Part shown: piece after piece, positions 1-64,000 of the stretch
Layout: the number at the start of each line of letters is the position of its first letter
How positions within the stretch are numbered: position 1 is the first letter of the stretch
Origin: Paludibacter sp.
GTDB lineage: Bacteria; Bacteroidota; Bacteroidia; Bacteroidales; Paludibacteraceae
DNA: 64,000 nt
Direction: 5' to 3'
Assembly: GCA_031292575.1 (NCBI GenBank)
Contig: JARLGX010000008.1
Span: forward strand, 152,028-216,027
Notes under the pieces: model-generated
Database searches by the model: none
What the model saw: only the letters and a program-made list of their open reading frames with translations
What the model was told of the DNA's origin: nothing
Position numbers and translations under genes: made by a program

Positions 1-1829
1 GGAGTTTGATATTCTTCACGAAAGTGTCCGCCACATGATTCTTCACGCATCAAAGCATCTCGAGCCATCAATTCACCAATTTCGATAAAGTCGGCCAAAC
101 GAAGCGCCTTTTCCAATTCATTATTTAAATCAACTTCTTTTCCAGGAATGTAAACATTGGTCCAGAATTCTTTACGAACTTCTTTAATTTTCTCCAATGC
201 TGTTTCCAATCCGGCTTTGTTTCGACCCATACCTACAAAATCCCACATGATTAACCCAAGTTTACGGTGAATATGATCAACCGATTCTTTACCCTGAATA
301 CTCATAAGTTTTTTGATTTTATCATTTACTGCTTTCTCAGCTTCTTCAAATTCGGGAAGGTCAGTACTTAAACGAGGAACCTGAATCTGATCAGCCAAAT
401 AATTTTGTATAGTATATGGTAAAACAAAATATCCATCGGCCAAACCTTGCATCAAAGCTGAAGCACCCAAACGGTTAGCGCCGTGATCGGAAAAGTTGGC
501 TTCGCCAATACAGAAAAGTCCTTTTACCGAAGTTTGTAGTTCATAATCAACCCAAATTCCACCCATTGTGTAGTGAATAGCCGGGTAAATCATCATCGGT
601 GTTTTGTAAGGATTATCGTCTACAATTTTTTCATACATCTGAAAAAGGTTACCATAGCGAGCACGAACCACGTTCTCACCTAAACGTTTAATAGCATCAG
701 AGAAATCGAGATAAACAGCTAAACCTGTGTTACCAACACCGTAACCTGCATCACAACGTTCTTTAGCAGCACGCGAAGCCACGTCACGTGGAACTAAGTT
801 ACCAAAAGCAGGATAACGACGTTCCAAATAATAATCACGTTCGTCCTCGCTCAAATCAGTTGCTCTTTTCTTTCCAGCACGAATTGCTTCTGCATCTTCT
901 TTTTTCTTTGGAGTCCAGATACGACCGTCGTTACGAAGCGATTCTGACATTAAAGTCAGTTTAGATTGAAATTCTCCGTGAACAGGAATACAAGTCGGGT
1001 GAATCTGAGCATAAGCAGGATTAGCAAAGTACGCTCCCTTTTTATACATTTGAACAGCTGCTGAGCCATTTGAAGCCATGGCATTAGTAGAAAGAAAGAA
1101 CGTGTTACCATAACCTCCCGAGCCTACCACAACTGCATGAGCGAAGAAACGTTCAACTTTTCCGGTAACCAAATTGCGGGCAATGATACCGCGGGCGCGA
1201 CCATCAATTACAACCACATCCAACATTTCGTAACGCGAATATAACTTCACAGCACCTTTACCAATTTGACGGCTTAAAGCAGAATAAGCTCCAAGTAACA
1301 ATTGTTGTCCTGTTTGCCCTTTTGCGTAGAAAGTTCTTGAAACCTGTGCTCCACCAAACGAGCGGTTATCTAACAAACCACCGTATTCGCGTGCAAAAGG
1401 AACTCCCTGAGCGACACATTGGTCAATAATACCATTCGACACTTCGGCCAAACGATATACGTTTGCTTCACGGGCACGGTAGTCACCACCTTTAATAGTA
1501 TCGTAAAAAAGACGGTAAACCGAGTCACCATCATTTTGATAATTTTTTGCAGCATTGATTCCACCTTGCGCCGCAATAGAGTGTGCCCTACGAGGTGAAT
1601 CCTGAATACAAAAGTTCAAAACATTAAAGCCCATTTCAGCCATTGAGGCTGCAGCCGAAGCTCCGGCTAAACCTGTTCCAACGACAATAATGTCTAAACG
1701 ACGTTTGTTGGAAGGATTTACCAATTTCTGATGCGCTTTATAATTACTCCATTTTTCTGCTAACGGTCCTTCAGGGATTCTAGCATCTATCTTTGTTTCT
1801 ACCGAAGTAGATTCTTGTTTCTTTGCCAT
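1..1829 (-). CDS. sdhA: Succinate dehydrogenase/fumarate reductase flavoprotein subunit (C-terminus outside window)
   Basis: FAD subunit of the membrane-bound succinate dehydrogenase/fumarate reductase complex; it interconverts succinate and fumarate and exchanges electrons with SdhB. Read leftward from the ATG at 1827-1829, the frame stays open for 609 codons up to the window edge. Bacteroidota homologues are roughly 640-670 residues, so a short C-terminal part is missing. GTGLAG at residues 51-56 is the FAD dinucleotide-binding loop and His83 in [11 protein letters not shown] is the expected covalent flavin site. The 30-bp gap to sdhC argues for one operon, with sdhB expected beyond the left edge. 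The protein starts cytosolic (MAKKQES), as expected for a complex facing the cytoplasm. Identification is secure; the only defect is the truncation by the window. Confidence 0.96.
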
Positions 1830-1859
1830 AATTTAATTTTTCGATTTTAGGATTTACAA

Positions 1860-2531
1860 TTAAGCGCCAAATCCAAGTAAATAATAAACAGGAATAGACA
1901 TAAACATTAAAATCACAATGGTGGAGACAATGTTTGCAACAACTTTGACGCGTGGTAACCATATTTTATTGTTCAAACCAAGAGATTGCAGCGCACTCCA
2001 AACACCATGTGTTAAGTGTAACCACAAAGCAGACAACCAAACAATGTAGATTACACAATAAATCCAACTGCTGAACAAAGCTTTTACATAAGAAGCACCA
2101 TCAGCAGCATCAAACATGCCTGTGTGAAGTCCTGTCAATTCTGCAAATTGCATTCTGAACCAAAAATTGTACAAGTGTAAGGCAAGAAAGCCAAAAACAA
2201 TTAATCCCAAAACAAACATGTTTTGCGATGTCCATTCAACACCATTTTGGTTTTTTTTCACAGCGTATTGTTCGCTCCCTCGGGCACGCATGTTTTGATA
2301 AGTCAAATACAATGCATACAAAATGTGAATTACAAAACCAGCAGCTAGCAAACTTGTTCCGGCAACAGCATACCAATTAGCTCCCAAAAATCCACATATT
2401 GCATTATATCCGCTTGGCGAAATTATCACCACGATATTCATGCAACTGTGAAACAATAAAAAAAGTACGAGAAAAATTCCCGAGATACTCATAATAAACT
2501 TTCTCCCGATTGAGGAATCAATTAACCACAT
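1860..2531 (-). CDS. sdhC: Succinate dehydrogenase cytochrome b subunit (b558 type)
   Basis: Membrane anchor and quinone/heme subunit of the succinate dehydrogenase complex. The 223 residues contain five hydrophobic segments, as in single-anchor B-type complexes that carry two b hemes and work with menaquinone. The N-terminus (MWLIDSSIGRKFIMSISG) and the early His28 in LFHSCMN are typical of the family; His28 is a likely heme ligand. It is the first gene of the leftward sdhC-sdhA operon. A promoter-like pair lies about 100 bp upstream, leaving a long AT-rich leader. The single SdhC with no separate SdhD is the normal arrangement in Bacteroidota. Confidence 0.95.
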   Translation of the reverse strand: MWLIDSSIGRKFIMSISGIFLVLFLLFHSCMNIVVIISPSGYNAICGFLGANWYAVAGTSLLAAGFVIHILYALYLTYQNMRARGSEQYAVKKNQNGVEWTSQNMFVLGLIVFGFLALHLYNFWFRMQFAELTGLHTGMFDAADGASYVKALFSSWIYCVIYIVWLSALWLHLTHGVWSALQSLGLNNKIWLPRVKVVANIVSTIVILMFMSIPVYYLLGFGA

Positions 2532-2631
2532 AGATTTTTGTTTTAGTTTATAATATTTAGTAGTTTGTCAATTTATAATCTATTATAATACAGACTATTA
2601 TAAAATACAATCTGTTTTTTGAAAAGTTTCA

Positions 2632-2663
2632 CAAAATTAGTAATTAGATTTTGATAATACAAG
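2632..2663 (-). promoter_or_regulatory. Predicted sdhC promoter
   Basis: On the minus strand TAATTTTG (2632-2639) matches the Bacteroidota -7 box TAnnTTTG, with CTTG (2660-2663) 20 bp upstream as a three-of-four -33 box. It would start the sdh transcript near 2625, about 95 nt before the sdhC ATG. The rest of 2532-2714 shows nothing else recognisable. Confidence 0.5.
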
Positions 2664-2714
2664 TGATTACGGAAAAAATTCTTTAATAAGTCTAAATCGC
2701 TTATTTCAAATATT

Positions 2715-4085
2715 TTAGTCTACAACTTCTCCAAAAAGTGTAGCTGACGATGCACCCGTTACTTTCACCTGTATTGTCTCTCCAATTCGTCGCCCTAAGC
2801 GAGAAAAGATAACTACCTTATTCTGAGATGTCCGTCCAAAAAGTTGTTCTTTTGACCGTTTTGAAAAGCCCTCAACCAGTACGTCAAAAGTATTTCCTAT
2901 ATCCCGCTGATTGCTTTCATTCGACAAGATATTTTGAAGATCAATAATTTCGGCTAATCTACGTAATTTTTCTTGTTCAGAAATATTATCTGGTAAATTT
3001 TTAGCTGCAAAAGTACCCGGACGCTCGGAATACTTGAACATAAAAGCCATATCAAATCCAACTTCACGCATAAGCGACAAAGTTAGTTGATGATCTTCTT
3101 CCGTTTCTCCATGAAAACCACAGAAAACATCTGTTCCAACAGTAGCATCGGGCAAAATGCGACGAATAGCTGCAACACGCTCCAGATACCATTCACGTGT
3201 ATATTTACGATTCATTGACTTCAACACTTTATTACTACCTGACTGGACAGGTAAATGAATAAAGCGGCATAAATTTGGATATTGTGCAATTGTTTCCAAC
3301 GTTCGGTCACTCATATCTTTTGGATGGGAAGTTGTAAAACGGAAACGAATTTCGGGCGCAGCCAATGCCACGATTCGAAGCAAATCGGGAAACTCAATGG
3401 TTTCACCATTTTCTGTAGCTCTGTATGAATTTACGTTTTGACCCAAAAGTGTTACTTCTTTGAAATTCTTTGATTGTAAATCTTTCAGTTCATTTAATAT
3501 ACTTTCCACATCTCTGCTTCGCTCTCTGCCACGTGTGTAAGGAACTATACAATAAGAGCAAAAGTTGTTGCACCCGCGCATGATAGAAATAAAACCGGAA
3601 ATTGGATTTCCAATGCGTGAAGGGAGAACATCGCGATAGGTTTCGGTGGTAGAAAGTTCAACATTAATGGCTTTATTTCCTGTTTCTACATCACCAATCA
3701 AATGGGGAATATCCAAATAAGCGTCAGGTCCAACTACTATATTTACCCCGTAATCATCAATAAGTTCATCTTTAACGCGTTCTGCCATACAACCAATTAC
3801 TCCAACGATGAGTTTTTTATTTTTTTTCCTTAGTGACTGAAAATACTTGAGTCGTTGAATTACCTTTTGTTCGGCATTATCACGAATGGAGCAAGTATTT
3901 ACAAAAATCGCATCTGCATCAATAATTTTATCAGTTAGTTCAAATCCATCCATTTGCATAATTGAAGCCACAACTTCGCTATCGGCCACATTCATTTGGC
4001 AACCATAAGTTTCGATAAAAAGTTTTTTGTCGTTCAAAACGGATTTAGAGTCCGTTGAAACAACAGGTTGTTCTTTTCTATTCAT
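2715..4085 (-). CDS. miaB: tRNA-2-methylthio-N6-dimethylallyladenosine synthase
   Basis: Radical-SAM methylthiotransferase that adds the 2-methylthio group to i6A37 of tRNAs reading UNN codons. The N-terminal UPF0004 domain supplies three Cys (29, 65 and 99 in IETYGCQMN, NTCSIRD, IGCMAER) for one Fe-S cluster. The radical-SAM motif RGCNNFCSYC follows with Cys172, Cys176 and Cys179, and a C-terminal TRAM domain binds RNA. I chose the ATG at 4083-4085 (456 residues): an in-frame ATG at 4116-4118 lies directly beside a -7 promoter box and should be upstream of the transcription start. It is a stand-alone leftward gene; MiaB rather than MtaB/RimO because of the YGCQMN start and overall layout. 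Confidence 0.95.
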   Translation of the reverse strand: MNRKEQPVVSTDSKSVLNDKKLFIETYGCQMNVADSEVVASIMQMDGFELTDKIIDADAIFVNTCSIRDNAEQKVIQRLKYFQSLRKKNKKLIVGVIGCMAERVKDELIDDYGVNIVVGPDAYLDIPHLIGDVETGNKAINVELSTTETYRDVLPSRIGNPISGFISIMRGCNNFCSYCIVPYTRGRERSRDVESILNELKDLQSKNFKEVTLLGQNVNSYRATENGETIEFPDLLRIVALAAPEIRFRFTTSHPKDMSDRTLETIAQYPNLCRFIHLPVQSGSNKVLKSMNRKYTREWYLERVAAIRRILPDATVGTDVFCGFHGETEEDHQLTLSLMREVGFDMAFMFKYSERPGTFAAKNLPDNISEQEKLRRLAEIIDLQNILSNESNQRDIGNTFDVLVEGFSKRSKEQLFGRTSQNKVVIFSRLGRRIGETIQVKVTGASSATLFGEVVD

Positions 4086-4107
4086 ATTTGTTGATATTTT
4101 AGTTGTA

Positions 4108-4138
4108 CAAAGGTACATTTTATAATCAAATAATGAAA
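4108..4138 (-). promoter_or_regulatory. Predicted miaB promoter
   Basis: Minus-strand TACCTTTG (4108-4115) is a perfect TAnnTTTG -7 box. TTTC (4135-4138) lies exactly 19 bp upstream in the -33 position (three of four matches). The box sits between two in-frame ATGs and so decides the start in favour of the downstream one at 4085. Confidence 0.65.
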
Positions 4139-4271
4139 GAAATAAGGATTCACATTATTTAACTATGTCAAATACAAAAACACACACTTCTAATAATGAA
4201 TAATTTATCTATAAATATTTAGTGATTGATTCTCCAATGAAAAAATTTTTTGAATATTTTTTTTCAAATCA

Positions 4272-4303
4272 TTTGCAAGTTTGAAAAATTATTCTCACTT
4301 TTG
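4272..4303 (+). promoter_or_regulatory. Predicted promoter of a small RNA upstream of greA
   Basis: TTTG (4272-4275), a 20-bp spacer and CACTTTTG (4296-4303) match the Bacteroidota -33/-7 pair except for the first base of the -7 box. No gene follows within 340 bp; a terminator-like hairpin does, at 4357-4391. Confidence 0.5.
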
Positions 4304-4310
4304 CAAAGTA

Positions 4311-4391
4311 AACAAACAGATAAATTTTTCATAGTTAAGGTTTAGGTTAAAATGTGCAATGGGTGGCTGTGAAGTTACCCATTGTTTTTTT
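4311..4391 (+). ncRNA. Candidate small RNA (about 80 nt)
   Basis: A promoter-like pair at 4272-4303 is followed by about 45 unstructured AT-rich bases and then a hairpin with an 8-bp perfect stem (CAATGGGT 4357-4364 with ACCCATTG 4377-4384), a 12-nt loop and a run of seven T (4385-4391). There is no open reading frame of useful length. Promoter plus intrinsic terminator with nothing coding between is the signature of an independent small RNA. I do not recognise a known family. The 5' end is estimated from the -7 box. It could also be an abandoned leader of greA. Confidence 0.4.
4357..4391 (+). terminator. Intrinsic terminator of the candidate small RNA
   Basis: Perfect 8-bp stem 4357-4364/4377-4384, loop of 12 nt, followed immediately by seven T. 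It separates whatever is transcribed from 4310 from the greA promoter downstream. Confidence 0.6.
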
Positions 4392-4537
4392 ATTTACTTC
4401 AAAAAAACAATTAAACCGATACTATTTTAAAAAGGAATGTGTATTTTTGTCATTCATTTTAAAGATTAGAAGAAATAAATTGAGCAAAAAATGCTTTTAA
4501 ACACAAGTAAAAAAGCTTTATACTTAAATAAAGTACT

Positions 4538-4545
4538 TATATTTG
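4538..4545 (+). promoter_or_regulatory. -7 box of the predicted greA promoter
   Basis: TATATTTG is a perfect TAnnTTTG box; the expected -33 position (about 4515-4518) is only GCTT. A start near 4552 gives a leader of about 95 nt containing the hairpin 4578-4604 and the Shine-Dalgarno at 4635. A second TAnnTTTG match lies at 4442-4449 without any -33 box. Confidence 0.5.
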
Positions 4546-4577
4546 TCAAATAAATAAGAATAAACACTTTAGAATTA

Positions 4578-4609
4578 GAGTTCCGGCGAGTATTGCCGGA
4601 ATTCTTTTT
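4578..4609 (+). terminator. Terminator-like hairpin in the greA leader
   Basis: GAGTTCCGGC (4578-4587) pairs with GCCGGAATTC (4595-4604) through ten pairs, one of them G-U, around a 7-nt loop, then five T follow. It lies between the predicted greA promoter and the greA ribosome site, so it either terminates part of the transcription (attenuation) or makes a short leader RNA. Confidence 0.6.
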
Positions 4610-4634
4610 GTTATATACTTCAAAAAAACCTAAA

Positions 4635-4641
4635 AAGGAGG
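4635..4641 (+). promoter_or_regulatory. Perfect Shine-Dalgarno of greA
   Basis: AAGGAGG with 7 nt to the ATG at 4649. It fixes the greA start and is exceptional here: I see no comparable site before the other genes of the window, as expected for Bacteroidota. Confidence 0.75.
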
Positions 4642-4648
4642 CACAACT

Positions 4649-5119
4649 ATGGCAGTAACTTATATGACCGCCGAAGGTTATAAAAAATTGGTAGATGATT
4701 TAAATGAACTTGAAAGGGTTCAGCGTCCTGCTATTTCGAAACAAATTGGCGAAGCCCGTGACAAAGGAGATTTATCAGAAAATGCTGAATACGATGCAGC
4801 TAAGGAGGCACAAGGTATGCTTGAAATGAGAATTTCAATTTTGAAGGATACAATAGCTTCGGCGCGCATGATTGATGAATCGAAAATCAATACGAACGAA
4901 GTTCAGATTCTTACGCGTGTAAAAATTAAAAATACAAAAACGAATCAAATCATGTCTTACATGATTGTTTCGGAAAGTGAAGCAAACTTCAAAGAAGGCA
5001 AATTGTCGGTAACAACTCCAATTGCTAAAGGGTTACTCGGCAAAAAAGTTGGCGAAAAAGCCACTGTCTCTGTACCTTCGGGCGTTATGGAATTTGAAGT
5101 AATGGAAATATCACTTTAA
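4649..5119 (+). CDS. greA: Transcription elongation factor GreA
   Basis: Transcript-cleavage factor: its N-terminal coiled coil enters the secondary channel of RNA polymerase and stimulates cleavage of the 3' end of backtracked RNA. At 156 residues it has the usual family length. The N-terminal coil (residues 1-75) carries the acidic tip motif GDLSENAEYDAA with the paired acidic residues that act at the catalytic magnesium. The C-terminal FKBP-like domain ends in VPSGVMEFEVMEISL. The start is fixed by the Shine-Dalgarno at 4635-4641. A second AAGGAGGCACAA, identical over 12 nt to the start region, recurs inside the gene (4802-4813), eight bases before the internal Met57 codon after its AAGGAGG core; it encodes the conserved KEAQ. 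A gene for a HIT protein follows after 61 bp. Confidence 0.96.
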   Translation: MAVTYMTAEGYKKLVDDLNELERVQRPAISKQIGEARDKGDLSENAEYDAAKEAQGMLEMRISILKDTIASARMIDESKINTNEVQILTRVKIKNTKTNQIMSYMIVSESEANFKEGKLSVTTPIAKGLLGKKVGEKATVSVPSGVMEFEVMEISL

Positions 5120-5180
5120 TTCATCCGTTGAAAGACACAATTCCCAGTTTTAGAAATTTAATCTTTAGAAATTAAATTTT

Positions 5181-5576
5181 ATGGCAACAATTTTTAGTAG
5201 AATTATATCAGGTGAAATACCTTGTTACAAAATTGCTGAAGACGATCGTTTTTTTGCTTTTCTGGACATTAATCCAATGACAAAAGGTCATACGCTGGTT
5301 ATTCCAAAAATTGAAGAAGATTACATATTTAACTTAGACGATGAAACTTTGGCTGATATGATGTTACTTTCTAAAAGGATTGCTACAGCCATTCAGAAAA
5401 GTGTTTCATGTGTTCGGGTAGGTGTAGCAGTTATAGGGCTGGAAGTTCCTCACGCACACATTCACCTTATTCCAATCAATAAGGAATCGGATATGAACTT
5501 TAAAGACCCCAAACTAAAACTTACACCGGAGGAAATGAATCAGATAGCATCAAAAATCAGAGAAAATTTGGTGTAA
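5181..5576 (+). CDS. HIT family nucleotide hydrolase
   Basis: Histidine-triad protein, a small dimeric cytosolic hydrolase of nucleoside phosphoramidates or dinucleotides. The signature HAHIHLI has the three His at residues 91, 93 and 95; the N-terminal TIFSRIISGEIPCYKI is the family's standard opening. Length 131 residues is normal. Two Cys expected in zinc-binding HITs are not both present, so this is the HINT-like type without a structural zinc. It follows greA on the same strand and is closed by a strong terminator at 5606-5645, so greA-HIT may be one transcript. The exact substrate cannot be told from sequence. Confidence 0.9.
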   Translation: MATIFSRIISGEIPCYKIAEDDRFFAFLDINPMTKGHTLVIPKIEEDYIFNLDDETLADMMLLSKRIATAIQKSVSCVRVGVAVIGLEVPHAHIHLIPINKESDMNFKDPKLKLTPEEMNQIASKIRENLV

Positions 5577-5605
5577 TTTTTCTGATTATTATTTTTGGAA
5601 ATAGA

Positions 5606-5645
5606 ACAAACCCAACTAAAGCAATTAGTTGGGTTTGTCATTTTA
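5606..5645 (+). terminator. Terminator after the HIT gene
   Basis: 14-bp perfect stem (5606-5619 with 5625-5638), 5-nt loop AGCAA, then CATTTTATT. The T-run is interrupted by CA, but the stem is long and sits 30 bp after the stop codon. Confidence 0.65.
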
Positions 5646-5830
5646 TTATGCTTTCAGCACTCATTTCAGATTTTAGTGTAAAACAAAATGATAAAATCAG
5701 ATTTTAATTCTCTAATACAAATCAATCTTCAAGTTTTGAAATGGAGATAATTATTCAAAGTTATTTTATAACTTTGTTGACTTTAAAATTAAAACATATT
5801 AATCAAATTCTCTTTGAAAAATCATTTTCC

Positions 5831-7912
5831 ATGAAAAAATCAATTTTAATTACTTTTGCTCTGGCATTCAGCATATTGTTGCTCGCACAGAAGCAATTTT
5901 TCAAACCTGAGAAACTCATCGAAACCGGCGTTTATTATTATCCTGAGGCGTGGAATCCTGATCAATGGGATCGTGACTTTAAGAAAATGTCTGACATGGG
6001 TTTTGAGTTCACACACATGGCAGAATTTGCCTGGGCACAAATTGAACCTACCGAAGGAGTTTATGATTTCAAATGGTTGGACAAAGCAGTTGAACTGGCA
6101 GCAAAACACAACCTGAAAGTGATTCTATGCACTCCTTCCGCTACTCCACCTGTATGGTTAACAAAGAAATATCCCGAAGTGTTGGTTGTAAAACCAGATG
6201 GACAAACAGCTATGCACGGCACCCGCGAACAGTATTCATGGTCGAGTTTAAAATACCAAGAACTTACAGAGAAAGTGGTAGAAGCGATGGCCAAACACTA
6301 CGGAAACGATAAACGAATTTGGGGCTGGCAAATTGACAATGAACCTTCGCATTATGGTACATTAGATTATAACCCTTCGGCACAAGAAGCATTCAGGCAA
6401 TGGTTGAAAAAGAAATACCAAACAATTGATGCATTGAATCAGGCTTGGGGAACTGCATTTTGGTCAGGCCTATATTCTGATTTTGATCAGATAGAAATGC
6501 CTAATGCCGGCAGATTAATATCCGGAATAGCAAGTCCAACATCAATGGTAGATATGAAACGATTCAATGCTGATGCATGTGCTGCTTTTATTTCTATGCA
6601 AAATAAAACGTTAAAAGAGAATGTCTCAAAGTCGCAATTTGTAACAACAAATTTCATGAACAATCACAGCGATGTTGATCCTTGGAGAAATAAAGATCTT
6701 GATTTTATAAGCTACACCATGTATCCAGTTGCAGGTTATACCAATGGAGTTGGCAATCAAGGTTTCCGCATGGGAGATCCGTGGTTGATTTCATTTTCCA
6801 ATGATTTTTTCCGATCAGTCAATGGCGTTACAGGCGTTATGGAGCTTCAACCCGGTCAGGTAAACTGGGGAACCTACAATCCGCAGCCTTATCCCGGAGC
6901 AGTTCATATGTGGTTATGGAATGCTTTTGCAGGCGGACTGGATTTTATTTGTTCGTATCGATTCCGTCAACCACTTTTTGGCGGAGAGCAATTTCATTAT
7001 GGAATGGTTGGAACCGACGGTATAACGCCGCTAAATGGTGGTGAACAATACAGTCAATTTATGAAAGAAATTCGTGAATTGAGGAAATTGTATGTTCCAA
7101 ACGTACCAATTCCAAAAGAATATGCAGCACGTAAAACGGCATTACTTTATAATGTTGACAATGTTTGGGAAACAACAATTCAACCTCAAACTTCGCAATG
7201 GAACGAGCGCAACCATATTACAAAATACTATTCATGTATCAAATCACTTTGTGCACCGGTTGATATCATTGACGCAAATAAAGATTTATCTTCGTATCCT
7301 GTGGTTGTAATTCCGGCCTTTCAAATGGTTGATAGAGCTTTGATTGACAAATGGAAACAATACGCTGAAAATGGTGGTCAGTTGGTTATTTCATGCCGTA
7401 CCGGGCTGAAAGATCATAACGGACATTTCTTTGAAGCACCTTGGGCAGATGCTATAACAAATCTGATTGGTGGAAAAATAGTTATGAATGATATGTTAGG
7501 TCCAAATATGAAAGCAAAAGTCGCCTTTGATGGAAAAACTTACCTTTGGAATATATGGGGTGACATTTTGGAACCTGCTACCGGAGCTGAAACCTGGGCC
7601 ACATATGCCGATCAGTTCTATGCTGGAAAGGCATCTGTTATCCATCATAAACTTGGCAAAGGAACGGTTACTTACATTGGCACAGACTCTAATGATGGAA
7701 AACTAGAAGAAGCTGTTTTGAAGAAAGTGTACGAAACTGCTGGAATTTCAACAAATGAATTACCCGAAGGTGTTATAGTAAACTGGCGCGATGGTTTTTG
7801 GATTGCGAATAATTATTCATCGTCAAATGTTACTCTTGACATTCCACAAACGTCAAAAATTATTTTCGGAACAAAAGATATGAGTCCTGCGGGTGTTTTA
7901 GTTTGGAAATAA
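5831..7912 (+). CDS. Secreted GH42-like beta-galactosidase
   Basis: Glycoside hydrolase of clan GH-A, family 42 type, expected to release terminal beta-galactose (possibly alpha-arabinopyranose) from oligosaccharides. I start it at ATG 5831 because MKKSILITFALAFSILLLAQ is a clear signal peptide; an earlier in-frame ATG at 5741 would bury it. The TIM barrel begins with ETGVYYYPEAWNPDQW. The acid/base Glu171 lies in WQIDNEPSHYG and the nucleophile candidate Glu338 in GVMELQPG. A trimerisation-like middle domain (KTALLYNVDNVW) and a small C-terminal beta domain follow. Length 693 fits the family. It lies just before the starch locus regulator but is separated from it by a strong terminator, so it is probably its own unit. 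Confidence 0.85.
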   Translation: MKKSILITFALAFSILLLAQKQFFKPEKLIETGVYYYPEAWNPDQWDRDFKKMSDMGFEFTHMAEFAWAQIEPTEGVYDFKWLDKAVELAAKHNLKVILCTPSATPPVWLTKKYPEVLVVKPDGQTAMHGTREQYSWSSLKYQELTEKVVEAMAKHYGNDKRIWGWQIDNEPSHYGTLDYNPSAQEAFRQWLKKKYQTIDALNQAWGTAFWSGLYSDFDQIEMPNAGRLISGIASPTSMVDMKRFNADACAAFISMQNKTLKENVSKSQFVTTNFMNNHSDVDPWRNKDLDFISYTMYPVAGYTNGVGNQGFRMGDPWLISFSNDFFRSVNGVTGVMELQPGQVNWGTYNPQPYPGAVHMWLWNAFAGGLDFICSYRFRQPLFGGEQFHYGMVGTDGITPLNGGEQYSQFMKEIRELRKLYVPNVPIPKEYAARKTALLYNVDNVWETTIQPQTSQWNERNHITKYYSCIKSLCAPVDIIDANKDLSSYPVVVIPAFQMVDRALIDKWKQYAENGGQLVISCRTGLKDHNGHFFEAPWADAITNLIGGKIVMNDMLGPNMKAKVAFDGKTYLWNIWGDILEPATGAETWATYADQFYAGKASVIHHKLGKGTVTYIGTDSNDGKLEEAVLKKVYETAGISTNELPEGVIVNWRDGFWIANNYSSSNVTLDIPQTSKIIFGTKDMSPAGVLVWK

Positions 7913-7940
7913 TCTCTGCATTTCCTACAGATTTTAATTT

Positions 7941-7980
7941 AAATAGTGGAAGCCCAATTTGAAATGGGCTTCCACTATTT
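7941..7980 (+). terminator. Terminator after the GH42-like gene
   Basis: 16-bp perfect stem (7941-7956 with 7965-7980) around the loop ATTTGAAA. The stem itself ends in TTT but no long T-run follows. In the 310-bp gap to the next gene I otherwise see only the promoter box at 8094. Confidence 0.6.
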
Positions 7981-8093
7981 ATTTGAGACATTCAATGCTT
8001 TATGTTCAAAAAGATGAAATATAAATTTAAAAGCAAAGATTTGAAGATTTAGGGAAATAAATAACATCATTATTTTTCTACAACAATAATTTA

Positions 8094-8101
8094 TATATTT
8101 G
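8094..8101 (+). promoter_or_regulatory. -7 box of the SusR-like regulator gene
   Basis: TATATTTG, a perfect TAnnTTTG match, 121 bp before the ATG. The -33 position is a T-rich stretch (TATTTTTC) without a clean TTTG. Confidence 0.5.
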
Positions 8102-8222
8102 CATCCGCTTAACCTATTATTAGTTTGACAATATTTTACAAATTGGAGATGAGCTTTTTTACTCATTCACTTGTATTTATACTATCAAATAAATTTTACT
8201 TCTTCTTACCGATTGAAAATAC

Positions 8223-9917
8223 ATGTTAAAAAAAGCTATTTTTGTTATTATACTTCTCGCTCCTATTTTTGCTTATTCCAAAAACAGCATTGTCGTCAAC
8301 GCGTTGAAAGAGCTCGATGTATGCATTGCCAAACGATCATCGTACGAGACGGTAAAAAAACAAAAAATTCAAACTCTAGAAGTTCAATTTCACAAAGAAA
8401 ATAGCTCATTAACCCACCGCTATAATTTATGTTCAGAGTTATATAACGAATATAGGTCTTATAAATATGACTCGGCTTATTCATACGCCGGACGTATGTT
8501 ACAAATGGCTGTAAAACTGAATAATCCGGATTTTATTGCTAATTCAAAAATTGCTCTCGCTTTCAGTTGTGTTTCAGCCGGTTTATACAAAGAAGCTTCT
8601 GAAATTTCAAATACAATTGACACAACCCAACTTCAGACAAATACCAAAGCTGATTTTTATTCATTCTTGTCGACTTTAAATATTAATATGGCTGATTTCT
8701 CTGCGGCTGAGCCATATTATAGTAAATACCGCGACAATTCTTTAAAATATTGTCGGTATTCAATTGCGTTATCAAATCAGGTTAGTCCAAATGAAATAAT
8801 GGCTAAGATTAGGATATGCCAACTTGAAGGCGATTTTCCGAAAGCAATTACAATAGCCAACCAATATCTCTCAACTGAACATCCCGGATTACATGATTAT
8901 GCCATAATTACGTCAACGTTAGGATTCTTTTATCAAACTGAAGGTGACACTACAAAAGCAATTGAATGCTTTTCGTCGGCCGCAATTGCTGACATTAAAC
9001 TTGCCACAAAAGAAACTTCAGCCATTCGGCAGTTGGCAGAATTACTTTATATTCAAGGCGATGTACAACGGGCGTATTCGTATGATATTCTGGCGTTAGA
9101 CGATGCTAACTTTTACAATGCACGTCAACGGAAAATTGAAGTTGGACGCGTTTTGCCAATTATCGAAGCAGGCAGATTTGAAATTATTAATGAGCAAAAG
9201 AACAAGCTGTTGATGTATTCGGGATTAATTTCGTTGCTTTTTATTTTATTTGTAATTGCCACACTCATAATTCTAAAACAAAAGAAAAGATTAAATTCTG
9301 CCCGTTTATTAATTCTTCAGCAAAATAAAGACTTATTGCAATCGAATGAGGAATTGACTGAAGTTCAGAAAATACTCAGCAAGCAAAACATTGATTTACT
9401 ACATATAAATGAACGATTAAAAGAAGCTCATCACATTAAAGATGAGTACATAGGCTATTTTTTTAGCACAAATTCTGCTTACTTAGAAAAATTAGAAGAT
9501 TATAGGAAAATGATTGCCCGAAAAATACGAAGCAGACAATTCGATCAATTGCTTGAACTTTCAACTTCTTCGGATTTACGGAAAGAGCGTGAAGAAATGT
9601 TTGCACTTTTCGACCAAATTTTTACAAAACTTTTTCCGGATTTTGTATCGCGTTACAATAAACTTTTTAACGAAGAAGATCGTGTAGTAATAAAATCGGA
9701 TGGAATACTTACGCCCGAAATACGGATATTTGCTTTAATTCGTCTGGGAATTACTGAAAGCGAGCGCATAGCCAACTTTCTTGATTTTTCGTTATCAACC
9801 GTAAAGAACTATAAGACGAAAGTAAAGAACCGCTCCATCATTCCAAATGAATTATTCGAGCATAAAATCATGGAAATAGAATCCGTAAAAACAGAAATTT
9901 CTGATAAAATAAATTAA
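8223..9917 (+). CDS. SusR-like membrane-spanning transcriptional regulator
   Basis: Probable activator of the adjacent starch locus. Layout over 564 residues: signal or anchor 1-19; a helical TPR-like region about 25-315; one transmembrane segment 329-351 (LLMYSGLISLLFILFVIATL); a coiled coil about 355-405; and a C-terminal domain with a helix-turn-helix at about 495-535 (LTPEIRIFALIRLGITESER, then LDFSLSTVKNY). This TPR-membrane-HTH layout is that of SusR and its relatives in Bacteroidota, which sense maltose or maltooligosaccharides in the periplasm and bind DNA in the cytoplasm. It lies 246 bp upstream of susC on the same strand and is closed by its own terminator. The ligand is inferred from the neighbours. 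Confidence 0.8.
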   Translation: MLKKAIFVIILLAPIFAYSKNSIVVNALKELDVCIAKRSSYETVKKQKIQTLEVQFHKENSSLTHRYNLCSELYNEYRSYKYDSAYSYAGRMLQMAVKLNNPDFIANSKIALAFSCVSAGLYKEASEISNTIDTTQLQTNTKADFYSFLSTLNINMADFSAAEPYYSKYRDNSLKYCRYSIALSNQVSPNEIMAKIRICQLEGDFPKAITIANQYLSTEHPGLHDYAIITSTLGFFYQTEGDTTKAIECFSSAAIADIKLATKETSAIRQLAELLYIQGDVQRAYSYDILALDDANFYNARQRKIEVGRVLPIIEAGRFEIINEQKNKLLMYSGLISLLFILFVIATLIILKQKKRLNSARLLILQQNKDLLQSNEELTEVQKILSKQNIDLLHINERLKEAHHIKDEYIGYFFSTNSAYLEKLEDYRKMIARKIRSRQFDQLLELSTSSDLRKEREEMFALFDQIFTKLFPDFVSRYNKLFNEEDRVVIKSDGILTPEIRIFALIRLGITESERIANFLDFSLSTVKNYKTKVKNRSIIPNELFEHKIMEIESVKTEISDKIN

Positions 9918-9944
9918 ATCAATCGTACACAACGAGTACTTTTT

Positions 9945-9970
9945 AAGGCATCCAACAGGATGCCTTTTTT
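9945..9970 (+). terminator. Terminator between the regulator and susC
   Basis: 9-bp GC-rich stem AAGGCATCC (9945-9953) with GGATGCCTT (9958-9966), tetraloop AACA, then four more T. It shows that susC is transcribed from its own promoter. Confidence 0.8.
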
Positions 9971-10057
9971 ATTTAAAATCAGCATCTTACTGCACATTTA
10001 ACTGTTTTAATTCGTACATTTTTTGTAATCACTCTTATAACTTATCGTTGCATCCAA

Positions 10058-10065
10058 TACATTTG
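10058..10065 (+). promoter_or_regulatory. -7 box of the susCDE operon
   Basis: TACATTTG, a perfect TAnnTTTG, 98 bp before the susC ATG. No TTTG is found 19-21 bp upstream, as expected for a promoter that needs an activator such as the SusR-like protein. I could not define an operator. Confidence 0.5.
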
Positions 10066-10163
10066 CAAGGTGAGTTACGGAAAATGCTTATTAATATATT
10101 TTCGTAATCATGAGAGGAAACCAAACAAATTGTTAAATTATTAACCTTTTAAATTTAATTAGT

Positions 10164-13133
10164 ATGAAATTGAAATTTCTGCTTATCGGCATCTTATTCA
10201 TGTTTGCCGGATTTACAGTAAACGCTCAAGGGCAATATACTGTAAAAAGTAAAGTTTTGGACGAACAAAGAGAGCCCTTACCTGGCGTAAGTATTCTCGA
10301 AGTGGGAACTCAAAATGGGACAATTACGGATGTCGACGGCAATTTTGTATTTAAAGTTGCTTCAGAGAAATCAGTAGTCAGAATTAGTTTTCTGGGCTAC
10401 AAGTCAATTGAGCTTTCTGTTAGCAAATTGACATCAAAAGTTATTTTGTCAGAAGAAGCTTCGGATCTTCAAGAAGTTGTGGTAGTTGGATATGAAACCT
10501 TACGAAAAAAAGACGTAACCGGTGCAGTGGCAAGTGTGACAAATGACAATCTGAACAAAGGAGCAACAACGAATCCACTTCAACAAATTGCCGGTAAGGC
10601 AGCAGGTGTAGTTATTACACAAACAGGGAGTGAACCGGGAACAAGCCCAAGTATCAGAATACGTGGTATTACATCTTTAATTGGAGGGAGCGATCCATTG
10701 GTAGTAATTGATGGAGTTCAGGGAAATGTTGATTTATTAAATCAATTACCTCCAAATGAAATTGAATCAGTTGATATTTTAAAAGACGCTTCGGCTACAG
10801 CCATTTATGGTTCAAGAGGTGCTGCTGGTGTAATTTTAGTAACAACTAAAAAAAGTGAATCAGGGTCTTCACAGATTGAGGTTAACAGCACTGTTTCAAT
10901 GGACATGATTTCAAAAAAACTCGATTTGCTTAGTGCAGATCAATGGCGGGCTCAAAGTGCCATATGGGGTGTTCCTGTTTCTGCCGATCATGGCTCAAAT
11001 ACAGACTGGTATGGATTATTAACTAAAACTGGTTATACACAAAATCATAGTATTGCCATTGGTGGCGGAACTAAAGAATTCAATTATCGAGCATCCCTTT
11101 CAGCAATTTTACAAGATGGTGTTGTTATCAACTCCAGCAATCAAAACTACATTGGACGTTTTCAGGCAACTCAAAAGGCATTGAATGATAAATTAATTCT
11201 ATCAGCAAATTTGAGTGCAAGTACAAGACAAAACACAGGAAGTCCCTCAAGTTTAGGCCGTGCTGATTTCACGTCTAACCTCATAAGCAATGCATACGTA
11301 AGCAAACCTACTGATCCTGTTTTAAACAGCAATGGTACTTATTTTTCAGATCCTAATGTATTTCAATATATTAACCCTTACGCCGTGGCTCAAACGGTTG
11401 TAAACAATCAAACTGTCAATAACTTTTTTGGAAATCTAAAAGCCGATTTAGAACTCACCAAAGGATTAACTGTTGGATGGTTTGGTAGCTGGAGAAAATT
11501 GGATGGTAACTCAGGGTATTATTTGCCTTCTGTATCAACTGTTCAATATGCGATTGACAACAATGGAGTAGCTAATATCAATAACTGGCACGAAGATGAA
11601 AAACTAACGGATATTAATGTAAACTTCAAGAGAACATTTGGCAATCATAGCATTGATGCAATAGCTGTTTACGAATGGCAGCGACAAACTTACAATGGTA
11701 ACTTCACTCAAATGAAAGGTTTCATTAATGATAATACTACTTATAATGCTTTGCAAAACGGAAATTTCACAACTATAGTACCGGGCGACATTAGTTCTTA
11801 TAAAAATGATCGTACGTTAGTTTCGTTTTTAGGTCGTGTAAATTACTCCTACATGAATCGTTACTTATTAACTCTTAGTATGAGACGTGATGGTTCTTCT
11901 GTATTTGGAGTTGATCATAAATGGGGAAATTTCCCTTCCGCTTCAGTTGCATGGAGAATGAGTGAAGAATCGTTTATGAAAGGTATTGAGTTTCTGAATG
12001 ATTTGAAACTACGTGTTGGATATGGAGTTACCGGTAATCAACAAGGATTATATCCACAACAATCTCAGCAATTAGCCGCAGCATCAGGACAAACTTATTT
12101 TGGTGGAAATCAAATAACTAATTATGCAATTTCACAAAATGGCAATGCCGATTTAAAATGGGAAACACGTGCACAAACAAATATCGGAGTTGATTTTGCT
12201 TTATTAAAGAGCCGTATTTCGGGTTCAATCGATGTGTATAGCGCTACTACATCAAACCTTTTGTTTAATTACACGGTACCACAACCTCCATATCCTTATG
12301 GAAGTATCGTTGCCAATGTTGGTAGCCTTTTGAACGAAGGTGTTGACGTGAACCTGAACTTTAAAGTAATCCAAACAAAAGATTTCAATTTTTCATTAAA
12401 CGGCAATCTGTCTCTTTTGAGAAATAAAGTTTTGACATTAAGTGGCAGTATCAATGGAGTTCCTTTAAATACAAATTATGTGCCTTGGGGAACCAATAGC
12501 TATTTAATTGTAGGTCAACCAGTCGGAGTTTTTAATATTTTGCAACATTTAGGCAAAGATGCAAGCAATTCAGAAACAGTTGTAGGCGAAAACCTAACTA
12601 CCGGAACAATTGATGCAGGCGATAGAAGCCCGAATCGTAAAATTGAAGGTTCGGCATTACCAACTTACACCTACGCTTTTTCTCCGGTATTATCCTATAA
12701 AAATTTTGATTTATCAATGTTATTCCGCGGTTCGGGAGGAAATAAAATTTACAACACGGTACGCCAAAAATTCAGTTATTTCGAAAGCCTTGGAAAACAG
12801 AACATGTTAGCGAGTGCTATCCCATTGGGATTATTTACATCTCAATACGCATCTGATTTGTGGCTGGAAGATGGATCGTTTTTACGTTTCGATAACCTGA
12901 CTGTAGGATACCGTTTCGATACGAAGCAATTAAAATATGTAAGTAACCTGCACCTATCATTAACGGCAACCAATCTTGCATTATTTACCAAATACACCGG
13001 ATTAGATCCTGAAATGAACGTAAGTGGAGCAAATGCAATTGGTGCCACTGGTGGAACCGGATTTGGAACTGATAATGGTATTTATCCTCGCACAACAACT
13101 ATTGCAGTTGGTTTAAATGTAACTCTTAAATAA
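10164..13133 (+). CDS. susC: SusC-like TonB-dependent outer-membrane transporter
   Basis: Outer-membrane importer that forms a lidded pore with SusD and draws oligosaccharides into the periplasm at the expense of TonB energy. The 989 residues show a signal peptide (MKLKFLLIGILFMFAGFTVNAQ), a carboxypeptidase-regulatory-like domain about 25-105 (KVLDEQREPLPGVSILE), the plug entry EVVVVGYETLRKKDVTGAV, the plug signature SIRIRGITSLIGGSDPLVVID, and a C-terminal 22-strand barrel. It starts a susC-susD-susE run, with 18 bp to susD. The alpha-glucan substrate is inferred from the following alpha-amylase and GH31 genes and the SusE-type starch-binding protein. Confidence 0.93.
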   Translation: MKLKFLLIGILFMFAGFTVNAQGQYTVKSKVLDEQREPLPGVSILEVGTQNGTITDVDGNFVFKVASEKSVVRISFLGYKSIELSVSKLTSKVILSEEASDLQEVVVVGYETLRKKDVTGAVASVTNDNLNKGATTNPLQQIAGKAAGVVITQTGSEPGTSPSIRIRGITSLIGGSDPLVVIDGVQGNVDLLNQLPPNEIESVDILKDASATAIYGSRGAAGVILVTTKKSESGSSQIEVNSTVSMDMISKKLDLLSADQWRAQSAIWGVPVSADHGSNTDWYGLLTKTGYTQNHSIAIGGGTKEFNYRASLSAILQDGVVINSSNQNYIGRFQATQKALNDKLILSANLSASTRQNTGSPSSLGRADFTSNLISNAYVSKPTDPVLNSNGTYFSDPNVFQYINPYAVAQTVVNNQTVNNFFGNLKADLELTKGLTVGWFGSWRKLDGNSGYYLPSVSTVQYAIDNNGVANINNWHEDEKLTDINVNFKRTFGNHSIDAIAVYEWQRQTYNGNFTQMKGFINDNTTYNALQNGNFTTIVPGDISSYKNDRTLVSFLGRVNYSYMNRYLLTLSMRRDGSSVFGVDHKWGNFPSASVAWRMSEESFMKGIEFLNDLKLRVGYGVTGNQQGLYPQQSQQLAAASGQTYFGGNQITNYAISQNGNADLKWETRAQTNIGVDFALLKSRISGSIDVYSATTSNLLFNYTVPQPPYPYGSIVANVGSLLNEGVDVNLNFKVIQTKDFNFSLNGNLSLLRNKVLTLSGSINGVPLNTNYVPWGTNSYLIVGQPVGVFNILQHLGKDASNSETVVGENLTTGTIDAGDRSPNRKIEGSALPTYTYAFSPVLSYKNFDLSMLFRGSGGNKIYNTVRQKFSYFESLGKQNMLASAIPLGLFTSQYASDLWLEDGSFLRFDNLTVGYRFDTKQLKYVSNLHLSLTATNLALFTKYTGLDPEMNVSGANAIGATGGTGFGTDNGIYPRTTTIAVGLNVTLK

Positions 13134-13151
13134 CACTTAAAATCAGGTAAA

Positions 13152-14657
13152 ATGAAAAAGATAATAACCCTAGCATTATTTGCAGCATTGATAATGCAAA
13201 GTTGTACGAATGTAGATGAAGTTGTGTACGACAAGTATGTCGCTACGGATTTTTACTCCTCACCTACCGGTGCCGATGTTGCACTGGCAAATGTTTATGC
13301 ACAAATTCCGGGGAACTGGGGTGGTGTAGGATATGCAGGAGCTGACAATGGATGGTATGATGTAAACAGCATGTCAACTGATGAACAAGTAGTTCCACAC
13401 CGTACTACCGGTGACTGGGAACTTACATTTGCACAAATGTATTTGCGCGAATGGTTACCCGATCATTCTCAAATAACAAACACCTGGAACTGGTTATATA
13501 AATCGGTCTTCAGTGCCAATCTGGCTGTTGATTTACTTGAAAAGGCAAAAGCCGATCCGTCAAAAATAGCTGAAGCACACGTTTTGAGAGATTTCTTTTA
13601 TTATTTATTGATAGATGACTTTGGAAACGTACCATTCTTTACCGACAATAATATCACGGTTGATAAAATGCCACAAAAAAGCCGTGCTGAAATTTTCAAT
13701 TACATTCTTACCGATTTGAAAGACAATATTGATAAACTTTCAACAGTAAGGGGAGGCACATACTATGGGAGGTTTAATAAATGGGCCGGATATGCTTTGC
13801 TAGCCAAATTATACTTGAATGCAGGAGTATATACCGGAACCCCAATGTGGGCTGAATGTATTTCAGCATGCGATGTAGTAACTTCAGGCGGATTTACCCT
13901 GCACTCGGGAGCTTTGGATGCCTCTAATCCTCTTGGTTCTAAATACTTCGAACTTTTTGGCAATGTTTGTCCCGACGATGAAACTATTCTTGCTATTTAT
14001 ACCACAGTAGATGTTGTGGGAAGAAACATATTTACCGTACGCAGTTTTGGCGGTACTGATGGAACTAATTTATTGGGATACAGTGCCTGGAATGGATCAA
14101 TTGTACCGCGTGATTATGTAGATAAATTTGCTGACAACGATATCCGCAAACATCAGTTCAGATATGGAGCAAATCCATTCGGACCTCAACCTGCAGGGTT
14201 TATCAACTATTCGCTGGATGTAGCTAATCTGGACAATCCGGGTGCAGCACCCAATGATGGCGCAAGAGATCAGAAATTCTGGCCGGCTGCACCAGCCAAC
14301 AGTGGTGGAGCTTCCAACGATTTCCCCATTTATCGTTATGCTGATATTATGTTGATGAAAGCTGAATGCTTAGTTCGTACAAACGATGCAACAGATGCAA
14401 AGCCATTGGTAGACGCTATACGTGTACGTGCGGGATTAACCGGCTTGACTGCCAATCCAACATTAACTGACATTTATAATGAAAGAGGTTTTGAACTTTC
14501 GTGGGAAGGTCATCGCAGGGAAGACATGATTCGTTTTGGGACATTTACGTTAGCTCATGGATTAGCTCCAGCAGTTGACGATCATTTTAAATTGTTCCCA
14601 ATTCCTACTTCGGCATTAAATGCAAATACTAAACTTGTACAAAATCCAGGTTATTGA
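13152..14657 (+). CDS. susD: SusD-like surface glycan-binding lipoprotein
   Basis: Surface lipoprotein that covers the SusC pore and binds the glycan. Signal peptide with lipobox LIMQSC places the lipidated Cys at residue 18. The TPR-like fold of the family is recognisable: an N-terminal region with WNWLYKSVFSANLAVDLLEK, the tetratricopeptide helices, and the conserved C-terminal ERGFELSWEGHRREDMIRFG. 501 residues is a normal length. It follows susC by 18 bp. Substrate contacts cannot be read directly; starch is inferred from the locus. Confidence 0.92.
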   Translation: MKKIITLALFAALIMQSCTNVDEVVYDKYVATDFYSSPTGADVALANVYAQIPGNWGGVGYAGADNGWYDVNSMSTDEQVVPHRTTGDWELTFAQMYLREWLPDHSQITNTWNWLYKSVFSANLAVDLLEKAKADPSKIAEAHVLRDFFYYLLIDDFGNVPFFTDNNITVDKMPQKSRAEIFNYILTDLKDNIDKLSTVRGGTYYGRFNKWAGYALLAKLYLNAGVYTGTPMWAECISACDVVTSGGFTLHSGALDASNPLGSKYFELFGNVCPDDETILAIYTTVDVVGRNIFTVRSFGGTDGTNLLGYSAWNGSIVPRDYVDKFADNDIRKHQFRYGANPFGPQPAGFINYSLDVANLDNPGAAPNDGARDQKFWPAAPANSGGASNDFPIYRYADIMLMKAECLVRTNDATDAKPLVDAIRVRAGLTGLTANPTLTDIYNERGFELSWEGHRREDMIRFGTFTLAHGLAPAVDDHFKLFPIPTSALNANTKLVQNPGY

Positions 14658-14679
14658 TATAGAAACAATTAATTCAAAA

Positions 14680-14751
14680 CAGCAGCACAGGCATGGGTAC
14701 TGATTAAATATCAGATTGTGGGTACTTTAATTTTTACCGGCTTAGCTGCTG
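14680..14751 (+). other. Structured susD-susE intercistronic region
   Basis: CAGCAGC (14680-14686) can pair with GCTGCTG (14745-14751), enclosing two copies of GGGTAC (14695-14700 and 14720-14725). No T-run follows. It may be a processing or stabilising structure that sets different mRNA levels for susCD and susE; this is a weak call. Confidence 0.3.
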
Positions 14752-14813
14752 AATTGAACGATTTATTAATTGGATTTTTATTGAAAATTTAATTTACTAT
14801 TAAAATGAATCTT

Positions 14814-15914
14814 ATGAAAAAATATATTATAAGGACACTGTATGTGTTTTTTGCTTTAATCCTATTTGCATCGTGCGATAACAATGCAGAAATAACGAAA
14901 CTGGGAATTATAAATTTCCCTCAAACGTTTAAATCTTCAACTAATTCTGTAGTAATTACGGCAGCTAACGATTCCACATCAGTTATCTCTTTCAATTGGC
15001 CATCTGTAACTTATGGAATAAAAGCTCCGGTTACATACTCGTTGCAATTTGATGTTCCCTCCGACACATTAACTACCACTCCGTGGTCAAAAGCCGTAGA
15101 AGTAACAGTTGGAAACGATGTACTTACGAAGTCGATGTTAGGTACCGACCTTAACAAAATCGCTCTCAATAGTTTGGGATTAACATCCGGTGTGGCAGGC
15201 GATGTTGTTGTTCGGGTAAAATCGTACGTTGACCGTGCAGCATATTCCAACGTGATAACTTTGAGTGTAAATCCATACGTTCCGCCGGTAGTTGTTGTAG
15301 GTTATCCATCATTGTGGGTTCCGGGCGATTATCAGGGTTGGAATCCGGCTACAGCCCCAACTATTGTTTCGGTAAATTCTGATAAATTGTACGAAGGATA
15401 TATCAATATACCTGCCGGCGGGACCTTACAGTACAAATATACTGCTCAGGCCAACTGGACTCCAATGGCTTATGGCGACGGAGGAAGCGGAACTTTGATA
15501 GAAGCAAATTATTCAGGTGGAAACTTTACAGCTCCTTCGGCCGGATACTACGAATTATCTGCCAATCTCAACACCATGACGTGGACAGCAACCAAAACAA
15601 CCTGGTCAATTCTGGGAGATGCAACGCCGGGACTTTGGGCAACTGACACTGAAATGAACTACGATGCAACCAATCAGGTATGGACAGTTACCTGCAATAT
15701 GGTTTCAACAGGGTCATTTAAATTCCGTGCCAATGATGCCTGGAAAATTGACTTTGGAATTGATAGCACCGGGAAGCTGGCTTATGCCGATAATCCTCTG
15801 TATCCATACAATGGCAACCTGTCTAATCTTACAGTTCCAACAAGTGGTAATTATACCATTACACTGGATTTGCACATTGCCGGGCAATATACATACACAT
15901 TGAAGAAAAATTAA
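14814..15914 (+). CDS. susE: SusE-like starch-binding outer-membrane lipoprotein
   Basis: Surface lipoprotein with tandem starch-binding modules that helps hold alpha-glucan at the cell surface. I prefer the second ATG (14814), giving MKKYIIRTLYVFFALILFASC with a lipobox; the upstream ATG at 14805 adds only three residues. An N-terminal SusE/Ig-like domain is followed by a PYVPPVVVVGYPSLWVPGDY linker and two similar beta-sandwich modules (one around YQGWNPATAPTIVSVNSD, one around TWSILGDATPGLWATD). This matches SusE (two modules) rather than SusF (three). It is the third gene of the Sus operon and ends in front of a strong terminator. Confidence 0.85.
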   Translation: MKKYIIRTLYVFFALILFASCDNNAEITKLGIINFPQTFKSSTNSVVITAANDSTSVISFNWPSVTYGIKAPVTYSLQFDVPSDTLTTTPWSKAVEVTVGNDVLTKSMLGTDLNKIALNSLGLTSGVAGDVVVRVKSYVDRAAYSNVITLSVNPYVPPVVVVGYPSLWVPGDYQGWNPATAPTIVSVNSDKLYEGYINIPAGGTLQYKYTAQANWTPMAYGDGGSGTLIEANYSGGNFTAPSAGYYELSANLNTMTWTATKTTWSILGDATPGLWATDTEMNYDATNQVWTVTCNMVSTGSFKFRANDAWKIDFGIDSTGKLAYADNPLYPYNGNLSNLTVPTSGNYTITLDLHIAGQYTYTLKKN

Positions 15915-15924
15915 AAATGAGATT

Positions 15925-15959
15925 TAATAAGTCCTCCTCGCAATGAGGAGGACTTATTA
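15925..15959 (+). terminator. Hairpin ending the susCDE transcript
   Basis: 15-bp perfect stem (15925-15939 with 15945-15959) and loop GCAAT, 10 bp after the susE stop. There is no T-run, so it may work as an mRNA 3'-end stabiliser; the presence of a full promoter downstream supports a transcript end here. Confidence 0.6.
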
Positions 15960-16019
15960 TTGATAAAGAATATTATAAACGAAACTTAAACCTTAGAAAT
16001 GTCGTTGATATATTCACTA

Positions 16020-16050
16020 TTTGGTACATCTAAAATAAAGTCTAACTTTG
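16020..16050 (+). promoter_or_regulatory. Consensus promoter for the alpha-amylase gene
   Basis: TTTG (16020-16023), exactly 19 bp, then TAACTTTG (16043-16050): a perfect match to the Bacteroidota -33/-7 consensus. The start site would be near 16057, 24 nt before the ATG. The amylase can therefore be expressed independently of susCDE. Confidence 0.85.
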
Positions 16051-16080
16051 AAATCAGTATTAACGATAAAAAAATAATCC

Positions 16081-17478
16081 ATGAATAAGCTTAATTTTAA
16101 ATCAAAAACAAACGTGTTGAACACCATCATTATAGCTACCATGTTAACGTTGGGAAGTTGTGGTACTGCATCCAACACCCCTGTTCCCCCAATTTCACCG
16201 GTTAATCAAGACCCAGCTCAATATGGAACACCTTTTACCGGAGTTCCCGATGCCCGCGATGCGTCAATTTATCAGGTAAATATGCGTTGCTTCAGCTCTA
16301 CTCATGACTTTCAGGGAGTTATTTCTCGCCTCGATTCTATCAAAAGCCTGGGAATAAATGTAATCTACCTGATGCCGATTTATCCGGTAGGTATTTTAAA
16401 ATCAGTGAACTCACCTTATTGCGTAAGGGATTATAAAGCGGTGAATAGTGAATTCGGGACATTAACCGACTTGCGAAGTTTAATTGACGGAGCGCATTCC
16501 CGCGGTATGTCAGTTATATTAGATTGGGTGGCAAACCATACTTCGTGGGATAATGCCTGGATAACTGCCTATCCTTCCTGGTACGTTCAAAATGCCGGAG
16601 GAGTAATTCAAAGTCCAAACGGTTGGAATGATGTGGCGCAATTAAATTTTCAAAATCAAGACATGCGTGCGGCAATGATTAAAGCTATGAAGTATTGGGT
16701 ATTCACGGCCAATTGCGATGGTTTCCGCTGCGATTATGCCGATGGACCTCCCGCTGATTTTTGGACACAAGCCATTGATACGCTTCGGAATATTTCAACC
16801 CATAAACTGCTTATGCTTGCCGAAAGCGATAACAGTGCACTTTTCTCAGCCGGATTTAATTATACATTTGGGTTTAATTTTTATGGCCAAATGAAAACCA
16901 TATTTAGCAGCAATAAACCCGTAACAAACATTGACAACCTGAATACGTCGGAATATAGCGGTGCCAGTGGAAGCAATATGGTGGTAAGGTATCTGACCAA
17001 CCATGATGTAAATGGCTCCGATGGCACTCCATTAAGTTTGTTTGGCGGAAGTACCGGGTCTATGGCAGCGTTTGTAGTGGCAGCTTATATGAAAGGTGTG
17101 CCCATGATTTATAACGGGCAAGAAGTAGGAACACCCGTTCAATTGGTTTTCCCATTCACTAATCAGCAAATTAACTGGACATTGAATCCTTCGATGGTTG
17201 CCGAATATAAAAAGATACTGGCATTCAGAAACAACAGCGTTGCCATTCGACGGGGTACGCTGACATCCTACGACAATGCAGATATATGTGCATTTACAAA
17301 AACATCGGGAACTGAAACCGTTTTTGTAATTAGCAATCTGCGCAATGCCAGCATCAATTTTACACTGCCTGCTGCAGTGGCAAGTTCGGTTTGGAACGAT
17401 GCTTTTACCGGAAACTCCGTAACTTTAAATACACAACTTACTTTATTGCCCTATTCGTATATGGTATTGAAAAAGTAG
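16081..17478 (+). CDS. GH13 alpha-amylase lipoprotein (SusG-like role)
   Basis: Alpha-amylase that cleaves internal alpha-1,4 bonds, anchored in the outer membrane. The lipobox LTLGSC puts the lipidated Cys at residue 27. All four GH13 regions are visible: DWVANH (148-153), GFRCDYADG with nucleophile Asp218, LAESD with acid/base Glu248, and YLTNHD with Asp309. Length 465 is short for the family, and no separate starch-binding domain is present; SusE and the Sus complex may supply binding. It has its own consensus promoter. It is followed by a terminator and the GH31 gene. SusG is the functional analogue by location, but orthology cannot be claimed. Confidence 0.9.
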   Translation: MNKLNFKSKTNVLNTIIIATMLTLGSCGTASNTPVPPISPVNQDPAQYGTPFTGVPDARDASIYQVNMRCFSSTHDFQGVISRLDSIKSLGINVIYLMPIYPVGILKSVNSPYCVRDYKAVNSEFGTLTDLRSLIDGAHSRGMSVILDWVANHTSWDNAWITAYPSWYVQNAGGVIQSPNGWNDVAQLNFQNQDMRAAMIKAMKYWVFTANCDGFRCDYADGPPADFWTQAIDTLRNISTHKLLMLAESDNSALFSAGFNYTFGFNFYGQMKTIFSSNKPVTNIDNLNTSEYSGASGSNMVVRYLTNHDVNGSDGTPLSLFGGSTGSMAAFVVAAYMKGVPMIYNGQEVGTPVQLVFPFTNQQINWTLNPSMVAEYKKILAFRNNSVAIRRGTLTSYDNADICAFTKTSGTETVFVISNLRNASINFTLPAAVASSVWNDAFTGNSVTLNTQLTLLPYSYMVLKK

Positions 17479-17544
17479 AAATTACAAAATTATAGGTATT
17501 GGTTTTAGTTGATTTTAGTTGGTTAATTATTTGTTTTTTAAAGA

Positions 17545-17593
17545 AATAAGGGTTAGGTTTCATGCTCCTAACCCTTATTATCCAGTTTTTTTT
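17545..17593 (+). terminator. Terminator after the alpha-amylase
   Basis: 13-bp perfect stem (17545-17557 with 17567-17579), 9-nt loop, and eight T at 17586-17593 six bases after the stem. Confidence 0.75.
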
Positions 17594-17651
17594 GCATGCA
17601 TAGAACATTTATTCAGAAAGTTATTAGTTATAATATTAAACGTATATTACA

Positions 17652-19790
17652 GTGAGAAAAAGAATTTTGACAATTTATCTGTTTACAATTAGTTGTTTCG
17701 GATTAAGTCCTGTCATCGGTCAAACCGATAAACTGATTGACAAAGATGTTTCCATCTTTTATCCTGCGCATTATAATGCAAAGGAAAACCAACCTTCATT
17801 TGCTTTGCTCAAAGAACCAAAACCAATGGGGAATGTACCGAAGAACTGGAAAATAAAACCGGATTTTTATTCAAAAGATGGCAAAACAATTGTCGCCTTG
17901 CCCATTGCCAAAGGAACTGATTTATATGGAACCGGCGAAAACGTTGGTTCATTGGTGAGAAACGGTAAAAAAGTAACGCTTTGGAATACTGACAACTTCA
18001 GATATTTAGCCGACAAAGGAAAACGTCTATACCAAAGTCATCCCTGGGTGCTTGGGGTGAACAAAGATGGAACAGCCTTTGGAGTAATTGCCGACAATAC
18101 CTGGAAGCAAGATATTGATCTTTCGGATAGCATCCGTTTTATATCCGATGGTCCGGCTTTTCGCGTGATTGTAATTCAGCGGAATTCACCACAGGAAGTA
18201 ATCAAAGAACTTACTAAGTTGATTGGCAGAATGGAAATGCCGCCGCTTTGGTCACTGGGTTATCAGCAATGTCGTTTTTCCTATGTTCCCGATACCCGCA
18301 TAAAAAGCTTAGCCGATACTTTTCGTCTTAAGAAATTGCCTTGCGACGTTATCTGGATGGATATTGACTACATGGAACGATTCAAGATATTTACATTCGA
18401 CAAAAAAAACATCCCCGATCCGAAAGGAGTAAATGATTACCTGCACGCAAAAGGATTTCATTCCATTTGGATGATCGACCCCGGAGTAAAAGTTGAAAAA
18501 GGATATTCGGTGTACGAATCGGGCAGCAAAGGCGACCACTGGGTTCAAACTGCCGATCACAAAGAATTCAACGGCAAAGTATGGCCCGGCGAATGCGCTT
18601 TCCCCGACTTTACTCGCCCTGAAACCCGCACGTGGTGGAGTGGCTTATACAAAGATTTTATGGCCACAGGCATTGATGGTGTGTGGAATGATATGAACGA
18701 ACCTTCCGTTTTTGATGGTCCCAATGGTTCCATGCCGATAGACAACTGGCACAGGGGTGGAGGCAATTTGCCCGCTGATGTTCATCTCCGTTACCACGAT
18801 GTTTATGGAATGCTTATGGTGAAAGCTTCGCGCGAAGGAATATTGAAAGCAAACCCCGATAAACGGCCGTTTATACTTTCACGTTCGGGCTATTTGGGAA
18901 GCAACCGCTATGCAGCCACCTGGACTGGCGACAACACCGGAAATACAGACAATATGAAATTATCGATCCCCATGGTGCTGAATTTGGGTCTTTCGGGACA
19001 GGCATTCAGTGGCCCCGATTTGGGTGGATTTGCCCTGAACACCTCGGCCGATTTATTTGGACAGTGGATTGCTATGGGAACGTTCTTTCCTTTTATGCGC
19101 GGACATGCTGCCAAAGGTGAAAACAACAAAGAACCGTGGGCATTCGGTACTGAAATTGAAAATGTATCGCGCACGGCTCTCAACAGACGGTATCGCTTAT
19201 TGCCTTATTTCTATACCTTGTTCAACGAGGCTTCCAAAAACGGAATGCCCGTTATGCGCCCTGTCTTTTTTGCCGATCCGAAAGATACTACCCTACGCAA
19301 AGAACAACAGACTTTCCTGGTTGGAAACGACTTGCTGATTATTCCAAAATGGGCTGTTAATCCAATTCAACCCAAAGGTATCTGGAGAATTATTTCGATA
19401 GCTGGCGAAAACAGTACAACCGATAAATACCAGGCTGATGTAAAACTCAAAGGTGGAGCCATTATTCCGTTGGGGAACATTATCCAGAACACCACCCAGT
19501 TCAACCTCGATTCGTTGACCCTGATGGTTTCGCTCGACAGCAACGGCAAAGCCACCGGAACAATGTACGAAGATGCAGGCGATGGTTTTCAATACCAACA
19601 TGGAGCATACCTCCTTTCAACCTTTACTGCCAAACAAGCCGGACAGAAAGTGGAAGTAAAAATTGCTGCCAAAGGAGGCAACTTAAAACCAACCGGCCGG
19701 AAATATAAAATCATTGTGGTAACCGACAAAGGAACTGTTGAAACAGGCTGGACAACCGACACGAAAGTTTCGGTGAAATTACCCGAATAA
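17652..19790 (+). CDS. GH31 alpha-glucosidase, exported
   Basis: Exo-acting alpha-glucosidase that releases glucose from maltooligosaccharides in the periplasm. It begins with GTG at 17652; no ATG fits the signal peptide MRKRILTIYLFTISCFGLSP. The 712 residues show the N-terminal galactose-mutarotase-like domain, the barrel with catalytic nucleophile Asp347 in GVWNDMNEPSVFDG and acid/base Asp427 in TWTGDNTG, the RSGYLGSNRY loop, and a C-terminal beta domain. It plays the role that the GH97 enzyme SusB has in the Bacteroides thetaiotaomicron sus locus, so the gene set is a variant of that locus. It lies downstream of a terminator without a recognisable consensus promoter. Confidence 0.9.
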   Translation: MRKRILTIYLFTISCFGLSPVIGQTDKLIDKDVSIFYPAHYNAKENQPSFALLKEPKPMGNVPKNWKIKPDFYSKDGKTIVALPIAKGTDLYGTGENVGSLVRNGKKVTLWNTDNFRYLADKGKRLYQSHPWVLGVNKDGTAFGVIADNTWKQDIDLSDSIRFISDGPAFRVIVIQRNSPQEVIKELTKLIGRMEMPPLWSLGYQQCRFSYVPDTRIKSLADTFRLKKLPCDVIWMDIDYMERFKIFTFDKKNIPDPKGVNDYLHAKGFHSIWMIDPGVKVEKGYSVYESGSKGDHWVQTADHKEFNGKVWPGECAFPDFTRPETRTWWSGLYKDFMATGIDGVWNDMNEPSVFDGPNGSMPIDNWHRGGGNLPADVHLRYHDVYGMLMVKASREGILKANPDKRPFILSRSGYLGSNRYAATWTGDNTGNTDNMKLSIPMVLNLGLSGQAFSGPDLGGFALNTSADLFGQWIAMGTFFPFMRGHAAKGENNKEPWAFGTEIENVSRTALNRRYRLLPYFYTLFNEASKNGMPVMRPVFFADPKDTTLRKEQQTFLVGNDLLIIPKWAVNPIQPKGIWRIISIAGENSTTDKYQADVKLKGGAIIPLGNIIQNTTQFNLDSLTLMVSLDSNGKATGTMYEDAGDGFQYQHGAYLLSTFTAKQAGQKVEVKIAAKGGNLKPTGRKYKIIVVTDKGTVETGWTTDTKVSVKLPE

Positions 19791-19815
19791 GTTATTGCTA
19801 AAGCCTGTTCTATAA

Positions 19816-19852
19816 AATAACCCGTCTTCAATTGGATTGAAGACGGGTTATT
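19816..19852 (+). terminator. Terminator after GH31
   Basis: 17-bp perfect stem (19816-19832 with 19836-19852), 3-nt loop TGG, then GTGTTTTATT. It ends the glycan block. Confidence 0.75.
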
Positions 19853-19880
19853 TGTGTTTTATTCTCTATAGCTTCAACCC

Positions 19881-19924
19881 CTATTGGGGGGGGGGGGGGC
19901 GACTTGAAGTAGTACTACTTATAG
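19881..19924 (+). repeat. Degenerate REP-like element with a 14-G homopolymer
   Basis: CTATT is followed by 14 consecutive G (19886-19899) and CGACTTGAAGTAGTACTACTTATAG. The order is that of the intact element at 20066-20100 (tATTGGGGGCGCGACTT...), but the GGGGGCGC part has become a pure G run. Either replication slippage or a sequencing/assembly problem could produce it. Confidence 0.6.
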
Positions 19925-19958
19925 TGCGTTTAGTTACAAGAAATCTAGTTCCCATGCT

Positions 19959-19993
19959 TATTGTTGGCTTCACTTGAAGTGAAGCCAACAATA
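19959..19993. repeat. REP-like palindrome, class A
   Basis: Perfect 35-nt palindrome centred on G19976; arms TATTGTTGGCTTCACTT and its complement. The centre CACTTgAAGTG is shared with the copies at 22349 and 22446 next to the RAYT gene. Confidence 0.8.
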
Positions 19994-20065
19994 GTCTATA
20001 CGAGAAATCAAAACCAAAATAGCCCACTTATCAATATCAAAGCATCTTCGGATTCCTAAAACTCC

Positions 20066-20100
20066 TATTGGGGGCGCGACTTAAAGTCGCACTCCCAATA
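20066..20100. repeat. REP-like palindrome, class B
   Basis: 35 nt, arms of 17 with two non-Watson-Crick positions; core GCGACTTaAAGTCGC. Nearly identical to the copy inside the RAYT gene at 22728-22760, which differs mainly in the outer arms and the centre base. Confidence 0.85.
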
Positions 20101-20191
20101 ATCAATGCAGCACTTTCACTACTCTTTTTTATTTCATACTTACCCGATAAACCAAAGTCAGCAACTTACAGAAATTTGACTCACAGTATAA

Positions 20192-20222
20192 GTGTTGGCA
20201 TTACTTAAAGCAAAGCCAACAC
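20192..20222. repeat. REP-like palindrome, class A, degenerate
   Basis: Stem GTGTTGGC (20192-20199) with GCCAACAC (20215-20222); the inner part ATTACTTAAAGCAAA is a decayed version of the CACTTGAAGTG centre. Confidence 0.65.
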
Positions 20223-20294
20223 GATTCTATCCACTCATAACCGCATAGTTAAAAATAAACGTATTAAATTATTCACTATTTTAAAAATATTCTT

Positions 20295-20302
20295 TATATT
20301 TG
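20295..20302 (+). promoter_or_regulatory. -7 box upstream of the LytTR gene
   Basis: TATATTTG, a perfect TAnnTTTG; no -33 box at 19-20 bp. It would give a leader of about 225 nt before the TTG start at 20532. That leader (20303-20531) also carries two copies of ACTGTTGGA (20358 and 20401) and the minus-strand remnant at 20340-20475. Confidence 0.4.
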
Positions 20303-20339
20303 CAGCGTTAAAGGTTAACATTGCTATTTTTCAGTAAAC

Positions 20340-20475
20340 CTACACGGGAACTGTGGCAACTGTTGGAATATTAGTGAATACTTTTTGAGTTCCGGTGCGT
20401 ACTGTTGGAGTAAAAGTATATACCGTAGCGGCTGCAAATACTACGTATTGATTGCCGAAACTACTGGACAGATCG
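20340..20475 (-). pseudogene. Possible 3' remnant of a lost gene
   Basis: On the minus strand 44 codons stay open to a TAG at 20340-20342 and read like protein (ending VFTNIPTVATVPV). There is no start codon and the frame is closed upstream by TAG at 20476-20478. It sits between REP copies and the LytTR gene. The composition suggests a beta-rich secreted protein tail, but the evidence is only the open frame, so chance remains possible. Confidence 0.25.
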
Positions 20476-20531
20476 ATTTTAAACTAAATAACTATCTGAT
20501 TTTCTGATTATTTTCTATTTTCTTATAAAAT

Positions 20532-21401
20532 TTGGTAGCACGTACTAAAATAAGGGAATATCTCGACCGCGAACATCCGCACTTACTTACCGAGAAATAC
20601 GGTTGGCTGTACTTAACAGCCGCTGCACTCTTTACTGCCCTGAGTATAAATCACCAACAGCCTCATGGACTTCACGACTGGAATCATTCGTATAAGTACA
20701 GCATACTAGCTTGTTTCAGTTTTATTCCCATGGGGATATACATCCTTATACACAAACTTTTCCCTCTGATTTTTCCACAGTATTTTAATAAAAGCAATTG
20801 GACCATCCAAAAAGATATAACCCTGCTCACAATTTTTTTTACGATAGCAGGAGTCATTAATTGGGGATATGCCTTGATGAAGATACCCTATTACCGGGCA
20901 ACGCTGAGTTCATTCATCCATTTTCAGTATTATACTATTGATTACGGAGTGCCACCATTTTTTGTAATATTTTTAGCAGCCCGAAGAAAACAGGCACATA
21001 AAGAACGTAAAGCGATCGGGGAGTTACTTGCATCTTTACTTCTGCAAGCACCTCCCCCACTGAGCACAAAACTACCATTGAGCTATAACAAGTTGAATGT
21101 AGACCTGAATAATGTTACTTATATCAATAAGTATGTTAATAGCGTTCAATTTCATCTATACAGGGAGGATGGATGTGAAATAATGGAGTGTATCGGAACA
21201 ATCAAGGAACTGATGCTACAACTAAAAGAATATCCGCAACTAGTACAAAGCCACCAATCGTTTGTGGTCAATACCGCCTGGGTAAAAGGTCTGACCGGGA
21301 ATTCCAATGGCATGGAAATTACCCTGAAAAACTGTACGGATAAGGTGCCGGTTTCACGCAAATTCGTGGAGCAGATGAAAAAAGCCTTATTGTCGGAATA
21401 A
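20532..21401 (+). CDS. Membrane-bound LytTR-family transcriptional regulator
   Basis: DNA-binding regulator with its own membrane sensor part. Residues about 25-45, 55-80, 93-118 and 130-155 are hydrophobic, giving four transmembrane segments; the C-terminal hundred residues form a LytTR domain (NNVTYINKYVNSVQFHL, then QSHQSFVVNTAWV and VPVSRKFV). There is no receiver domain. The start is uncertain: the frame is closed by TAA at 20526-20528 and the only plausible initiation codon is TTG at 20532, giving MVARTKIREYLDREHPH. It lies in the REP-rich accessory region ahead of the orphan 233-codon gene, which could be its target. Function beyond regulation is unknown. Confidence 0.75.
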   Translation: MVARTKIREYLDREHPHLLTEKYGWLYLTAAALFTALSINHQQPHGLHDWNHSYKYSILACFSFIPMGIYILIHKLFPLIFPQYFNKSNWTIQKDITLLTIFFTIAGVINWGYALMKIPYYRATLSSFIHFQYYTIDYGVPPFFVIFLAARRKQAHKERKAIGELLASLLLQAPPPLSTKLPLSYNKLNVDLNNVTYINKYVNSVQFHLYREDGCEIMECIGTIKELMLQLKEYPQLVQSHQSFVVNTAWVKGLTGNSNGMEITLKNCTDKVPVSRKFVEQMKKALLSE

Positions 21402-21489
21402 AAAGCACCCGCTTAATTGACATTTTCTAGTTAAATGCCACAAAAGCTAGTTATTTACCACAAAACACTACCATACAGCATTTTGCCTT

Positions 21490-21519
21490 TTTGAAAACTA
21501 AAAACTTGCTCTATCTTTG
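21490..21519 (+). promoter_or_regulatory. Predicted promoter of the 233-codon gene
   Basis: TTTG (21490-21493), 18-bp spacer and TATCTTTG (21512-21519), both boxes perfect. The leader that follows can fold: GTCG 21524-21527 with CGAC 21565-21568 enclosing CCCC...GGGG (21539-21557). Confidence 0.7.
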
Positions 21520-21619
21520 AGCCGTCGAAAGTCAATCTCCCCGAACACCGCTTGGGGATAAAGACGACGAAAAAGTAACAGAGATAGGAAACGTAAGTTT
21601 AATCAAAAAAACAAATGCT

Positions 21620-22321
21620 ATGGCAGATGGATCTAGAATCCCAAGGGGTATTGATGGTTTTAATTTGTATATCATCACTACTTGCGCATTTTTATCGGCA
21701 GGCACGCCCACCAATGCTGAACGCTTAGGTATATTGACCGAAGAAGCAGCTAAATGGTGTGGATTTCTTGCAGAATGGACTCCATTGTACGCAAAGTACA
21801 TGGATAAGAAAATCAGTCGGACTACAGCTGTGAAAGATCAGTTGATGGATATTATCAACCGATGTGTGTTGTTGGATCAAACGAGTCATATCCTCGACCG
21901 TATTGCGGCTTCGCCCAATGTAACCATCGCGGACATGGAAACATTCAACATTAAAAAAGGTATTTTGCAGAAAGGTACCCGGACAGTGCCAACAACTCCT
22001 ATCAACGAAAGCGTACTTGCAGCCCTTCAGTCGATGGGAGGTGGATCGTTTGCTGTAAAATGTCACAACAGCACCAGCAGAGCTTCCATAGTGGATGGTG
22101 CCGACAGTGTGCAATATGCTTATCTGGTAGGTACAACACCTCCCGAATCGGTTAAAGCAGATGGACTAACAAAAGACTTATCTACCAAAGCTGCGTTTAC
22201 ACTGCCTTTAGGTCCTGAAAACTCGGCCAAATACCTGTATATTTATTTCCGTTGGTATAACACCAAACATCCCGAACTGGCCGGTACGTGGAGTGCCTTA
22301 CAAACGGCATTGATTGTATAA
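21620..22321 (+). CDS. Protein of unknown function, 233 residues
   Basis: I do not recognise a family. There is no signal peptide and no transmembrane segment. The first half (to about residue 110) is mainly helical (RLGILTEEAAKWCGFLAEWT, then LMDIINRCVLLDQTSHILDR); the second half reads like a beta-sandwich with alternating hydrophobics (SVQYAYLVGTTPPES, AKYLYIYFRWYN) and ends GTWSALQTALIV. It has its own consensus promoter, a foldable 100-nt leader, and two REP-like palindromes directly downstream. Position between a LytTR regulator and a RAYT transposase gene suggests accessory DNA. Codon pattern and length indicate a real gene. Confidence 0.65.
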   Translation: MADGSRIPRGIDGFNLYIITTCAFLSAGTPTNAERLGILTEEAAKWCGFLAEWTPLYAKYMDKKISRTTAVKDQLMDIINRCVLLDQTSHILDRIAASPNVTIADMETFNIKKGILQKGTRTVPTTPINESVLAALQSMGGGSFAVKCHNSTSRASIVDGADSVQYAYLVGTTPPESVKADGLTKDLSTKAAFTLPLGPENSAKYLYIYFRWYNTKHPELAGTWSALQTALIV

Positions 22322-22348
22322 AGGATAAATGGAATTATTGCTGGTCAT

Positions 22349-22381
22349 AGTGACGGTTTCACTTTGAGTGAAGCCGTCACT
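22349..22381. repeat. REP-like palindrome, class A, plus a half copy
   Basis: AGTGACGGTTTCACT (22349-22363) pairs with AGTGAAGCCGTCACT (22367-22381), 15 pairs with one G-U and a 3-nt loop. A right-half fragment AGCCGTCACT recurs at 22395-22404. Confidence 0.85.
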
Positions 22382-22445
22382 CCATAATAAGGGTAGCCGT
22401 CACTCCAATAATAAATAATCTTTTATATCTTTGTAATCATTTCTC

Positions 22446-22482
22446 ATAGTGACGGCTTCACTTTAGGTGAAGCCGTCACTAT
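22446..22482. repeat. REP-like palindrome, class A, just upstream of the RAYT gene
   Basis: Perfect 16-bp stem ATAGTGACGGCTTCAC (22446-22461) with 22467-22482, loop TTTAG. It ends 35 bp before the RAYT start codon and would lie in its leader. Confidence 0.88.
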
Positions 22483-22517
22483 AATAAGCACAAAAGAAAC
22501 CTTAAAATCAATACACA

Positions 22518-23132
22518 ATGAATTTTCAAGCAGGAGATTTGTATCATGTATTCAATCAGGGGAACAACCGCCAGAAGATATTCTTCACACGCAACAACTA
22601 CCTTTTCTTTCTGCAAAAAATCAACCATCACATCTCTCCTCATGCCGATGTATTAGCCTGGTGCTTAATGCCGAATCATTTTCACTTGATGATTTATATT
22701 AGTGACGGCGGGACCTTAAGAATCAATAGTGGGGGCGCGACTTTAAGTCGCACTCCCACTAAGCCAAAAGACCTTAATAAAGAAATAGGCATTTTACTAG
22801 CTTCTTACACCCGTGCCATAAATCTACAAGAAAACAGAACAGGATCGTTATTCAAAGCGCGGACTCATGCCGAATGCCTTACCACACCTCAAGGAATTAC
22901 ACCATCCTTTTTCAACACGGCTTTTGGAGCACAAATCAATATTCGTATTCCCGAAAAAGAATATCCACAAACTTGTTTCAATTACATTCATCAGAACCCC
23001 GTAAAAGCAAAATTAGTGAAACAAGCTGAAGACTGGGAGTTCTCATCCTATATTGATTATTCAGGAGCAAGAAATGGAAAACTGATAAACAGAGAACGGG
23101 CAAAAGAGTTTGGATTGTTACTTCCCTGTTGA
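22518..23132 (+). CDS. REP-associated tyrosine transposase (RAYT, Y1_Tnp family)
   Basis: HUH single-strand endonuclease of the IS200/IS605-related, domesticated RAYT group, which cuts and moves REP palindromes. The 204 residues contain the HUH motif NHFHL with His54 and His56, and the catalytic Tyr97 in ASYTRAI, followed by ENRTGSLFKARTHAE and the typical tail NYIHQNPVKAKLV and WEFSSYIDY. Between the HUH motif and the Tyr helix a linker of about 20 residues (62-83) is encoded by REP sequence (22701-22760), read in frame without a stop. REP copies of the same families lie on the 5' side. No partner gene or terminal inverted repeats of an insertion sequence are seen, which fits a RAYT rather than an active IS. 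Confidence 0.88.
   Translation: MNFQAGDLYHVFNQGNNRQKIFFTRNNYLFFLQKINHHISPHADVLAWCLMPNHFHLMIYISDGGTLRINSGGATLSRTPTKPKDLNKEIGILLASYTRAINLQENRTGSLFKARTHAECLTTPQGITPSFFNTAFGAQINIRIPEKEYPQTCFNYIHQNPVKAKLVKQAEDWEFSSYIDYSGARNGKLINRERAKEFGLLLPC
22701..22760. repeat. REP-like element inside the RAYT coding sequence
   Basis: AGTGGGGGCGCGACTT (22728-22743) pairs with AAGTCGCACTCCCACT (22745-22760) around T22744, with the same two arm mismatches as the class B copy at 20066-20100. It is preceded by AGTGACGGC (22701-22709), the left end of class A. The insertion keeps the RAYT frame open. Confidence 0.85.
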
Positions 23133-23201
23133 GCAAAGATTAAAGTATTTTACTCACTGGATGGGTCGGAGTCTTTGGACGGGTTTCAGTAATTACCGTT
23201 C

Positions 23202-23468
23202 ATTCTACTTTACTAAATTAAAAAAAAACAACCAAACAGTCCGTAGGACTGAATTTGCATAACCCCCAATAAAATTGGGGGAGACGAAAATGCTGAGACT
23301 GCAACCCACAGGGTTGAATAAAATTTTGTATAATTGCATTTTAGTAGTTCAACCCTACGGGTTGTTAGTTTTTCTCGCAATCCCCCAATTTTATTGGGGG
23401 TTATGCACTTTAAACTCTACGAGTTTTTTCATCCGTCTTTAAAGAAATCTAATTTAGTAAAGTAGAAT
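23202..23468. mobile_element. MITE-like 267-bp nested palindrome
   Basis: Outer inverted repeats of 19 bp are perfect (ATTCTACTTTACTAAATTA 23202-23220 with 23450-23468). Inside, a perfect 26-bp inverted pair (23257-23282 with 23381-23406) shares the same centre near 23333. Four 15-nt hairpins with 6-bp stems and 3-nt loops are placed symmetrically: CAGTCC-GTA-GGACTG (23237-23251), CAACCC-ACA-GGGTTG (23302-23316), CAACCC-TAC-GGGTTG (23350-23364) and AAACTC-TAC-GAGTTT (23412-23426). No gene is inside, so a transposase would have to act in trans. Target-site duplication is not evident. Confidence 0.65.
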
Positions 23469-23540
23469 TCATTGCAATCGTTTTCAGGCATGTAATACCC
23501 AACTTTTATTCCATTTTACAGGATGCATGAATAAATACAG

Positions 23541-23548
23541 TATATTTG
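23541..23548 (+). promoter_or_regulatory. -7 box of the six-hairpin glycosidase gene
   Basis: TATATTTG, a perfect TAnnTTTG, 61 bp before the ATG; no -33 match. It lies just outside the palindromic element ending at 23468. Confidence 0.45.
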
Positions 23549-23609
23549 CTTCTCGAAATGAAGGATAAATAACAGACTTCAGAGACTCCCCACCAAAATT
23601 CAATGCTAT

Positions 23610-26297
23610 ATGAAATTCAAAAACCTGGTTTTTACTTTACTCTTATGCGGAATGCAACTACTTACTTCGGCACAGAACAGCAAACCTATCTATCAATCCC
23701 CCGCGTTCAGCGTTTACACCGATCATGTTGTGCAAGGCGAATACAGTGCCAAGGCTCTGTCGAACACTGAAATGCAGTCGGATTACCAGAGCATGGCTAC
23801 TGCATTTAAAAGTCCGCGGGTTACCTTTAAATTCTCTATAAACGGACTCGACAATGAAATGCTTCCGGGAGTGAATCATGAATTTGTTTGCCTGGATGGA
23901 AACTGCGAAACACCCCTTATTTCATTTGGTAAACAATATATTGATACCCAACTTATTCCTGCCAATACCTATTTAAAGCCGAATACCATGCTGAAAATCA
24001 GGCTGGATATGCGACCCGTTTTTGCCCAGTTCAACAAGGTTGGGTATTATACCAATTTCAATGGAACTAAAATATACAAAGCCGATTTTAAAGGTGTTTA
24101 TGTAGTGGGTAATACGGCTCCCATGGTTTGGAATTTCGATAATCTGACTTCGCATCCCGACTTGCAACTTACCGACCCCAAGGGAGATGGTATTTACGAA
24201 GTGGTGATGAAAATCAACCCGAAAACAGATGAAACAAGTACGCTGAAAACATGGAAACTAAGCAAAGATATCAGCGCTTTTCCCCGCTATCAATCGCCTG
24301 CCCTGCTTGAAAACGCCATCTACAACATGTCGGTGGAAGAAATGCAGAAAGCCATTGAAAAAGACAGTACGCTGCGGACAGGTATTGAATGGCCCGGCGT
24401 TTGGACACGCGATGTGAGTTACAGCATTATACTTTCGATGGCATACATGCAACCCAAAGTTTCGGAAAACAGCCTGATGCGCAAGGTAAACGCCAACGGG
24501 CGGATTATTCAGGATACTGGAACAGGAGGAGCATGGCCGATTTCGACCGACCGCATGATTTGGGCAGTGGCAGCCTGGGAAATTTACAAGGTGACAGGTG
24601 ACAAAAACTGGCTCCACAAAGTATATCCCATCATCAAAAACTCCATCGAAGATGATATGATGGTGAATCATGACCCGAAAACAGGTTTGGTAAAAGGCGA
24701 ATCGTCCTTCCTCGACTGGCGCGAACAAACCTACCCGCGATGGATGCAACCCATGGATATTTATTCAAGCAAAAACTTAGGAACAAATGCATTACACTTC
24801 CGCGCATTGACCGTAGAAAGCCGGATGGCCGAATTGATGAATGAAAATACTGTCAGCACAAAATTCAAATCGGAAGCTGAAAAAATTAAAGCTGGTATCA
24901 ATAAATACCTTTGGATTCCGGGGGAAAAATATTATGGACAATATCTATACGGACGAAACTATCAAATGCTTTCGCCCCGTTCCGAAGCATTGGGCGAAGC
25001 ACTGAGCGTAGTCTTTGATGTAGCCGATGCTGCCCGTCAGAAAGTAGTGGTTCAGAACGTTCCGGTGGTTGATTACGGTATTCCGTGCATCTATCCACAA
25101 ATAGGCGATATTCCCCCTTACCATAACAATGCGGTTTGGCCTTTTGTGCAAACCTACTGGATGTGGGCCGGAGCCAAAACAGGGAATGAGAAAAGCGTGT
25201 TACACAGCATCGCGGCAATTTATCGCGCTGCTGCCATGTTCCTGACAAACAAGGAGAACTTTGTGGCTGATAATGGCGATTGGGCAGGTACACAAATCAA
25301 TTCGAGCAATATGCTTTGGAGTTTGTCCGGCAATATCAGCCTTGTTCACAAAGTGCTGTTTGGCATTCGCTTCGACGAAAACGAATTGAGATTTCAACCC
25401 TTTGTGCCCAACGTAATGAACGCCAACCGAAAACTTGATAACTTCAGGTATCGCAACGCCGTGTTGGATATTGAAATGAGTGGGTTTGGAAACCGGATTG
25501 CTACTTTCAGGGTGGATGGGAAAGTACAAAAATTGGCTGTTATCCCTGCAACTCTTATAGGTAAACATGTAATAAAAATCGTGTTAGCAAACAACGAATT
25601 AGAAGATCAACCCATTAACCTGGTAAAAAACGAATCAACGCCACTTATGCCAATTGCTACCTTTGAAAACGGGAAGCTCTCGTGGACAGCCATTGAAGGA
25701 GCAATATCTTACCGGATTTTGAAAAACGGACAAAATTGGAAAGAAACTACCGCCATCTCGATTGATATTCCAACCAATGAAACTGGCGAGTTTCAGATAA
25801 TGGCGGTTGATAAAACGGGATTAGCTTCGTTTGCCGGTGAGCCGTTGGAAATTTATCCAAAAAAGGGTATTCTTACTTTCGAAGTAGAGAATCAGGCAAC
25901 CCCCTCTACCCTGCCCTATCATGGGTTCTCAGGAACCGGTTTTGTTGAAATAAGCAGAAAAGTAAACACGGTTGTGAGTTTAGATGTAAATGTTCAGGCT
26001 GATGGATTGTATGCCATCGACTGGCGTTATGCCAACGGAAACGGACCAATCAATACTGAAAATAAATGTGCCATCCGGACTTTGTTTGTCGATAATGTTA
26101 GTACCGGAGCTCAGGTTTTTCCGCAGCGAGGCAAAGAAGAATGGTCGAACTGGGGATTCAGTAATGCCATTCAGGTACAACTAAAAGCCGGCAAACATGT
26201 GTTGAAACTGGAGTTTATGCCCGAAAATGAGAATATGAATATTGAAGTGAACCAGGCTATGCTGGATTATGTAAGATTAGTAAAAATTAGTGAATAA
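23610..26297 (+). CDS. Exported six-hairpin glycoside hydrolase with C-terminal carbohydrate-binding module
   Basis: Secreted or periplasmic glycosidase with an (alpha/alpha)6 barrel, of the group that includes GH15, GH37, GH63 and GH78; I cannot fix the family. Signal peptide MKFKNLVFTLLLCGMQLLTSAQ; an N-terminal beta domain to about residue 210; the barrel from about 220 to 660 with WPGVWTRDVSYSI (near 265) and GESSFLDWREQTYPRW (near 367), both rich in likely catalytic acids; a fibronectin-like linker; and a C-terminal jelly-roll (about 750-895, FEVENQATPSTLPYHGFSG to NQAMLDYVRLV) like CBM6/35 modules. It stands alone between two palindromic elements, next to but separate from the starch locus. 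Annotated relatives are often called glycogen debranching proteins; the substrate here is unknown. Confidence 0.75.
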   Translation: MKFKNLVFTLLLCGMQLLTSAQNSKPIYQSPAFSVYTDHVVQGEYSAKALSNTEMQSDYQSMATAFKSPRVTFKFSINGLDNEMLPGVNHEFVCLDGNCETPLISFGKQYIDTQLIPANTYLKPNTMLKIRLDMRPVFAQFNKVGYYTNFNGTKIYKADFKGVYVVGNTAPMVWNFDNLTSHPDLQLTDPKGDGIYEVVMKINPKTDETSTLKTWKLSKDISAFPRYQSPALLENAIYNMSVEEMQKAIEKDSTLRTGIEWPGVWTRDVSYSIILSMAYMQPKVSENSLMRKVNANGRIIQDTGTGGAWPISTDRMIWAVAAWEIYKVTGDKNWLHKVYPIIKNSIEDDMMVNHDPKTGLVKGESSFLDWREQTYPRWMQPMDIYSSKNLGTNALHFRALTVESRMAELMNENTVSTKFKSEAEKIKAGINKYLWIPGEKYYGQYLYGRNYQMLSPRSEALGEALSVVFDVADAARQKVVVQNVPVVDYGIPCIYPQIGDIPPYHNNAVWPFVQTYWMWAGAKTGNEKSVLHSIAAIYRAAAMFLTNKENFVADNGDWAGTQINSSNMLWSLSGNISLVHKVLFGIRFDENELRFQPFVPNVMNANRKLDNFRYRNAVLDIEMSGFGNRIATFRVDGKVQKLAVIPATLIGKHVIKIVLANNELEDQPINLVKNESTPLMPIATFENGKLSWTAIEGAISYRILKNGQNWKETTAISIDIPTNETGEFQIMAVDKTGLASFAGEPLEIYPKKGILTFEVENQATPSTLPYHGFSGTGFVEISRKVNTVVSLDVNVQADGLYAIDWRYANGNGPINTENKCAIRTLFVDNVSTGAQVFPQRGKEEWSNWGFSNAIQVQLKAGKHVLKLEFMPENENMNIEVNQAMLDYVRLVKISE

Positions 26298-26329
26298 CGT
26301 GGTAGAAGAGCCCTTTAATCTGAGCTAAA

Positions 26330-26639
26330 TTAACGTGAGTTCGATATAAACAAGCTCCTATGAATCAACTGAATTTCACTTTAGAATTCTGAAAGGTGGG
26401 ATGCCAAAAATCTGATTTAAACAAATATTTTTCCCCTTGCTCCTTTTTGTTCGGTGCGTAGCACCATACTATTTGTAGAAAAATTAAATATTGAAAACAA
26501 AGGTGCGTAGCACCGAACATAAGATGAAGATTGAAAATAAAAACGTATATTTATAATTGTGAAACATGATTTTTTACACCACATCCTTCGTACTTATAAA
26601 CAGAATGACTAAATGAATCTTAAATCGAATTCACGTTAA
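26330..26639. mobile_element. MITE-like 310-bp nested palindrome
   Basis: Outer inverted repeats TTAACGTGAGTTCGAT (26330-26345) and 26624-26639 match at 15 of 16 positions. An inner pair shares the same centre: TGTTCGGTGC... (26448-26465) with 26502-26519, each containing GGTGC-GTA-GCACC. The design resembles the element at 23202-23468 but the terminal sequences differ. It holds no gene; the 420 bp between the glycosidase and the glycosyltransferase contain only this and the terminator after it. Confidence 0.55.
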
Positions 26640-26645
26640 ATTATA

Positions 26646-26689
26646 CAAAAGCCGTCAATCATTAAACTGATTGACGGCTTTTGTTTTTT
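26646..26689. terminator. Bidirectional terminator between convergent genes
   Basis: 16-bp perfect stem (26646-26661 with 26668-26683), loop TTAAAC. Plus-strand reading gives TGTTTTTTA after the stem, minus-strand reading gives TATAATTTA. It serves the glycosidase from the left and the glycosyltransferase from the right. Confidence 0.75.
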
Positions 26690-26717
26690 ATTACCTGCTT
26701 TATACTATCTGCTTAAC

Positions 26718-27884
26718 TCATTTCCAACGAATAGACTTTCCTCGTGAAGCCATTCTTCCAAAAGTAAAAAAATAAAGGCTTACCAGCGGAAGATAAATGT
26801 CGAAAACAGGCAGCGTAAAAATGAATTTACGTTCTCCAAAATGTTTTGACGAGCGGTTAATTATAAAAAGTTGAATTGTCAATCGCGCCAGGAATAAAAC
26901 TCCGGCAGCAATTTGAATAATTAATCCCCCGAAAACCAGCGCGCTAATAAATGCCAGGTAAAATAATCCGCGCGTTACCGGTTCGATGGTCAATCTTAAC
27001 TTGCTTGAACTTTTATAATAAGATGATACCGATAAGTGACGTTCTTTTTGAAATAGCCAATCCCTGTAAGTTTTTTTAGGTTCCGACCAGGTAATGCTAT
27101 CGGGCGAAATTTCGACTCTGGTATTTTTGGAATTACTGGCTTTATTTATCAGCAAATCATCGTCGCCGGCACTCAAATGTAACGACGATGCAAAACCTTT
27201 ATTATCAAAGAAGGTTTGTTTTCGATAAGCTAAATTCCGCCCAACACCCATATAAGGTTTTCGAGCCGCAGCCATTCCCATATATTGCAAAGCAATGAAC
27301 AAAGTATCGTAAGTAATCAATTGGTTCAAAAACCCTTTTTTATTAAAATATGCACCGTACCCTAATACAAATTCGGTTTCGGGAGTAAAATTACGCACCA
27401 TGCGGGCAATCCAACATTTGTCTTCGGGCATACAATCGGCATCAGTAAAAAGCAATATATCGTTTTTTGCAGCCTTAATTCCCAAAGTCAACCCAAGTTT
27501 TTTTGTACTCCGATTATTTGCTCCTACCGGAACAAACGTGGTACGCAGGTTAGGGTATTCAACACATAAATTGTTCAGTAAAATTTCCGTATCATCAGTA
27601 GAGCCATCGTTGATAACGATAACTTCAAAATCGGGATAGTCTTGTTGAAGGACAAAAGGGAGAAATTTACGCAGGTTATCCGACTCATCTTTGGCACAAA
27701 TAATAACAGAAACCGATGGTTGTACGGTCAGAAAGGAAATCTTATTCTTATTTATTTTAGTTTGGAGGCGTAAAACTCCATTCAAATACCTGAAATAAAA
27801 ATACAACTGATATATAAATACTAGTAATAACAACCCGAAAGCTATCAGTTCTATCAAAGAAAAAGAAAATCCGTAAAATTCCAT
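26718..27884 (-). CDS. Membrane glycosyltransferase, family 2
   Basis: Inverting GT-A glycosyltransferase that would use a nucleotide sugar at the cytoplasmic face to build a surface glycan or glycolipid. One N-terminal membrane segment (SLIELIAFGLLLLVFIYQLY) precedes the catalytic domain: PSVSVIICAKDESDNLRKF, VIVINDGSTDD, LLFTDADCMPED (the DxD-type metal site) and AGDDDLLIN. Two or three further membrane segments follow from about residue 305. 388 residues is usual for processive-like GT2 proteins with this topology. It is the last gene of a leftward lysC-lysA-GT run, 48 bp after lysA, but its role has no obvious link to lysine synthesis. Acceptor and donor are unknown. Confidence 0.8.
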   Translation of the reverse strand: MEFYGFSFSLIELIAFGLLLLVFIYQLYFYFRYLNGVLRLQTKINKNKISFLTVQPSVSVIICAKDESDNLRKFLPFVLQQDYPDFEVIVINDGSTDDTEILLNNLCVEYPNLRTTFVPVGANNRSTKKLGLTLGIKAAKNDILLFTDADCMPEDKCWIARMVRNFTPETEFVLGYGAYFNKKGFLNQLITYDTLFIALQYMGMAAARKPYMGVGRNLAYRKQTFFDNKGFASSLHLSAGDDDLLINKASNSKNTRVEISPDSITWSEPKKTYRDWLFQKERHLSVSSYYKSSSKLRLTIEPVTRGLFYLAFISALVFGGLIIQIAAGVLFLARLTIQLFIINRSSKHFGERKFIFTLPVFDIYLPLVSLYFFTFGRMASRGKSIRWK

Positions 27885-27890
27885 TATTTT

Positions 27891-27918
27891 CAGTTATCAG
27901 TAAACAGTAAACAGTTCA
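27891..27918. repeat. Heptamer repeat tract downstream of lysA
   Basis: Four 7-bp units: CAGTTAT, CAGTAAA, CAGTAAA, CAGTTCA. The same units recur at 29105-29132 on the other side of lysA. Confidence 0.6.
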
Positions 27919-27932
27919 ACGGTTCAATAATA

Positions 27933-29096
27933 TCAAGCAAGTAATTCATCAGAAGTGTAAGCTTTTGGCAATTTACGTAAATTGTACTGCGAAGCCATAA
28001 TTTCGCCATAGGCACCTGCCGAACGCAAAGCAATTATATCTCCGCGTTTGGTTTGATTCAGGACAAACCCCTTAGCAAAAGTATCAGACGATTCGCAAAT
28101 AGGCCCAACAACATCATACGATTCTACCGCTAACTCCGAACTTAAATTTTCGATGTGATGATAAGCCTGATACAAAGCAGGACGAATTAAATCGGTAAAA
28201 CCGGCATCTAGAATGGCAAACTTCTTGGAACTTCCCTGTTTTACATACAAAACCCTCGAAATCAAACTTCCACATTGAGCCACTACCGCACGTCCCAATT
28301 CAAAATGTAAGGTTTGATTAGGTTGAAGCTCCAGATGATCACGGAAAATTTTGAAATAAGCTTCAAAATCAGGAATAGGGAAATGATTTGGGTGTTCGTA
28401 ATTAATGCCAAGTCCGCCGCCCACGTTGATATGCTCCAGTACAACATTTTTCGAGATGAAATACTCCTGTAATTCATTTACTCGCACACATAAGCCCTGA
28501 AATGAAGTCAAGTCGGTAATTTGCGATCCGATATGAAAGTGAATCCCAATCAGTTTTACGTTTGGCAATGTTGGAAATAAATCAATTACCTGATCCAACT
28601 CTGACATATTGATGCCAAACTTATTTTCGCTCAATCCGGTGGTTATATAATGATGCGTATGTGCACTTACATTTGGATTAATACGCAATGCCACCTTAGC
28701 TGTTTTGCCTTTGGCAGCAGCCAGTTCATTAATGACCTCAAGCTCTGGAATCGATTCTACGTTGAAACAGAAAATATCATTATCCAACCCCAGGTTAATT
28801 TCCCAATCGGCTTTTCCAACGCCTGCAAAAACCACTTTGGAAGGAGAAATTCCTGCATCGATGGCAGCTTGAACTTCGCCACCACTCACACAGTCGGCAC
28901 CAAGCCCTGCATCTTTAATTACAGCCAGTACACTTGAATTTACATTAGCTTTCATGGCATAATGCACATGAAAATTGGTATTTCGAGTTTTGGAGTTAAT
29001 ATCATCAAGCGTCTTACGCAACAAATCCAAATCGTAATAATAAAATGGAGTTTGTATGTCGCTGAATTTTTTTATCGGGTAATTAGCTTTTATCAT
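27933..29096 (-). CDS. lysA: Diaminopimelate decarboxylase
   Basis: PLP enzyme that decarboxylates meso-diaminopimelate to L-lysine, the last step of lysine synthesis. The start ATG at 29094-29096 gives MIKANYPIKKFSD; a longer frame begins in the heptamer repeats and is unlikely. The alanine-racemase-like barrel has the PLP lysine Lys49 in HYAMKANVN and the phosphate-binding GGGLGINYEHP; the C-terminal domain carries GPICESSDTFAKG with the Cys and Glu that reach the neighbouring active site. 387 residues matches the family. It follows lysC by 74 bp, joining the first and last enzymes of the pathway. Confidence 0.95.
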   Translation of the reverse strand: MIKANYPIKKFSDIQTPFYYYDLDLLRKTLDDINSKTRNTNFHVHYAMKANVNSSVLAVIKDAGLGADCVSGGEVQAAIDAGISPSKVVFAGVGKADWEINLGLDNDIFCFNVESIPELEVINELAAAKGKTAKVALRINPNVSAHTHHYITTGLSENKFGINMSELDQVIDLFPTLPNVKLIGIHFHIGSQITDLTSFQGLCVRVNELQEYFISKNVVLEHINVGGGLGINYEHPNHFPIPDFEAYFKIFRDHLELQPNQTLHFELGRAVVAQCGSLISRVLYVKQGSSKKFAILDAGFTDLIRPALYQAYHHIENLSSELAVESYDVVGPICESSDTFAKGFVLNQTKRGDIIALRSAGAYGEIMASQYNLRKLPKAYTSDELLA

Positions 29097-29104
29097 AATG
29101 AATT

Positions 29105-29132
29105 CAGTTATCAGTAAACAGTTATCAGCAAA
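29105..29132. repeat. Heptamer repeat tract upstream of lysA
   Basis: Four 7-bp units: CAGTTAT, CAGTAAA, CAGTTAT, CAGCAAA. Together with 27891-27918 they frame lysA. Confidence 0.6.
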
Positions 29133-29170
29133 CAATCTACATTGTTTTACTTCGAATTAACTGTCAATTA

Positions 29171-30484
29171 TTAATTAAAAAGGGCTGCGCTTAAAGCATT
29201 CAAAGCACGTTTTTTATCTTGGGCTTTGATGAGGAAAGAAATGTTATAATTACTTCCACCATACGAAATCATGCGAACCGGAATTTCGCTCATGGCATTC
29301 ACCACTTTGGATTGAAATCCTATATTTTCGAACGGCATATCGCCCACCACACAAATAATCACCATATCTTTATCCACGGTAACTGTTCCAAATTTCTTCA
29401 ATTCGTTTACAATTTCGTCTAAGCGTTTTGCATTATCAATGGAGACCGACACACCAACTTCGGAAGTTGTAACCATGTCGATGGGAGTTTGGTATGATTC
29501 GAAAATTTCAAAAACCTTTCGCAAGAAACCGTGAGCCAACAACATACGCCCCGATTTAATTTTAATGGCTGTAATACCATCTTTTGCTGCCACTGCTTCA
29601 ATTTTACCTTTTTTACTTTGTGTAGAAATAAGCGTTCCGGCAGCTTTTGGTTCCATAGTGTTGAGTAACCTCACAGGAATATTGGCCAGTTTTGCGGGTA
29701 AAATACAAGTTGGGTGAAGAATCTTTGCTCCGAAATAAGCTAACTCTGCAGCTTCTTCGAAATGTAAAACCGGAACAGGTTTAGTGCCTTCAACAAAGCG
29801 AGGATCGTTATTATGCATCCCGTCAATATCAGTCCAGATTTGAATTTCGGTTGCTTTCACAGCCGCTCCAATCAGCGAAGCGGTGTAATCACTTCCGCCA
29901 CGTTGCAGGTTATCAATCTCGCCATAAAAGTTACGACAAATAAAACCTTGCGTGATATAAATTGTGTTTCCCTGATTTTCAGCAAGTTGTTTAGCCAGAT
30001 TTTCAGTTATAAAATTCAAGTCCGGCTCACCATTCTTATCAATTCTCATAAATTCCAACGCAGGAAGTAAAGCGCTTTTTTCGCCAATTTCATTCAAATA
30101 ATGTTGAAAAATAGTTGTCGAAAGAAGTTCCCCCTGCGCGAGAATAGCTTTTTCTTCAAATAACGTAAAAACGGATTTTGAAAAAGTTCGAAGATATTCA
30201 AACAGCGACTTAATAATTGTACTTGCTTCAGCTTTAAATTCGGGAGTTGAGAACAATTCTTCAATTACATCGAAGTACTTTTGTTCCAATGAATTAATTT
30301 TTTCTAATGCACCCGCCGTATTGTTTTTATATAAATAATCTGATATTTCTACCAAGCTATTGGTTGTTCCCGACATTGCCGATAAAACGACAATTTTTTG
30401 ATCTCCATCGCAAATCAGTTTAGCAACATCTTTCATCCGAACGGCTGAACCTACGGATGTTCCACCGAATTTTAATACTTTCAT
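29171..30484 (-). CDS. lysC: Aspartate kinase (monofunctional)
   Basis: Phosphorylates L-aspartate, the first step towards lysine, threonine and methionine. The start ATG at 30482-30484 gives MKVLKFGGTSVGS with the KFGGTS nucleotide-binding motif at residues 5-10; the longer frame would start with GTG at 30526, inside the predicted -7 box. The kinase domain contains GGSDYTASLIGAA; two C-terminal ACT domains (GITAIKIKSGRML, VVGDMPFENIG) carry feedback regulation. No homoserine dehydrogenase domain is attached, so this is the lysine-type monofunctional enzyme, consistent with lysA next to it. Confidence 0.94.
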   Translation of the reverse strand: MKVLKFGGTSVGSAVRMKDVAKLICDGDQKIVVLSAMSGTTNSLVEISDYLYKNNTAGALEKINSLEQKYFDVIEELFSTPEFKAEASTIIKSLFEYLRTFSKSVFTLFEEKAILAQGELLSTTIFQHYLNEIGEKSALLPALEFMRIDKNGEPDLNFITENLAKQLAENQGNTIYITQGFICRNFYGEIDNLQRGGSDYTASLIGAAVKATEIQIWTDIDGMHNNDPRFVEGTKPVPVLHFEEAAELAYFGAKILHPTCILPAKLANIPVRLLNTMEPKAAGTLISTQSKKGKIEAVAAKDGITAIKIKSGRMLLAHGFLRKVFEIFESYQTPIDMVTTSEVGVSVSIDNAKRLDEIVNELKKFGTVTVDKDMVIICVVGDMPFENIGFQSKVVNAMSEIPVRMISYGGSNYNISFLIKAQDKKRALNALSAALFN

Positions 30485-30525
30485 TTCTCTCGTGTTAATA
30501 GTGATTGTACAAAATAAATTAGCCA

Positions 30526-30533
30526 CAAAAGTA
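30526..30533 (-). promoter_or_regulatory. -7 box of lysC
   Basis: Minus-strand TACTTTTG, a perfect TAnnTTTG, 41 bp upstream of the chosen ATG. No lysine-riboswitch-like leader fits in this short space. Confidence 0.6.
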
Positions 30534-30558
30534 ATATTTTTTTCTCAATAATTTTCCA

Positions 30559-30589
30559 TTTGTTATTTCGATAATTTCCGCTACATTTG
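30559..30589 (+). promoter_or_regulatory. Consensus promoter of the GH9 gene
   Basis: TTTG (30559-30562), exactly 19 bp, TACATTTG (30582-30589): a perfect -33/-7 pair. The start would be near 30596, about 15 nt before the ATG at 30610. It is divergent from the lysC promoter. Confidence 0.85.
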
Positions 30590-30609
30590 CAATCAAAAGC
30601 TTGCTTTAC

Positions 30610-33246
30610 ATGTTCAAAAGGATTGTTTTGGTTTTCTTTTCCATTTTTTGCATAAGTTTATCCACTTATGGAGTCGATGCATGGATTAGAATTAACCAAT
30701 TGGGGTACCTTCCAAACTCTCTGAAAAGAGCCGTTCTCATTAGCGAATCTCCCCTTACTATCAAAGATTTCACTCTCTATGATGCCCTTACAAATCAGGA
30801 ACTTGGAACTTTCAAAACAGTTACTTCACGAGGTGAATTTGAAAACTTTAACAGCACTTACATCCTTGATTTTTCATCGTTTAAGCATCAGGGTGCATTT
30901 TATATTTTAGCAGGGTCAGTATACTCACCAACCATTTACATCAATAAATATATTTACACAGGTACTGCCGATTTTTTATTGAATTACATTAGAATGCAAC
31001 GTAACGGATATGACCCTGACCTTAAGCCGGATGATCATCAACTCAACACGTATGAAGCAACAGGTGAAAATATTAGTGAACCAGCAGAACCTGAAAAAAC
31101 CGAGAACCAGATAGACTTTTCTTCTATTTACAAAAAAAACAGGCATAAAAGCAGGTATTCAAAAAAAACTGAAGAGATTGAATTTCCGAAAACTCCCGAA
31201 TTCAAATATGTGGATGTACGCGGCGGTTGGCATGATGCGAATAATTTTGCACAATACGGTATTACCTCATCTACTGCAACTTACCAACTCCTTTTTGCAT
31301 ATCAAATGAATCCTACTTCCTTTGCTGATAAGTACGATGCAAAGGGTTATAATACCCCAAATGGAATTCCGGATATATTGGACGAAGCAAAATGGGGATT
31401 GGATTGGCTACTAAAAATGTATCCTGAAAAAGATGTATTGTATCATCAAATTGGAGATGACACTGAAGAAAGCGATATTGATGACAATCAGGGAACAGAA
31501 CGCCCGGTTTACCTGGCAACAGGAAGACCTCAGGGCACAAATACAATCAAAAATCAATCTACCGGAATTGCTTCCATTGCTGGTAAATACTCTTCAGCCT
31601 TTAGTTTAGGTGCTGACTTAATGAGTAAATATTATCCTGCCTATGCCGATAGCCTGAAAGAAAAATCGATTGAGGCGTACGAATTTGGAAAAGAAAACCC
31701 TGGAGCTTGTCAGTCAGTACCCGCGAAAACAACTGATTATTACAAAGAAGAAAACTGGTCGGACGATATGGAACTTGCCGCGGCACAACTTTATCATTTG
31801 ACGTATGATGGTAATTTTCTTAAAGATGCTGTAGAATTTGGTCGTAAAGAACCTATATCACCCTGGATGTGTTCAGATTCGGCGCGCCTTTACCAATGGT
31901 ATCCATTCATAAACTTTGGTCATTATGTTCTTGCTAATGTAGAAAATCCTGTTTACCACAAAGAGTTTTTGCAAGATATGCTTGATGGAATTCACCGGAT
32001 GAGCATTGCAGCAGCCGATAATCCATTTAACGTAGGCGTACCAATGATTTGGGGATCAAACAGCATGGTAACAGCTTTGGCAACCCAGTGCCGACTGTAC
32101 CGCACATTGACTAATGACTCCACTTATTTAAACTTAGAAACATCGCTGGTGGACTGGCTGTTGGGCTGTAACCCATGGGGCACAAGTATGATAATTGGTA
32201 TGCCGGAAGATGGAATATTCCCCACTGACCCTCATGCAGATTTGTCGCATTACATACATATCCCGCTTTCGGGAGGAATGATAAATGGTCCGGTAAGCAG
32301 CATTGTTTTTAAAAACGCCAAAGGCATTAAACTTACAAAAGAGGATAAATACGATCAATTACAATCAGACTGGGCTGTTTACCACGATGATTATGCAGAT
32401 TATGATACAAATGAACCTACAATTGACGGGACAGCCGAGTTAACTTACTTGCTTTCAAGCAAACAAACCGAAGAGTCACCTGACAGTTCGCCCGATGCCA
32501 ACCAGTATACTTATGGCGCCATAACTCAGACTGACAAAACTAAAAAACAAATTTCGCTTGTTTTCGTGGGTGACGAATTTAGCGATGAGGCTAAAGCGAT
32601 ACTCAATACACTTGAAAAACTCAAAATAAAGGCATCTTTCTTTTTTACAGGACGATTTTATAGAGATCCTAAAAACAAGCAAATAATAAACGAGTTACAA
32701 AAAGAAAAATTCTATTTAGGCGCTCACTCCGACAAGAATACGCTTTACTGCTCATTACAAAACCGTGATTCAATGTTGATTCACAAACCTGATTTTATGA
32801 ATGACTTAAAAGCAAACTTTATGGAAATGGAAAAATTTGGCATAACAAAAGATAAAGCGCCATTTTTTATTCCACCCAAGGAATGGTATAACGAAAAAAT
32901 AAGCCAATGGTGCAAAGAAATTGGACTGCAACTTGTTAGCTATACTCCTGAGACGCTTTCATACGCCGATATAACTACACCCGACATGCGGGACAAATAC
33001 TTCTCAAGCAACGAGATTTCCAATAGAATTTTAGAAATTGAATCGAAACAAGGCCTTAATGGCTCAATATTATTATTTCATGTTGGTGCCGATAAACGCA
33101 GAAAAGACAAGTTTTACACTCATTTAGAGCCACTATTGATGGAATTAACAAAATTGGGATATGAATTTTCTGATTTATATGAATCCACTAATATCATTGA
33201 TAAAAAGGTAGTTGTGATTGAAAAAAATAAAAAAAGGAAGAACTAA
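30610..33246 (+). CDS. GH9 glycoside hydrolase fused to a degenerate polysaccharide-deacetylase domain
   Basis: Secreted GH9 enzyme, probably acting on a beta-linked glucan or other beta-glycan. The ATG at 30610 starts the signal peptide MFKRIVLVFFSIFCISLSTYG; a TTG three codons upstream is less likely given the 15-nt leader. Residue numbers here count from that TTG. An N-terminal Ig-like domain (WIRINQLGYLPNSLKRAVLI) leads to the GH9 barrel: DVRGGWHDANNF (205-216) with the catalytic Asp pair region, GIPDILDEAKWGLDWLLKM, LLGCNPWGTSMIIG, and the acid Glu605 in DTNEPTIDGTAEL. From about 645 a NodB/CE4-like domain follows (QISLVFVGDEF, KASFFFTGRFY). Its metal motifs are incomplete: His709 in GAHSDKN lacks the second His. 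Confidence 0.85.
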   Translation: MFKRIVLVFFSIFCISLSTYGVDAWIRINQLGYLPNSLKRAVLISESPLTIKDFTLYDALTNQELGTFKTVTSRGEFENFNSTYILDFSSFKHQGAFYILAGSVYSPTIYINKYIYTGTADFLLNYIRMQRNGYDPDLKPDDHQLNTYEATGENISEPAEPEKTENQIDFSSIYKKNRHKSRYSKKTEEIEFPKTPEFKYVDVRGGWHDANNFAQYGITSSTATYQLLFAYQMNPTSFADKYDAKGYNTPNGIPDILDEAKWGLDWLLKMYPEKDVLYHQIGDDTEESDIDDNQGTERPVYLATGRPQGTNTIKNQSTGIASIAGKYSSAFSLGADLMSKYYPAYADSLKEKSIEAYEFGKENPGACQSVPAKTTDYYKEENWSDDMELAAAQLYHLTYDGNFLKDAVEFGRKEPISPWMCSDSARLYQWYPFINFGHYVLANVENPVYHKEFLQDMLDGIHRMSIAAADNPFNVGVPMIWGSNSMVTALATQCRLYRTLTNDSTYLNLETSLVDWLLGCNPWGTSMIIGMPEDGIFPTDPHADLSHYIHIPLSGGMINGPVSSIVFKNAKGIKLTKEDKYDQLQSDWAVYHDDYADYDTNEPTIDGTAELTYLLSSKQTEESPDSSPDANQYTYGAITQTDKTKKQISLVFVGDEFSDEAKAILNTLEKLKIKASFFFTGRFYRDPKNKQIINELQKEKFYLGAHSDKNTLYCSLQNRDSMLIHKPDFMNDLKANFMEMEKFGITKDKAPFFIPPKEWYNEKISQWCKEIGLQLVSYTPETLSYADITTPDMRDKYFSSNEISNRILEIESKQGLNGSILLFHVGADKRRKDKFYTHLEPLLMELTKLGYEFSDLYESTNIIDKKVVVIEKNKKRKN

Positions 33247-33262
33247 GTTGTTCTTCCTTTTT
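33231..33262 (+). terminator. Terminator overlapping the end of the GH9 gene
   Basis: 13-bp stem (33231-33243 with 33250-33262), loop of 6 nt, T-run inside the 3' arm. Its left arm includes the last codons and the stop. Confidence 0.65.
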
Positions 33263-33278
33263 AGTGCATTTTAATAAG

Positions 33279-33353
33279 GGTGGAGGACGGGTCTCGAACC
33301 CGCGACCTTCTGAACCACAATCAGACGCTCTAACCAACTGAGCTACGACCACC
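33279..33353 (-). tRNA. tRNA-His (GTG)
   Basis: Cloverleaf on the minus strand: D-arm GCTCAGTTGGTTAGAGC, anticodon stem-loop TCTGA-TTGTGGT-TCAGA with anticodon GTG, T-arm GCGGG-TTCGAGA-CCCGT. The extra G-1 (33353) and C73 (33279) identity pair of tRNA-His is present. CCA is not encoded. The acceptor stem has two adjacent mismatches, T5-T68 and C6-C67, which is abnormal for a functional tRNA; other parts are regular. Confidence 0.88.
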
Positions 33354-33467
33354 ATGTTTTGCGAGTGCAAAGATAATACAGCAATTGAATTTGTGCAACT
33401 ATTTTTTTTAAAAATTCAAGCTATTCTTTTAATACTTTAATAACCAACGAATAAAGACCAGAACTAA

Positions 33468-34154
33468 ATGAAATATTATATTTCAAATCCTGAATTAGAC
33501 AAACAAATAGCCGAAATTCGTGTAAAAGTCCGTCTTTCGATGAATGGAATTGTATCCGAAAAAATGGCTCAAAACGGAATTAACTATAAAAAAAACTACG
33601 GAGTTTCCATTCCAAGAATTAGAGAAATTGCAAAATTATATCCTCAAAATCATGATTTGGCTCAACGATTATGGAATCTCCAAACACGAGAGACCATGAT
33701 TTTAGCCACCTTGCTTGAGCCTATAGATAAATTTACATTCCAACATGCACAAGAATGGGTAGATAGTTTCAATCAAATAGAAATTGTAGAACAAGCCTGC
33801 ATGAATCTTTTTTCAAAACTCCCGTATGCAACGAATCTTTGCACAAATTGGATACATCAGGACAAAAAATGGAGGCAAATTACCGGATTTATTTTAGCTG
33901 CACGAGTGTATGAAAAGTTAGATCAGGATGAAATAAATGACATCATTAAAGTGGCTCTGACAGTTTCTGAAAATGCAGAATTTCATCTCTATAAAGCCAT
34001 AGCACTTTGTTTAAGCCGATTTTGCCGTGTAAACAAAAATATAGCACAATACATTCTAAATGAAATTAAAGCATTCAAGCAAACACCCACAGCAGGACAA
34101 AAATTGATTTTGGATGAAGTGACGCAGGAAATATTATTTTTAAATATTTTATAG
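33468..34154 (+). CDS. AlkD-like DNA alkylation repair protein
   Basis: HEAT-like repeat protein of the AlkC/AlkD family; the studied members are DNA glycosylases that remove N3- and N7-alkylpurines without flipping the base. 228 all-helical residues with the family signatures KNYGVSIPRIREIAK, LWNLQTRETMILATLL and KKWRQITGFILAA. It lies 114 bp after the tRNA-His gene on the other strand and is followed by the Fur-family gene, which has its own promoter box. Enzymatic activity is inferred from the family only. Confidence 0.82.
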   Translation: MKYYISNPELDKQIAEIRVKVRLSMNGIVSEKMAQNGINYKKNYGVSIPRIREIAKLYPQNHDLAQRLWNLQTRETMILATLLEPIDKFTFQHAQEWVDSFNQIEIVEQACMNLFSKLPYATNLCTNWIHQDKKWRQITGFILAARVYEKLDQDEINDIIKVALTVSENAEFHLYKAIALCLSRFCRVNKNIAQYILNEIKAFKQTPTAGQKLILDEVTQEILFLNIL

Positions 34155-34175
34155 TAAGAAGTAATGTAAAAGTTG

Positions 34176-34183
34176 TACTTTTG
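34176..34183 (+). promoter_or_regulatory. -7 box of the Fur-family gene
   Basis: TACTTTTG, perfect TAnnTTTG, 18 bp before the ATG at 34202, so the leader is only about 10 nt. No -33 match. Confidence 0.5.
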
Positions 34184-34201
34184 TTGGTCACATTTTATTA
34201 A

Positions 34202-34657
34202 ATGAAAGAAGATAACTCATACGAATCCATAAAAGAGATTTTCACTGAATATCTCAAAAAACACAAACACCGGAAAACACCGGAACGCTATGCTATTTTG
34301 GAGCGCATTTACTCGTATGAAGGTCATTTCAATGCCGACATTTTATATAATTTAATGGAGGCAGAATATCGTGTCAGTTTAGCCACTGTTTATAACACAC
34401 TCGAACTATTGCTGGAATGTAAGCTGATAATTAAACACCAACTTGGAGGTCAATTTGCTCAATATGAAAAAACGTTTGGTAACAATACCCATCATCATTT
34501 GATTTGTACAAACTGTGGTAAAGTAAGGGAATTTACTGACAAACAATTGAGAATTTCCATCCAAAGCAGAAAATTTGCCCATTTTCAAACTTCCCATTAT
34601 TCATTGTATTTATATGGCCTTTGCCACAAATGCAAATTGGAACTTAAAAATGGATAA
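34202..34657 (+). CDS. fur: Fur/PerR-family metal-dependent repressor
   Basis: Winged-helix dimeric repressor that senses iron, zinc or peroxide. The DNA-binding half contains RKTPERYAILERIYSYEGHF and the recognition helix VSLATVYNTLELLLEC; the dimerisation half has the regulatory His cluster THHHLIC and the structural-zinc Cys pairs CTNC and CHKC. 151 residues is typical. Which metal it senses cannot be decided: the spacing fits Fur or PerR. It lies 128 bp upstream of purA. Confidence 0.88.
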   Translation: MKEDNSYESIKEIFTEYLKKHKHRKTPERYAILERIYSYEGHFNADILYNLMEAEYRVSLATVYNTLELLLECKLIIKHQLGGQFAQYEKTFGNNTHHHLICTNCGKVREFTDKQLRISIQSRKFAHFQTSHYSLYLYGLCHKCKLELKNG

Positions 34658-34785
34658 AAAGAAATAAATCTCGAAAAAAGGTTAATTCAATAATATATTA
34701 AAATAAAGAAAATGAGTCAAATGAGTTAAGTTTCAAAAACAAACAACTTATTTTCAAGTAAAAGTATAAAAAACAAATATAACGC

Positions 34786-36054
34786 ATGAAAGTTGATGTT
34801 TTATTAGGCCTCCAGTGGGGAGATGAAGGAAAAGGCAAAGTAGTTGACGTACTAACCCCGAATTACGATCTTATAACGCGTTTTCAAGGTGGTCCAAATG
34901 CCGGTCATACGTTGGAATTTGAAGGTAAAAAATTTATCCTGCGCTCTGTACCTTCCGGCATATTTCAAGGTGATAAAATTAACGTTATTGGAAACGGTGT
35001 GGTTCTCGATCCGGCTTTGTTTAAAGCAGAAATTGACGCACTGGAAAAAACCGGTCACCCATTGACAGAACGATTAAAAATTTCTAAAAAAGCTCATTTA
35101 ATACTTCCAACACACCGCTTACTTGACACAGCCTATGAATTGTCCAAAGGCAGTGGAAAAATAGGAACAACCGGAAAAGGAATTGGACCTACATATACCG
35201 ATAAAGTAAGCCGAAACGGAGTTCGCGTGGGTGATATACTTCATAACTTTGAAGAAAAATACAACGCGGCAATTGCCCGTCACAAAGAGATTCTAAGCCA
35301 ATACGATTTTGAGTACGATTTACCCGAACTTGAAAAAGCATGGTTTGAAGGAATTGAATGTATTAAACGTTTTGAACTAATAGATAGTGAGCATTTTATA
35401 AACAATGCTTTAAAAACAGGCAAAAAAATACTGGCCGAAGGAGCTCAGGGAACTATGCTCGATATTGATTTTGGCTCATACCCTTTCGTTACTTCTTCCA
35501 ACACCATTTGTGCCGGAGCTTGCACCGGACTTGGCGTGGCTCCACGTAATATCGGAGAAGTTTACGGAATTTTTAAAGCTTATTGTACTAGAGTTGGAAG
35601 TGGTCCATTTCCTACGGAACTATTTGACGAAACAGGTGATACAATGCGTAAAATCGGATACGAATTTGGTTCGGTTACTGGTCGTCCACGCCGATGTGGT
35701 TGGATTGATTTGGTAGCTCTTAAGTACGCTGTCATGATAAATGGTGTAACACAACTCATTATGATGAAAAGTGATGTAATGGATGGTTTTGAAACTATAA
35801 AAGCATGTGTAGGTTATAAAATTGACGGACAGGAAGTGGAGCAATTCCCTTACGACCTGAATGATGGAGCCGAACCAATATTTGCAGAACTTCAGGGTTG
35901 GAAAACTGACATGACAAAGATGCAAAGCGAAGACGAATTTCCCGAAGAATTTAACGCATATATCAGTTTCCTTGAAGAAGAATTGGAAGTCCCTATTAAA
36001 ATAGTATCGGTCGGTCCCGATCGTGACCAGACAATTCTTCGTTATCAAGAATAG
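34786..36054 (+). CDS. purA: Adenylosuccinate synthase
   Basis: Joins IMP and aspartate with GTP hydrolysis, the first committed step of AMP synthesis. The N-terminal phosphate loop LLGLQWGDEGKGKVVD holds the catalytic Asp and Lys; further hallmarks are GPNAGHTL, GTTGKGIGPTYTDK, GAQGTMLDIDFGSYP, TVTGRPRRCGW-like VTGRPRRCGWIDLVA and the C-terminal SVGPDRDQTI. 422 residues is the family length. It has no consensus promoter directly upstream and may be read from the Fur-family gene. Confidence 0.97.
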   Translation: MKVDVLLGLQWGDEGKGKVVDVLTPNYDLITRFQGGPNAGHTLEFEGKKFILRSVPSGIFQGDKINVIGNGVVLDPALFKAEIDALEKTGHPLTERLKISKKAHLILPTHRLLDTAYELSKGSGKIGTTGKGIGPTYTDKVSRNGVRVGDILHNFEEKYNAAIARHKEILSQYDFEYDLPELEKAWFEGIECIKRFELIDSEHFINNALKTGKKILAEGAQGTMLDIDFGSYPFVTSSNTICAGACTGLGVAPRNIGEVYGIFKAYCTRVGSGPFPTELFDETGDTMRKIGYEFGSVTGRPRRCGWIDLVALKYAVMINGVTQLIMMKSDVMDGFETIKACVGYKIDGQEVEQFPYDLNDGAEPIFAELQGWKTDMTKMQSEDEFPEEFNAYISFLEEELEVPIKIVSVGPDRDQTILRYQE

Positions 36055-36206
36055 TTGAGTAGTCAATAAGTTGAGTAAGACTCAGGATTAGAAAGAGATA
36101 AATATTTATTTATATGTAAGCTACTAATACTGTATGGTCTGCCATTTTGTCGTCTGGCAAGGATTTTGATGATAACAGATTACTAACAATTTAAAACAAA
36201 AAAACA

Positions 36207-36890
36207 ATGTTTATCGGATATATTATCTTCGGAGTAGTTGCTTTGGTCAGCTGGTTAATCCAAAGCAGCTTGAAATCAAAATTTGAACGTTATTCCAAAA
36301 TTCCTATCACCAGGGGAATGACAGGAAAAGATGTCGCTGAAAAAATGCTACGCGACAACGGAATATACGATGTGCAGGTAATATCTACAAACGGTCACCT
36401 TACCGACCATTATAATCCTGCAGATAAAACAGTTAACCTGAGCGAAAATGTGTATGCATCGAGCAGCGTGGCAGCAGCAGCAGTGGCAGCTCACGAATGC
36501 GGACATGCCGTGCAACATGCTATGGCTTATGCCCCACTGACCTTACGCACGAAACTGGTTCCAATTGTCAGCTTTGCTTCCAACTGGATGCAATGGGTAC
36601 TTTTGGCAGGAATTATATTCATTCGCTCGTTTCCGCAACTTATGCTGGCCGGAATTATACTTTTTGCTGTAACTACTTTATTTAGCTTTATCACCTTACC
36701 GGTTGAAATCAATGCAAGTGCACGGGCATTAGTATGGCTCAATACAGCCGGAATTACAAACTACGAAACACACGATCAGGCTAAAGATGCCTTAAAGACC
36801 GCGGCATATTCATACGTCATCGCGGCATTGGGTTCGCTGGCAATGCTGGTTTACTACATACTTCTCTTTATGGGTGGAAGCCGAAGATAA
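36207..36890 (+). CDS. Membrane zinc metallopeptidase, YugP type
   Basis: Integral-membrane metalloprotease of the neutral zinc metallopeptidase family (YugP-like). An N-terminal membrane segment, the zinc motif HECGH (residues 96-100, in AVAAHECGHAVQHAM), and two or three further membrane segments (WVLLAGIIFIRSFP, MLAGIILFAVTTLFSFI, VIAALGSLAMLVYYILLFM) are visible in 227 residues. The substrate is unknown. It is closed by a terminator at 36910-36943. Confidence 0.88.
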   Translation: MFIGYIIFGVVALVSWLIQSSLKSKFERYSKIPITRGMTGKDVAEKMLRDNGIYDVQVISTNGHLTDHYNPADKTVNLSENVYASSSVAAAAVAAHECGHAVQHAMAYAPLTLRTKLVPIVSFASNWMQWVLLAGIIFIRSFPQLMLAGIILFAVTTLFSFITLPVEINASARALVWLNTAGITNYETHDQAKDALKTAAYSYVIAALGSLAMLVYYILLFMGGSRR

Positions 36891-36909
36891 AAAAGTTAGA
36901 AGAAAATGG

Positions 36910-36943
36910 AAATAGGAAATAAAAAATTATTTCCTATTTTTTT
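36910..36943 (+). terminator. Terminator after the YugP-like gene
   Basis: 12-bp perfect stem (36910-36921 with 36928-36939), 6-nt loop, T-run to 36943. Confidence 0.8.
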
Positions 36944-36996
36944 GTTATTTGCGATATTTGAGTTCCACCATTCTTTTAAAATTTGGAATAATTTGC

Positions 36997-37004
36997 TACC
37001 TTTG
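36997..37004 (+). promoter_or_regulatory. -7 box of the tRNA-Arg gene
   Basis: TACCTTTG, a perfect TAnnTTTG, 13 bp before the tRNA; T-rich -33 region (TTCTTTT) without TTTG. Confidence 0.6.
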
Positions 37005-37017
37005 CATCCACAAAAAT

Positions 37018-37094
37018 GGCTCCGTAGTTCAGCTGTATAGAACGTCAGATTCCGGTTCTGAAGGTCTCGGGTTAGAATCCCGACGGGGTCACCA
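37018..37094 (+). tRNA. tRNA-Arg (CCG)
   Basis: Acceptor GGCTCCG with CGGGGTC (two G-U pairs), D-stem GTTC/GAAC, anticodon stem-loop TCAGA-TTCCGGT-TCTGA with anticodon CCG, T-stem TCGGG/CCCGA, discriminator A and an encoded CCA. Two normally invariant bases differ together: the D-loop AGCTGTATA has T instead of G19, and the T-loop TTAGAAT has A instead of C56, so the usual G19-C56 tertiary pair could be U-A. All stems pair well. Confidence 0.9.
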
Positions 37095-37100
37095 TAAGTG

Positions 37101-37137
37101 AAAACGCAATTGCCATTAATTTGGCAATTGCGTTTTT
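37101..37137. terminator. Bidirectional terminator between tRNA-Arg and phoU
   Basis: 15-bp perfect stem (37101-37115 with 37122-37136), loop TTAATT, T5 on the plus strand and A4 at the left arm, which reads as T4 on the minus strand. It ends both the tRNA transcript and the leftward pst operon. Confidence 0.85.
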
Positions 37138-37167
37138 CTATTTCTAACATGCTGATAAATATATCTT

Positions 37168-37857
37168 TTACTCATCAATATCTTTTTGATGACGTAAATC
37201 CTTACCTTCCAGTGCATAAATAGAAGCTTCGGCTATATTGGTAGCGTGATCGGCAATGCGTTCAATGTTTGAAATGATGCTGTTTAAGTGCATAAAAGTG
37301 TAAAGCAAATGTTGAGTTTCTTCTGGATATTTGCTTTTAGTAATTGTTTTCTTAATCAACTTATGATTCATTTCATCAACTACTGCATCATTTTTTATAG
37401 TCCAGATAGCTTCTTCTTTATCATTCGTTACGAACGACAAAATCGATTTGCGAACCATACTGACACTTGCAATCAACATATTTGATATTACTTCTGACAT
37501 TTTCGAATAAATGTCAACATCCTGAATTCTTGGTATGAACCGAACAATGTTCATAACCAAATCACCAACACGTTCCAGGTTGGAAATCATTTGATATACG
37601 GCCATCACCTGCCTTAGTTCTGAAGCAACAGGTTTTTGCAAAACAATAGTATCAATAATAAATTCTGAAATCTGAATTTCAAAATTATCAATCTTTTCTT
37701 CATTTGCATTTAATTCTATCAATAAATCGGCTGCAATTGCTGTCCCGTTTCCGTTGATAACTTTTTCCAATAAATCGAGTTGTTGCAACACCACCTTCGA
37801 CAAATCGTCAAATTGTGTACGTATCTGTTGCATGGCATTTTCTTTTTGCGTATTCAT
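37168..37857 (-). CDS. phoU: Phosphate-transport regulator PhoU
   Basis: Cytosolic helical protein that couples the Pst transporter to phosphate signalling and limits uptake. 229 residues form two three-helix PhoU repeats, with the metal-binding stretches ERVGDLVMNI and ERIADHATNIAE clearly present. It closes the leftward operon pstS-pstC-pstA-pstB-phoU, 69 bp after pstB. The partner PhoR/PhoB is not in the window. Confidence 0.94.
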   Translation of the reverse strand: MNTQKENAMQQIRTQFDDLSKVVLQQLDLLEKVINGNGTAIAADLLIELNANEEKIDNFEIQISEFIIDTIVLQKPVASELRQVMAVYQMISNLERVGDLVMNIVRFIPRIQDVDIYSKMSEVISNMLIASVSMVRKSILSFVTNDKEEAIWTIKNDAVVDEMNHKLIKKTITKSKYPEETQHLLYTFMHLNSIISNIERIADHATNIAEASIYALEGKDLRHQKDIDE

Positions 37858-37926
37858 ACGTAAATTTCTTATGTATAGTTATTTAAAAGTTAGTTGATTG
37901 AAATAATTTAATTTTAAATCCTAAAA

Positions 37927-38709
37927 TTAACCAAATTTACCAGTAAGATAACCTTCGGTGCGAGGGTCTTTTGGCTTTGTGAATATAGTTTTAGTATCTT
38001 CATACTCAATCAATTCACCCAGGTACATAAACATAGAATTATCTGATATACGAGCTGCTTGCGACATATTATGTGTAACTAATACAATGGTATATTGTTT
38101 TTTTAATTCTACGAGTAAATCTTCAATCTTGGCAGTTGAAACCGGATCGAGAGCCGAAGTTGGTTCATCCAGTAAAATTACATCCGGTTTGAAAGCCAAT
38201 GCCCTGGCCACACAAAGACGTTGCTGCTGGCCACCAGATAAGAATGTGCCTTTTTTATGTAAGGAATTTTTAACTTCATCCCAAAGTGTCACATCACGCA
38301 AGGAAGTTTCTACAATTTCATCACGTTCCGAACGCTTCATGTGAATTCCATTCAATTTATACCCGGCAATAACGTTTTCGTAAATACTTAAGGTTGGAAA
38401 GGGGTTTGGGCGTTGAAAAACCATTCCAATCTTCCGGCGCAATTTAATTGTAGACATATCGTAGATATTTTCGTCGTACAATTTAATTTGTCCTTTGGTA
38501 GAAATGTTGGGATAAAGTTCGTGCATGCGGTTAATTGCCCTTAAAAGAGTTGTTTTTCCACATCCCGAAGGGCCCATTATTGCTGTGATTGCATTTTTTT
38601 CAATCTTGGCACTCACATTTCTTACGGCATATTTATCTATGTCGTAGGCTATTGAGAGATCCTCGATAGATAATATTGAAGGTTTTGTTGTCGTATTAAT
38701 CTCGTTCAT
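37927..38709 (-). CDS. pstB: Phosphate ABC transporter ATP-binding protein
   Basis: ATPase of the high-affinity phosphate importer. Walker A GPSGCGKTT, signature LSGGQQQR, Walker B VILLDEPTSALDP and the switch His in VTHNMSQ are all intact. 260 residues matches PstB, and REIGMVFQRPNPFP-like KIGMVFQRPNPFP is specific for the family. 47 bp from pstA, 69 bp to phoU. Confidence 0.97.
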   Translation of the reverse strand: MNEINTTTKPSILSIEDLSIAYDIDKYAVRNVSAKIEKNAITAIMGPSGCGKTTLLRAINRMHELYPNISTKGQIKLYDENIYDMSTIKLRRKIGMVFQRPNPFPTLSIYENVIAGYKLNGIHMKRSERDEIVETSLRDVTLWDEVKNSLHKKGTFLSGGQQQRLCVARALAFKPDVILLDEPTSALDPVSTAKIEDLLVELKKQYTIVLVTHNMSQAARISDNSMFMYLGELIEYEDTKTIFTKPKDPRTEGYLTGKFG

Positions 38710-38756
38710 TTTATATATTATATCTTTTTTATGAGTTCATTTTAGTATGTGTTCGC

Positions 38757-39668
38757 TTAAAATCTTCTTTTTGCAGCAATCCATTTCGAGAGCAAGTTCA
38801 GTATCAAAACAAATCCCATCAGAAATAAGGTAGAACTCCAAATCAGATCAACCATATTGGGATCGTTATAAAACTGCCAAATAAGTAATGGAACTGCACT
38901 AACGGGTTTAGTTATATTCCAGTTGATTGCAGGATTTCCTAAAGTTGTAAGCATTAAAGGAGCTGTTTCGCCTAAAATACGTGATACCGCTAGTAGGATA
39001 CCAGTTACCAATCCACTAAAGCTTGTTGGAATAAGTACACGTAAAATAACTTTGTAATAAGGTGTACCAAGTGCAATGGCAGCCTCTTTTAATGTATCAG
39101 GAATCATTTTTAATGATTCTTCGGTAGAACGTATAATCAGAGGTAGCATCATAATGCTCAATGCCACGCTACCAGCCAGTACGGAATATCCATGCGTAAT
39201 ATGAACAACCACCCACAAGTACACAATCAAACCAACCACAATGGAAGGAACGCCCTGTAGAACATCAGTGATATCACGAATTACAGCCGCATATCTTTTT
39301 TTGCTATTCTCATAAAGATAAATTCCAATCAAAACACCAAAGGGAATAGCAATAAGCGAGGCAAGACCTACCAAATAAAGCGAACCTGTTATTCCGTTGA
39401 CTATACCTCCGGGTATCAATTGTCCACTAGACTTTGCCATCATGGCAGTAAAAGTATCAGGAGCAACCTGCGTAAAAAACGACCAGTTTATCTGATGATA
39501 TCCTTTAAGTACCATCGCACCGATGATCAAAAAAACAAAAGATATAGTGATGAGCGAGAAAAATATGACTGCAGATAAAAACAGACGGTCTTTATATTTT
39601 CTTCCTGTAAAATGATCAACAAGAACTTCTTTTTCTTTCTTTTCAATAAGTATATTAGTTTGATCCAT
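38757..39668 (-). CDS. pstA: Phosphate ABC transporter permease
   Basis: Inner-membrane permease subunit that forms the channel with PstC. Six membrane segments and the EAA loop EAAIALGTPYYKVILRVLIP, which docks on PstB. 303 residues. Its start codon overlaps the pstC stop by one base (TAATG), implying translational coupling. Confidence 0.95.
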   Translation of the reverse strand: MDQTNILIEKKEKEVLVDHFTGRKYKDRLFLSAVIFFSLITISFVFLIIGAMVLKGYHQINWSFFTQVAPDTFTAMMAKSSGQLIPGGIVNGITGSLYLVGLASLIAIPFGVLIGIYLYENSKKRYAAVIRDITDVLQGVPSIVVGLIVYLWVVVHITHGYSVLAGSVALSIMMLPLIIRSTEESLKMIPDTLKEAAIALGTPYYKVILRVLIPTSFSGLVTGILLAVSRILGETAPLMLTTLGNPAINWNITKPVSAVPLLIWQFYNDPNMVDLIWSSTLFLMGFVLILNLLSKWIAAKRRF

Positions 39669-40519
39669 TATGCCATTTTTTTAATTATAAACTTTCCTAC
39701 GGCATTAATAATAGTTGTAATCACAAACAGGAGTAATCCTATTTCGATTAACGAACTCAGTTGCAATCCACTTGCCTCGCCAAACTGGTTGGCAATAACA
39801 CTCGCCATGGTATTCCCTGTACTAAATAATCCGGTTGGTATAATATTCGCATTTCCAATCAACATTGTTACAGCAAGTGTTTCGCCTAATGCACGTCCAA
39901 ATGCTAAAACATAACTAGCTGTAATCCCAGACCGCGCATTCGGAAGTATTACATTCCAAATTACTTCGAGACGAGTTGCTCCCAGAGAATAAGCGGCCTC
40001 TTTCAGCTCGTTTGGAACCATCATAATCGTTGTATTGCTTAACGATGTAGCATACGGAATAATCATAATGGCTAAAATCAGACCGGAAGTAAAGATTCCA
40101 TATCCCTGTGGACTTAGACCAATTGACACAATAAAAGGACGTAGAACGTAAAAACCCCATAAACCGTAAATAATGGAAGGAATGCCCGCCAATAAATCGA
40201 CAAATGTACTAACAATAGCTGCCATACGCGTATTACGGAAATATTCTCCAATAAATAATGACGTTGAAAATGCCATCGGTAGGGCTATTACCAAAGCCAA
40301 TATCGAAGTAAACAAAGTCCCGGCAATAAACAACAAAGCACCGTACTGTTCCCTACCCTGAGTTGGGTCCCATTTAGAAGAAATTAGAAATTTCCATCCA
40401 AACTGGTGGAATGAAGGAATGGCTCCCCGAAACAACGAGTATATCATTCCTCCTGCAATGAGCAGTATCAGCAAAGATGCTATGAATAAAACATATTTTA
40501 AAATCTTATCACTATTCAC
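39668..40519 (-). CDS. pstC: Phosphate ABC transporter permease
   Basis: Second permease subunit. Six membrane segments and the EAA loop EAAYSLGATRLEVIWNVILP in 283 residues. It follows the lipoprotein pstS by 95 bp and is coupled to pstA by a TAATG overlap. Confidence 0.95.
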   Translation of the reverse strand: MNSDKILKYVLFIASLLILLIAGGMIYSLFRGAIPSFHQFGWKFLISSKWDPTQGREQYGALLFIAGTLFTSILALVIALPMAFSTSLFIGEYFRNTRMAAIVSTFVDLLAGIPSIIYGLWGFYVLRPFIVSIGLSPQGYGIFTSGLILAIMIIPYATSLSNTTIMMVPNELKEAAYSLGATRLEVIWNVILPNARSGITASYVLAFGRALGETLAVTMLIGNANIIPTGLFSTGNTMASVIANQFGEASGLQLSSLIEIGLLLFVITTIINAVGKFIIKKMA

Positions 40520-40614
40520 TTGTACATGTATTAGTTAATTCATTAATTCATTTCAGCAATAAATCCAGCTGAATATTCTCAGAAAAGTTATTTTATAAAC
40601 TACAAAAAAACAAT

Positions 40615-41679
40615 CTACTTTAATACAGGTTTCCCGTTGTAAGTAACAGTGCGCAAAATAGCTTTAGCTTTAGCAACTACAGCAGCCGGAAGTGGAGCAT
40701 AGTTTGTTTGTTTTGCAACTTCCTGTGCATCAGAACCTAACATCCAATCAAGCAATTTGAGCGTAGCCTCTGTTTGGGCTAAAGTGCGATTACCATAATT
40801 TTGTTCTTTATATAAAATTAACCAGGTAAATCCAGAAATTGGATAAGCATCGGCAGCTGATGAGTTTGTTATCATCACACGCGTATCGGCTGGGATATCG
40901 CCTTTTCCAGCAGCACTTACCGAAGCAATACTTGGTTTGATATAGTTACCAGCTTGATTTTGCAATAAAGCTGTTGAAATCTTTTCGGCAAATGCATATT
41001 CGGAACCTATGTATCCGATTGCGCCTATCGTGTGATTTACAGTACCAGCAACACCTGGATTACCTTTTGCCCCTATACCTGCAATCCATTTCACAGTTTT
41101 ACCCGATCCAATTTTGGTTTTCCATTCATTACTTACTTTGCTCAAGTAATCTGTAAACATATTTGTAGTTCCACTACCGTCAGAACGATACACCACTGTG
41201 ATTACCATATCGGGAAACTTAACTGTTGGATTAAGTTTCGTTATTGAAGCATCATTCCATTTTGTAATTTGCCCCATAAATATTTTAGACAACAAATCAG
41301 AATTTAATTTAACTTCCTGAACTCCAGGAAGATTATACGCAACAACCACAGCACCACTACAAGTAGGAATATGCACAATTGGAGCTGGCATTGCAGTCAT
41401 TTCTTCGTCACTAAGGAATGCATCACTGGCACCAAAATCAACCACTTTATCTTTCAGGCTGCGAATACCGCCACCAGATCCAATGCCGCCATAGGAAACT
41501 TTTTCACCAGTTAATTTGGCATATTTATCAAATGACATATTGTAAAAAGGAAGTGGGAATGTAGCCCCGGCTGCTGATAACGAAATCGATGAGTCAGTAC
41601 CTGACGAACTCTTTTTTTTTCCACTTTGGCAGGAAACAAGAACAAGAGCAAATGCTAAAAAAAAGCTAATTTTTTTCAT
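40615..41679 (-). CDS. pstS: Phosphate-binding lipoprotein PstS
   Basis: Substrate-binding component of the Pst importer. The signal peptide ends in the lipobox LVSC with Cys17, so it is lipid-anchored, followed by a Ser/Lys-rich tether. Phosphate-binding elements LSAAGATFPLPFY, GGIGSGGGIRSL and VYRSDGSGTTNMF are present. 354 residues. It sits next to pstC, so it is the likely main partner of the permease. A close homologue, pstS2, lies upstream. Confidence 0.94.
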   Translation of the reverse strand: MKKISFFLAFALVLVSCQSGKKKSSSGTDSSISLSAAGATFPLPFYNMSFDKYAKLTGEKVSYGGIGSGGGIRSLKDKVVDFGASDAFLSDEEMTAMPAPIVHIPTCSGAVVVAYNLPGVQEVKLNSDLLSKIFMGQITKWNDASITKLNPTVKFPDMVITVVYRSDGSGTTNMFTDYLSKVSNEWKTKIGSGKTVKWIAGIGAKGNPGVAGTVNHTIGAIGYIGSEYAFAEKISTALLQNQAGNYIKPSIASVSAAGKGDIPADTRVMITNSSAADAYPISGFTWLILYKEQNYGNRTLAQTEATLKLLDWMLGSDAQEVAKQTNYAPLPAAVVAKAKAILRTVTYNGKPVLK

Positions 41680-41705
41680 TATGATATGTATTTAATATTA
41701 ATAAA

Positions 41706-41855
41706 TTAAGATTTTTCTTTTGAAAAGTTGCTGTCATTATAGTGCAAAAGAGGTAGAGCAACTCTAAATAAAGAGAATGCTATACCTGTTAAAAATGACA
41801 GTATTAATGTCGATCCTGAGAATAATACGTAGCCTGAAATAATATTTTCGTTCAC
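41706..41855 (-). CDS. Predicted 49-residue single-span membrane microprotein
   Basis: An open frame between the two pstS genes, with GTG at 41853-41855 as the only possible start (an in-frame TAA precedes it) and TAA at 41706-41708. The product has one hydrophobic stretch (about residues 8-36, including YVLFSGSTLILSFLTGIAF) and a charged tail ending NFSKEKS. It fills most of the 264-bp gap and is in the same direction as the operon. I know no family for it. Size and GTG start keep the confidence low. Confidence 0.4.
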   Translation of the reverse strand: MNENIISGYVLFSGSTLILSFLTGIAFSLFRVALPLLHYNDSNFSKEKS

Positions 41856-41943
41856 TTAAACATATATTAGTATCAAACAATTAAGTCTTCCATTCTGTTC
41901 GGAAACAGAATGAAAGGCTCATTTTGAAAGAATAAGAATTAGT

Positions 41944-42987
41944 CTATTTCAAGATAGGGCGACCATTATAAGTCACTGTGCGTAAAATCTTTTTGTCTAA
42001 TAAAACTACTGATGCAGGAAGTGGAGTATAATTTACTTTGACAGCAATAGCTTGTGCATCTTTGCCAACCATCCAATCCAAGAGTTTCAATAATGCTTCA
42101 GCTTGTTTTAATGAACGATTGCTATAGTTTTGTTCTTTGTAAAGCAAAATCCAGGTAAAACCTGCAATTGGATAAGCAGCAGGATCAGATGAATTGGTAA
42201 TCATAATGCGGGTATCGGCAGGCATAACCCCTTTACCAGCTGCACTGATTGAAGCAATAGTAGGTTTAATAAATTTACCCGATTTATTCAACATTAAAGC
42301 GTATGAAATCTTTTCGGCAAAAGCATACTCAGAACCTACATATCCTATTGCACCTTCAGTTTGGCTAATTGTTCCTGCTACGCCCGGATTACCTTTTGCA
42401 CCGATTCCAGCTGGCCATTTCACTGAAGTACTGAATCCCACTTTTTCTTTCCATTCAGGGCTTACTTTAGTCAAATAATTTGTAAAAATATTGGTAGTAC
42501 CACTACCATCCGAACGGTAAACTACTGTGATAGCTTTATTTGGAAATTTAACCATAGGATTAAGTTTCTTTAATAATGGTGAATCCCAGTTGGTAATCTT
42601 ACCTAAATAAATGTCGGCCAATACAGCAGGAGTCAATTTAATTTCAGTAATTCCAGGAAGGTTAAATGCCATTACCACAGCTCCACTACAAGTTGGGAAT
42701 TGAATAACTTTTGCAGGCATTTTAGCTAACATCTGATCATCTAAATAAGCATCACTTGCTCCAAAATCGACAACCTTATCCTTTAAACTATTAATACCTC
42801 CTCCGGAGCCAATGCCTCCGTAACTAACTTTTACGCCGGTTTCAGGACTATATTTGCCGAATGCCATATTGTAAAAAGGCATCACGAATGTTGAACCAGC
42901 ACCTGATAAGGATACCTGTCCAAAAGCGGAAGTTGTAATTGTTGCAAAGAACACAACGAGTGATAAAAATAAATTATTCTTTTTCAT
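41944..42987 (-). CDS. Second phosphate-binding protein PstS, not lipidated
   Basis: Paralogue of the PstS lipoprotein. Its signal peptide MKKNNLFLSLVVFFATITTSAFGQ has a normal cleavage site and no lipobox, so it should be a soluble periplasmic protein. The phosphate-binding motifs are the same (LSGAGSTFVMPFY, GGIGSGGGINSL, VYRSDGSGTTNIF). 347 residues. It follows the porin gene by 33 bp. Two binders with different location in one operon suggest a shuttle from porin to transporter; this is inference. Confidence 0.92.
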   Translation of the reverse strand: MKKNNLFLSLVVFFATITTSAFGQVSLSGAGSTFVMPFYNMAFGKYSPETGVKVSYGGIGSGGGINSLKDKVVDFGASDAYLDDQMLAKMPAKVIQFPTCSGAVVMAFNLPGITEIKLTPAVLADIYLGKITNWDSPLLKKLNPMVKFPNKAITVVYRSDGSGTTNIFTNYLTKVSPEWKEKVGFSTSVKWPAGIGAKGNPGVAGTISQTEGAIGYVGSEYAFAEKISYALMLNKSGKFIKPTIASISAAGKGVMPADTRIMITNSSDPAAYPIAGFTWILLYKEQNYSNRSLKQAEALLKLLDWMVGKDAQAIAVKVNYTPLPASVVLLDKKILRTVTYNGRPILK

Positions 42988-43020
42988 AATGAAATGTTTT
43001 AATTGTTTTTTATTTTATGA

Positions 43021-44022
43021 TTAAAAACTAATACCTAAATTCACATTAAGACTTGTAGTGGTGATGCCTGAAGTAAGGTTTGAATAAAGGAAATTAGGTG
43101 TGATTTGAATTCCCTTTACAGGTGCAAATTCAACACCGGCCAAATAAACTTGTCCATCAGTTGAAGTGTTCCAACCAGTTGTGGCAGTTCCTACTTTACT
43201 TGACATTAAATCATCAAAACGGGCAATTACGCTAAATTGTTTATCAAGAGGTAGTACTCCGTAAATTGATAACCCTGACCAGTTGTGACCTGAAGTGTTT
43301 TTATTTCCATTTTGCAAGTTATATTCTGCTGCAAGAGTTCCAGCATCACTTTTATATCCAAGAAATACGTTGAAAGAAGACTGTGCAACTTTTGTGGTAG
43401 CGTACGATTGTTTATTCATATAATCATAGTAAACACGAGCGTAAAGATTTTTAACCGGTTGAGCAGTTAAACCAACTGTAAACTGCATTGTGCTATCAGC
43501 CTGTACTTTTTTATATCCTTCGCCGTTAAAAACTGCAACATCCAAACTAAGTTCAGGAATAAATTGAAGGTTAACTTTAGCTCCAAGGTCAGCACTGCTT
43601 TGGAAACCGTATTGATCCTGAAACGATTTGTACAAATAACGTTTTCCCCACATCGATTCTTGGAAACTAAACATGGTTGTACCCACTAAACCTAAATCAG
43701 CTTTCAAAATTCCGTTTGAATATTCTGCATAAGCGTTTTTCAAAAAAGCTGTAAAAGCAGAAGGACTTAAACCAGGTGTGTTTGCAATATCAAATAAAAC
43801 TTTTCCAGAAAAATCAGGGCTGAAATTGTATCCGTAGCCAAAGTAAGCACGTGAAAGTTCAAAAGCATTATTAGTTTTACTGCTGGTTGTTGTATTAGTG
43901 AAATCACTAAAAATAGTCACGATAGGTTTGCCATTAGGCTTAAAAGTGTCATTAGCAGTTTGTGCATTAAGCAAGTAGCTCATTCCAAAAAGTACAATTA
44001 AACTTAAATAAATCTTTTTCAT
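43021..44022 (-). CDS. Outer-membrane porin, phosphate porin O/P-like
   Basis: Beta-barrel protein with signal peptide MKKIYLSLIVLFGMSYLLNAQ, alternating hydrophobic strands throughout and a C-terminal Phe (NVNLGISF) as for outer-membrane insertion. 333 residues. First gene of the pst locus, so phosphate or polyphosphate passage is the likely role; sequence alone does not prove selectivity. Confidence 0.82.
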   Translation of the reverse strand: MKKIYLSLIVLFGMSYLLNAQTANDTFKPNGKPIVTIFSDFTNTTTSSKTNNAFELSRAYFGYGYNFSPDFSGKVLFDIANTPGLSPSAFTAFLKNAYAEYSNGILKADLGLVGTTMFSFQESMWGKRYLYKSFQDQYGFQSSADLGAKVNLQFIPELSLDVAVFNGEGYKKVQADSTMQFTVGLTAQPVKNLYARVYYDYMNKQSYATTKVAQSSFNVFLGYKSDAGTLAAEYNLQNGNKNTSGHNWSGLSIYGVLPLDKQFSVIARFDDLMSSKVGTATTGWNTSTDGQVYLAGVEFAPVKGIQITPNFLYSNLTSGITTTSLNVNLGISF

Positions 44023-44068
44023 TTTTTTGAATTTGTTTTTTAATAACTTTGATGTAAAATTTCTGTGG

Positions 44069-44076
44069 CAAAAGTA
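44069..44076 (-). promoter_or_regulatory. -7 box of the porin-pst operon
   Basis: Minus-strand TACTTTTG, perfect TAnnTTTG, 47 bp upstream of the porin ATG; no TTTG at -33, which would fit an activated promoter. The remaining part of 44023-44285 holds no other site I can support. Confidence 0.55.
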
Positions 44077-44285
44077 TCGCCAACTAATTACACTCTTGTT
44101 GCGGAGATGTTACAATCGTGTGAAATAAAAATCAGAAATGATATTCATGATAATGTATTATTATTAACTTTTCAGGAACTATTATTAGCTAAAGTTATAC
44201 ATACTTTTCGAAATCAGAGTGTTATAGAACTACAAGGTAAAGTTAATTATACCCTTATAACTAATTTGAGTTATTTTAAATTTAC

Positions 44286-45215
44286 ATGAATATGAATAAA
44301 CATTTTTGGACATTAACCGACATTCCCGATTTGAGAGGAAAAACGATTATAGTCACTGGTGCTAACAGTGGTTTAGGTTTTGAATCGGTAAAAGCTTTTG
44401 CCGGAAAAGGTGCAAACATTATTATGGCTTGCAGATCTGTTGATAAAGGTGAAAAAGCAAAAAAGCAAATTCTGAGAATCTATAAAACGGCTACTATTCA
44501 AGTAATGGAACTTGATTTAGCAGATTTAAGTTCAATTCGAAATTTCGTTTCTAATTTTAAACAAAACAATGCGCACTTAGATGTACTATTAAATAATGCC
44601 GGTGTAATGATAGTTCCTTACTGTTTAACGAAAGATGGCTTTGAGAGTCAAATGGGAGTTAATTTCTTAGGGCATTATGCATTAACAGGATTGCTGTTGG
44701 ACTTGCTTACGAAAACTCCCAAATCGCGGGTAGTAAATGTAAGTAGCCTGAGTCATAAACAAGGAATAATGGATTTCGCGAATTTGCTTTTCGAAGATGC
44801 CAAAGATTTTAAACCAATGAAAGCTTATGGTAGATCTAAACTCTCAATTTTACTTTTTACGTACGAGTTACAACGTTTTTTTGAGTCAAAAGGCATAGAC
44901 TGCATTGCTGTTGCAGCGCATCCTGGGGTATCTAATACTTACAGTTCAGAACGTGAAGAAACCAGTTTTTCAATGAAATTATTTAAAACATTATTTTCTT
45001 ACATCATGCAGTCTGCAGCTATGGGTGCTTTGCCTCAAATTCGTGCATCGGTTGATTCTACTGTAAAATCCGGAGAATTTTATGGACCCCGAGGATTTCT
45101 TCAACTATCAGGTTATCCTGAGTTAGTGAAACCTAAGCGAACAGCTTTAGACATTGCAAATGCCCATAAACTTTGGGAAGTTTCAGAAAAACTAACCTCT
45201 GTGAAGTTTTTATGA
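44286..45215 (+). CDS. Short-chain dehydrogenase/reductase
   Basis: NAD(P)-dependent oxidoreductase with the Rossmann motif VTGANSGLG (residues 23-31), NNAG (LLNNAGVMIVP), the catalytic Ser region VNVSSLSH and the YxxxK pair in AYGRSKLS. 309 residues places it in the larger SDR group with retinol-dehydrogenase/WWOX-like members. No signal peptide. It is divergent from the pst locus and is followed 116 bp later by an isochorismatase-like gene. Substrate unknown. Confidence 0.85.
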   Translation: MNMNKHFWTLTDIPDLRGKTIIVTGANSGLGFESVKAFAGKGANIIMACRSVDKGEKAKKQILRIYKTATIQVMELDLADLSSIRNFVSNFKQNNAHLDVLLNNAGVMIVPYCLTKDGFESQMGVNFLGHYALTGLLLDLLTKTPKSRVVNVSSLSHKQGIMDFANLLFEDAKDFKPMKAYGRSKLSILLFTYELQRFFESKGIDCIAVAAHPGVSNTYSSEREETSFSMKLFKTLFSYIMQSAAMGALPQIRASVDSTVKSGEFYGPRGFLQLSGYPELVKPKRTALDIANAHKLWEVSEKLTSVKFL

Positions 45216-45331
45216 CTGAGTATACTTTAGATTTGGCAACAAAACCATTTATCTGTTTTTTTACCACAAAGAGGCTATATTTAAATTTATAATTATACTT
45301 TTACAAATTAAATCAATCAAACTGTTTAAAA

Positions 45332-45895
45332 ATGAAAACAGCCTTACTCATTATCGACATTCAGAATGACTATTTTGAAGATGGAACCATGACTTTGGTA
45401 AATGCTGAAAGCGCAAGTAAAAACGTACAACTTGTATTGGAAAAATTCAGAAAAGAGCATTTACCGGTCATCCATATTCAACATATTGCCACAAAACCCA
45501 ATGCTACATTCTTTTTGCCAAATACGTTTGGAGTTGAAATACATAAAAATGTACAGCCCTTACTCAATGAAAAAATTATTATAAAGCACTTTCCTAACAG
45601 TTTCAGAGAAACTGAATTACTGAGCTTTTTGAGAGAAAACCAGATTAAAGATTTAGTAATTTGCGGAATGATGACACACATGTGTGTAGATGCAACTACC
45701 CGGGCTGCTAATGACTTTGGACTTAATTGTACATTAATTAGTGATGGTTGCGCTACTAAAGATTTGGAGATAAATAGTGAAAAAGTAAAGGCAATTGATG
45801 TTCAAAATTCATTTTTAGCAGCTTTAAATACAACCTATGCCCGAGTTATAAGTACAAAAACGCTATTGTATACTCAAAATGGTTTCTTTCAATAA
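45332..45895 (+). CDS. Isochorismatase-like cysteine hydrolase
   Basis: Cytosolic hydrolase of the isochorismatase/nicotinamidase fold. The catalytic triad is visible as Asp9 (LLIIDIQNDYF), Lys85 (IIIKHFPNSF) and Cys118 (CGMMTHMCVDATTRAA). 187 residues. The family acts on C-N or vinyl-ether bonds of small molecules; no neighbouring pathway identifies the substrate, so isochorismate is not implied. Confidence 0.85.
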   Translation: MKTALLIIDIQNDYFEDGTMTLVNAESASKNVQLVLEKFRKEHLPVIHIQHIATKPNATFFLPNTFGVEIHKNVQPLLNEKIIIKHFPNSFRETELLSFLRENQIKDLVICGMMTHMCVDATTRAANDFGLNCTLISDGCATKDLEINSEKVKAIDVQNSFLAALNTTYARVISTKTLLYTQNGFFQ

Positions 45896-45935
45896 ATTTT
45901 ATCCCAACTCTACTGTGTATAACTAATGTAGAAGA

Positions 45936-46805
45936 TTAAATGGAATAAAGATGATATATAATTAACATAACCATAAAAAGAAGCATGTAAACATTTATGC
46001 TGATAAATGATTTTTTAAAATTAATTTCAGCTATATCTCCGAAAGCAAGTTTAGTAAAAACACCTACAAACAATATATTCAGGACAAAAACAGCACTGAA
46101 AAACAACCACGAAAGATTCACCAGAAACAGTGGAATTATGAGGGATGAAAATGAAGTTGCAATTACCCAAGAGAAAATGATTATTCTCAAATTTACTTTA
46201 CTTACAGACTGATTAATAGTTGGAAATCCGGCGGCTTCATATTCCTTTCCGTATTTTAACATTAAGAGCCAGAAATGAGGTATTTGCCAAATGAACATAA
46301 AAAAGGCAATAAAAACTATTGTAGATTCAAAAAGATATCCCCCGGCAGCAGTCCATCCGATAAAAGCCGGAACAGCACCAACCAATGATCCGGGAACAAC
46401 AGCAAAAGCAGTAATTCTTTTCAGATTGGTATAGATCAGATTATACCATATTACATTGAATAAGCCCAACGATGCAGGGATTATTCCAAAATTTATGTAC
46501 AAAACAAATGAGCCTGTAATGATAAAGAGAATGGAAACAATTAGTGCTTGTAATGAAGACATTTTGCCCGAAGGTATTGGACGATCTTTCGTCCTTGGCA
46601 TCAATGCATCGTACTTTCTTTCCTGAAATTCATTTAATGCACTCGATCCTCCGGCAAGCATATAAACACCTATTACAAGAAAAAGTATACGAAAATCGAA
46701 ACTACCTGTATAAATGAGGTATCCTGTAATTGCAGTAAAAGTTACTGCAACAGAGACTTTATGTTTAACTAAAACCAGAAGCGTATTTAAAGAGATTGAT
46801 TTCAT
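45936..46805 (-). CDS. ctaB: Heme O synthase (protoheme IX farnesyltransferase)
   Basis: UbiA-family membrane prenyltransferase that adds farnesyl to heme B to make heme O, precursor of heme A for the oxidase. 289 residues, eight or nine membrane segments, and the prenyl-diphosphate motif NEFQERKYDALMPRTKDRPI. It overlaps coxB by four bases (ATGA) at the end of the oxidase operon. A ctaA gene (heme A synthase) is not in the window. Confidence 0.93.
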   Translation of the reverse strand: MKSISLNTLLVLVKHKVSVAVTFTAITGYLIYTGSFDFRILFLVIGVYMLAGGSSALNEFQERKYDALMPRTKDRPIPSGKMSSLQALIVSILFIITGSFVLYINFGIIPASLGLFNVIWYNLIYTNLKRITAFAVVPGSLVGAVPAFIGWTAAGGYLFESTIVFIAFFMFIWQIPHFWLLMLKYGKEYEAAGFPTINQSVSKVNLRIIIFSWVIATSFSSLIIPLFLVNLSWLFFSAVFVLNILFVGVFTKLAFGDIAEINFKKSFISINVYMLLFMVMLIIYHLYSI

Positions 46806-47716
46806 TTTAAAGTTTTGAGATACCCAGTTATTAACTGAACATCTTTATCGGTAATAGTTCCTTTATACGATTTCATAACTCCCTGTGGATAACCAGTCAC
46901 CACGTCTTTATCAGGATCATAAATGGAATTTTTAATATATTCATCATCTGCACTAATTTTATGAGTAGTTCCATTAGTCTTAACTTCTACGGTTGATCCA
47001 TAAAGGCTTTTTAAACTTGGACCAACCAATTTAGATCCGTCAATAGAATGGCAAGCAAGGCATCCATTTTTATCCAAAACACTATGACCTATATTAGTAT
47101 CGTTCCCCTTCACTTGCAAGGCTGCTATCCATTCATCATATTTATCCTGAGGTACTATCCTCACAACCGCTGACATATATGAATGATTTACACCACAATA
47201 AGCAGAACAAAGCAAATCAAAATCTCCCAATTGTCCGGGAATAAACCAACTGAAATTATTTTTACCCGGGACACAATCTTCCTTTATTCTAAAAGCTGGC
47301 ACAAAAAAACCATGTATCACATCTTTAGACACTAAATTCACTTTAACAGGCCTATTTATTGGCAAAACTAACGTGTCCGATTCTTTATTACCCGGATACT
47401 CAAACTTCCATTTCCACATTTGTCCAATTGCTGTAACTTGCATAGCATCCTTCGGAACTTGTCGCATTGGAAAAAAACCTTGCCAACCAACATAGAACAT
47501 ATAAAGTACTAACAATATTGGTAAAGTTGTCCAAGTTACCTCTAATAAAGTATTGTCTTTGATTTGTGTGGCTTTTGGATTCCTTTTTCTATTGTACTTA
47601 ACAACAAAATAAATCATAATCCCAGTGAATGAGACCAGAAAAAATAAGGAAAAGCCCCCAATTATAAGGAATGCTTTATCTACTCCGTGAACAAAATTTG
47701 ATGCGTTACTGAACAT
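46802..47716 (-). CDS. coxB: Cytochrome c oxidase subunit II with fused cytochrome c domain (caa3 type)
   Basis: CuA-bearing subunit that takes electrons from cytochrome c and passes them to subunit I. Two N-terminal membrane helices, then the CuA domain with His135, Cys170, Cys174, His178 and Met181, and a C-terminal heme domain with CLACH (219-223). The heme fusion defines the caa3 type. In the CuA loop CSAYCG the residue normally Glu is Ala; it usually ligates through its main chain, so a CuA site is still likely. 304 residues. Confidence 0.94.
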   Translation of the reverse strand: MFSNASNFVHGVDKAFLIIGGFSLFFLVSFTGIMIYFVVKYNRKRNPKATQIKDNTLLEVTWTTLPILLVLYMFYVGWQGFFPMRQVPKDAMQVTAIGQMWKWKFEYPGNKESDTLVLPINRPVKVNLVSKDVIHGFFVPAFRIKEDCVPGKNNFSWFIPGQLGDFDLLCSAYCGVNHSYMSAVVRIVPQDKYDEWIAALQVKGNDTNIGHSVLDKNGCLACHSIDGSKLVGPSLKSLYGSTVEVKTNGTTHKISADDEYIKNSIYDPDKDVVTGYPQGVMKSYKGTITDKDVQLITGYLKTLK

Positions 47717-47762
47717 AATTAGCTATGAATTACAAGTTAAGAAAGAGAAAAAACCCGAATAA

Positions 47763-48047
47763 TTAACGATATGCATAATCAATAAAAGTAATGAGGATTA
47801 TTACAGCATAAAGTACAAAAATCATTGTCACTAATAACCGTAGCAGCAAGCTTTCATACTTTAAATGCATAAAATATGTCAATATAAAAAACGCTTTTAC
47901 TCCGGCTATCAACAGGGCAACGGTTACACTAAAGGCACCTAAATGAAATGATGTTACAAAAATAGTTAGAAGTGTTAGAGACATAAGTATTAACACAACT
48001 CTTGCAAGCACTTTATAATCGGTAATATGTGAAACGTTGTTTGCCAT
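47763..48047 (-). CDS. coxD: Cytochrome c oxidase subunit IV
   Basis: Small accessory subunit of the prokaryotic subunit IV family: 94 residues, three membrane segments (VLILMSLTLLTIFVTSF, VTVALLIAGVKAFFILTYFM, LLVTMIFVLYAVIILITF). The motif KAFFILTYFMHLKYE is typical. Between subunits III and II, as in other caa3 operons. Confidence 0.88.
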   Translation of the reverse strand: MANNVSHITDYKVLARVVLILMSLTLLTIFVTSFHLGAFSVTVALLIAGVKAFFILTYFMHLKYESLLLRLLVTMIFVLYAVIILITFIDYAYR

Positions 48048-48111
48048 TTTTATTAATTTTATATTGTCAATTTTCCAAAAAATATCCTGATTACTTTTAT
48101 CCTAAATTTAA

Positions 48112-48729
48112 TTATGTAATTAAATATAATAACGGGAATAAGAAAATCCATATTAAATCTACAAGATGCCAATAAAGTGCACCATTTTCCAGATGAATAT
48201 ACTTTTGATAATTTAATGTTCCATTTTTAATTTTGAAGAAACACATTGTAAGTAGAACCATCCCAACAATTATATGAAGCGCATGTAATCCGGTCATAAA
48301 AAAATACAAACTGAAAAACATTAAATCACCTCTACCTAAATGAGGCATTAATGGAGATCCTGGATACAAACCATGTTCAAATTTCATGCTCCATTCTATA
48401 TATTTATTAAAAAGGAAAATCAATGCCATTAACAGAGTAACAGCAATCAGGCGCATGGCTAATTTTCTGTTATTTTTTTGAATCGCAGATAAAGCCATCG
48501 CAACGGTCATACTGCTAAATAATAATGCAATGGTATTAATTGCACCAATAGTTACACTCAATTCCAAACTTCCTTCGTGGAAATTTTGAGGATATTCTGC
48601 TCTGAAAACAGTATAAACCAGAAACAATCCACCAAATAGCAACAGCTCTGTAAATATAAAAAGCCACATACCTAATTTGGAAGCTTCGTCATCTCTATGC
48701 ACTTCAATATGTATTTCCTTTTCGCTCAT
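48112..48729 (-). CDS. coxC: Cytochrome c oxidase subunit III
   Basis: Membrane subunit without cofactor that stabilises oxygen delivery to subunit I. Five membrane segments in 205 residues, with the family pattern HIEVHRDDEASKLGMWLFIF, FFMTGLHALHIIVGM and WHLVDLIWIFLFP. It follows coxA in the operon. Confidence 0.93.
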   Translation of the reverse strand: MSEKEIHIEVHRDDEASKLGMWLFIFTELLLFGGLFLVYTVFRAEYPQNFHEGSLELSVTIGAINTIALLFSSMTVAMALSAIQKNNRKLAMRLIAVTLLMALIFLFNKYIEWSMKFEHGLYPGSPLMPHLGRGDLMFFSLYFFMTGLHALHIIVGMVLLTMCFFKIKNGTLNYQKYIHLENGALYWHLVDLIWIFLFPLLYLIT

Positions 48730-48823
48730 ATTATTCCATTTACAATTTAATCATTTATAATATCCGATTATTTAAAGTTGATTTTGTATAATTAAAATTT
48801 AATTTTACAACCTTAATAACAGA

Positions 48824-50431
48824 CTATTTGTAGTCATAGGGATTTGGATTTATTATCGGTGCTTCATCAAAATTTTCTAATGGTGGAGGCGATGGTATTT
48901 GCCATTCCAACGTAGTGCCATGCCATGGATTTGCAGGAGCAATTTCACCTTTTCGGGCACCTTGAACTAAATTAGAAATCATAAATATTAGTCCTCCAAT
49001 TAAAATGAATCCCCCAATTGTTGACACCACTTCTAAGGGCTGAAATTGTGGCAAATAATCAAAATATCTACGTGGCATACCTTCAATTCCTAAAATAAAT
49101 TGAGGAAAATACAACAAATTGAATCCCACAAAGTTAATACCCCAAGCAATAGTAGCACGTTTCATATTATACATTCTACCATACATTTTTGGTAACCAAT
49201 AATGAATGGCAGCAAAAAATGCAAAGCCCATTCCTCCAAATATGATATAATGGAAATGTGCTACCACAAAAGCTGTATCATGCACTTGTACATCTGTAGC
49301 AACCGATCCTAATAATAGCCCGGTAGTTCCACCAATTGTAAAAAGGAAAATGAATGAAAGTGCATAAAGAAATGGTGGTTTCAAATCAATAGAACCTTTA
49401 TACATTGTAGCCAGCCAATTAAACACTTTAATAGCACTTGGAACAGCCACAAGAAAAGTAAGAAATGAAAAGAACCATCTGGCCTGATCACTCATACCCG
49501 AGGTAAACATATGATGTCCCCAAACCAGAAACCCTACTCCGGCAATAGCCAAGCTGGATAACGCAATAGCTTTATATCCATATATTTTCTTTTGACAAAA
49601 AGTAGGTATAATCTCAGTAATCACACCCAATGCAGGAAGAATCATTATATAAACTGCCGGATGTGAATAGATCCAGAACAAATGTTGAAACAATACCGGA
49701 TCACCACCTAAACTTGGGTTAAAGAATCCAATTCCAAAAAGTCGTTCTGCAATAAGCATTAAAAGAGTAATCCCTACAATAGGCGTTGCCAAAAGTTGTG
49801 TCCAGGCAGTTGCATATATGGCCCACGAGAATAAAGGCATATTAAAGAATTTCATCCCCGGTGCTCGCATTTGATGTATGGTTACAATAAAATTCAATCC
49901 GGTAAGGATAGATGAAAACCCAAGTACAAAAGCTGCAAACGTAGCCATTATTACATTTGATCCCGTAGTAGTACTGTAAGGAGCGTAAAATGTCCAACCG
50001 GTATCTGGTGGTCCATTTTGCATAAATTGCGATGCTATTGCCAATCCGCAACCTGTTATATAAACCCACCACGAAAATCGGTTCAGTTTAGGAAAAGCCA
50101 CATCTTTTGCTCCAATTAAAATGGGCAAAAAGAAATTTCCAAAAACAACTGATAAACCCGGAATAACAACCATGAAAATCATAATAATTCCATGAACAGT
50201 AAACATCCCATTATAAGTTTGTGGCTTCATAATGGTTTCACCCGGAGCAATCAACTCAATACGCATAAGCAATCCCATCAGCGCTCCAATCGAGAACAGC
50301 ACAATGATTGCATACATATATATTAATCCGATTCTTTTATGATCTAACGTGAAAATCCAGGAAAAAATACCTTTATATTTTCCTTGATGTTCCAGATAGC
50401 TTACGTATTCATTTTTTTTATTTCCAGACAT
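48824..50431 (-). CDS. coxA: Cytochrome c oxidase subunit I, A2 type
   Basis: Catalytic heme-copper subunit that reduces oxygen to water and pumps protons. Twelve membrane segments; low-spin heme ligand His80 in FTVHGIIM; CuB His257 cross-linked to Tyr261 in IYSHPAVY; HHMF; and VAHFHY for the two hemes. The YSHPxVY sequence, with no Glu at the position of E278 of the A1 type, marks an A2-type oxidase as in Rhodothermus and Thermus caa3. 535 residues. Confidence 0.96.
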   Translation of the reverse strand: MSGNKKNEYVSYLEHQGKYKGIFSWIFTLDHKRIGLIYMYAIIVLFSIGALMGLLMRIELIAPGETIMKPQTYNGMFTVHGIIMIFMVVIPGLSVVFGNFFLPILIGAKDVAFPKLNRFSWWVYITGCGLAIASQFMQNGPPDTGWTFYAPYSTTTGSNVIMATFAAFVLGFSSILTGLNFIVTIHQMRAPGMKFFNMPLFSWAIYATAWTQLLATPIVGITLLMLIAERLFGIGFFNPSLGGDPVLFQHLFWIYSHPAVYIMILPALGVITEIIPTFCQKKIYGYKAIALSSLAIAGVGFLVWGHHMFTSGMSDQARWFFSFLTFLVAVPSAIKVFNWLATMYKGSIDLKPPFLYALSFIFLFTIGGTTGLLLGSVATDVQVHDTAFVVAHFHYIIFGGMGFAFFAAIHYWLPKMYGRMYNMKRATIAWGINFVGFNLLYFPQFILGIEGMPRRYFDYLPQFQPLEVVSTIGGFILIGGLIFMISNLVQGARKGEIAPANPWHGTTLEWQIPSPPPLENFDEAPIINPNPYDYK

Positions 50432-50511
50432 ATACTTTATAGATGATTATTTGGTAAAACTTACAGCCAGTTTTTAATAAATAATGGCAATCGAATTAGT
50501 CAAGAAAATGC

Positions 50512-50913
50512 TTATTTAGCAACTGATCTTAAATATTCAAGCAGAGAGCGAGCCTGTGCTTCAGATAAATTCGGATCGGGCATTGGTACATTCTTGAATT
50601 TTACAACTAAGGCTTTAAAAGTTGGATCATTCTTTTGCATTTTTGTTGTATTATAAATAACATTCATAATATAATCAGGTTTTCTTTCCTTTGTTACATT
50701 TCTCAAAGTTGGTCCAACTTTTTTCTGATCCAGATCATGGCACATGGCACATTTTGAAGTGAATAAACCTTTACCAGCATTAACCATTTGCGGATTAATT
50801 GGTCCCATTTCTACTTTAGTTATCATTTCTTTTGGTTGCACTGCAACTGCATTCATACTAATTAGCAAAAACCCAATTAGTGATAATGCTCCAACTAAAA
50901 ATTTATTTGTCAT
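50512..50913 (-). CDS. Small monoheme cytochrome c
   Basis: Periplasmic electron carrier. Signal peptide, one heme site CAMCH (55-59) and the distal Met in VPMPDPNLSE. 133 residues. Position between the cytochrome-porin and coxA makes it a candidate electron donor to the oxidase. Confidence 0.88.
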   Translation of the reverse strand: MTNKFLVGALSLIGFLLISMNAVAVQPKEMITKVEMGPINPQMVNAGKGLFTSKCAMCHDLDQKKVGPTLRNVTKERKPDYIMNVIYNTTKMQKNDPTFKALVVKFKNVPMPDPNLSEAQARSLLEYLRSVAK

Positions 50914-50943
50914 AATTATTTATTTTAATTTGTTAATTTATTT

Positions 50944-52302
50944 TTAAAAACAAAGCCATGCTAATAGATATATTGTATTATTGTTACCTGCATTTCTACC
51001 CATACCATCGTAATTGGTACTACTTCCATCAAACTTTTGATAAGCAACATATTGTGCTGCAAACTTGGTATTATACCAAGGCAAATATTCAATTTGGAAT
51101 ATAAAACCACTGCTATTAGGTTTATTGTTACCATTTGGGAAATTGGCTATATCTGCACTCCCCGTATTATTAAAATAACCGATCGTTCCGCCAGTGCCAT
51201 TTTTAAAAAATAAATTTCCATCAACTTTAAAAGATTGAAAGTTATAATTGGTCTCAGCCGACAAATCCCGAACTTCATTTTCGTTAACAAAAGAGGAATG
51301 TAACGACAAGGATCCAAATGGCAATGAGCGCTCATATTGTAAATCAACGCCTATATCAACAAACTTATCCAAAGCTCCAGAAATTCCTGTGAGATATTGA
51401 GTAGAAGCAATACCCGAAGTACCTAATTCTAAATAATTTAAACCCCACTGATGCTGCAAAGCTAAACGCCAATATGGGATAAATCCCTTTACCACATTAG
51501 TATTGGTTGTATCCGGTGGATTATGTGAACCTATTTGCGCTGAGCGATAGGTAGTAAATTCAGCAAAAACCAAATCATTGAAAAGTCCATATGCACCTAC
51601 ACCTATTACTTGTCCACCCAAACTTTCAATCAAAGCTGATTTTGCAGGAGATGGAGCTGTAGCAGCACTTGCATAAGGAAATCTCCAGGCGGGTGATGTA
51701 TTCCAGAGGTCTTGCGAAGTCGGGTTATTATTTAAAGTCAAACCATAAAGCAAGCTGTTTGAGCCAAAATTTGTGGTATTTGCATAACGAATATCTGCAT
51801 TATCCATGCCAAAACTTCCATCAGCATAAGTCATTTGAATAAATGACCCGATATGTGGCGTAATCTGTCCGGCAAAGAACATACTTAATTGCTGTGGAAA
51901 TTGACCTGAGTTATTTTGCTGCCCAACCACATCTTTTGCAATACTTGTAAAAGAAGATTGTACCATAACCGACAATGGCAGGTTGTTTAATAGATTTAGC
52001 CTTGTTTTGGGTTTCAGCGTATCTCCACTCTGGTCGTTAATAGTGCTTGCTGTAGTTAAAGTATAACCATTCGCTTTGAACATACGTCCGAAGGAATTCA
52101 GTTCAGGAAATGAAGTGTGGCAGGCTGTACAAGATAACTGGGTTTGCCGCGCATAACTCGGTAAAGCTTTAACAGCTTCGAATGGAGCAATAAAAATAAT
52201 AAAAATAAAACTCAATCTTAAAACATTGATTATAGTTTGTCTGACTTTGAAAGAAGTCAATAAACCGGTACGATTTATTAACCAATAGTTTTTGTTTTTC
52301 AT
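50944..52302 (-). CDS. Outer-membrane cytochrome-porin, Cyc2-like
   Basis: 452 residues: a long signal region, then the mature start ALPSYARQTQLSCTACH with one heme site C58-T-A-C61-H62, continuing FPELNSFGRMFKANGYT, then an all-beta, Gly/Asn/Ser-rich region with strand-like alternation up to a C-terminal Phe. The N-terminal motif (PxxARQTxxxCxxCHxxxPxLxxFGRxFKxxGY) is that of Cyc2 fused cytochrome-porins, in which a single heme sits inside a 16-strand barrel; proven members oxidise iron outside the cell. Whether this member does so is unknown. It lies in the terminal-oxidase operon between SCO and a small cytochrome c. Confidence 0.75.
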   Translation of the reverse strand: MKNKNYWLINRTGLLTSFKVRQTIINVLRLSFIFIIFIAPFEAVKALPSYARQTQLSCTACHTSFPELNSFGRMFKANGYTLTTASTINDQSGDTLKPKTRLNLLNNLPLSVMVQSSFTSIAKDVVGQQNNSGQFPQQLSMFFAGQITPHIGSFIQMTYADGSFGMDNADIRYANTTNFGSNSLLYGLTLNNNPTSQDLWNTSPAWRFPYASAATAPSPAKSALIESLGGQVIGVGAYGLFNDLVFAEFTTYRSAQIGSHNPPDTTNTNVVKGFIPYWRLALQHQWGLNYLELGTSGIASTQYLTGISGALDKFVDIGVDLQYERSLPFGSLSLHSSFVNENEVRDLSAETNYNFQSFKVDGNLFFKNGTGGTIGYFNNTGSADIANFPNGNNKPNSSGFIFQIEYLPWYNTKFAAQYVAYQKFDGSSTNYDGMGRNAGNNNTIYLLAWLCF

Positions 52303-52321
52303 GGTAGAAAATTTAATCAGT

Positions 52322-53098
52322 TTAATTCTTATTGTTGTTTGTTTTTTTTGGCTTAATAAGATATATTAGAACGAAGACAATAATAAAAAATACGATCAAA
52401 ATACCCGCAATCTTCAAAACATCCAGCGCATACCGCTGTCCTTGAGGGTCGTAGCTATAACAAAGCAACAATACTTTCTGAATGGTTGGTCGTGGTTGTC
52501 CTTTATTGGCTTCAATCAGTGCCATTTTAAAATCAATTGGCTGAAAGGTTATACCATATAGATACCGTGTTATCATGCCTGTGGGGCTAACTGCCAGAAT
52601 TGCCGACGGATGAACAAAATCCAATCCAACTGCTTTGGTAATAAAACCAGCTGCATGTGTTATTTTATAAATTGTGGTGCTATCTGTAGTTAAAAAAATC
52701 CATCCATCACTATTTCCTTTGGCATAACGCGCGGTAAAGCGGGTCTTTTTTTCTTTGGCTTTTTCGGGTGTATCCCTATAATTAAAACTTATAGTAATCA
52801 CCTGATAATCTTTCCCGAGAACAAGATCAGTCTTTTTCATCACATCACCTAAACCTTCCAGAAGAGGAGAGCAAAGTCCCGGACAATCGAAATACACAAA
52901 AGATAAAATTGTAGGTTTGTTGATGATTTGTTTTAAACTGACAGTATCAAACTTATCGTTTATAAATTTCAAATCCAATGGAATAGTGCTGCCAAGATGT
53001 TCAACAATTCCTACTTGTGGCGATTGATCTACTTGTGCAAAAGAGCATTCGATTACGCTAACAAAAAATATAAAAATAAGAATGAGCTTTTTATTCAT
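52322..53098 (-). CDS. SCO family copper chaperone
   Basis: Thioredoxin-fold copper-delivery protein for the CuA site of subunit II. Signal peptide, the copper/thiol motif CPGLC in YFDCPGLCSPLLEG, the later conserved His in VHPSA, and a C-terminal membrane anchor (ILIVFFIIVFVLIYLIKP). 258 residues. Directly between the cytochrome-porin and DoxX genes. Confidence 0.92.
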   Translation of the reverse strand: MNKKLILIFIFFVSVIECSFAQVDQSPQVGIVEHLGSTIPLDLKFINDKFDTVSLKQIINKPTILSFVYFDCPGLCSPLLEGLGDVMKKTDLVLGKDYQVITISFNYRDTPEKAKEKKTRFTARYAKGNSDGWIFLTTDSTTIYKITHAAGFITKAVGLDFVHPSAILAVSPTGMITRYLYGITFQPIDFKMALIEANKGQPRPTIQKVLLLCYSYDPQGQRYALDVLKIAGILIVFFIIVFVLIYLIKPKKTNNNKN

Positions 53099-53103
53099 GA
53101 TTA

Positions 53104-53487
53104 CTATTCTTTAGTTGTTTTAGTTTCGAAAAGGTCTGAATTAATGGCAATCATTATAGCACCACCCATTAAACTCGTATCTTTAAGAAGTTCAATTAAT
53201 GCTATTTGCCAGTCTGAAGTAAATAAGCCGGGGATATGAATAGTTACAATAAAAAGAAATAATAATCCGGCTAATCCAAAGCTAACAATTTTTATATTCT
53301 TATTTAACATTATACTAACACTCGCAATTATCAACAATAATCCCGTTAACAAAATAGTGTAAGCCCCGCCTGGTATAAATGAAGACATCATTCCAATAAA
53401 AAAATCTTTCATCAATAAATGATTTAAGCCCATTATACCAAAAGGTAAAGCAAAAAGAATTCGTCCAACAATTACTAGTTTTTTCAT
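53104..53487 (-). CDS. DoxX-like membrane protein
   Basis: 127 residues with four membrane segments and the opening GRILFALPFGIMGLNHLLM, as in the DoxX family of respiratory accessory proteins. It overlaps the preceding cytochrome gene by four bases (ATGA) and is followed by SCO after 5 bp, so it is an integral part of the operon. Its biochemical role is unknown. Confidence 0.8.
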   Translation of the reverse strand: MKKLVIVGRILFALPFGIMGLNHLLMKDFFIGMMSSFIPGGAYTILLTGLLLIIASVSIMLNKNIKIVSFGLAGLLFLFIVTIHIPGLFTSDWQIALIELLKDTSLMGGAIMIAINSDLFETKTTKE

Positions 53488-54401
53488 GATTTTAAATTTT
53501 TAATGTCACTTGATTTATTTAATTTAAATAGATTATAAACGATATAACCAAATACCGAGAGAACTAAAAAAACACAGAATAAATAAGTAAGAATCAACCA
53601 AACAGGAGCTTTCGCCAGAACATTCCAAATGGCTCTCTTTTCAGTCAGACTGGGTTTGTTGGTAGGAACACCAACCTTAAATACTTTCTGATATTGAACC
53701 TCTCCATAACTATCATCATTTACTGATACAATTAAATCAACATTTCCATTTTTGTCGCCGGGTAAATCTTTTGGGAAACTAAATACAACTAATCCATTGG
53801 CATCGGTACGATTGGTTTTATCTATTTGGAGTTTTCCAAAATATCTCTTTGCAAAAAGCTCTACTTCATCATTTTTTAGCGACACAACCCCGGTAGTTTC
53901 ATTTGCTTTCACAAGCACTTTTATCTGATTGGTCTTAGCATCGAACTCCATAGTTATTTTTACCAGTTTGCTCTTTCCTGAATCAAACTTAGATAATACC
54001 TGCACATAATCTTTATTGAAACTTCTTATGTAAGAAATGACTTTCCAACGGTCTTGGTCTGTCAGTACATCTTTGAATGATGGCATTATCACTCTACCTG
54101 TACTAATAATGTAGAAAATATCTCCATCGGTACGATGCTGAGTTACTGCACCGGCCAAATCGGGGGGTATAGGGCTTAATGACTTCAGACTATTTCCTTT
54201 GCCCGGATTACCATGACAGGACACACAATTCTTTGTAAAAATGGCTTCTCCTTCTTTTGCTGTTGAAGCATTGAAAGGAAAGCTGCTGTTCTTTGCCGAC
54301 TGATCTGCCGGAATATTCCAGTTCTGCGCCGCCACGTTTATAGCTAAAAGTGAACCGAGTATAATTGTTGTGAGTTTTAAACCAATATTCTTCTTGTACA
54401 T
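53484..54401 (-). CDS. Membrane-anchored monoheme cytochrome c
   Basis: Periplasmic-facing cytochrome with signal peptide, heme site CVSCH (59-63) and distal Met in RVIMPSF, an Ig-like middle domain (about 130-250) and a C-terminal anchor (WLILTYLFCVFLVLSVFGYI). 305 residues. Its place right after the Fe-S and NrfD genes makes it the likely electron exit of that membrane complex towards the oxidase. Confidence 0.85.
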   Translation of the reverse strand: MYKKNIGLKLTTIILGSLLAINVAAQNWNIPADQSAKNSSFPFNASTAKEGEAIFTKNCVSCHGNPGKGNSLKSLSPIPPDLAGAVTQHRTDGDIFYIISTGRVIMPSFKDVLTDQDRWKVISYIRSFNKDYVQVLSKFDSGKSKLVKITMEFDAKTNQIKVLVKANETTGVVSLKNDEVELFAKRYFGKLQIDKTNRTDANGLVVFSFPKDLPGDKNGNVDLIVSVNDDSYGEVQYQKVFKVGVPTNKPSLTEKRAIWNVLAKAPVWLILTYLFCVFLVLSVFGYIVYNLFKLNKSSDIKNLKS

Positions 54402-54424
54402 AAATTGTTTGATTAATAGTTGCT

Positions 54425-54479
54425 ACTTACCACCGGTTACCTTTTACCGACTACTTGCTTGTACTACTTATTACCCACT
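54425..54479. repeat. AC-starting heptamer tract, overlapping the nrfD-like stop
   Basis: Units read ACTTACC, ACCGGTT, ACCTTTT, ACCGACT, ACTTGCT, a six-base TGTACT, ACTTATT, ACCCACT. The tract occupies the gap to the cytochrome gene and enters the last codons of the nrfD-like gene (54464-54479). Confidence 0.5.
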
Positions 54480-55786
54480 TTTTCGGGTTCTTCAAGTTCT
54501 TCCAATGTTTCATGAATGGGAATAATTGGTATAACTTTCGACAAAATAGTAATTATAATTATTGCCAATAAAATGGGCGCAATTGTTATCAGTATTTCTA
54601 TTAATGTAGGCGTATAAAATTTAAAATTCAGCGGAACATTCTGAATGGGTAAATATGGGTGCTCCTGTGTAGGAACAACTATGATGTACCGTTTAAACCA
54701 CGCTCCAACCAAAACAAATATTGAAACGACCATAACGGGCAAAGGCTTTCGCATTTGTTTAAACAAAAGTATGATGATTGGAAGTACAAGTCCCAAGAGT
54801 TGAGTTGACCAAAACAATAGAGCATGTGCACCGGTAAATAATTCGTTAAGATGGATAGCATCAAACTTTTTCATTTTATAACCCGGAACCATGAATTCAT
54901 TCAAATTAAAATACAGATAAACCAGCGATACCAATACCAACAATTTAGCCATTTTATCAAAATGCATATCGGTGATATAATCCTTCAGTTTATAATTGTA
55001 GCGATAAAAATACATGGCAATAATTACCGCAGCACATCCGGCCACAAAAGCCCCGGAAACAAAATAAGGACCGAAAATGGTGGAGTCCCAGCCTGCTCTG
55101 GAAGTATTAGCAAAAAGCCATGAAGTAACAGTATGAATACCAAATGCTACCGGAATAATGAGGATAGCTAAAACACGAATCGAGTTTTTAATAATTTTTT
55201 GTTGTTCTGGAGTATTATTCCAGTTCAGAGATAAAATTTTATAAATTGTACGTTGAATTTTTGGAGCTTTTTCTAATTTGTCATAACAAATTTTGAAATC
55301 AGGAATAAGTGGTAAATAAAGCAATAATAAACTTATGATAATATAAATGGTAACTACGGTAATATCCCACACAATGGGCGATTGAACCCGGCCATGAATA
55401 AACACATAAAGAAGTCTATCGGGCCTACCCATATCCGAAATAATTACTAATCCCGCCACAGATGCAAAAGCCAAAGCAATAATCTCAGCAATTCGAGCCA
55501 AAGGAGAAGCCCACTTAATTCCGATTAAACCAAGCACAGCCGTCATCAACATCCCAATTAAACTTACTGCCACAAAAAATACAAAATTGGAAATGTATAA
55601 GCCCCATGAAACATAATCACGAATGCCGGCTACACCTAACCCATCTCTTAACTGAATGGTGTAAGCATATATACACACCAAAAATGAAATTCCTAATACG
55701 CCCATCCATATAATAAAGGCTTTATTTAGACGAATATGTCTAAGCAAGTCGGATGTAATTGTGTCTGATTTTAATTGATCTAACAT
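54464..55786 (-). CDS. NrfD/polysulfide reductase-like membrane quinol subunit
   Basis: Integral membrane protein of the NrfD/PsrC family; these bind a quinol near the periplasmic side and pass electrons to a periplasmic Fe-S partner, or the reverse. 440 residues with about ten membrane segments (for example AFIIWMGVLGISFLVCIYAY, SNFVFFVAVSLIGMLMTAVL, ALLFWSTQLLGLVLPIII). The Fe-S partner is encoded 145 bp upstream and the cytochrome 62 bp downstream. The length and partners resemble ActC of alternative complex III. The end of the frame overlaps a heptamer tract. Confidence 0.88.
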   Translation of the reverse strand: MLDQLKSDTITSDLLRHIRLNKAFIIWMGVLGISFLVCIYAYTIQLRDGLGVAGIRDYVSWGLYISNFVFFVAVSLIGMLMTAVLGLIGIKWASPLARIAEIIALAFASVAGLVIISDMGRPDRLLYVFIHGRVQSPIVWDITVVTIYIIISLLLLYLPLIPDFKICYDKLEKAPKIQRTIYKILSLNWNNTPEQQKIIKNSIRVLAILIIPVAFGIHTVTSWLFANTSRAGWDSTIFGPYFVSGAFVAGCAAVIIAMYFYRYNYKLKDYITDMHFDKMAKLLVLVSLVYLYFNLNEFMVPGYKMKKFDAIHLNELFTGAHALLFWSTQLLGLVLPIIILLFKQMRKPLPVMVVSIFVLVGAWFKRYIIVVPTQEHPYLPIQNVPLNFKFYTPTLIEILITIAPILLAIIIITILSKVIPIIPIHETLEELEEPEKVGNK

Positions 55787-55931
55787 AAGCTATTAATTCA
55801 TTATTTAATATTACCCATTAACTCTAAAAGAAAGATAATAACACTCTTGTTTTAGTATTGGAAATATGTAACGTTATGTTACATCCCATATTATCAATAA
55901 TTTATGTTAAGTATCTTGTTGTTTTTCAGAG

Positions 55932-56894
55932 TCATCCTTTTAAATGTTCTTCAGCTTCCTCTCTGTCTTTGTCCTGAAATGGATACGATTTTCCTTTTGG
56001 AGGCAAATAATAAACTCTTGGGTTTGTTCCCAATTCTGCCATCAGTCTGTAACCGCCATTGTCTTCAAGCAGTTTTTTAAACCTCACAGTTTCTTTGGTT
56101 GTACCATTGGTCACAGCATCTTCATTCTCATCACCAAAGTAAAAAACTCCGTTAGGACAAGCACCAACACAGTATGGCAATTTACCTTCACGCACTCGGT
56201 CGGCACTGAATAAGCATTTGGTTATTGTTCCCTTACGTTGTGGTACATTCAATTCCACATTGTAAGTTAAGTCTTTATCTTCCTGTTCATGTAATGGTTT
56301 TGACCAGTTGAAATAACGGGCACTATACGGGCATGCAGCAATACAAAAACGGCACCCGATACATCGTTCGTTATCTATGAGCACAATACCATCAGGGCGT
56401 TTAAATGTAGCATCAACCGGACAAACAGCCACGCAGGGCGGATTATCACAATGTTGACATTGTTTTGGCATATAATAAGGAGGAGTGTCTAATGACTCCT
56501 GCATTTTCAGTGTAGTAATATGCGATTGTTCGGGGCGGAGGTGATGTGCAGACTGGCAAGACGACATACATTTGCGGGCATTTCTACAACGTGACAAATC
56601 AATAACCATTACCCAACGTTTTCCTACTATGCCTTCTCTACCTTCTTTTTGCAGGTAGGTAAGAACTTCCTGTTTTGACTTTACAACTTTACCAGCATCT
56701 TTACGATCTATTTCTATGAGCTCATTTTCAGCAGTAAGTACTTTTATTCTATCGATCTGTCTTTTTCGCTTGTCATAGTTAATACCGGCAAAAATTGCAG
56801 AACCACCTATTACTGCACCAATACCTACATATCCAAGTTCTTGTAAAAATTCTCTTCTTGTTTTATTTTTGGGCTTATCTTCTTTTTCACTCAT
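55932..56894 (-). CDS. Tat-exported four-cluster Fe-S protein
   Basis: Electron-transfer subunit of the DmsB/HybA/NrfC type. The twin-arginine motif KTRREFL with hydrophobic VGIGAVIGGSAIF marks Tat export, so the clusters face the periplasm. Cys groups are CRNARKCMSSC, CQHCDNPPCVAVCP, CIGCRFCIAACP and CLFSADRVREGKLPYCVGACP, enough for four [4Fe-4S] clusters. 320 residues. No molybdopterin subunit is nearby. First gene of the respiratory cluster; a weak -7 candidate (TTTCTTTG, minus strand, 56937-56944) precedes it. Confidence 0.9.
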   Translation of the reverse strand: MSEKEDKPKNKTRREFLQELGYVGIGAVIGGSAIFAGINYDKRKRQIDRIKVLTAENELIEIDRKDAGKVVKSKQEVLTYLQKEGREGIVGKRWVMVIDLSRCRNARKCMSSCQSAHHLRPEQSHITTLKMQESLDTPPYYMPKQCQHCDNPPCVAVCPVDATFKRPDGIVLIDNERCIGCRFCIAACPYSARYFNWSKPLHEQEDKDLTYNVELNVPQRKGTITKCLFSADRVREGKLPYCVGACPNGVFYFGDENEDAVTNGTTKETVRFKKLLEDNGGYRLMAELGTNPRVYYLPPKGKSYPFQDKDREEAEEHLKG

Positions 56895-57361
56895 CCGGCT
56901 TGTAATTAAAAATTATTAATTAGAAATAGTTTATTACAAAGAAATTAAAATTAGTTCATGCTTATGCAATAAATTGATTATTAAAGCATTATAGTTGAAA
57001 AATTTAAATCTATATAATAATACTTTTATATAAGATGCAAATATATAATAAAGATTTTATTAAGCAAACTTATACGAATATATTTCATATATATATTTGA
57101 AATTATTTCATTTTTTGAATAACTACAAACAACTGAAAATATGGAATGTCTATAAAATAAATTAATCGTAAAGACTGTAAATAAAATTATCTACAAAAAA
57201 AATGGAATCAATTAAAGCGATTATTAGGTAAATAAGTATATTTCATTTTTTTTAGCAAGTAAGATTAATTATGTACAAAAAAATCACTCCAAAAACAAAA
57301 TTATTTATCCTCTATATTGAATTATTTTCTGAATGAACTGTATTTGTCGGTTAAAATGTTG
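56895..57361. other. AT-rich divergent intergenic region
   Basis: Nothing coding. The only sites I can point to are the weak minus-strand -7 candidate at 56937-56944 for the respiratory operon and an ATTTCA-N10-TGAAAT inverted pair at 57082-57103 of unknown meaning. Confidence 0.4.
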
Positions 57362-57369
57362 TAGCTTTG
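57362..57369 (+). promoter_or_regulatory. -7 box of the esterase gene
   Basis: TAGCTTTG, perfect TAnnTTTG, 28 bp before the ATG. A TTTG lies at 57343-57346, but the spacer is only 15 bp. Confidence 0.5.
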
Positions 57370-57397
57370 TCATATAAAAAAAATAAACTCCTACTTT

Positions 57398-58477
57398 ATG
57401 TCAAAGAAAATATGGTTCAACTTTACCTTGTTAGCGTTTCTTACAATAAGCAGTGGACAGGCTAAAACGATAAATTTCAATAACCCTAACATTCGCTATG
57501 AAGGCAGAATTCTCTATAATTCAAATGCAGCTGTTTTATCCTGGTCAGGGACATCAGTAACTGTCAATTTTCAGGGAAAAGAGATTTCTGCCATATTACA
57601 AGATATGGATACCGCCAATTATTACAATGTAATACTAGATAAGAAAGTGGTTTCAAAGATTCATACAGATACTACGAAGCATTCTTATATATTGGCATCG
57701 GGCTTATTTAAAGGCAATCATACCCTTCAATTATTCAAACGAACCGAATGGGATAAAGGAAAAACATTATTCTATGGATTTGAAACATCAGGAAACACCA
57801 GATTGTTGCCTCCTTCAGCACCTAAAAAACGAAAAATTGAGTTTTATGGCAATTCCATCACGTGCGGTTATGCTATGGAAGATACAAGTGGCAAAGATTC
57901 TTGGTATGGATATTTCGAAAATAATTACCTTTCGTATGCAGCTCTGACAGCCAGACATTATGATGCGCAATATCAATGCATATCAAAAAGTGGAATTGGC
58001 GTTATGGTAAGTTGGTTTCCACTTATTATGCCTGAAATGTACGACCGCACTGATGCGACTGACTCTATATCTAAATGGAATTTTTCAAATTACACTCCTG
58101 ATATTGTGGTTATTAACTTATTTCAAAATGATTCGTGGATTATAAAAATGCACGACAATGCCGAATTTAAACATCGGTTTGGAACAAAGGAACCAAATTC
58201 AGATTATATTATAGCTGCTTATAAAAGTTTTGTAACTGCAATTCGGAGTAAATATCCAAAAGCTTCCATCATCTGTGCACTCGGCAATATGGATGCAACC
58301 AGAGAGGGCTCAGTTTGGCCCGGATATATTGAGCAAGCCGCAAAGCAATTGAATGATCCTAAAATATACACCTGCTTTTTTAAATATAAAAACACTGATG
58401 GTCATCCCAAAGTACCCGAACAACAAGCAATGGCTGACAGTCTAATCAAATTTATTGATAAGAATATCAACTGGTAA
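57398..58477 (+). CDS. CE2-like SGNH esterase, exported
   Basis: Probable acetyl esterase that removes acetyl groups from a plant-type polysaccharide. Signal peptide ending at GQA; an N-terminal beta-sandwich (about 25-135); an SGNH domain with Ser153 in EFYGNSITCGYAM, the conserved INLFQND, and His336 in NTDGHPKV. The order beta-sandwich then SGNH is that of carbohydrate esterase family 2. 359 residues. It stands alone and converges with the TonB receptor gene, 11 bp away. Confidence 0.82.
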   Translation: MSKKIWFNFTLLAFLTISSGQAKTINFNNPNIRYEGRILYNSNAAVLSWSGTSVTVNFQGKEISAILQDMDTANYYNVILDKKVVSKIHTDTTKHSYILASGLFKGNHTLQLFKRTEWDKGKTLFYGFETSGNTRLLPPSAPKKRKIEFYGNSITCGYAMEDTSGKDSWYGYFENNYLSYAALTARHYDAQYQCISKSGIGVMVSWFPLIMPEMYDRTDATDSISKWNFSNYTPDIVVINLFQNDSWIIKMHDNAEFKHRFGTKEPNSDYIIAAYKSFVTAIRSKYPKASIICALGNMDATREGSVWPGYIEQAAKQLNDPKIYTCFFKYKNTDGHPKVPEQQAMADSLIKFIDKNINW

Positions 58478-58488
58478 TTAATTTATCT

Positions 58489-60909
58489 TTATAGATTTAC
58501 AGGAATTATCAATTTCAGACTAATATTTCTTCCCATATTAAAAACACCCATTTGCCCTGTTACATTATTCATAGGCTCATATTTTAATCTGCTCAAGTGG
58601 CTTTGATAAGCAATATCTGCCAGATTGGTACCATTAATATACAACGAAAACAATTTATGTTTATTCCAAACGACATCAGTACCTATTCCAGCATTAAGCA
58701 ATGTATAAGCGTTTGTCACAGTTTCGGTATTATAAGCCGAATAAATTTTATCCTGCTTAAAATCGTGTTCAATACCAATTGATACAAAAGAATTTCTAAA
58801 GTATTTACCTGTGGCTTTAAATTCAGCTCTTAAATCTGAAGTCCATTTAGGAGCAGGCGTAAAAGGTAGATAACGAGTAGAATCCGGTTGATTTGCCAAC
58901 TGTGAATATACATACGACAAACCATTTTCGAAATGTAACCAATCTAACGGATGTGGATGAATATCTACATAAGCCTCACCACCAATCATTTGAACTTTAC
59001 CCGCATCAAACTTATAGGTTTCATAACCACTGCGGATAGAATCACCACCATTTACACTGTTGAGTTTATGTGAGAAAATATAGTTGCTGATGTTATTAGC
59101 AAATAAATTCAATTTCGCATTTACATGCTCTGTATTATAACCAATTTCGTAATCCAATTGCAAGCTACTTTCGGACTTCAACTTAGGGTTGCCTATTTCG
59201 TATCGAATTGTTCCATCGTGAACACCGTTGGAACTAAGCTCATCAATATTTGGTGCGCGAAAGCCATGCGAAAGGTTTAACTTTGTAACCCAATTATCGC
59301 TTAACTTTAAGCTTGCGCCAATACTTCCACTTATTCCATTAAAATTGGTACTAAATGGTGAGAATCGTTCTGTAGCAGCAGGGTCATTGGCCGTGGTTTT
59401 TACTCCAGCAGTATTCAGGTAAAGTGCATTGCCGGTTTCAGCCCTGTTATCAAAACGCAAACCACCACTCACGTCAAGATTTCCAAAAGTTTTCTTCCCA
59501 ACAATAAAAGTTCCAACATCGAATAACTGATATTCTGGCACCAAAAATTCAGTTCCTTTGTTTTGTGAATTCTGGTACATTCCGTTTATACCAACAGAAA
59601 AATTATATCCATTAAATTCAGGTAACTGATAATTAAAGTCGTATGTAATGGTTTGAAGCAGGAAATACAAGCCATATTGGTTGGGATTAAGTGGGTTGGC
59701 AAATTCCTGCCGACGATTTTGCTGGTAACCGACAGTTGCTTTAAGGCTACCATCACCTAACATGATATTATTATCCCACACGGCTTTGTAATGATTTACC
59801 TGTTGATAGGGCATTTGATGGTTGTATGAAGTAAAATCAGCATTTGTAGCAAGAGCTTCACCCACAGTGCCGTTACTCAAGGCCACCGGTTTTATAAACT
59901 TTCCCGTTAAACTATCCCGGTTGCCTTCTACTATTCCCGGAGTAAGATGATAGGTACTTAAAGTCAAATGCGAGTAGCCCCAATCTTTCGTAATTCCCAA
60001 CAAAGCAGAAACTGCGTTTTCGCTAAAACCTGAATTATAAACATAGCCATCTATGCTATTTTGATAAGCATGTGCCTGTTTATTGCTGTATCTGAAATCC
60101 CACAGAAAAGACTTTTTATGCCCTGCATAATCAAGAGAGTAAGCCATCAATCCATTGTTAGTTTGATAATTTGCCAACGCGTTGAGTTTCATTTGTCCTT
60201 CGGGCAATGTTGGAGCCGAAAAGAAATTAATAACGCCTGCCATAGCGTCCGAACCATACATCAAACTAGCCGGACCCTTGAGTATTTCCACCCGGTTCAC
60301 ATTATTCTCATCAATTTCAATTCCATGTTCGTCACCCCATTGTTGTCCTTCCTGACGAACTCCATCGTCGACAACTACCACACGGTTATAACCCAATCCA
60401 CGAATTACCGGTTTAGAAATGCCACCTCCTGTAGTAATTTGTGAAACTCCGGGCTGCGAACTAAGTGCATCGATAATATTAGTTGAAGCTTGTTGTTGAA
60501 GCTGAGTAGTTGTTACTACGCTTATGGGCGAGGGAGTTTTAGACATTTGGGTTGCAACTGTTTGTCCGGTTACAGTTACTTCATTCATTTCGGTTATTGA
60601 TTCATCCATCACGTAATCTTTTTGATGGGTAGCAGCTAAATCAACTTTATCAATAATCATTTTGTATCCTACCGAATTAATTTGAACTAACATTTTTCGT
60701 TTTGGCAAATTATCAATCGTGTAAAATCCATCAGCATTAGTTACTGTTCCGGTTTTCAAATCGGGGAAATAAAGACTGGCACCTATTACCGGTTGTCCAC
60801 TTTTATCCGTTATTTTCCCTTGCAGGTTTGTAGGTGAGGCCACAATTTCCGCAGCAGAAATATTTAAAGCAGCTATAAATGAAATGAGTATTATAATTAT
60901 TTTTTTCAT
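58489..60909 (-). CDS. TonB-dependent outer-membrane receptor
   Basis: 806 residues: signal peptide, a carboxypeptidase-regulatory-like domain (about 28-110, LQGKITDKSGQPVIGASLYF), the TonB box region EMNEVTVTGQTVATQM, a plug (ISKPVIRGLGYNRVVVVDDG and RVEILKGPASLMYGSDAMAG) and a 22-strand barrel. Unlike SusC it has no SusD partner, so it is of the metal or cofactor uptake type. The small Cys/His-containing gene upstream suggests a metal ion. Residues in the barrel do not define the ligand. Confidence 0.9.
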   Translation of the reverse strand: MKKIIIILISFIAALNISAAEIVASPTNLQGKITDKSGQPVIGASLYFPDLKTGTVTNADGFYTIDNLPKRKMLVQINSVGYKMIIDKVDLAATHQKDYVMDESITEMNEVTVTGQTVATQMSKTPSPISVVTTTQLQQQASTNIIDALSSQPGVSQITTGGGISKPVIRGLGYNRVVVVDDGVRQEGQQWGDEHGIEIDENNVNRVEILKGPASLMYGSDAMAGVINFFSAPTLPEGQMKLNALANYQTNNGLMAYSLDYAGHKKSFLWDFRYSNKQAHAYQNSIDGYVYNSGFSENAVSALLGITKDWGYSHLTLSTYHLTPGIVEGNRDSLTGKFIKPVALSNGTVGEALATNADFTSYNHQMPYQQVNHYKAVWDNNIMLGDGSLKATVGYQQNRRQEFANPLNPNQYGLYFLLQTITYDFNYQLPEFNGYNFSVGINGMYQNSQNKGTEFLVPEYQLFDVGTFIVGKKTFGNLDVSGGLRFDNRAETGNALYLNTAGVKTTANDPAATERFSPFSTNFNGISGSIGASLKLSDNWVTKLNLSHGFRAPNIDELSSNGVHDGTIRYEIGNPKLKSESSLQLDYEIGYNTEHVNAKLNLFANNISNYIFSHKLNSVNGGDSIRSGYETYKFDAGKVQMIGGEAYVDIHPHPLDWLHFENGLSYVYSQLANQPDSTRYLPFTPAPKWTSDLRAEFKATGKYFRNSFVSIGIEHDFKQDKIYSAYNTETVTNAYTLLNAGIGTDVVWNKHKLFSLYINGTNLADIAYQSHLSRLKYEPMNNVTGQMGVFNMGRNISLKLIIPVNL

Positions 60910-60984
60910 TGTTCTTAAAAAAGTTTGTTTGAATAAATTGATGCATAATGAAATTAAAGTTGTGATTTTTCATTTATGTAATCA

Positions 60985-61036
60985 AATGGTTCAAAATCTA
61001 GCATATATCAAATCTGCATTGTTACAATGAACCATT
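60985..61036. promoter_or_regulatory. Inverted repeat upstream of the TonB receptor
   Basis: AATGGTTCA (60985-60993) and TGAACCATT (61028-61036), perfect 9-bp arms 34 bp apart. It could be an operator or a leader hairpin; the distance makes a single dimer site unlikely. Confidence 0.3.
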
Positions 61037-61049
61037 CTATAAATAAAAC

Positions 61050-61076
61050 AAAGCATAAGGATAACACTAATGCTTT
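61050..61076 (-). terminator. Possible terminator of the 113-codon gene
   Basis: 7-bp stem AAAGCAT/ATGCTTT (61050-61056 with 61070-61076), 13-nt loop; read on the minus strand it is followed by GTTTTATTT. Weak. Confidence 0.35.
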
Positions 61077-61115
61077 TTGTTGTTTTAATTACAGCTTATA
61101 AAATTTCTTGAAGTG

Positions 61116-61457
61116 TTAGAAAACAGGAGGTGCCCTTAACTGGAAATGATGAGAGGTGTGATTTACAATGCAATCAACAACTTGTGGGGTCAGTTCAATG
61201 GCATAAATTTCACCTGCTTTGGGTATATTGATTTGAGTATTTGAAACAAAAAAACAAAAATCGAAATCACAAATAGGGCAATCGTTTTCATAAGAATTTG
61301 AAACAATTGGCTTGTTCGAATGCAAAATTGTTATTTCGGACAGATCATGATGTACAAACAAAATATGCATGGGTTTAACAAGCATAGATACAAAAAACAC
61401 TGCTGTAAACAGCAATGCCAAAAGCACATGACCTTTATGATTTAATGTTCTGTTCAT
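61116..61457 (-). CDS. Small membrane-anchored Cys/His protein, unknown function
   Basis: 113 residues: an N-terminal membrane segment (VLLALLFTAVFFVSMLVKPM), then a periplasmic part with His-His (FVHHDLS), CPICDFDFC and the C-terminal NHTSHHFQLRAPP. Such short proteins with CPxC-like and His residues often precede TonB receptors in Bacteroidota and may handle a metal; that is inference. It has its own -7 box (TACTTTTG, minus strand, 61474-61481) and lies 206 bp upstream of the receptor gene. Confidence 0.65.
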   Translation of the reverse strand: MNRTLNHKGHVLLALLFTAVFFVSMLVKPMHILFVHHDLSEITILHSNKPIVSNSYENDCPICDFDFCFFVSNTQINIPKAGEIYAIELTPQVVDCIVNHTSHHFQLRAPPVF

Positions 61458-61642
61458 TTAAAATACTGAGCTACAAAAGTAATAAGAATAAAACGTGGAA
61501 TTATTTAAAACTCCTAAAATTCAGATTTGCAGATGTTATTCTTTCTTTTCCAACAACAATTTAAATACATTTGTTTAAGTCTAACACACTAAATGAGGTT
61601 CAGATATATTAAAACACAATTTAAAAAATCAATTTATTGTAT

Positions 61643-61650
61643 TATATTTG
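61643..61650 (+). promoter_or_regulatory. -7 box of the small membrane protein gene
   Basis: TATATTTG, perfect TAnnTTTG, with TTTA (61620-61623) 19 bp upstream, a three-of-four -33 match. Confidence 0.6.
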
Positions 61651-61707
61651 TCAGAAATTACTGATTATTTTCAATATAAAACTCTTAAATAATTAAATGT
61701 CAACATT

Positions 61708-62094
61708 ATGAAAATCTATGCCATGATTGGCTCTTTAGTTGTAGTCTTCGCTCTGGTGTTTTATTCTATTGGCTTTGTTAAGGAACAACGCAAGAAACTG
61801 ATTACATCACGTGTTTTACTTTTTTTCACTTTGGGTGTTATTTTCGATATTTCAGCTACAACTTTAATGATACTCGGGTCTACCAAAGGTTTGCTAACCT
61901 TTCATGGATTTATAGGTTACTCGTCGCTTCTGGGAATGTGTATAGATACTTTTTTGCTTTGGAGACATAATTTAAAAAAAGGTCCGGAAGTGAAAGTAAG
62001 TCAAGGTTTGAATATTTTCTCACGGGTGACTTACATTTGGTGGGTAATAGCTTTTATTACAGGCGGATTATTGGTGGCATTAAGACATGCTTAA
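61708..62094 (+). CDS. Small four-span membrane protein, unknown function
   Basis: 128 residues with four membrane segments (SLVVVFALVFYSIGF, LLFFTLGVIFDISATTLMIL, GFIGYSSLLGMCIDTFLLW, VTYIWWVIAFITGGLLVAL). The pattern resembles the HsmA/TIGR03987-type conserved membrane family, which has no established function; I am not certain of that match. It has its own promoter and terminator, so it is a single-gene unit. Confidence 0.7.
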   Translation: MKIYAMIGSLVVVFALVFYSIGFVKEQRKKLITSRVLLFFTLGVIFDISATTLMILGSTKGLLTFHGFIGYSSLLGMCIDTFLLWRHNLKKGPEVKVSQGLNIFSRVTYIWWVIAFITGGLLVALRHA

Positions 62095-62140
62095 GAGTTT
62101 ATGGTTTGTTAAATTATTCAATCTAGATATTCTCAAGAAT

Positions 62141-62177
62141 AAAAAATAGTTTCATAGCAAGTGAAGCTATTTTTTTT
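62141..62177 (+). terminator. Terminator after the small membrane protein gene
   Basis: 14-bp stem (62141-62154 with 62162-62175) with one G-U pair, 7-nt loop, T-run at the end of the stem. Confidence 0.75.
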
Positions 62178-62296
62178 GTGTTTGTTTTCAGAAATAACAA
62201 TTTCAACTGGCTGAACCATTCGTTTTGGATAAGTGTTTTAGAGTTCAAAAAAACATAAATCAGGAAGCCATATTCACTTCCACAAAAATTACTACA

Positions 62297-63319
62297 ATGA
62301 AATATAATGAACTTGGAAAAACCGGCGTATTGGTTTCAGAGCTTTGTCTGGGAACCATGACTTTCGGAGGTAAAGGTTACTGGCAGGCCATTGGGCAATT
62401 ACCTCAGGATGAAGTAAATAAAATTGTGAAAACTTCTTTGGATAACGGTATAAATTTTATTGATACGGCCAATGCATATTCCGAAGGGCTTTCGGAGACA
62501 TTGTTGGGAGAATCGCTGAAGAAGTTGGGTATTTCACATCAGAATGTAGTCATTGCCACTAAAGTCAGATTACGAATGGGCTCAGGTGCCAATCAGGTTG
62601 GACTTTCACGCCTTCACATCATGGACTCGGTGAACGACAGCTTAAAACGCCTTCAACTTTCGCATATCGATTTGCTATACATCCATGGAGTTGATCCAAT
62701 TACGCCAATTGAAGAAACTATGCGCGGACTTGAAGATGTGGTTCGATCGGGGAAAGTACGTTACATCGGCATAAGCAATCATCCGGCTTGGATGGTGATG
62801 AAAGCCAATAGCTATGCAGAAAAAATGGGCTGGACAAGATTCGTGGCTTCGCAAAATTATTATACCATTGCGGGTCGTGACATTGAACGTGAAATTGTTC
62901 CAATGGCTTTAAGTGAAGGTGTAAGCATAATGCCATGGAGCCCGCTTGCCGGAGGTTTCTTATCGGGAAAATATACCAGAAACACCGAAATTGCTGGTAA
63001 TAGCCGCCGCGATTCATTTGATTTTCCTCCTGTCAATAAAGAAAAAGCCTACGACATTATTGACGTAATGGCCGTAATTGGCAAACAGCACAACGTTTCA
63101 GTGGCAACGGTTGCATTAAATTGGGTAATAAAGCAACCTGGCATAACCAGTACAATTATAGGAGCTAAAACATTGGAACAATTAAATGACAATATCAAAG
63201 CAACCAGTTTGGAACTTACGCCTGATGAATTAAAACAATTGAACGAAGTTAGCGCACTTTCTCCAGAATATCCTGGCTGGATGGTGAACAGACAATTGCA
63301 AGGTCGTTGGCCGGAATAA
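62297..63319 (+). CDS. Aldo/keto reductase
   Basis: NADPH-dependent oxidoreductase with a TIM barrel, of the group near YajO/PhdYeM-type reductases. The tetrad is visible as Asp56, Tyr61 (FIDTANAYSEG), Lys89 (IATKVRL) and His130 (LLYIHGVD); the cofactor region SPLAGGFLSGKY and the C-terminal GAKTLEQLNDN are intact. I start at ATG 62297 (MKYNELGKTG); an in-frame TTG at 62225 would add 24 residues unlike the family. 340 residues. Substrate unknown. Confidence 0.88.
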   Translation: MKYNELGKTGVLVSELCLGTMTFGGKGYWQAIGQLPQDEVNKIVKTSLDNGINFIDTANAYSEGLSETLLGESLKKLGISHQNVVIATKVRLRMGSGANQVGLSRLHIMDSVNDSLKRLQLSHIDLLYIHGVDPITPIEETMRGLEDVVRSGKVRYIGISNHPAWMVMKANSYAEKMGWTRFVASQNYYTIAGRDIEREIVPMALSEGVSIMPWSPLAGGFLSGKYTRNTEIAGNSRRDSFDFPPVNKEKAYDIIDVMAVIGKQHNVSVATVALNWVIKQPGITSTIIGAKTLEQLNDNIKATSLELTPDELKQLNEVSALSPEYPGWMVNRQLQGRWPE

Positions 63320-63362
63320 ATATCGGCTATACATTCTAATTCAATTTTACAAATATACCCGA

Positions 63363-63974
63363 ATGATAACCAACGACTTAAACAAATTTCCTGAAAAGTA
63401 TAATCCAAAAGACTTACAAATCCTGTCCTTCACTAAAAAGCAAAATTTTGAAGAATGGTTAGAGCAAAATTATACTTTAGAAGAAGGAATATGGTTACGG
63501 TTTTACAAAAAGAACTCGGGAATTAAGACAATTATTTATACTGAAGCCTTGGATATAGCCCTTTGCTATGGCTGGATTGATGGGCAAGTAAAAAAGTATG
63601 ATGAAAATTCATATATCCAGAAATTCACTCATCGAAGAGCTAAAAGCATGTGGTCCAAAAGGAATAAAGAACGTGTTGAGTACCTTGAAAAAGAATGTAA
63701 ATTGAAACCCTCAGGTATAATTGAAATTGAAAAAGCTAAAGCAGATGGAAGATGGGAAAGAGCCTACGATTCTCCAAGCTACATGATAATGCCTGAAGAT
63801 TTTATGCGGGAACTATCAAAAAACAAAAAAGCTTTTGATTTTTTTGAATCTTTAAACAAAACAAACAAGTATACAATTGGTTGGCGACTACAAACAGCCA
63901 AGAATCTTGATGCAAGAGTAAAATTGATGGGGAAAATTTTATTGATGATGGAAAATCAAAAAAAATTTCATTGA
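63363..63974 (+). CDS. YdeI/OmpD-associated family protein
   Basis: 203-residue cytosolic protein of the YdeI/OmdA family: the opening FEEWLEQNYTLEEGIWLRFY, the core ALDIALCYGWIDGQVKKYD and the mid-region FTHRRAKSMWSKRNKERVEY are characteristic. Members are linked to antimicrobial or stress tolerance, but no biochemical activity is established. It follows the aldo/keto reductase by 43 bp and may be co-transcribed. The last 26 bases of the window carry nothing more. Confidence 0.85.
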   Translation: MITNDLNKFPEKYNPKDLQILSFTKKQNFEEWLEQNYTLEEGIWLRFYKKNSGIKTIIYTEALDIALCYGWIDGQVKKYDENSYIQKFTHRRAKSMWSKRNKERVEYLEKECKLKPSGIIEIEKAKADGRWERAYDSPSYMIMPEDFMRELSKNKKAFDFFESLNKTNKYTIGWRLQTAKNLDARVKLMGKILLMMENQKKFH

Positions 63975-64000
63975 TCATTTACAAGAATAAACAATGCTTA

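Follow-up and report, generated by a model that had tools for sequence, protein, structure and literature searches.

The window analysed here, a stretch of 64,000 nucleotides from a Paludibacter sp. genome (Bacteroidota; contig JARLGX010000008.1), raises the question of whether a member of the Bacteroidales encodes a fused cytochrome-porin of the Cyc2 type and, if so, how its gene came to stand in a terminal-oxidase operon and what it would do there. Cyc2 genes are widespread, and their meaning for iron oxidation outside the known iron oxidisers is an open matter (PMC8406198). Cyc2 homologues of Bacteroidota are already in print, some of them in Cluster II, and iron oxidation had been presumed for the phylum earlier (PMC9769843). 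Another study names Bacteroidota as one of the taxa that carry iron-cycling genes and counts Ignavibacteriales among the carriers of genes for iron oxidation (PMC8478452); passages of a further study list its one Bacteroidota MAG without Fe(II) oxidation (PMC8357290). Searches of open-access literature yielded no paper on cyc2 in Paludibacter, on cyc2 and iron oxidation in Bacteroidales, or on cyc2 in Prolixibacteraceae. What is new is the history of the locus: a quinol-fed caa3 operon was already in place when a cyc2-cytochrome c pair entered it.

The original prediction had placed a Cyc2-like gene at positions 50944-52302. These coordinates are correct, with the coding frame on the minus strand; the plus-strand reading contains 29 stops. 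The two motifs on which that prediction drew, ALPSYARQTQLSCTACH and FGRMFKANGYT, both occur in the translated protein of 452 residues, which ends, as had been said, in Phe. The protein begins with a hydrophobic leader (a stretch recognised by eye ahead of the cytochrome segment), continues through ALPSYARQT-QLS-CTACH-TSF-PEL-NSFGRMFKANGY into a strand-rich part, and runs on to the terminal Phe; its single CXXCH occupies residues 58-62 of a cytochrome segment spanning approximately residues 46-80. Published descriptions of Cyc2 specify AXPXFAR[Q/K][T/Y] before the CXXCH, PXL 4 residues later, a 16-strand porin, and, for the screen, a minimum of 365 residues, which the window protein exceeds (PMC8406198). 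The window protein has one CXXCH with PXL at the expected spacing (CTACH-TSF-PEL), and ALPSYARQT agrees with every fixed position of the motif except one, where Tyr stands for Phe. Taken literally, the screen motif PXFAR[Q/K][T/Y] of the same paper misses the protein at this one residue. Four further genus members have orthologues with 79-82% identity, and the orthologue L004 has the Phe version (PSFARQT).

A pattern scan of genome contigs gave at least 594 matches, among which at least 585 were relatives; the best 80 of these were kept, from records of Bacteroidota, Ignavibacteriota, Gemmatimonadota, Acidobacteriota, Pseudomonadota, and others. Viral contigs gave 84 stretches that matched the pattern, none of which encoded a relative. 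Alignment A4 combines the window protein with 60 of the 80 loci, leaving out L093 (stop codons), L104, L114, and 17 others. Among these 61 proteins, sampled from the best 80 of at least 585 relatives, Phe occupies position 50 in 44 and Tyr in the other 17, and R52, Q53, T54, C58, C61, H62, P66, and L68 are invariant; Met113, present in 55 of the 61, is considered a candidate sixth heme ligand. A profile built from the five genus genomes with the gene and searched in 394 genomes of the phylum matched 101, seven of them (the window genome counted) at E <1e-138 with the barrel included; among the matches listed, those in other phylum genomes were short N-terminal stretches.

Pfam and NCBIfam searches with the window protein returned no model matches at E ≤1, and PDB sequence searches returned none for the protein (E ≤10) or for the 61-row profile (E ≤1). 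By hhalign, the window-family profile aligned with Chlorobiaceae Cyc2 at E 2.8e-24 over 377 columns, a span that at first suggested homology over the full length, and the cytochrome segment alone at E 7.7e-29, so the resemblance to Cyc2 exceeds chance. Barrel-only profiles of the two groups matched at E 0.002 (probability 13.7), against E 0.13 for a reversed decoy; on this ground full-length homology to Chlorobiaceae Cyc2 is not claimed, and homology across clusters is proposed for the cytochrome segment only, because the barrel-only match is weak. Judged from sequence and model, kinship across Cyc2 groups thus rests on the cytochrome segment and a common predicted fold, and within the window protein's own branch the aligned sequences indicate full-length homology. 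AlphaFold, supplied with 61 sequences, predicted 16 long strands in the stretch from residue 110 to 451 (mean pLDDT 85.4, pTM 0.79); ahead of the barrel, two short helices flank the CXXCH, and residues 38-47 fall below a pLDDT of 50. At E ≤0.001, Foldseek returned 202 matches in the PDB, and general porins (of the Omp-Pst2, OmpF, and OmpC/Omp32 kind) make up most of the 50 listed, which also include AlgE and OprO; the TM-scores are modest (TMt ≤0.62 among those 50). The barrel that had been read from the letters alone reappears as 16 modelled strands with porin-like structural matches. Together with the motif, the length, the single heme site, and the tree position described below, this model supports the predicted identity: the window protein is likely a Cyc2-family cytochrome-porin, presumably located in the outer membrane and loaded with heme.

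To which branch of the family it belongs was addressed with trees. Reference groups consisted of Chlorobiaceae proteins and two copy types of small-genome Pseudomonadota, with putative cluster labels; the FMO protein was found in all 6 Chlorobiaceae genomes tested, of the 11 behind alignment A5. The small-genome Pseudomonadota block probably corresponds to Zetaproteobacteria, because it combines a strong Chlorobiaceae-like copy with a frequent second, RKY-type copy, a pattern described for Cyc2 Clusters 1 and 3 (PMC7029218). Several Chlorobiaceae genomes (family f35) have 2-4 Cyc2 profile matches each, and Cyc2 paralogues seem common in this group. One Pseudomonadota genome encodes a protein near Chlorobiaceae Cyc2 (L161, G832:C8:496882-498090; E 3.3e-88, the next best genome 1.1e-35), which reflects either transfer or a binning error.

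The trees contain no named A. ferrooxidans Cyc2, and rusticyanin served as the anchor for Cluster 2. In a search of 369 Gammaproteobacteria, G1061 alone scored above the cut-off and G1115 came next (137 vs 146.7 bits); in four rusticyanin-picked genomes, the window-family profile found two matches in G1115 and none in G1061, G1206, and G1007. The first G1115 match lies in a run, named by eye, of cyc2, cupredoxin-like, coxB, coxA, coxC, ctaA, ctaB, and rusticyanin-like genes, in which no cyc1 was seen and which resembles the Acidihalobacter order (PMC10654088). The Cyc2 of this rus-type run matches the window-family profile at E 1.3e-117 over 435 positions. The first tree comprised 105 of 168 extracted proteins; the second had 81 rows (79 of the 168, with L229 and L230) and left out near-duplicates, 16 genome-contig rows, L161, and the long-branched L014 and L207. 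In the second tree, the window family and L230, the Cyc2 of a rus-type operon, share a 37-row clade (100/100), the Chlorobiaceae proteins and Zetaproteobacteria-like first copies form another (100/99), and the RKY types lie outside both, the RKY_bact rows not forming one group. Beside the window clade branches L054 (97/88), whose record name has the sample name Dive100 of PMC9769843 and which may correspond to the published sequence. The order of the deep groups is unsettled, with SH-aLRT 93 at deep forks of the first tree and a root split of 88/64 in the second. Cluster 3 had first been expected; it was given up when the tree grouped the rus-type Cyc2 with the window family and placed the RKY-type second copies apart. 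The window protein accordingly falls inside the Cyc2 family, and it most likely belongs to the published Cluster 2, because it shares a clade with the rus-type Cyc2 and because of L054 and the Cluster II assignment of Bacteroidota Cyc2 (PMC9769843). With Cluster 2 (PMC8406198, PMC7029218) it has in common the motif, the single CXXCH, the PXL spacing, the length, the 16-strand model, and the branch of the rus type; it differs in the Tyr for Phe and in its Bacteroidales host.

The surroundings of the gene (Table 1) are those originally claimed: SCO upstream, a small cytochrome c downstream, and then the caa3 genes. Gaps are short, with 19 bases from SCO to the Cyc2-like gene, 30 from there to the cytochrome, and 80 from the cytochrome to CoxA. 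The oxidase qualifies as caa3 in that one CoxB joins the CuA domain to a C-terminal cytochrome c; PF00115 gives a single match in the window genome, making this the sole heme-copper oxidase found, and one bd oxidase was found as well. No rusticyanin or cupredoxin gene was seen in the operon, by eye or in family searches of nine and eight proteins.

Table 1. Genes of the oxidase operon in the window, in 5' to 3' order of the operon.
Feature	Positions	Strand	Basis
DsrO-like 4Fe-4S protein	55932..56894	(-)	PF13247 E 6.9e-25; 187.3 bits with the DsrO model (cut-off 200)
NrfD/DsrP-like membrane subunit, presumed quinol site	54464..55786	(-)	PF03916 E 3.3e-35; DsrP model 122.2 bits, cut-off 350
Cytochrome c, 305 aa, C-terminal hydrophobic segment	53484..54401	(-)	PF13442 E 5.4e-14
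DoxX/MauE-like membrane protein (weak)	53104..53487	(-)	E 0.085 and 0.097, below cut-offs
SCO-type protein, left border of insertion	52322..53098	(-)	PF02630 E 3.1e-5
Cyc2-family fused cytochrome-porin (likely), 452 aa	50944..52302	(-)	Motif, model, hhalign, Foldseek, tree, alignment
Monoheme cytochrome c, secreted-looking, 133 aa, pair partner	50512..50913	(-)	PF00034 E 5.5e-12
CoxA of caa3, right border of insertion	48824..50431	(-)	TIGR02891 E 1.8e-200, 666.9 bits vs cut-off 670.75 (just under)
CoxC	48112-48729	(-)	Named by eye; recurs in genus operons
CoxD	47763-48047	(-)	Named by eye; recurs in genus operons
CoxB with C-terminal cytochrome c domain	46802-47716	(-)	TIGR02866; PF00116 + PF00034 in one protein
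CtaB-like heme O synthase	45936..46805	(-)	By eye; recurs in genus operons

The upstream genes deserve mention in their own right. At 53484-56894, and likewise in L134-L148, a DsrO-like FeS protein, a DsrP-like NrfD protein, and a membrane-anchored cytochrome c make up a short, presumed quinol:cytochrome c module beside caa3. It looks like a minimal alternative complex III, and shares with alternative complex III and DsrMKJOP-type modules the combination of FeS, NrfD, and cytochrome c next to a caa3 oxidase; it differs in having only the DsrO-like and DsrP-like subunits, both of which miss the DsrO and DsrP family cut-offs.

How the pair came to lie in this operon can be read from the genus. 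A Cyc2 gene was found in 5 of 48 genus genomes (some incomplete) and a CoxA of the window operon type in 25. Fourteen oxidase operons were examined from the 21 genomes with CoxA and without Cyc2, and SCO adjoins CoxA in every one; within the length of each stretch, all 14 have FeS, NrfD, cytochrome c, a DoxX-like gene (recognised in 13), SCO, and CoxA onward. In 13 of them the SCO frame ends 8-31 bases before the first matched CoxA codon; the one not counted, from G438 (L138, G438:C31), has a CoxA frame whose first part starts right after SCO and which is broken by an in-frame TAA, a sign of a pseudogene or an assembly error. The carriers, by comparison, have the Cyc2 and cytochrome c genes between SCO and CoxA. 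Four of them have CoxA on the same contig as the Cyc2 gene, which makes the oxidase context of the original prediction real, and in the fifth, G015, Cyc2 follows SCO and the contig stops inside the cytochrome gene. As SCO is next to CoxA in all 14 operons without Cyc2, the cyc2-cytochrome c pair was inserted into an existing quinol-fed caa3 operon. In the CoxA tree, where G438 is represented by its second CoxA part (306 aa), the four carriers lie inside a seven-genome clade (100/100) with three non-carriers, and in the second Cyc2 tree the five genus Cyc2 proteins form one clade (100/100). No Cyc2 gene was found in the other 43 of the 48 genomes, including those three. This distribution fits a single gain with either subsequent losses or exchange. 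Three carriers have record names (Umea2, AM-2014, and Chersky) that suggest an origin in northern ponds or lakes, which are typically humic and iron-rich.

The two genes also occur together outside the genus. Among the best 80 of at least 585 relatives, 73 loci had at least 700 bases downstream of the Cyc2 gene, and windows at least 4 kb away in the same loci served as controls. In 46 of the 73 loci, vs 5 of 949 control windows, an ORF for a c-type cytochrome starts in the same orientation within 600 bases after Cyc2; by this rule, the other 27 loci lack such an ORF immediately after Cyc2. Heme motifs in the 46 ORFs number one in 31 cases, two in 14, and five in one. In the ten loci nearest to the genus (L044-L053, within the same best 80), the pair alone was recognised and no oxidase genes, and in the five inspected gene by gene it stands alone. 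Across the 77 non-genus loci of the best 80, three (L078, L079, and L092) show CoxA and six show both FeS and NrfD genes in the stretches examined; most showed neither in their stretch, which was often short. The pair is plausibly portable, as the reading proposed below assumes. The six loci with FeS and NrfD genes (L059, L060, L065, L067, L076, and L110) have them downstream of the Cyc2-family gene, in Bacteroidota and one Acidobacteria record, with a window-like cytochrome c in the first five and not in L110; a Cyc2 wired directly to the quinone pool is possible there. Near the free-standing pair, four of the five Bacteroidia loci inspected (L046, L048, L051, and L053) have a gene that, by eye, we take to be pirin-like. 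Two Cyc2-family genes share a locus in L074, L096, and L113, and L081 has a CoxB-like gene beside Cyc2.

Plasmids carry such genes as well. Nine plasmid records encode a relative with 27-35% identity, their hosts including Methylocystis, Caballeronia, and Paraburkholderia; in five of six regions examined, a gene annotated as a c-type cytochrome comes directly after the relative, and the sixth has such a gene upstream; a HiPIP gene is also present in one region. Two plasmids, of Acidithiobacillus ferrooxidans and Acidiphilium cryptum (L037 and NC_009469.1), each carry a window-family gene, and the two genes do not differ in coverage of the query or identity to it; this suggests that the gene travels on plasmids.

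Cytochromes of the c4 type are diheme. The rus operon, known from Acidithiobacillus, Acidiferrobacter, and Acidihalobacter, has a cytochrome c4, Cyc1, whereas the window has a monoheme cytochrome with one CXXCH (PMC10654088). Both operons run from cyc2 through cytochrome c to cox genes and a heme-synthesis gene (PMC10654088), yet no rusticyanin or cupredoxin gene was seen with the window genes, and the cox order is A-C-D-B in the window and B-A-C-D in the rus operon (PMC10654088). The window operon further differs in including SCO and the FeS/NrfD module and in having arisen by insertion of a pair into a resident operon. Bacteroidota MAGs from Southwest Indian Ridge vents share with the window genome the phylum and, most likely, the published cluster of their Cyc2; they differ in their vent habitat, and passages of that paper describe no oxidase operon or insertion (PMC9769843).

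The best explanation for these findings, which we hold at a probability of roughly 60%, is that a Cluster 2-type Cyc2 and its cytochrome c partner were inserted as a pair into a menaquinol-caa3 operon and added a second input, for a donor outside the cell. The oxidase operon of the relatives exists without the pair and has an apparently complete quinol-fed chain; Cyc2 is therefore an added input, and the 'direct route' from the cell surface to oxygen proposed originally omits the resident chain. From the gene families we infer that this chain would lead from menaquinol through the FeS/NrfD proteins and the 305-aa cytochrome c to caa3. In the added branch, a small dissolved donor would enter the Cyc2 pore from outside and reduce the single heme, which would sit as a plug at the periplasmic mouth of the barrel; the 133-aa cytochrome c would take the electron on to CoxB, at its cytochrome c/CuA domain, and caa3 would hand it to O2 with proton pumping and, presumably, a gain of energy. 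Inward flow is favoured because of the oxidase context and the tested members of the family, and Fe(II), free or ligand-bound, is the first candidate donor because iron oxidation has been demonstrated biochemically for the Cyc2 family (PMC8406198). This reading draws support from the motif and its spacing, the 16-strand model with its porin matches, the clade shared with the rus-type Cyc2, the adjacent SCO and CoxA genes of the 14 operons, the recurrence of the pair on contigs and plasmids, the CoxA or FeS and NrfD genes at some loci outside the genus, and caa3 as the sole heme-copper oxidase found in the genome. Weighing against it are the barrel-only comparison and the modest TM-scores, the ten nearest non-genus loci and most of the 77 in their stretches, the 43 genus genomes in which no Cyc2 gene was found, the 27 loci without the cytochrome ORF, the hosts of the relatives, and G1061, the one genome with rusticyanin above the cut-off, where the window-family profile gave no match.

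A donor other than iron (another small reductant, for instance, or a reduced shuttle of humic or quinone type), or a protective role in scavenging O2 or Fe(II), would leave protein and direction of flow unchanged, and we consider this possible, if clearly less probable than the reading above. It would suit the presence of relatives on Methylocystis, Caballeronia, and Paraburkholderia plasmids and in many Bacteroidota, Gemmatimonadota, and Acidobacteriota records among the best 80 of at least 585. We know of no protein of the window branch that has been tested in a neutrophile, and the hosts of the relatives in plasmid and contig records are not known to us as iron oxidisers. The family is also granted possible additional functions, although in the literature consulted the only biochemically demonstrated function is iron oxidation (PMC8406198), and a Cyc2 from a rusticyanin-type operon belongs to the window branch, which argues for iron.

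The flow could also be reversed, with electrons from menaquinol leaving by way of the small cytochrome c and then Cyc2 for an acceptor outside the cell when O2 is scarce. Bacteroidales are mostly anaerobic, which speaks for such an outlet, as does the putative quinol-oxidising module of the operon. We nevertheless regard outward flow as improbable, for the oxidase alongside the pair would drain the same cytochrome pool, and the potential of 208 mV reported for a tested Cyc2 is consistent with accepting electrons from Fe(II) (PMC8406198). Still less credible is a heme segment that merely plugs an ordinary porin, as a structural or sensing element through which no electrons flow: the failure of curated family models to match, and a barrel whose sequence shows scarcely any kinship to the barrels of other Cyc2 groups, would agree with it, yet the eight residues identical in all 61 aligned proteins and the cytochrome ORF that comes next in 46 of 73 loci (of the best 80 of at least 585) both argue against it. 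Misassembly or contamination of the window genome, for which no supporting sign was found, can be set aside, as five separately assembled genomes have Cyc2 after SCO (79-82% identity to the window protein) and the listed values for the window genome are 99.59% completeness and 0.03% contamination.

The inserted pair, feeding caa3 from an outside donor, would have consequences beyond this operon. Quinol-caa3 operons of close relatives that differ by the presence of two genes amount to a natural paired experiment, and if the pair confers donor-dependent O2 uptake, the trait is one that can be gained by one small insertion, and Cyc2-positive Bacteroidota would become likely players in iron cycling. 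It is tempting to speculate, with somewhat less assurance than attaches to the best explanation above, that one Bacteroidales lineage within a mostly fermenting genus became, in a single step and by way of a two-gene cassette, a facultative O2-respiring oxidiser of iron or another outside donor, re-creating the logic of the acidophile rus system independently at near-neutral pH. The locus suggests that, through a two-gene unit, a mostly fermenting lineage may have gained an O2-dependent use of dissolved iron or another donor from outside the cell.
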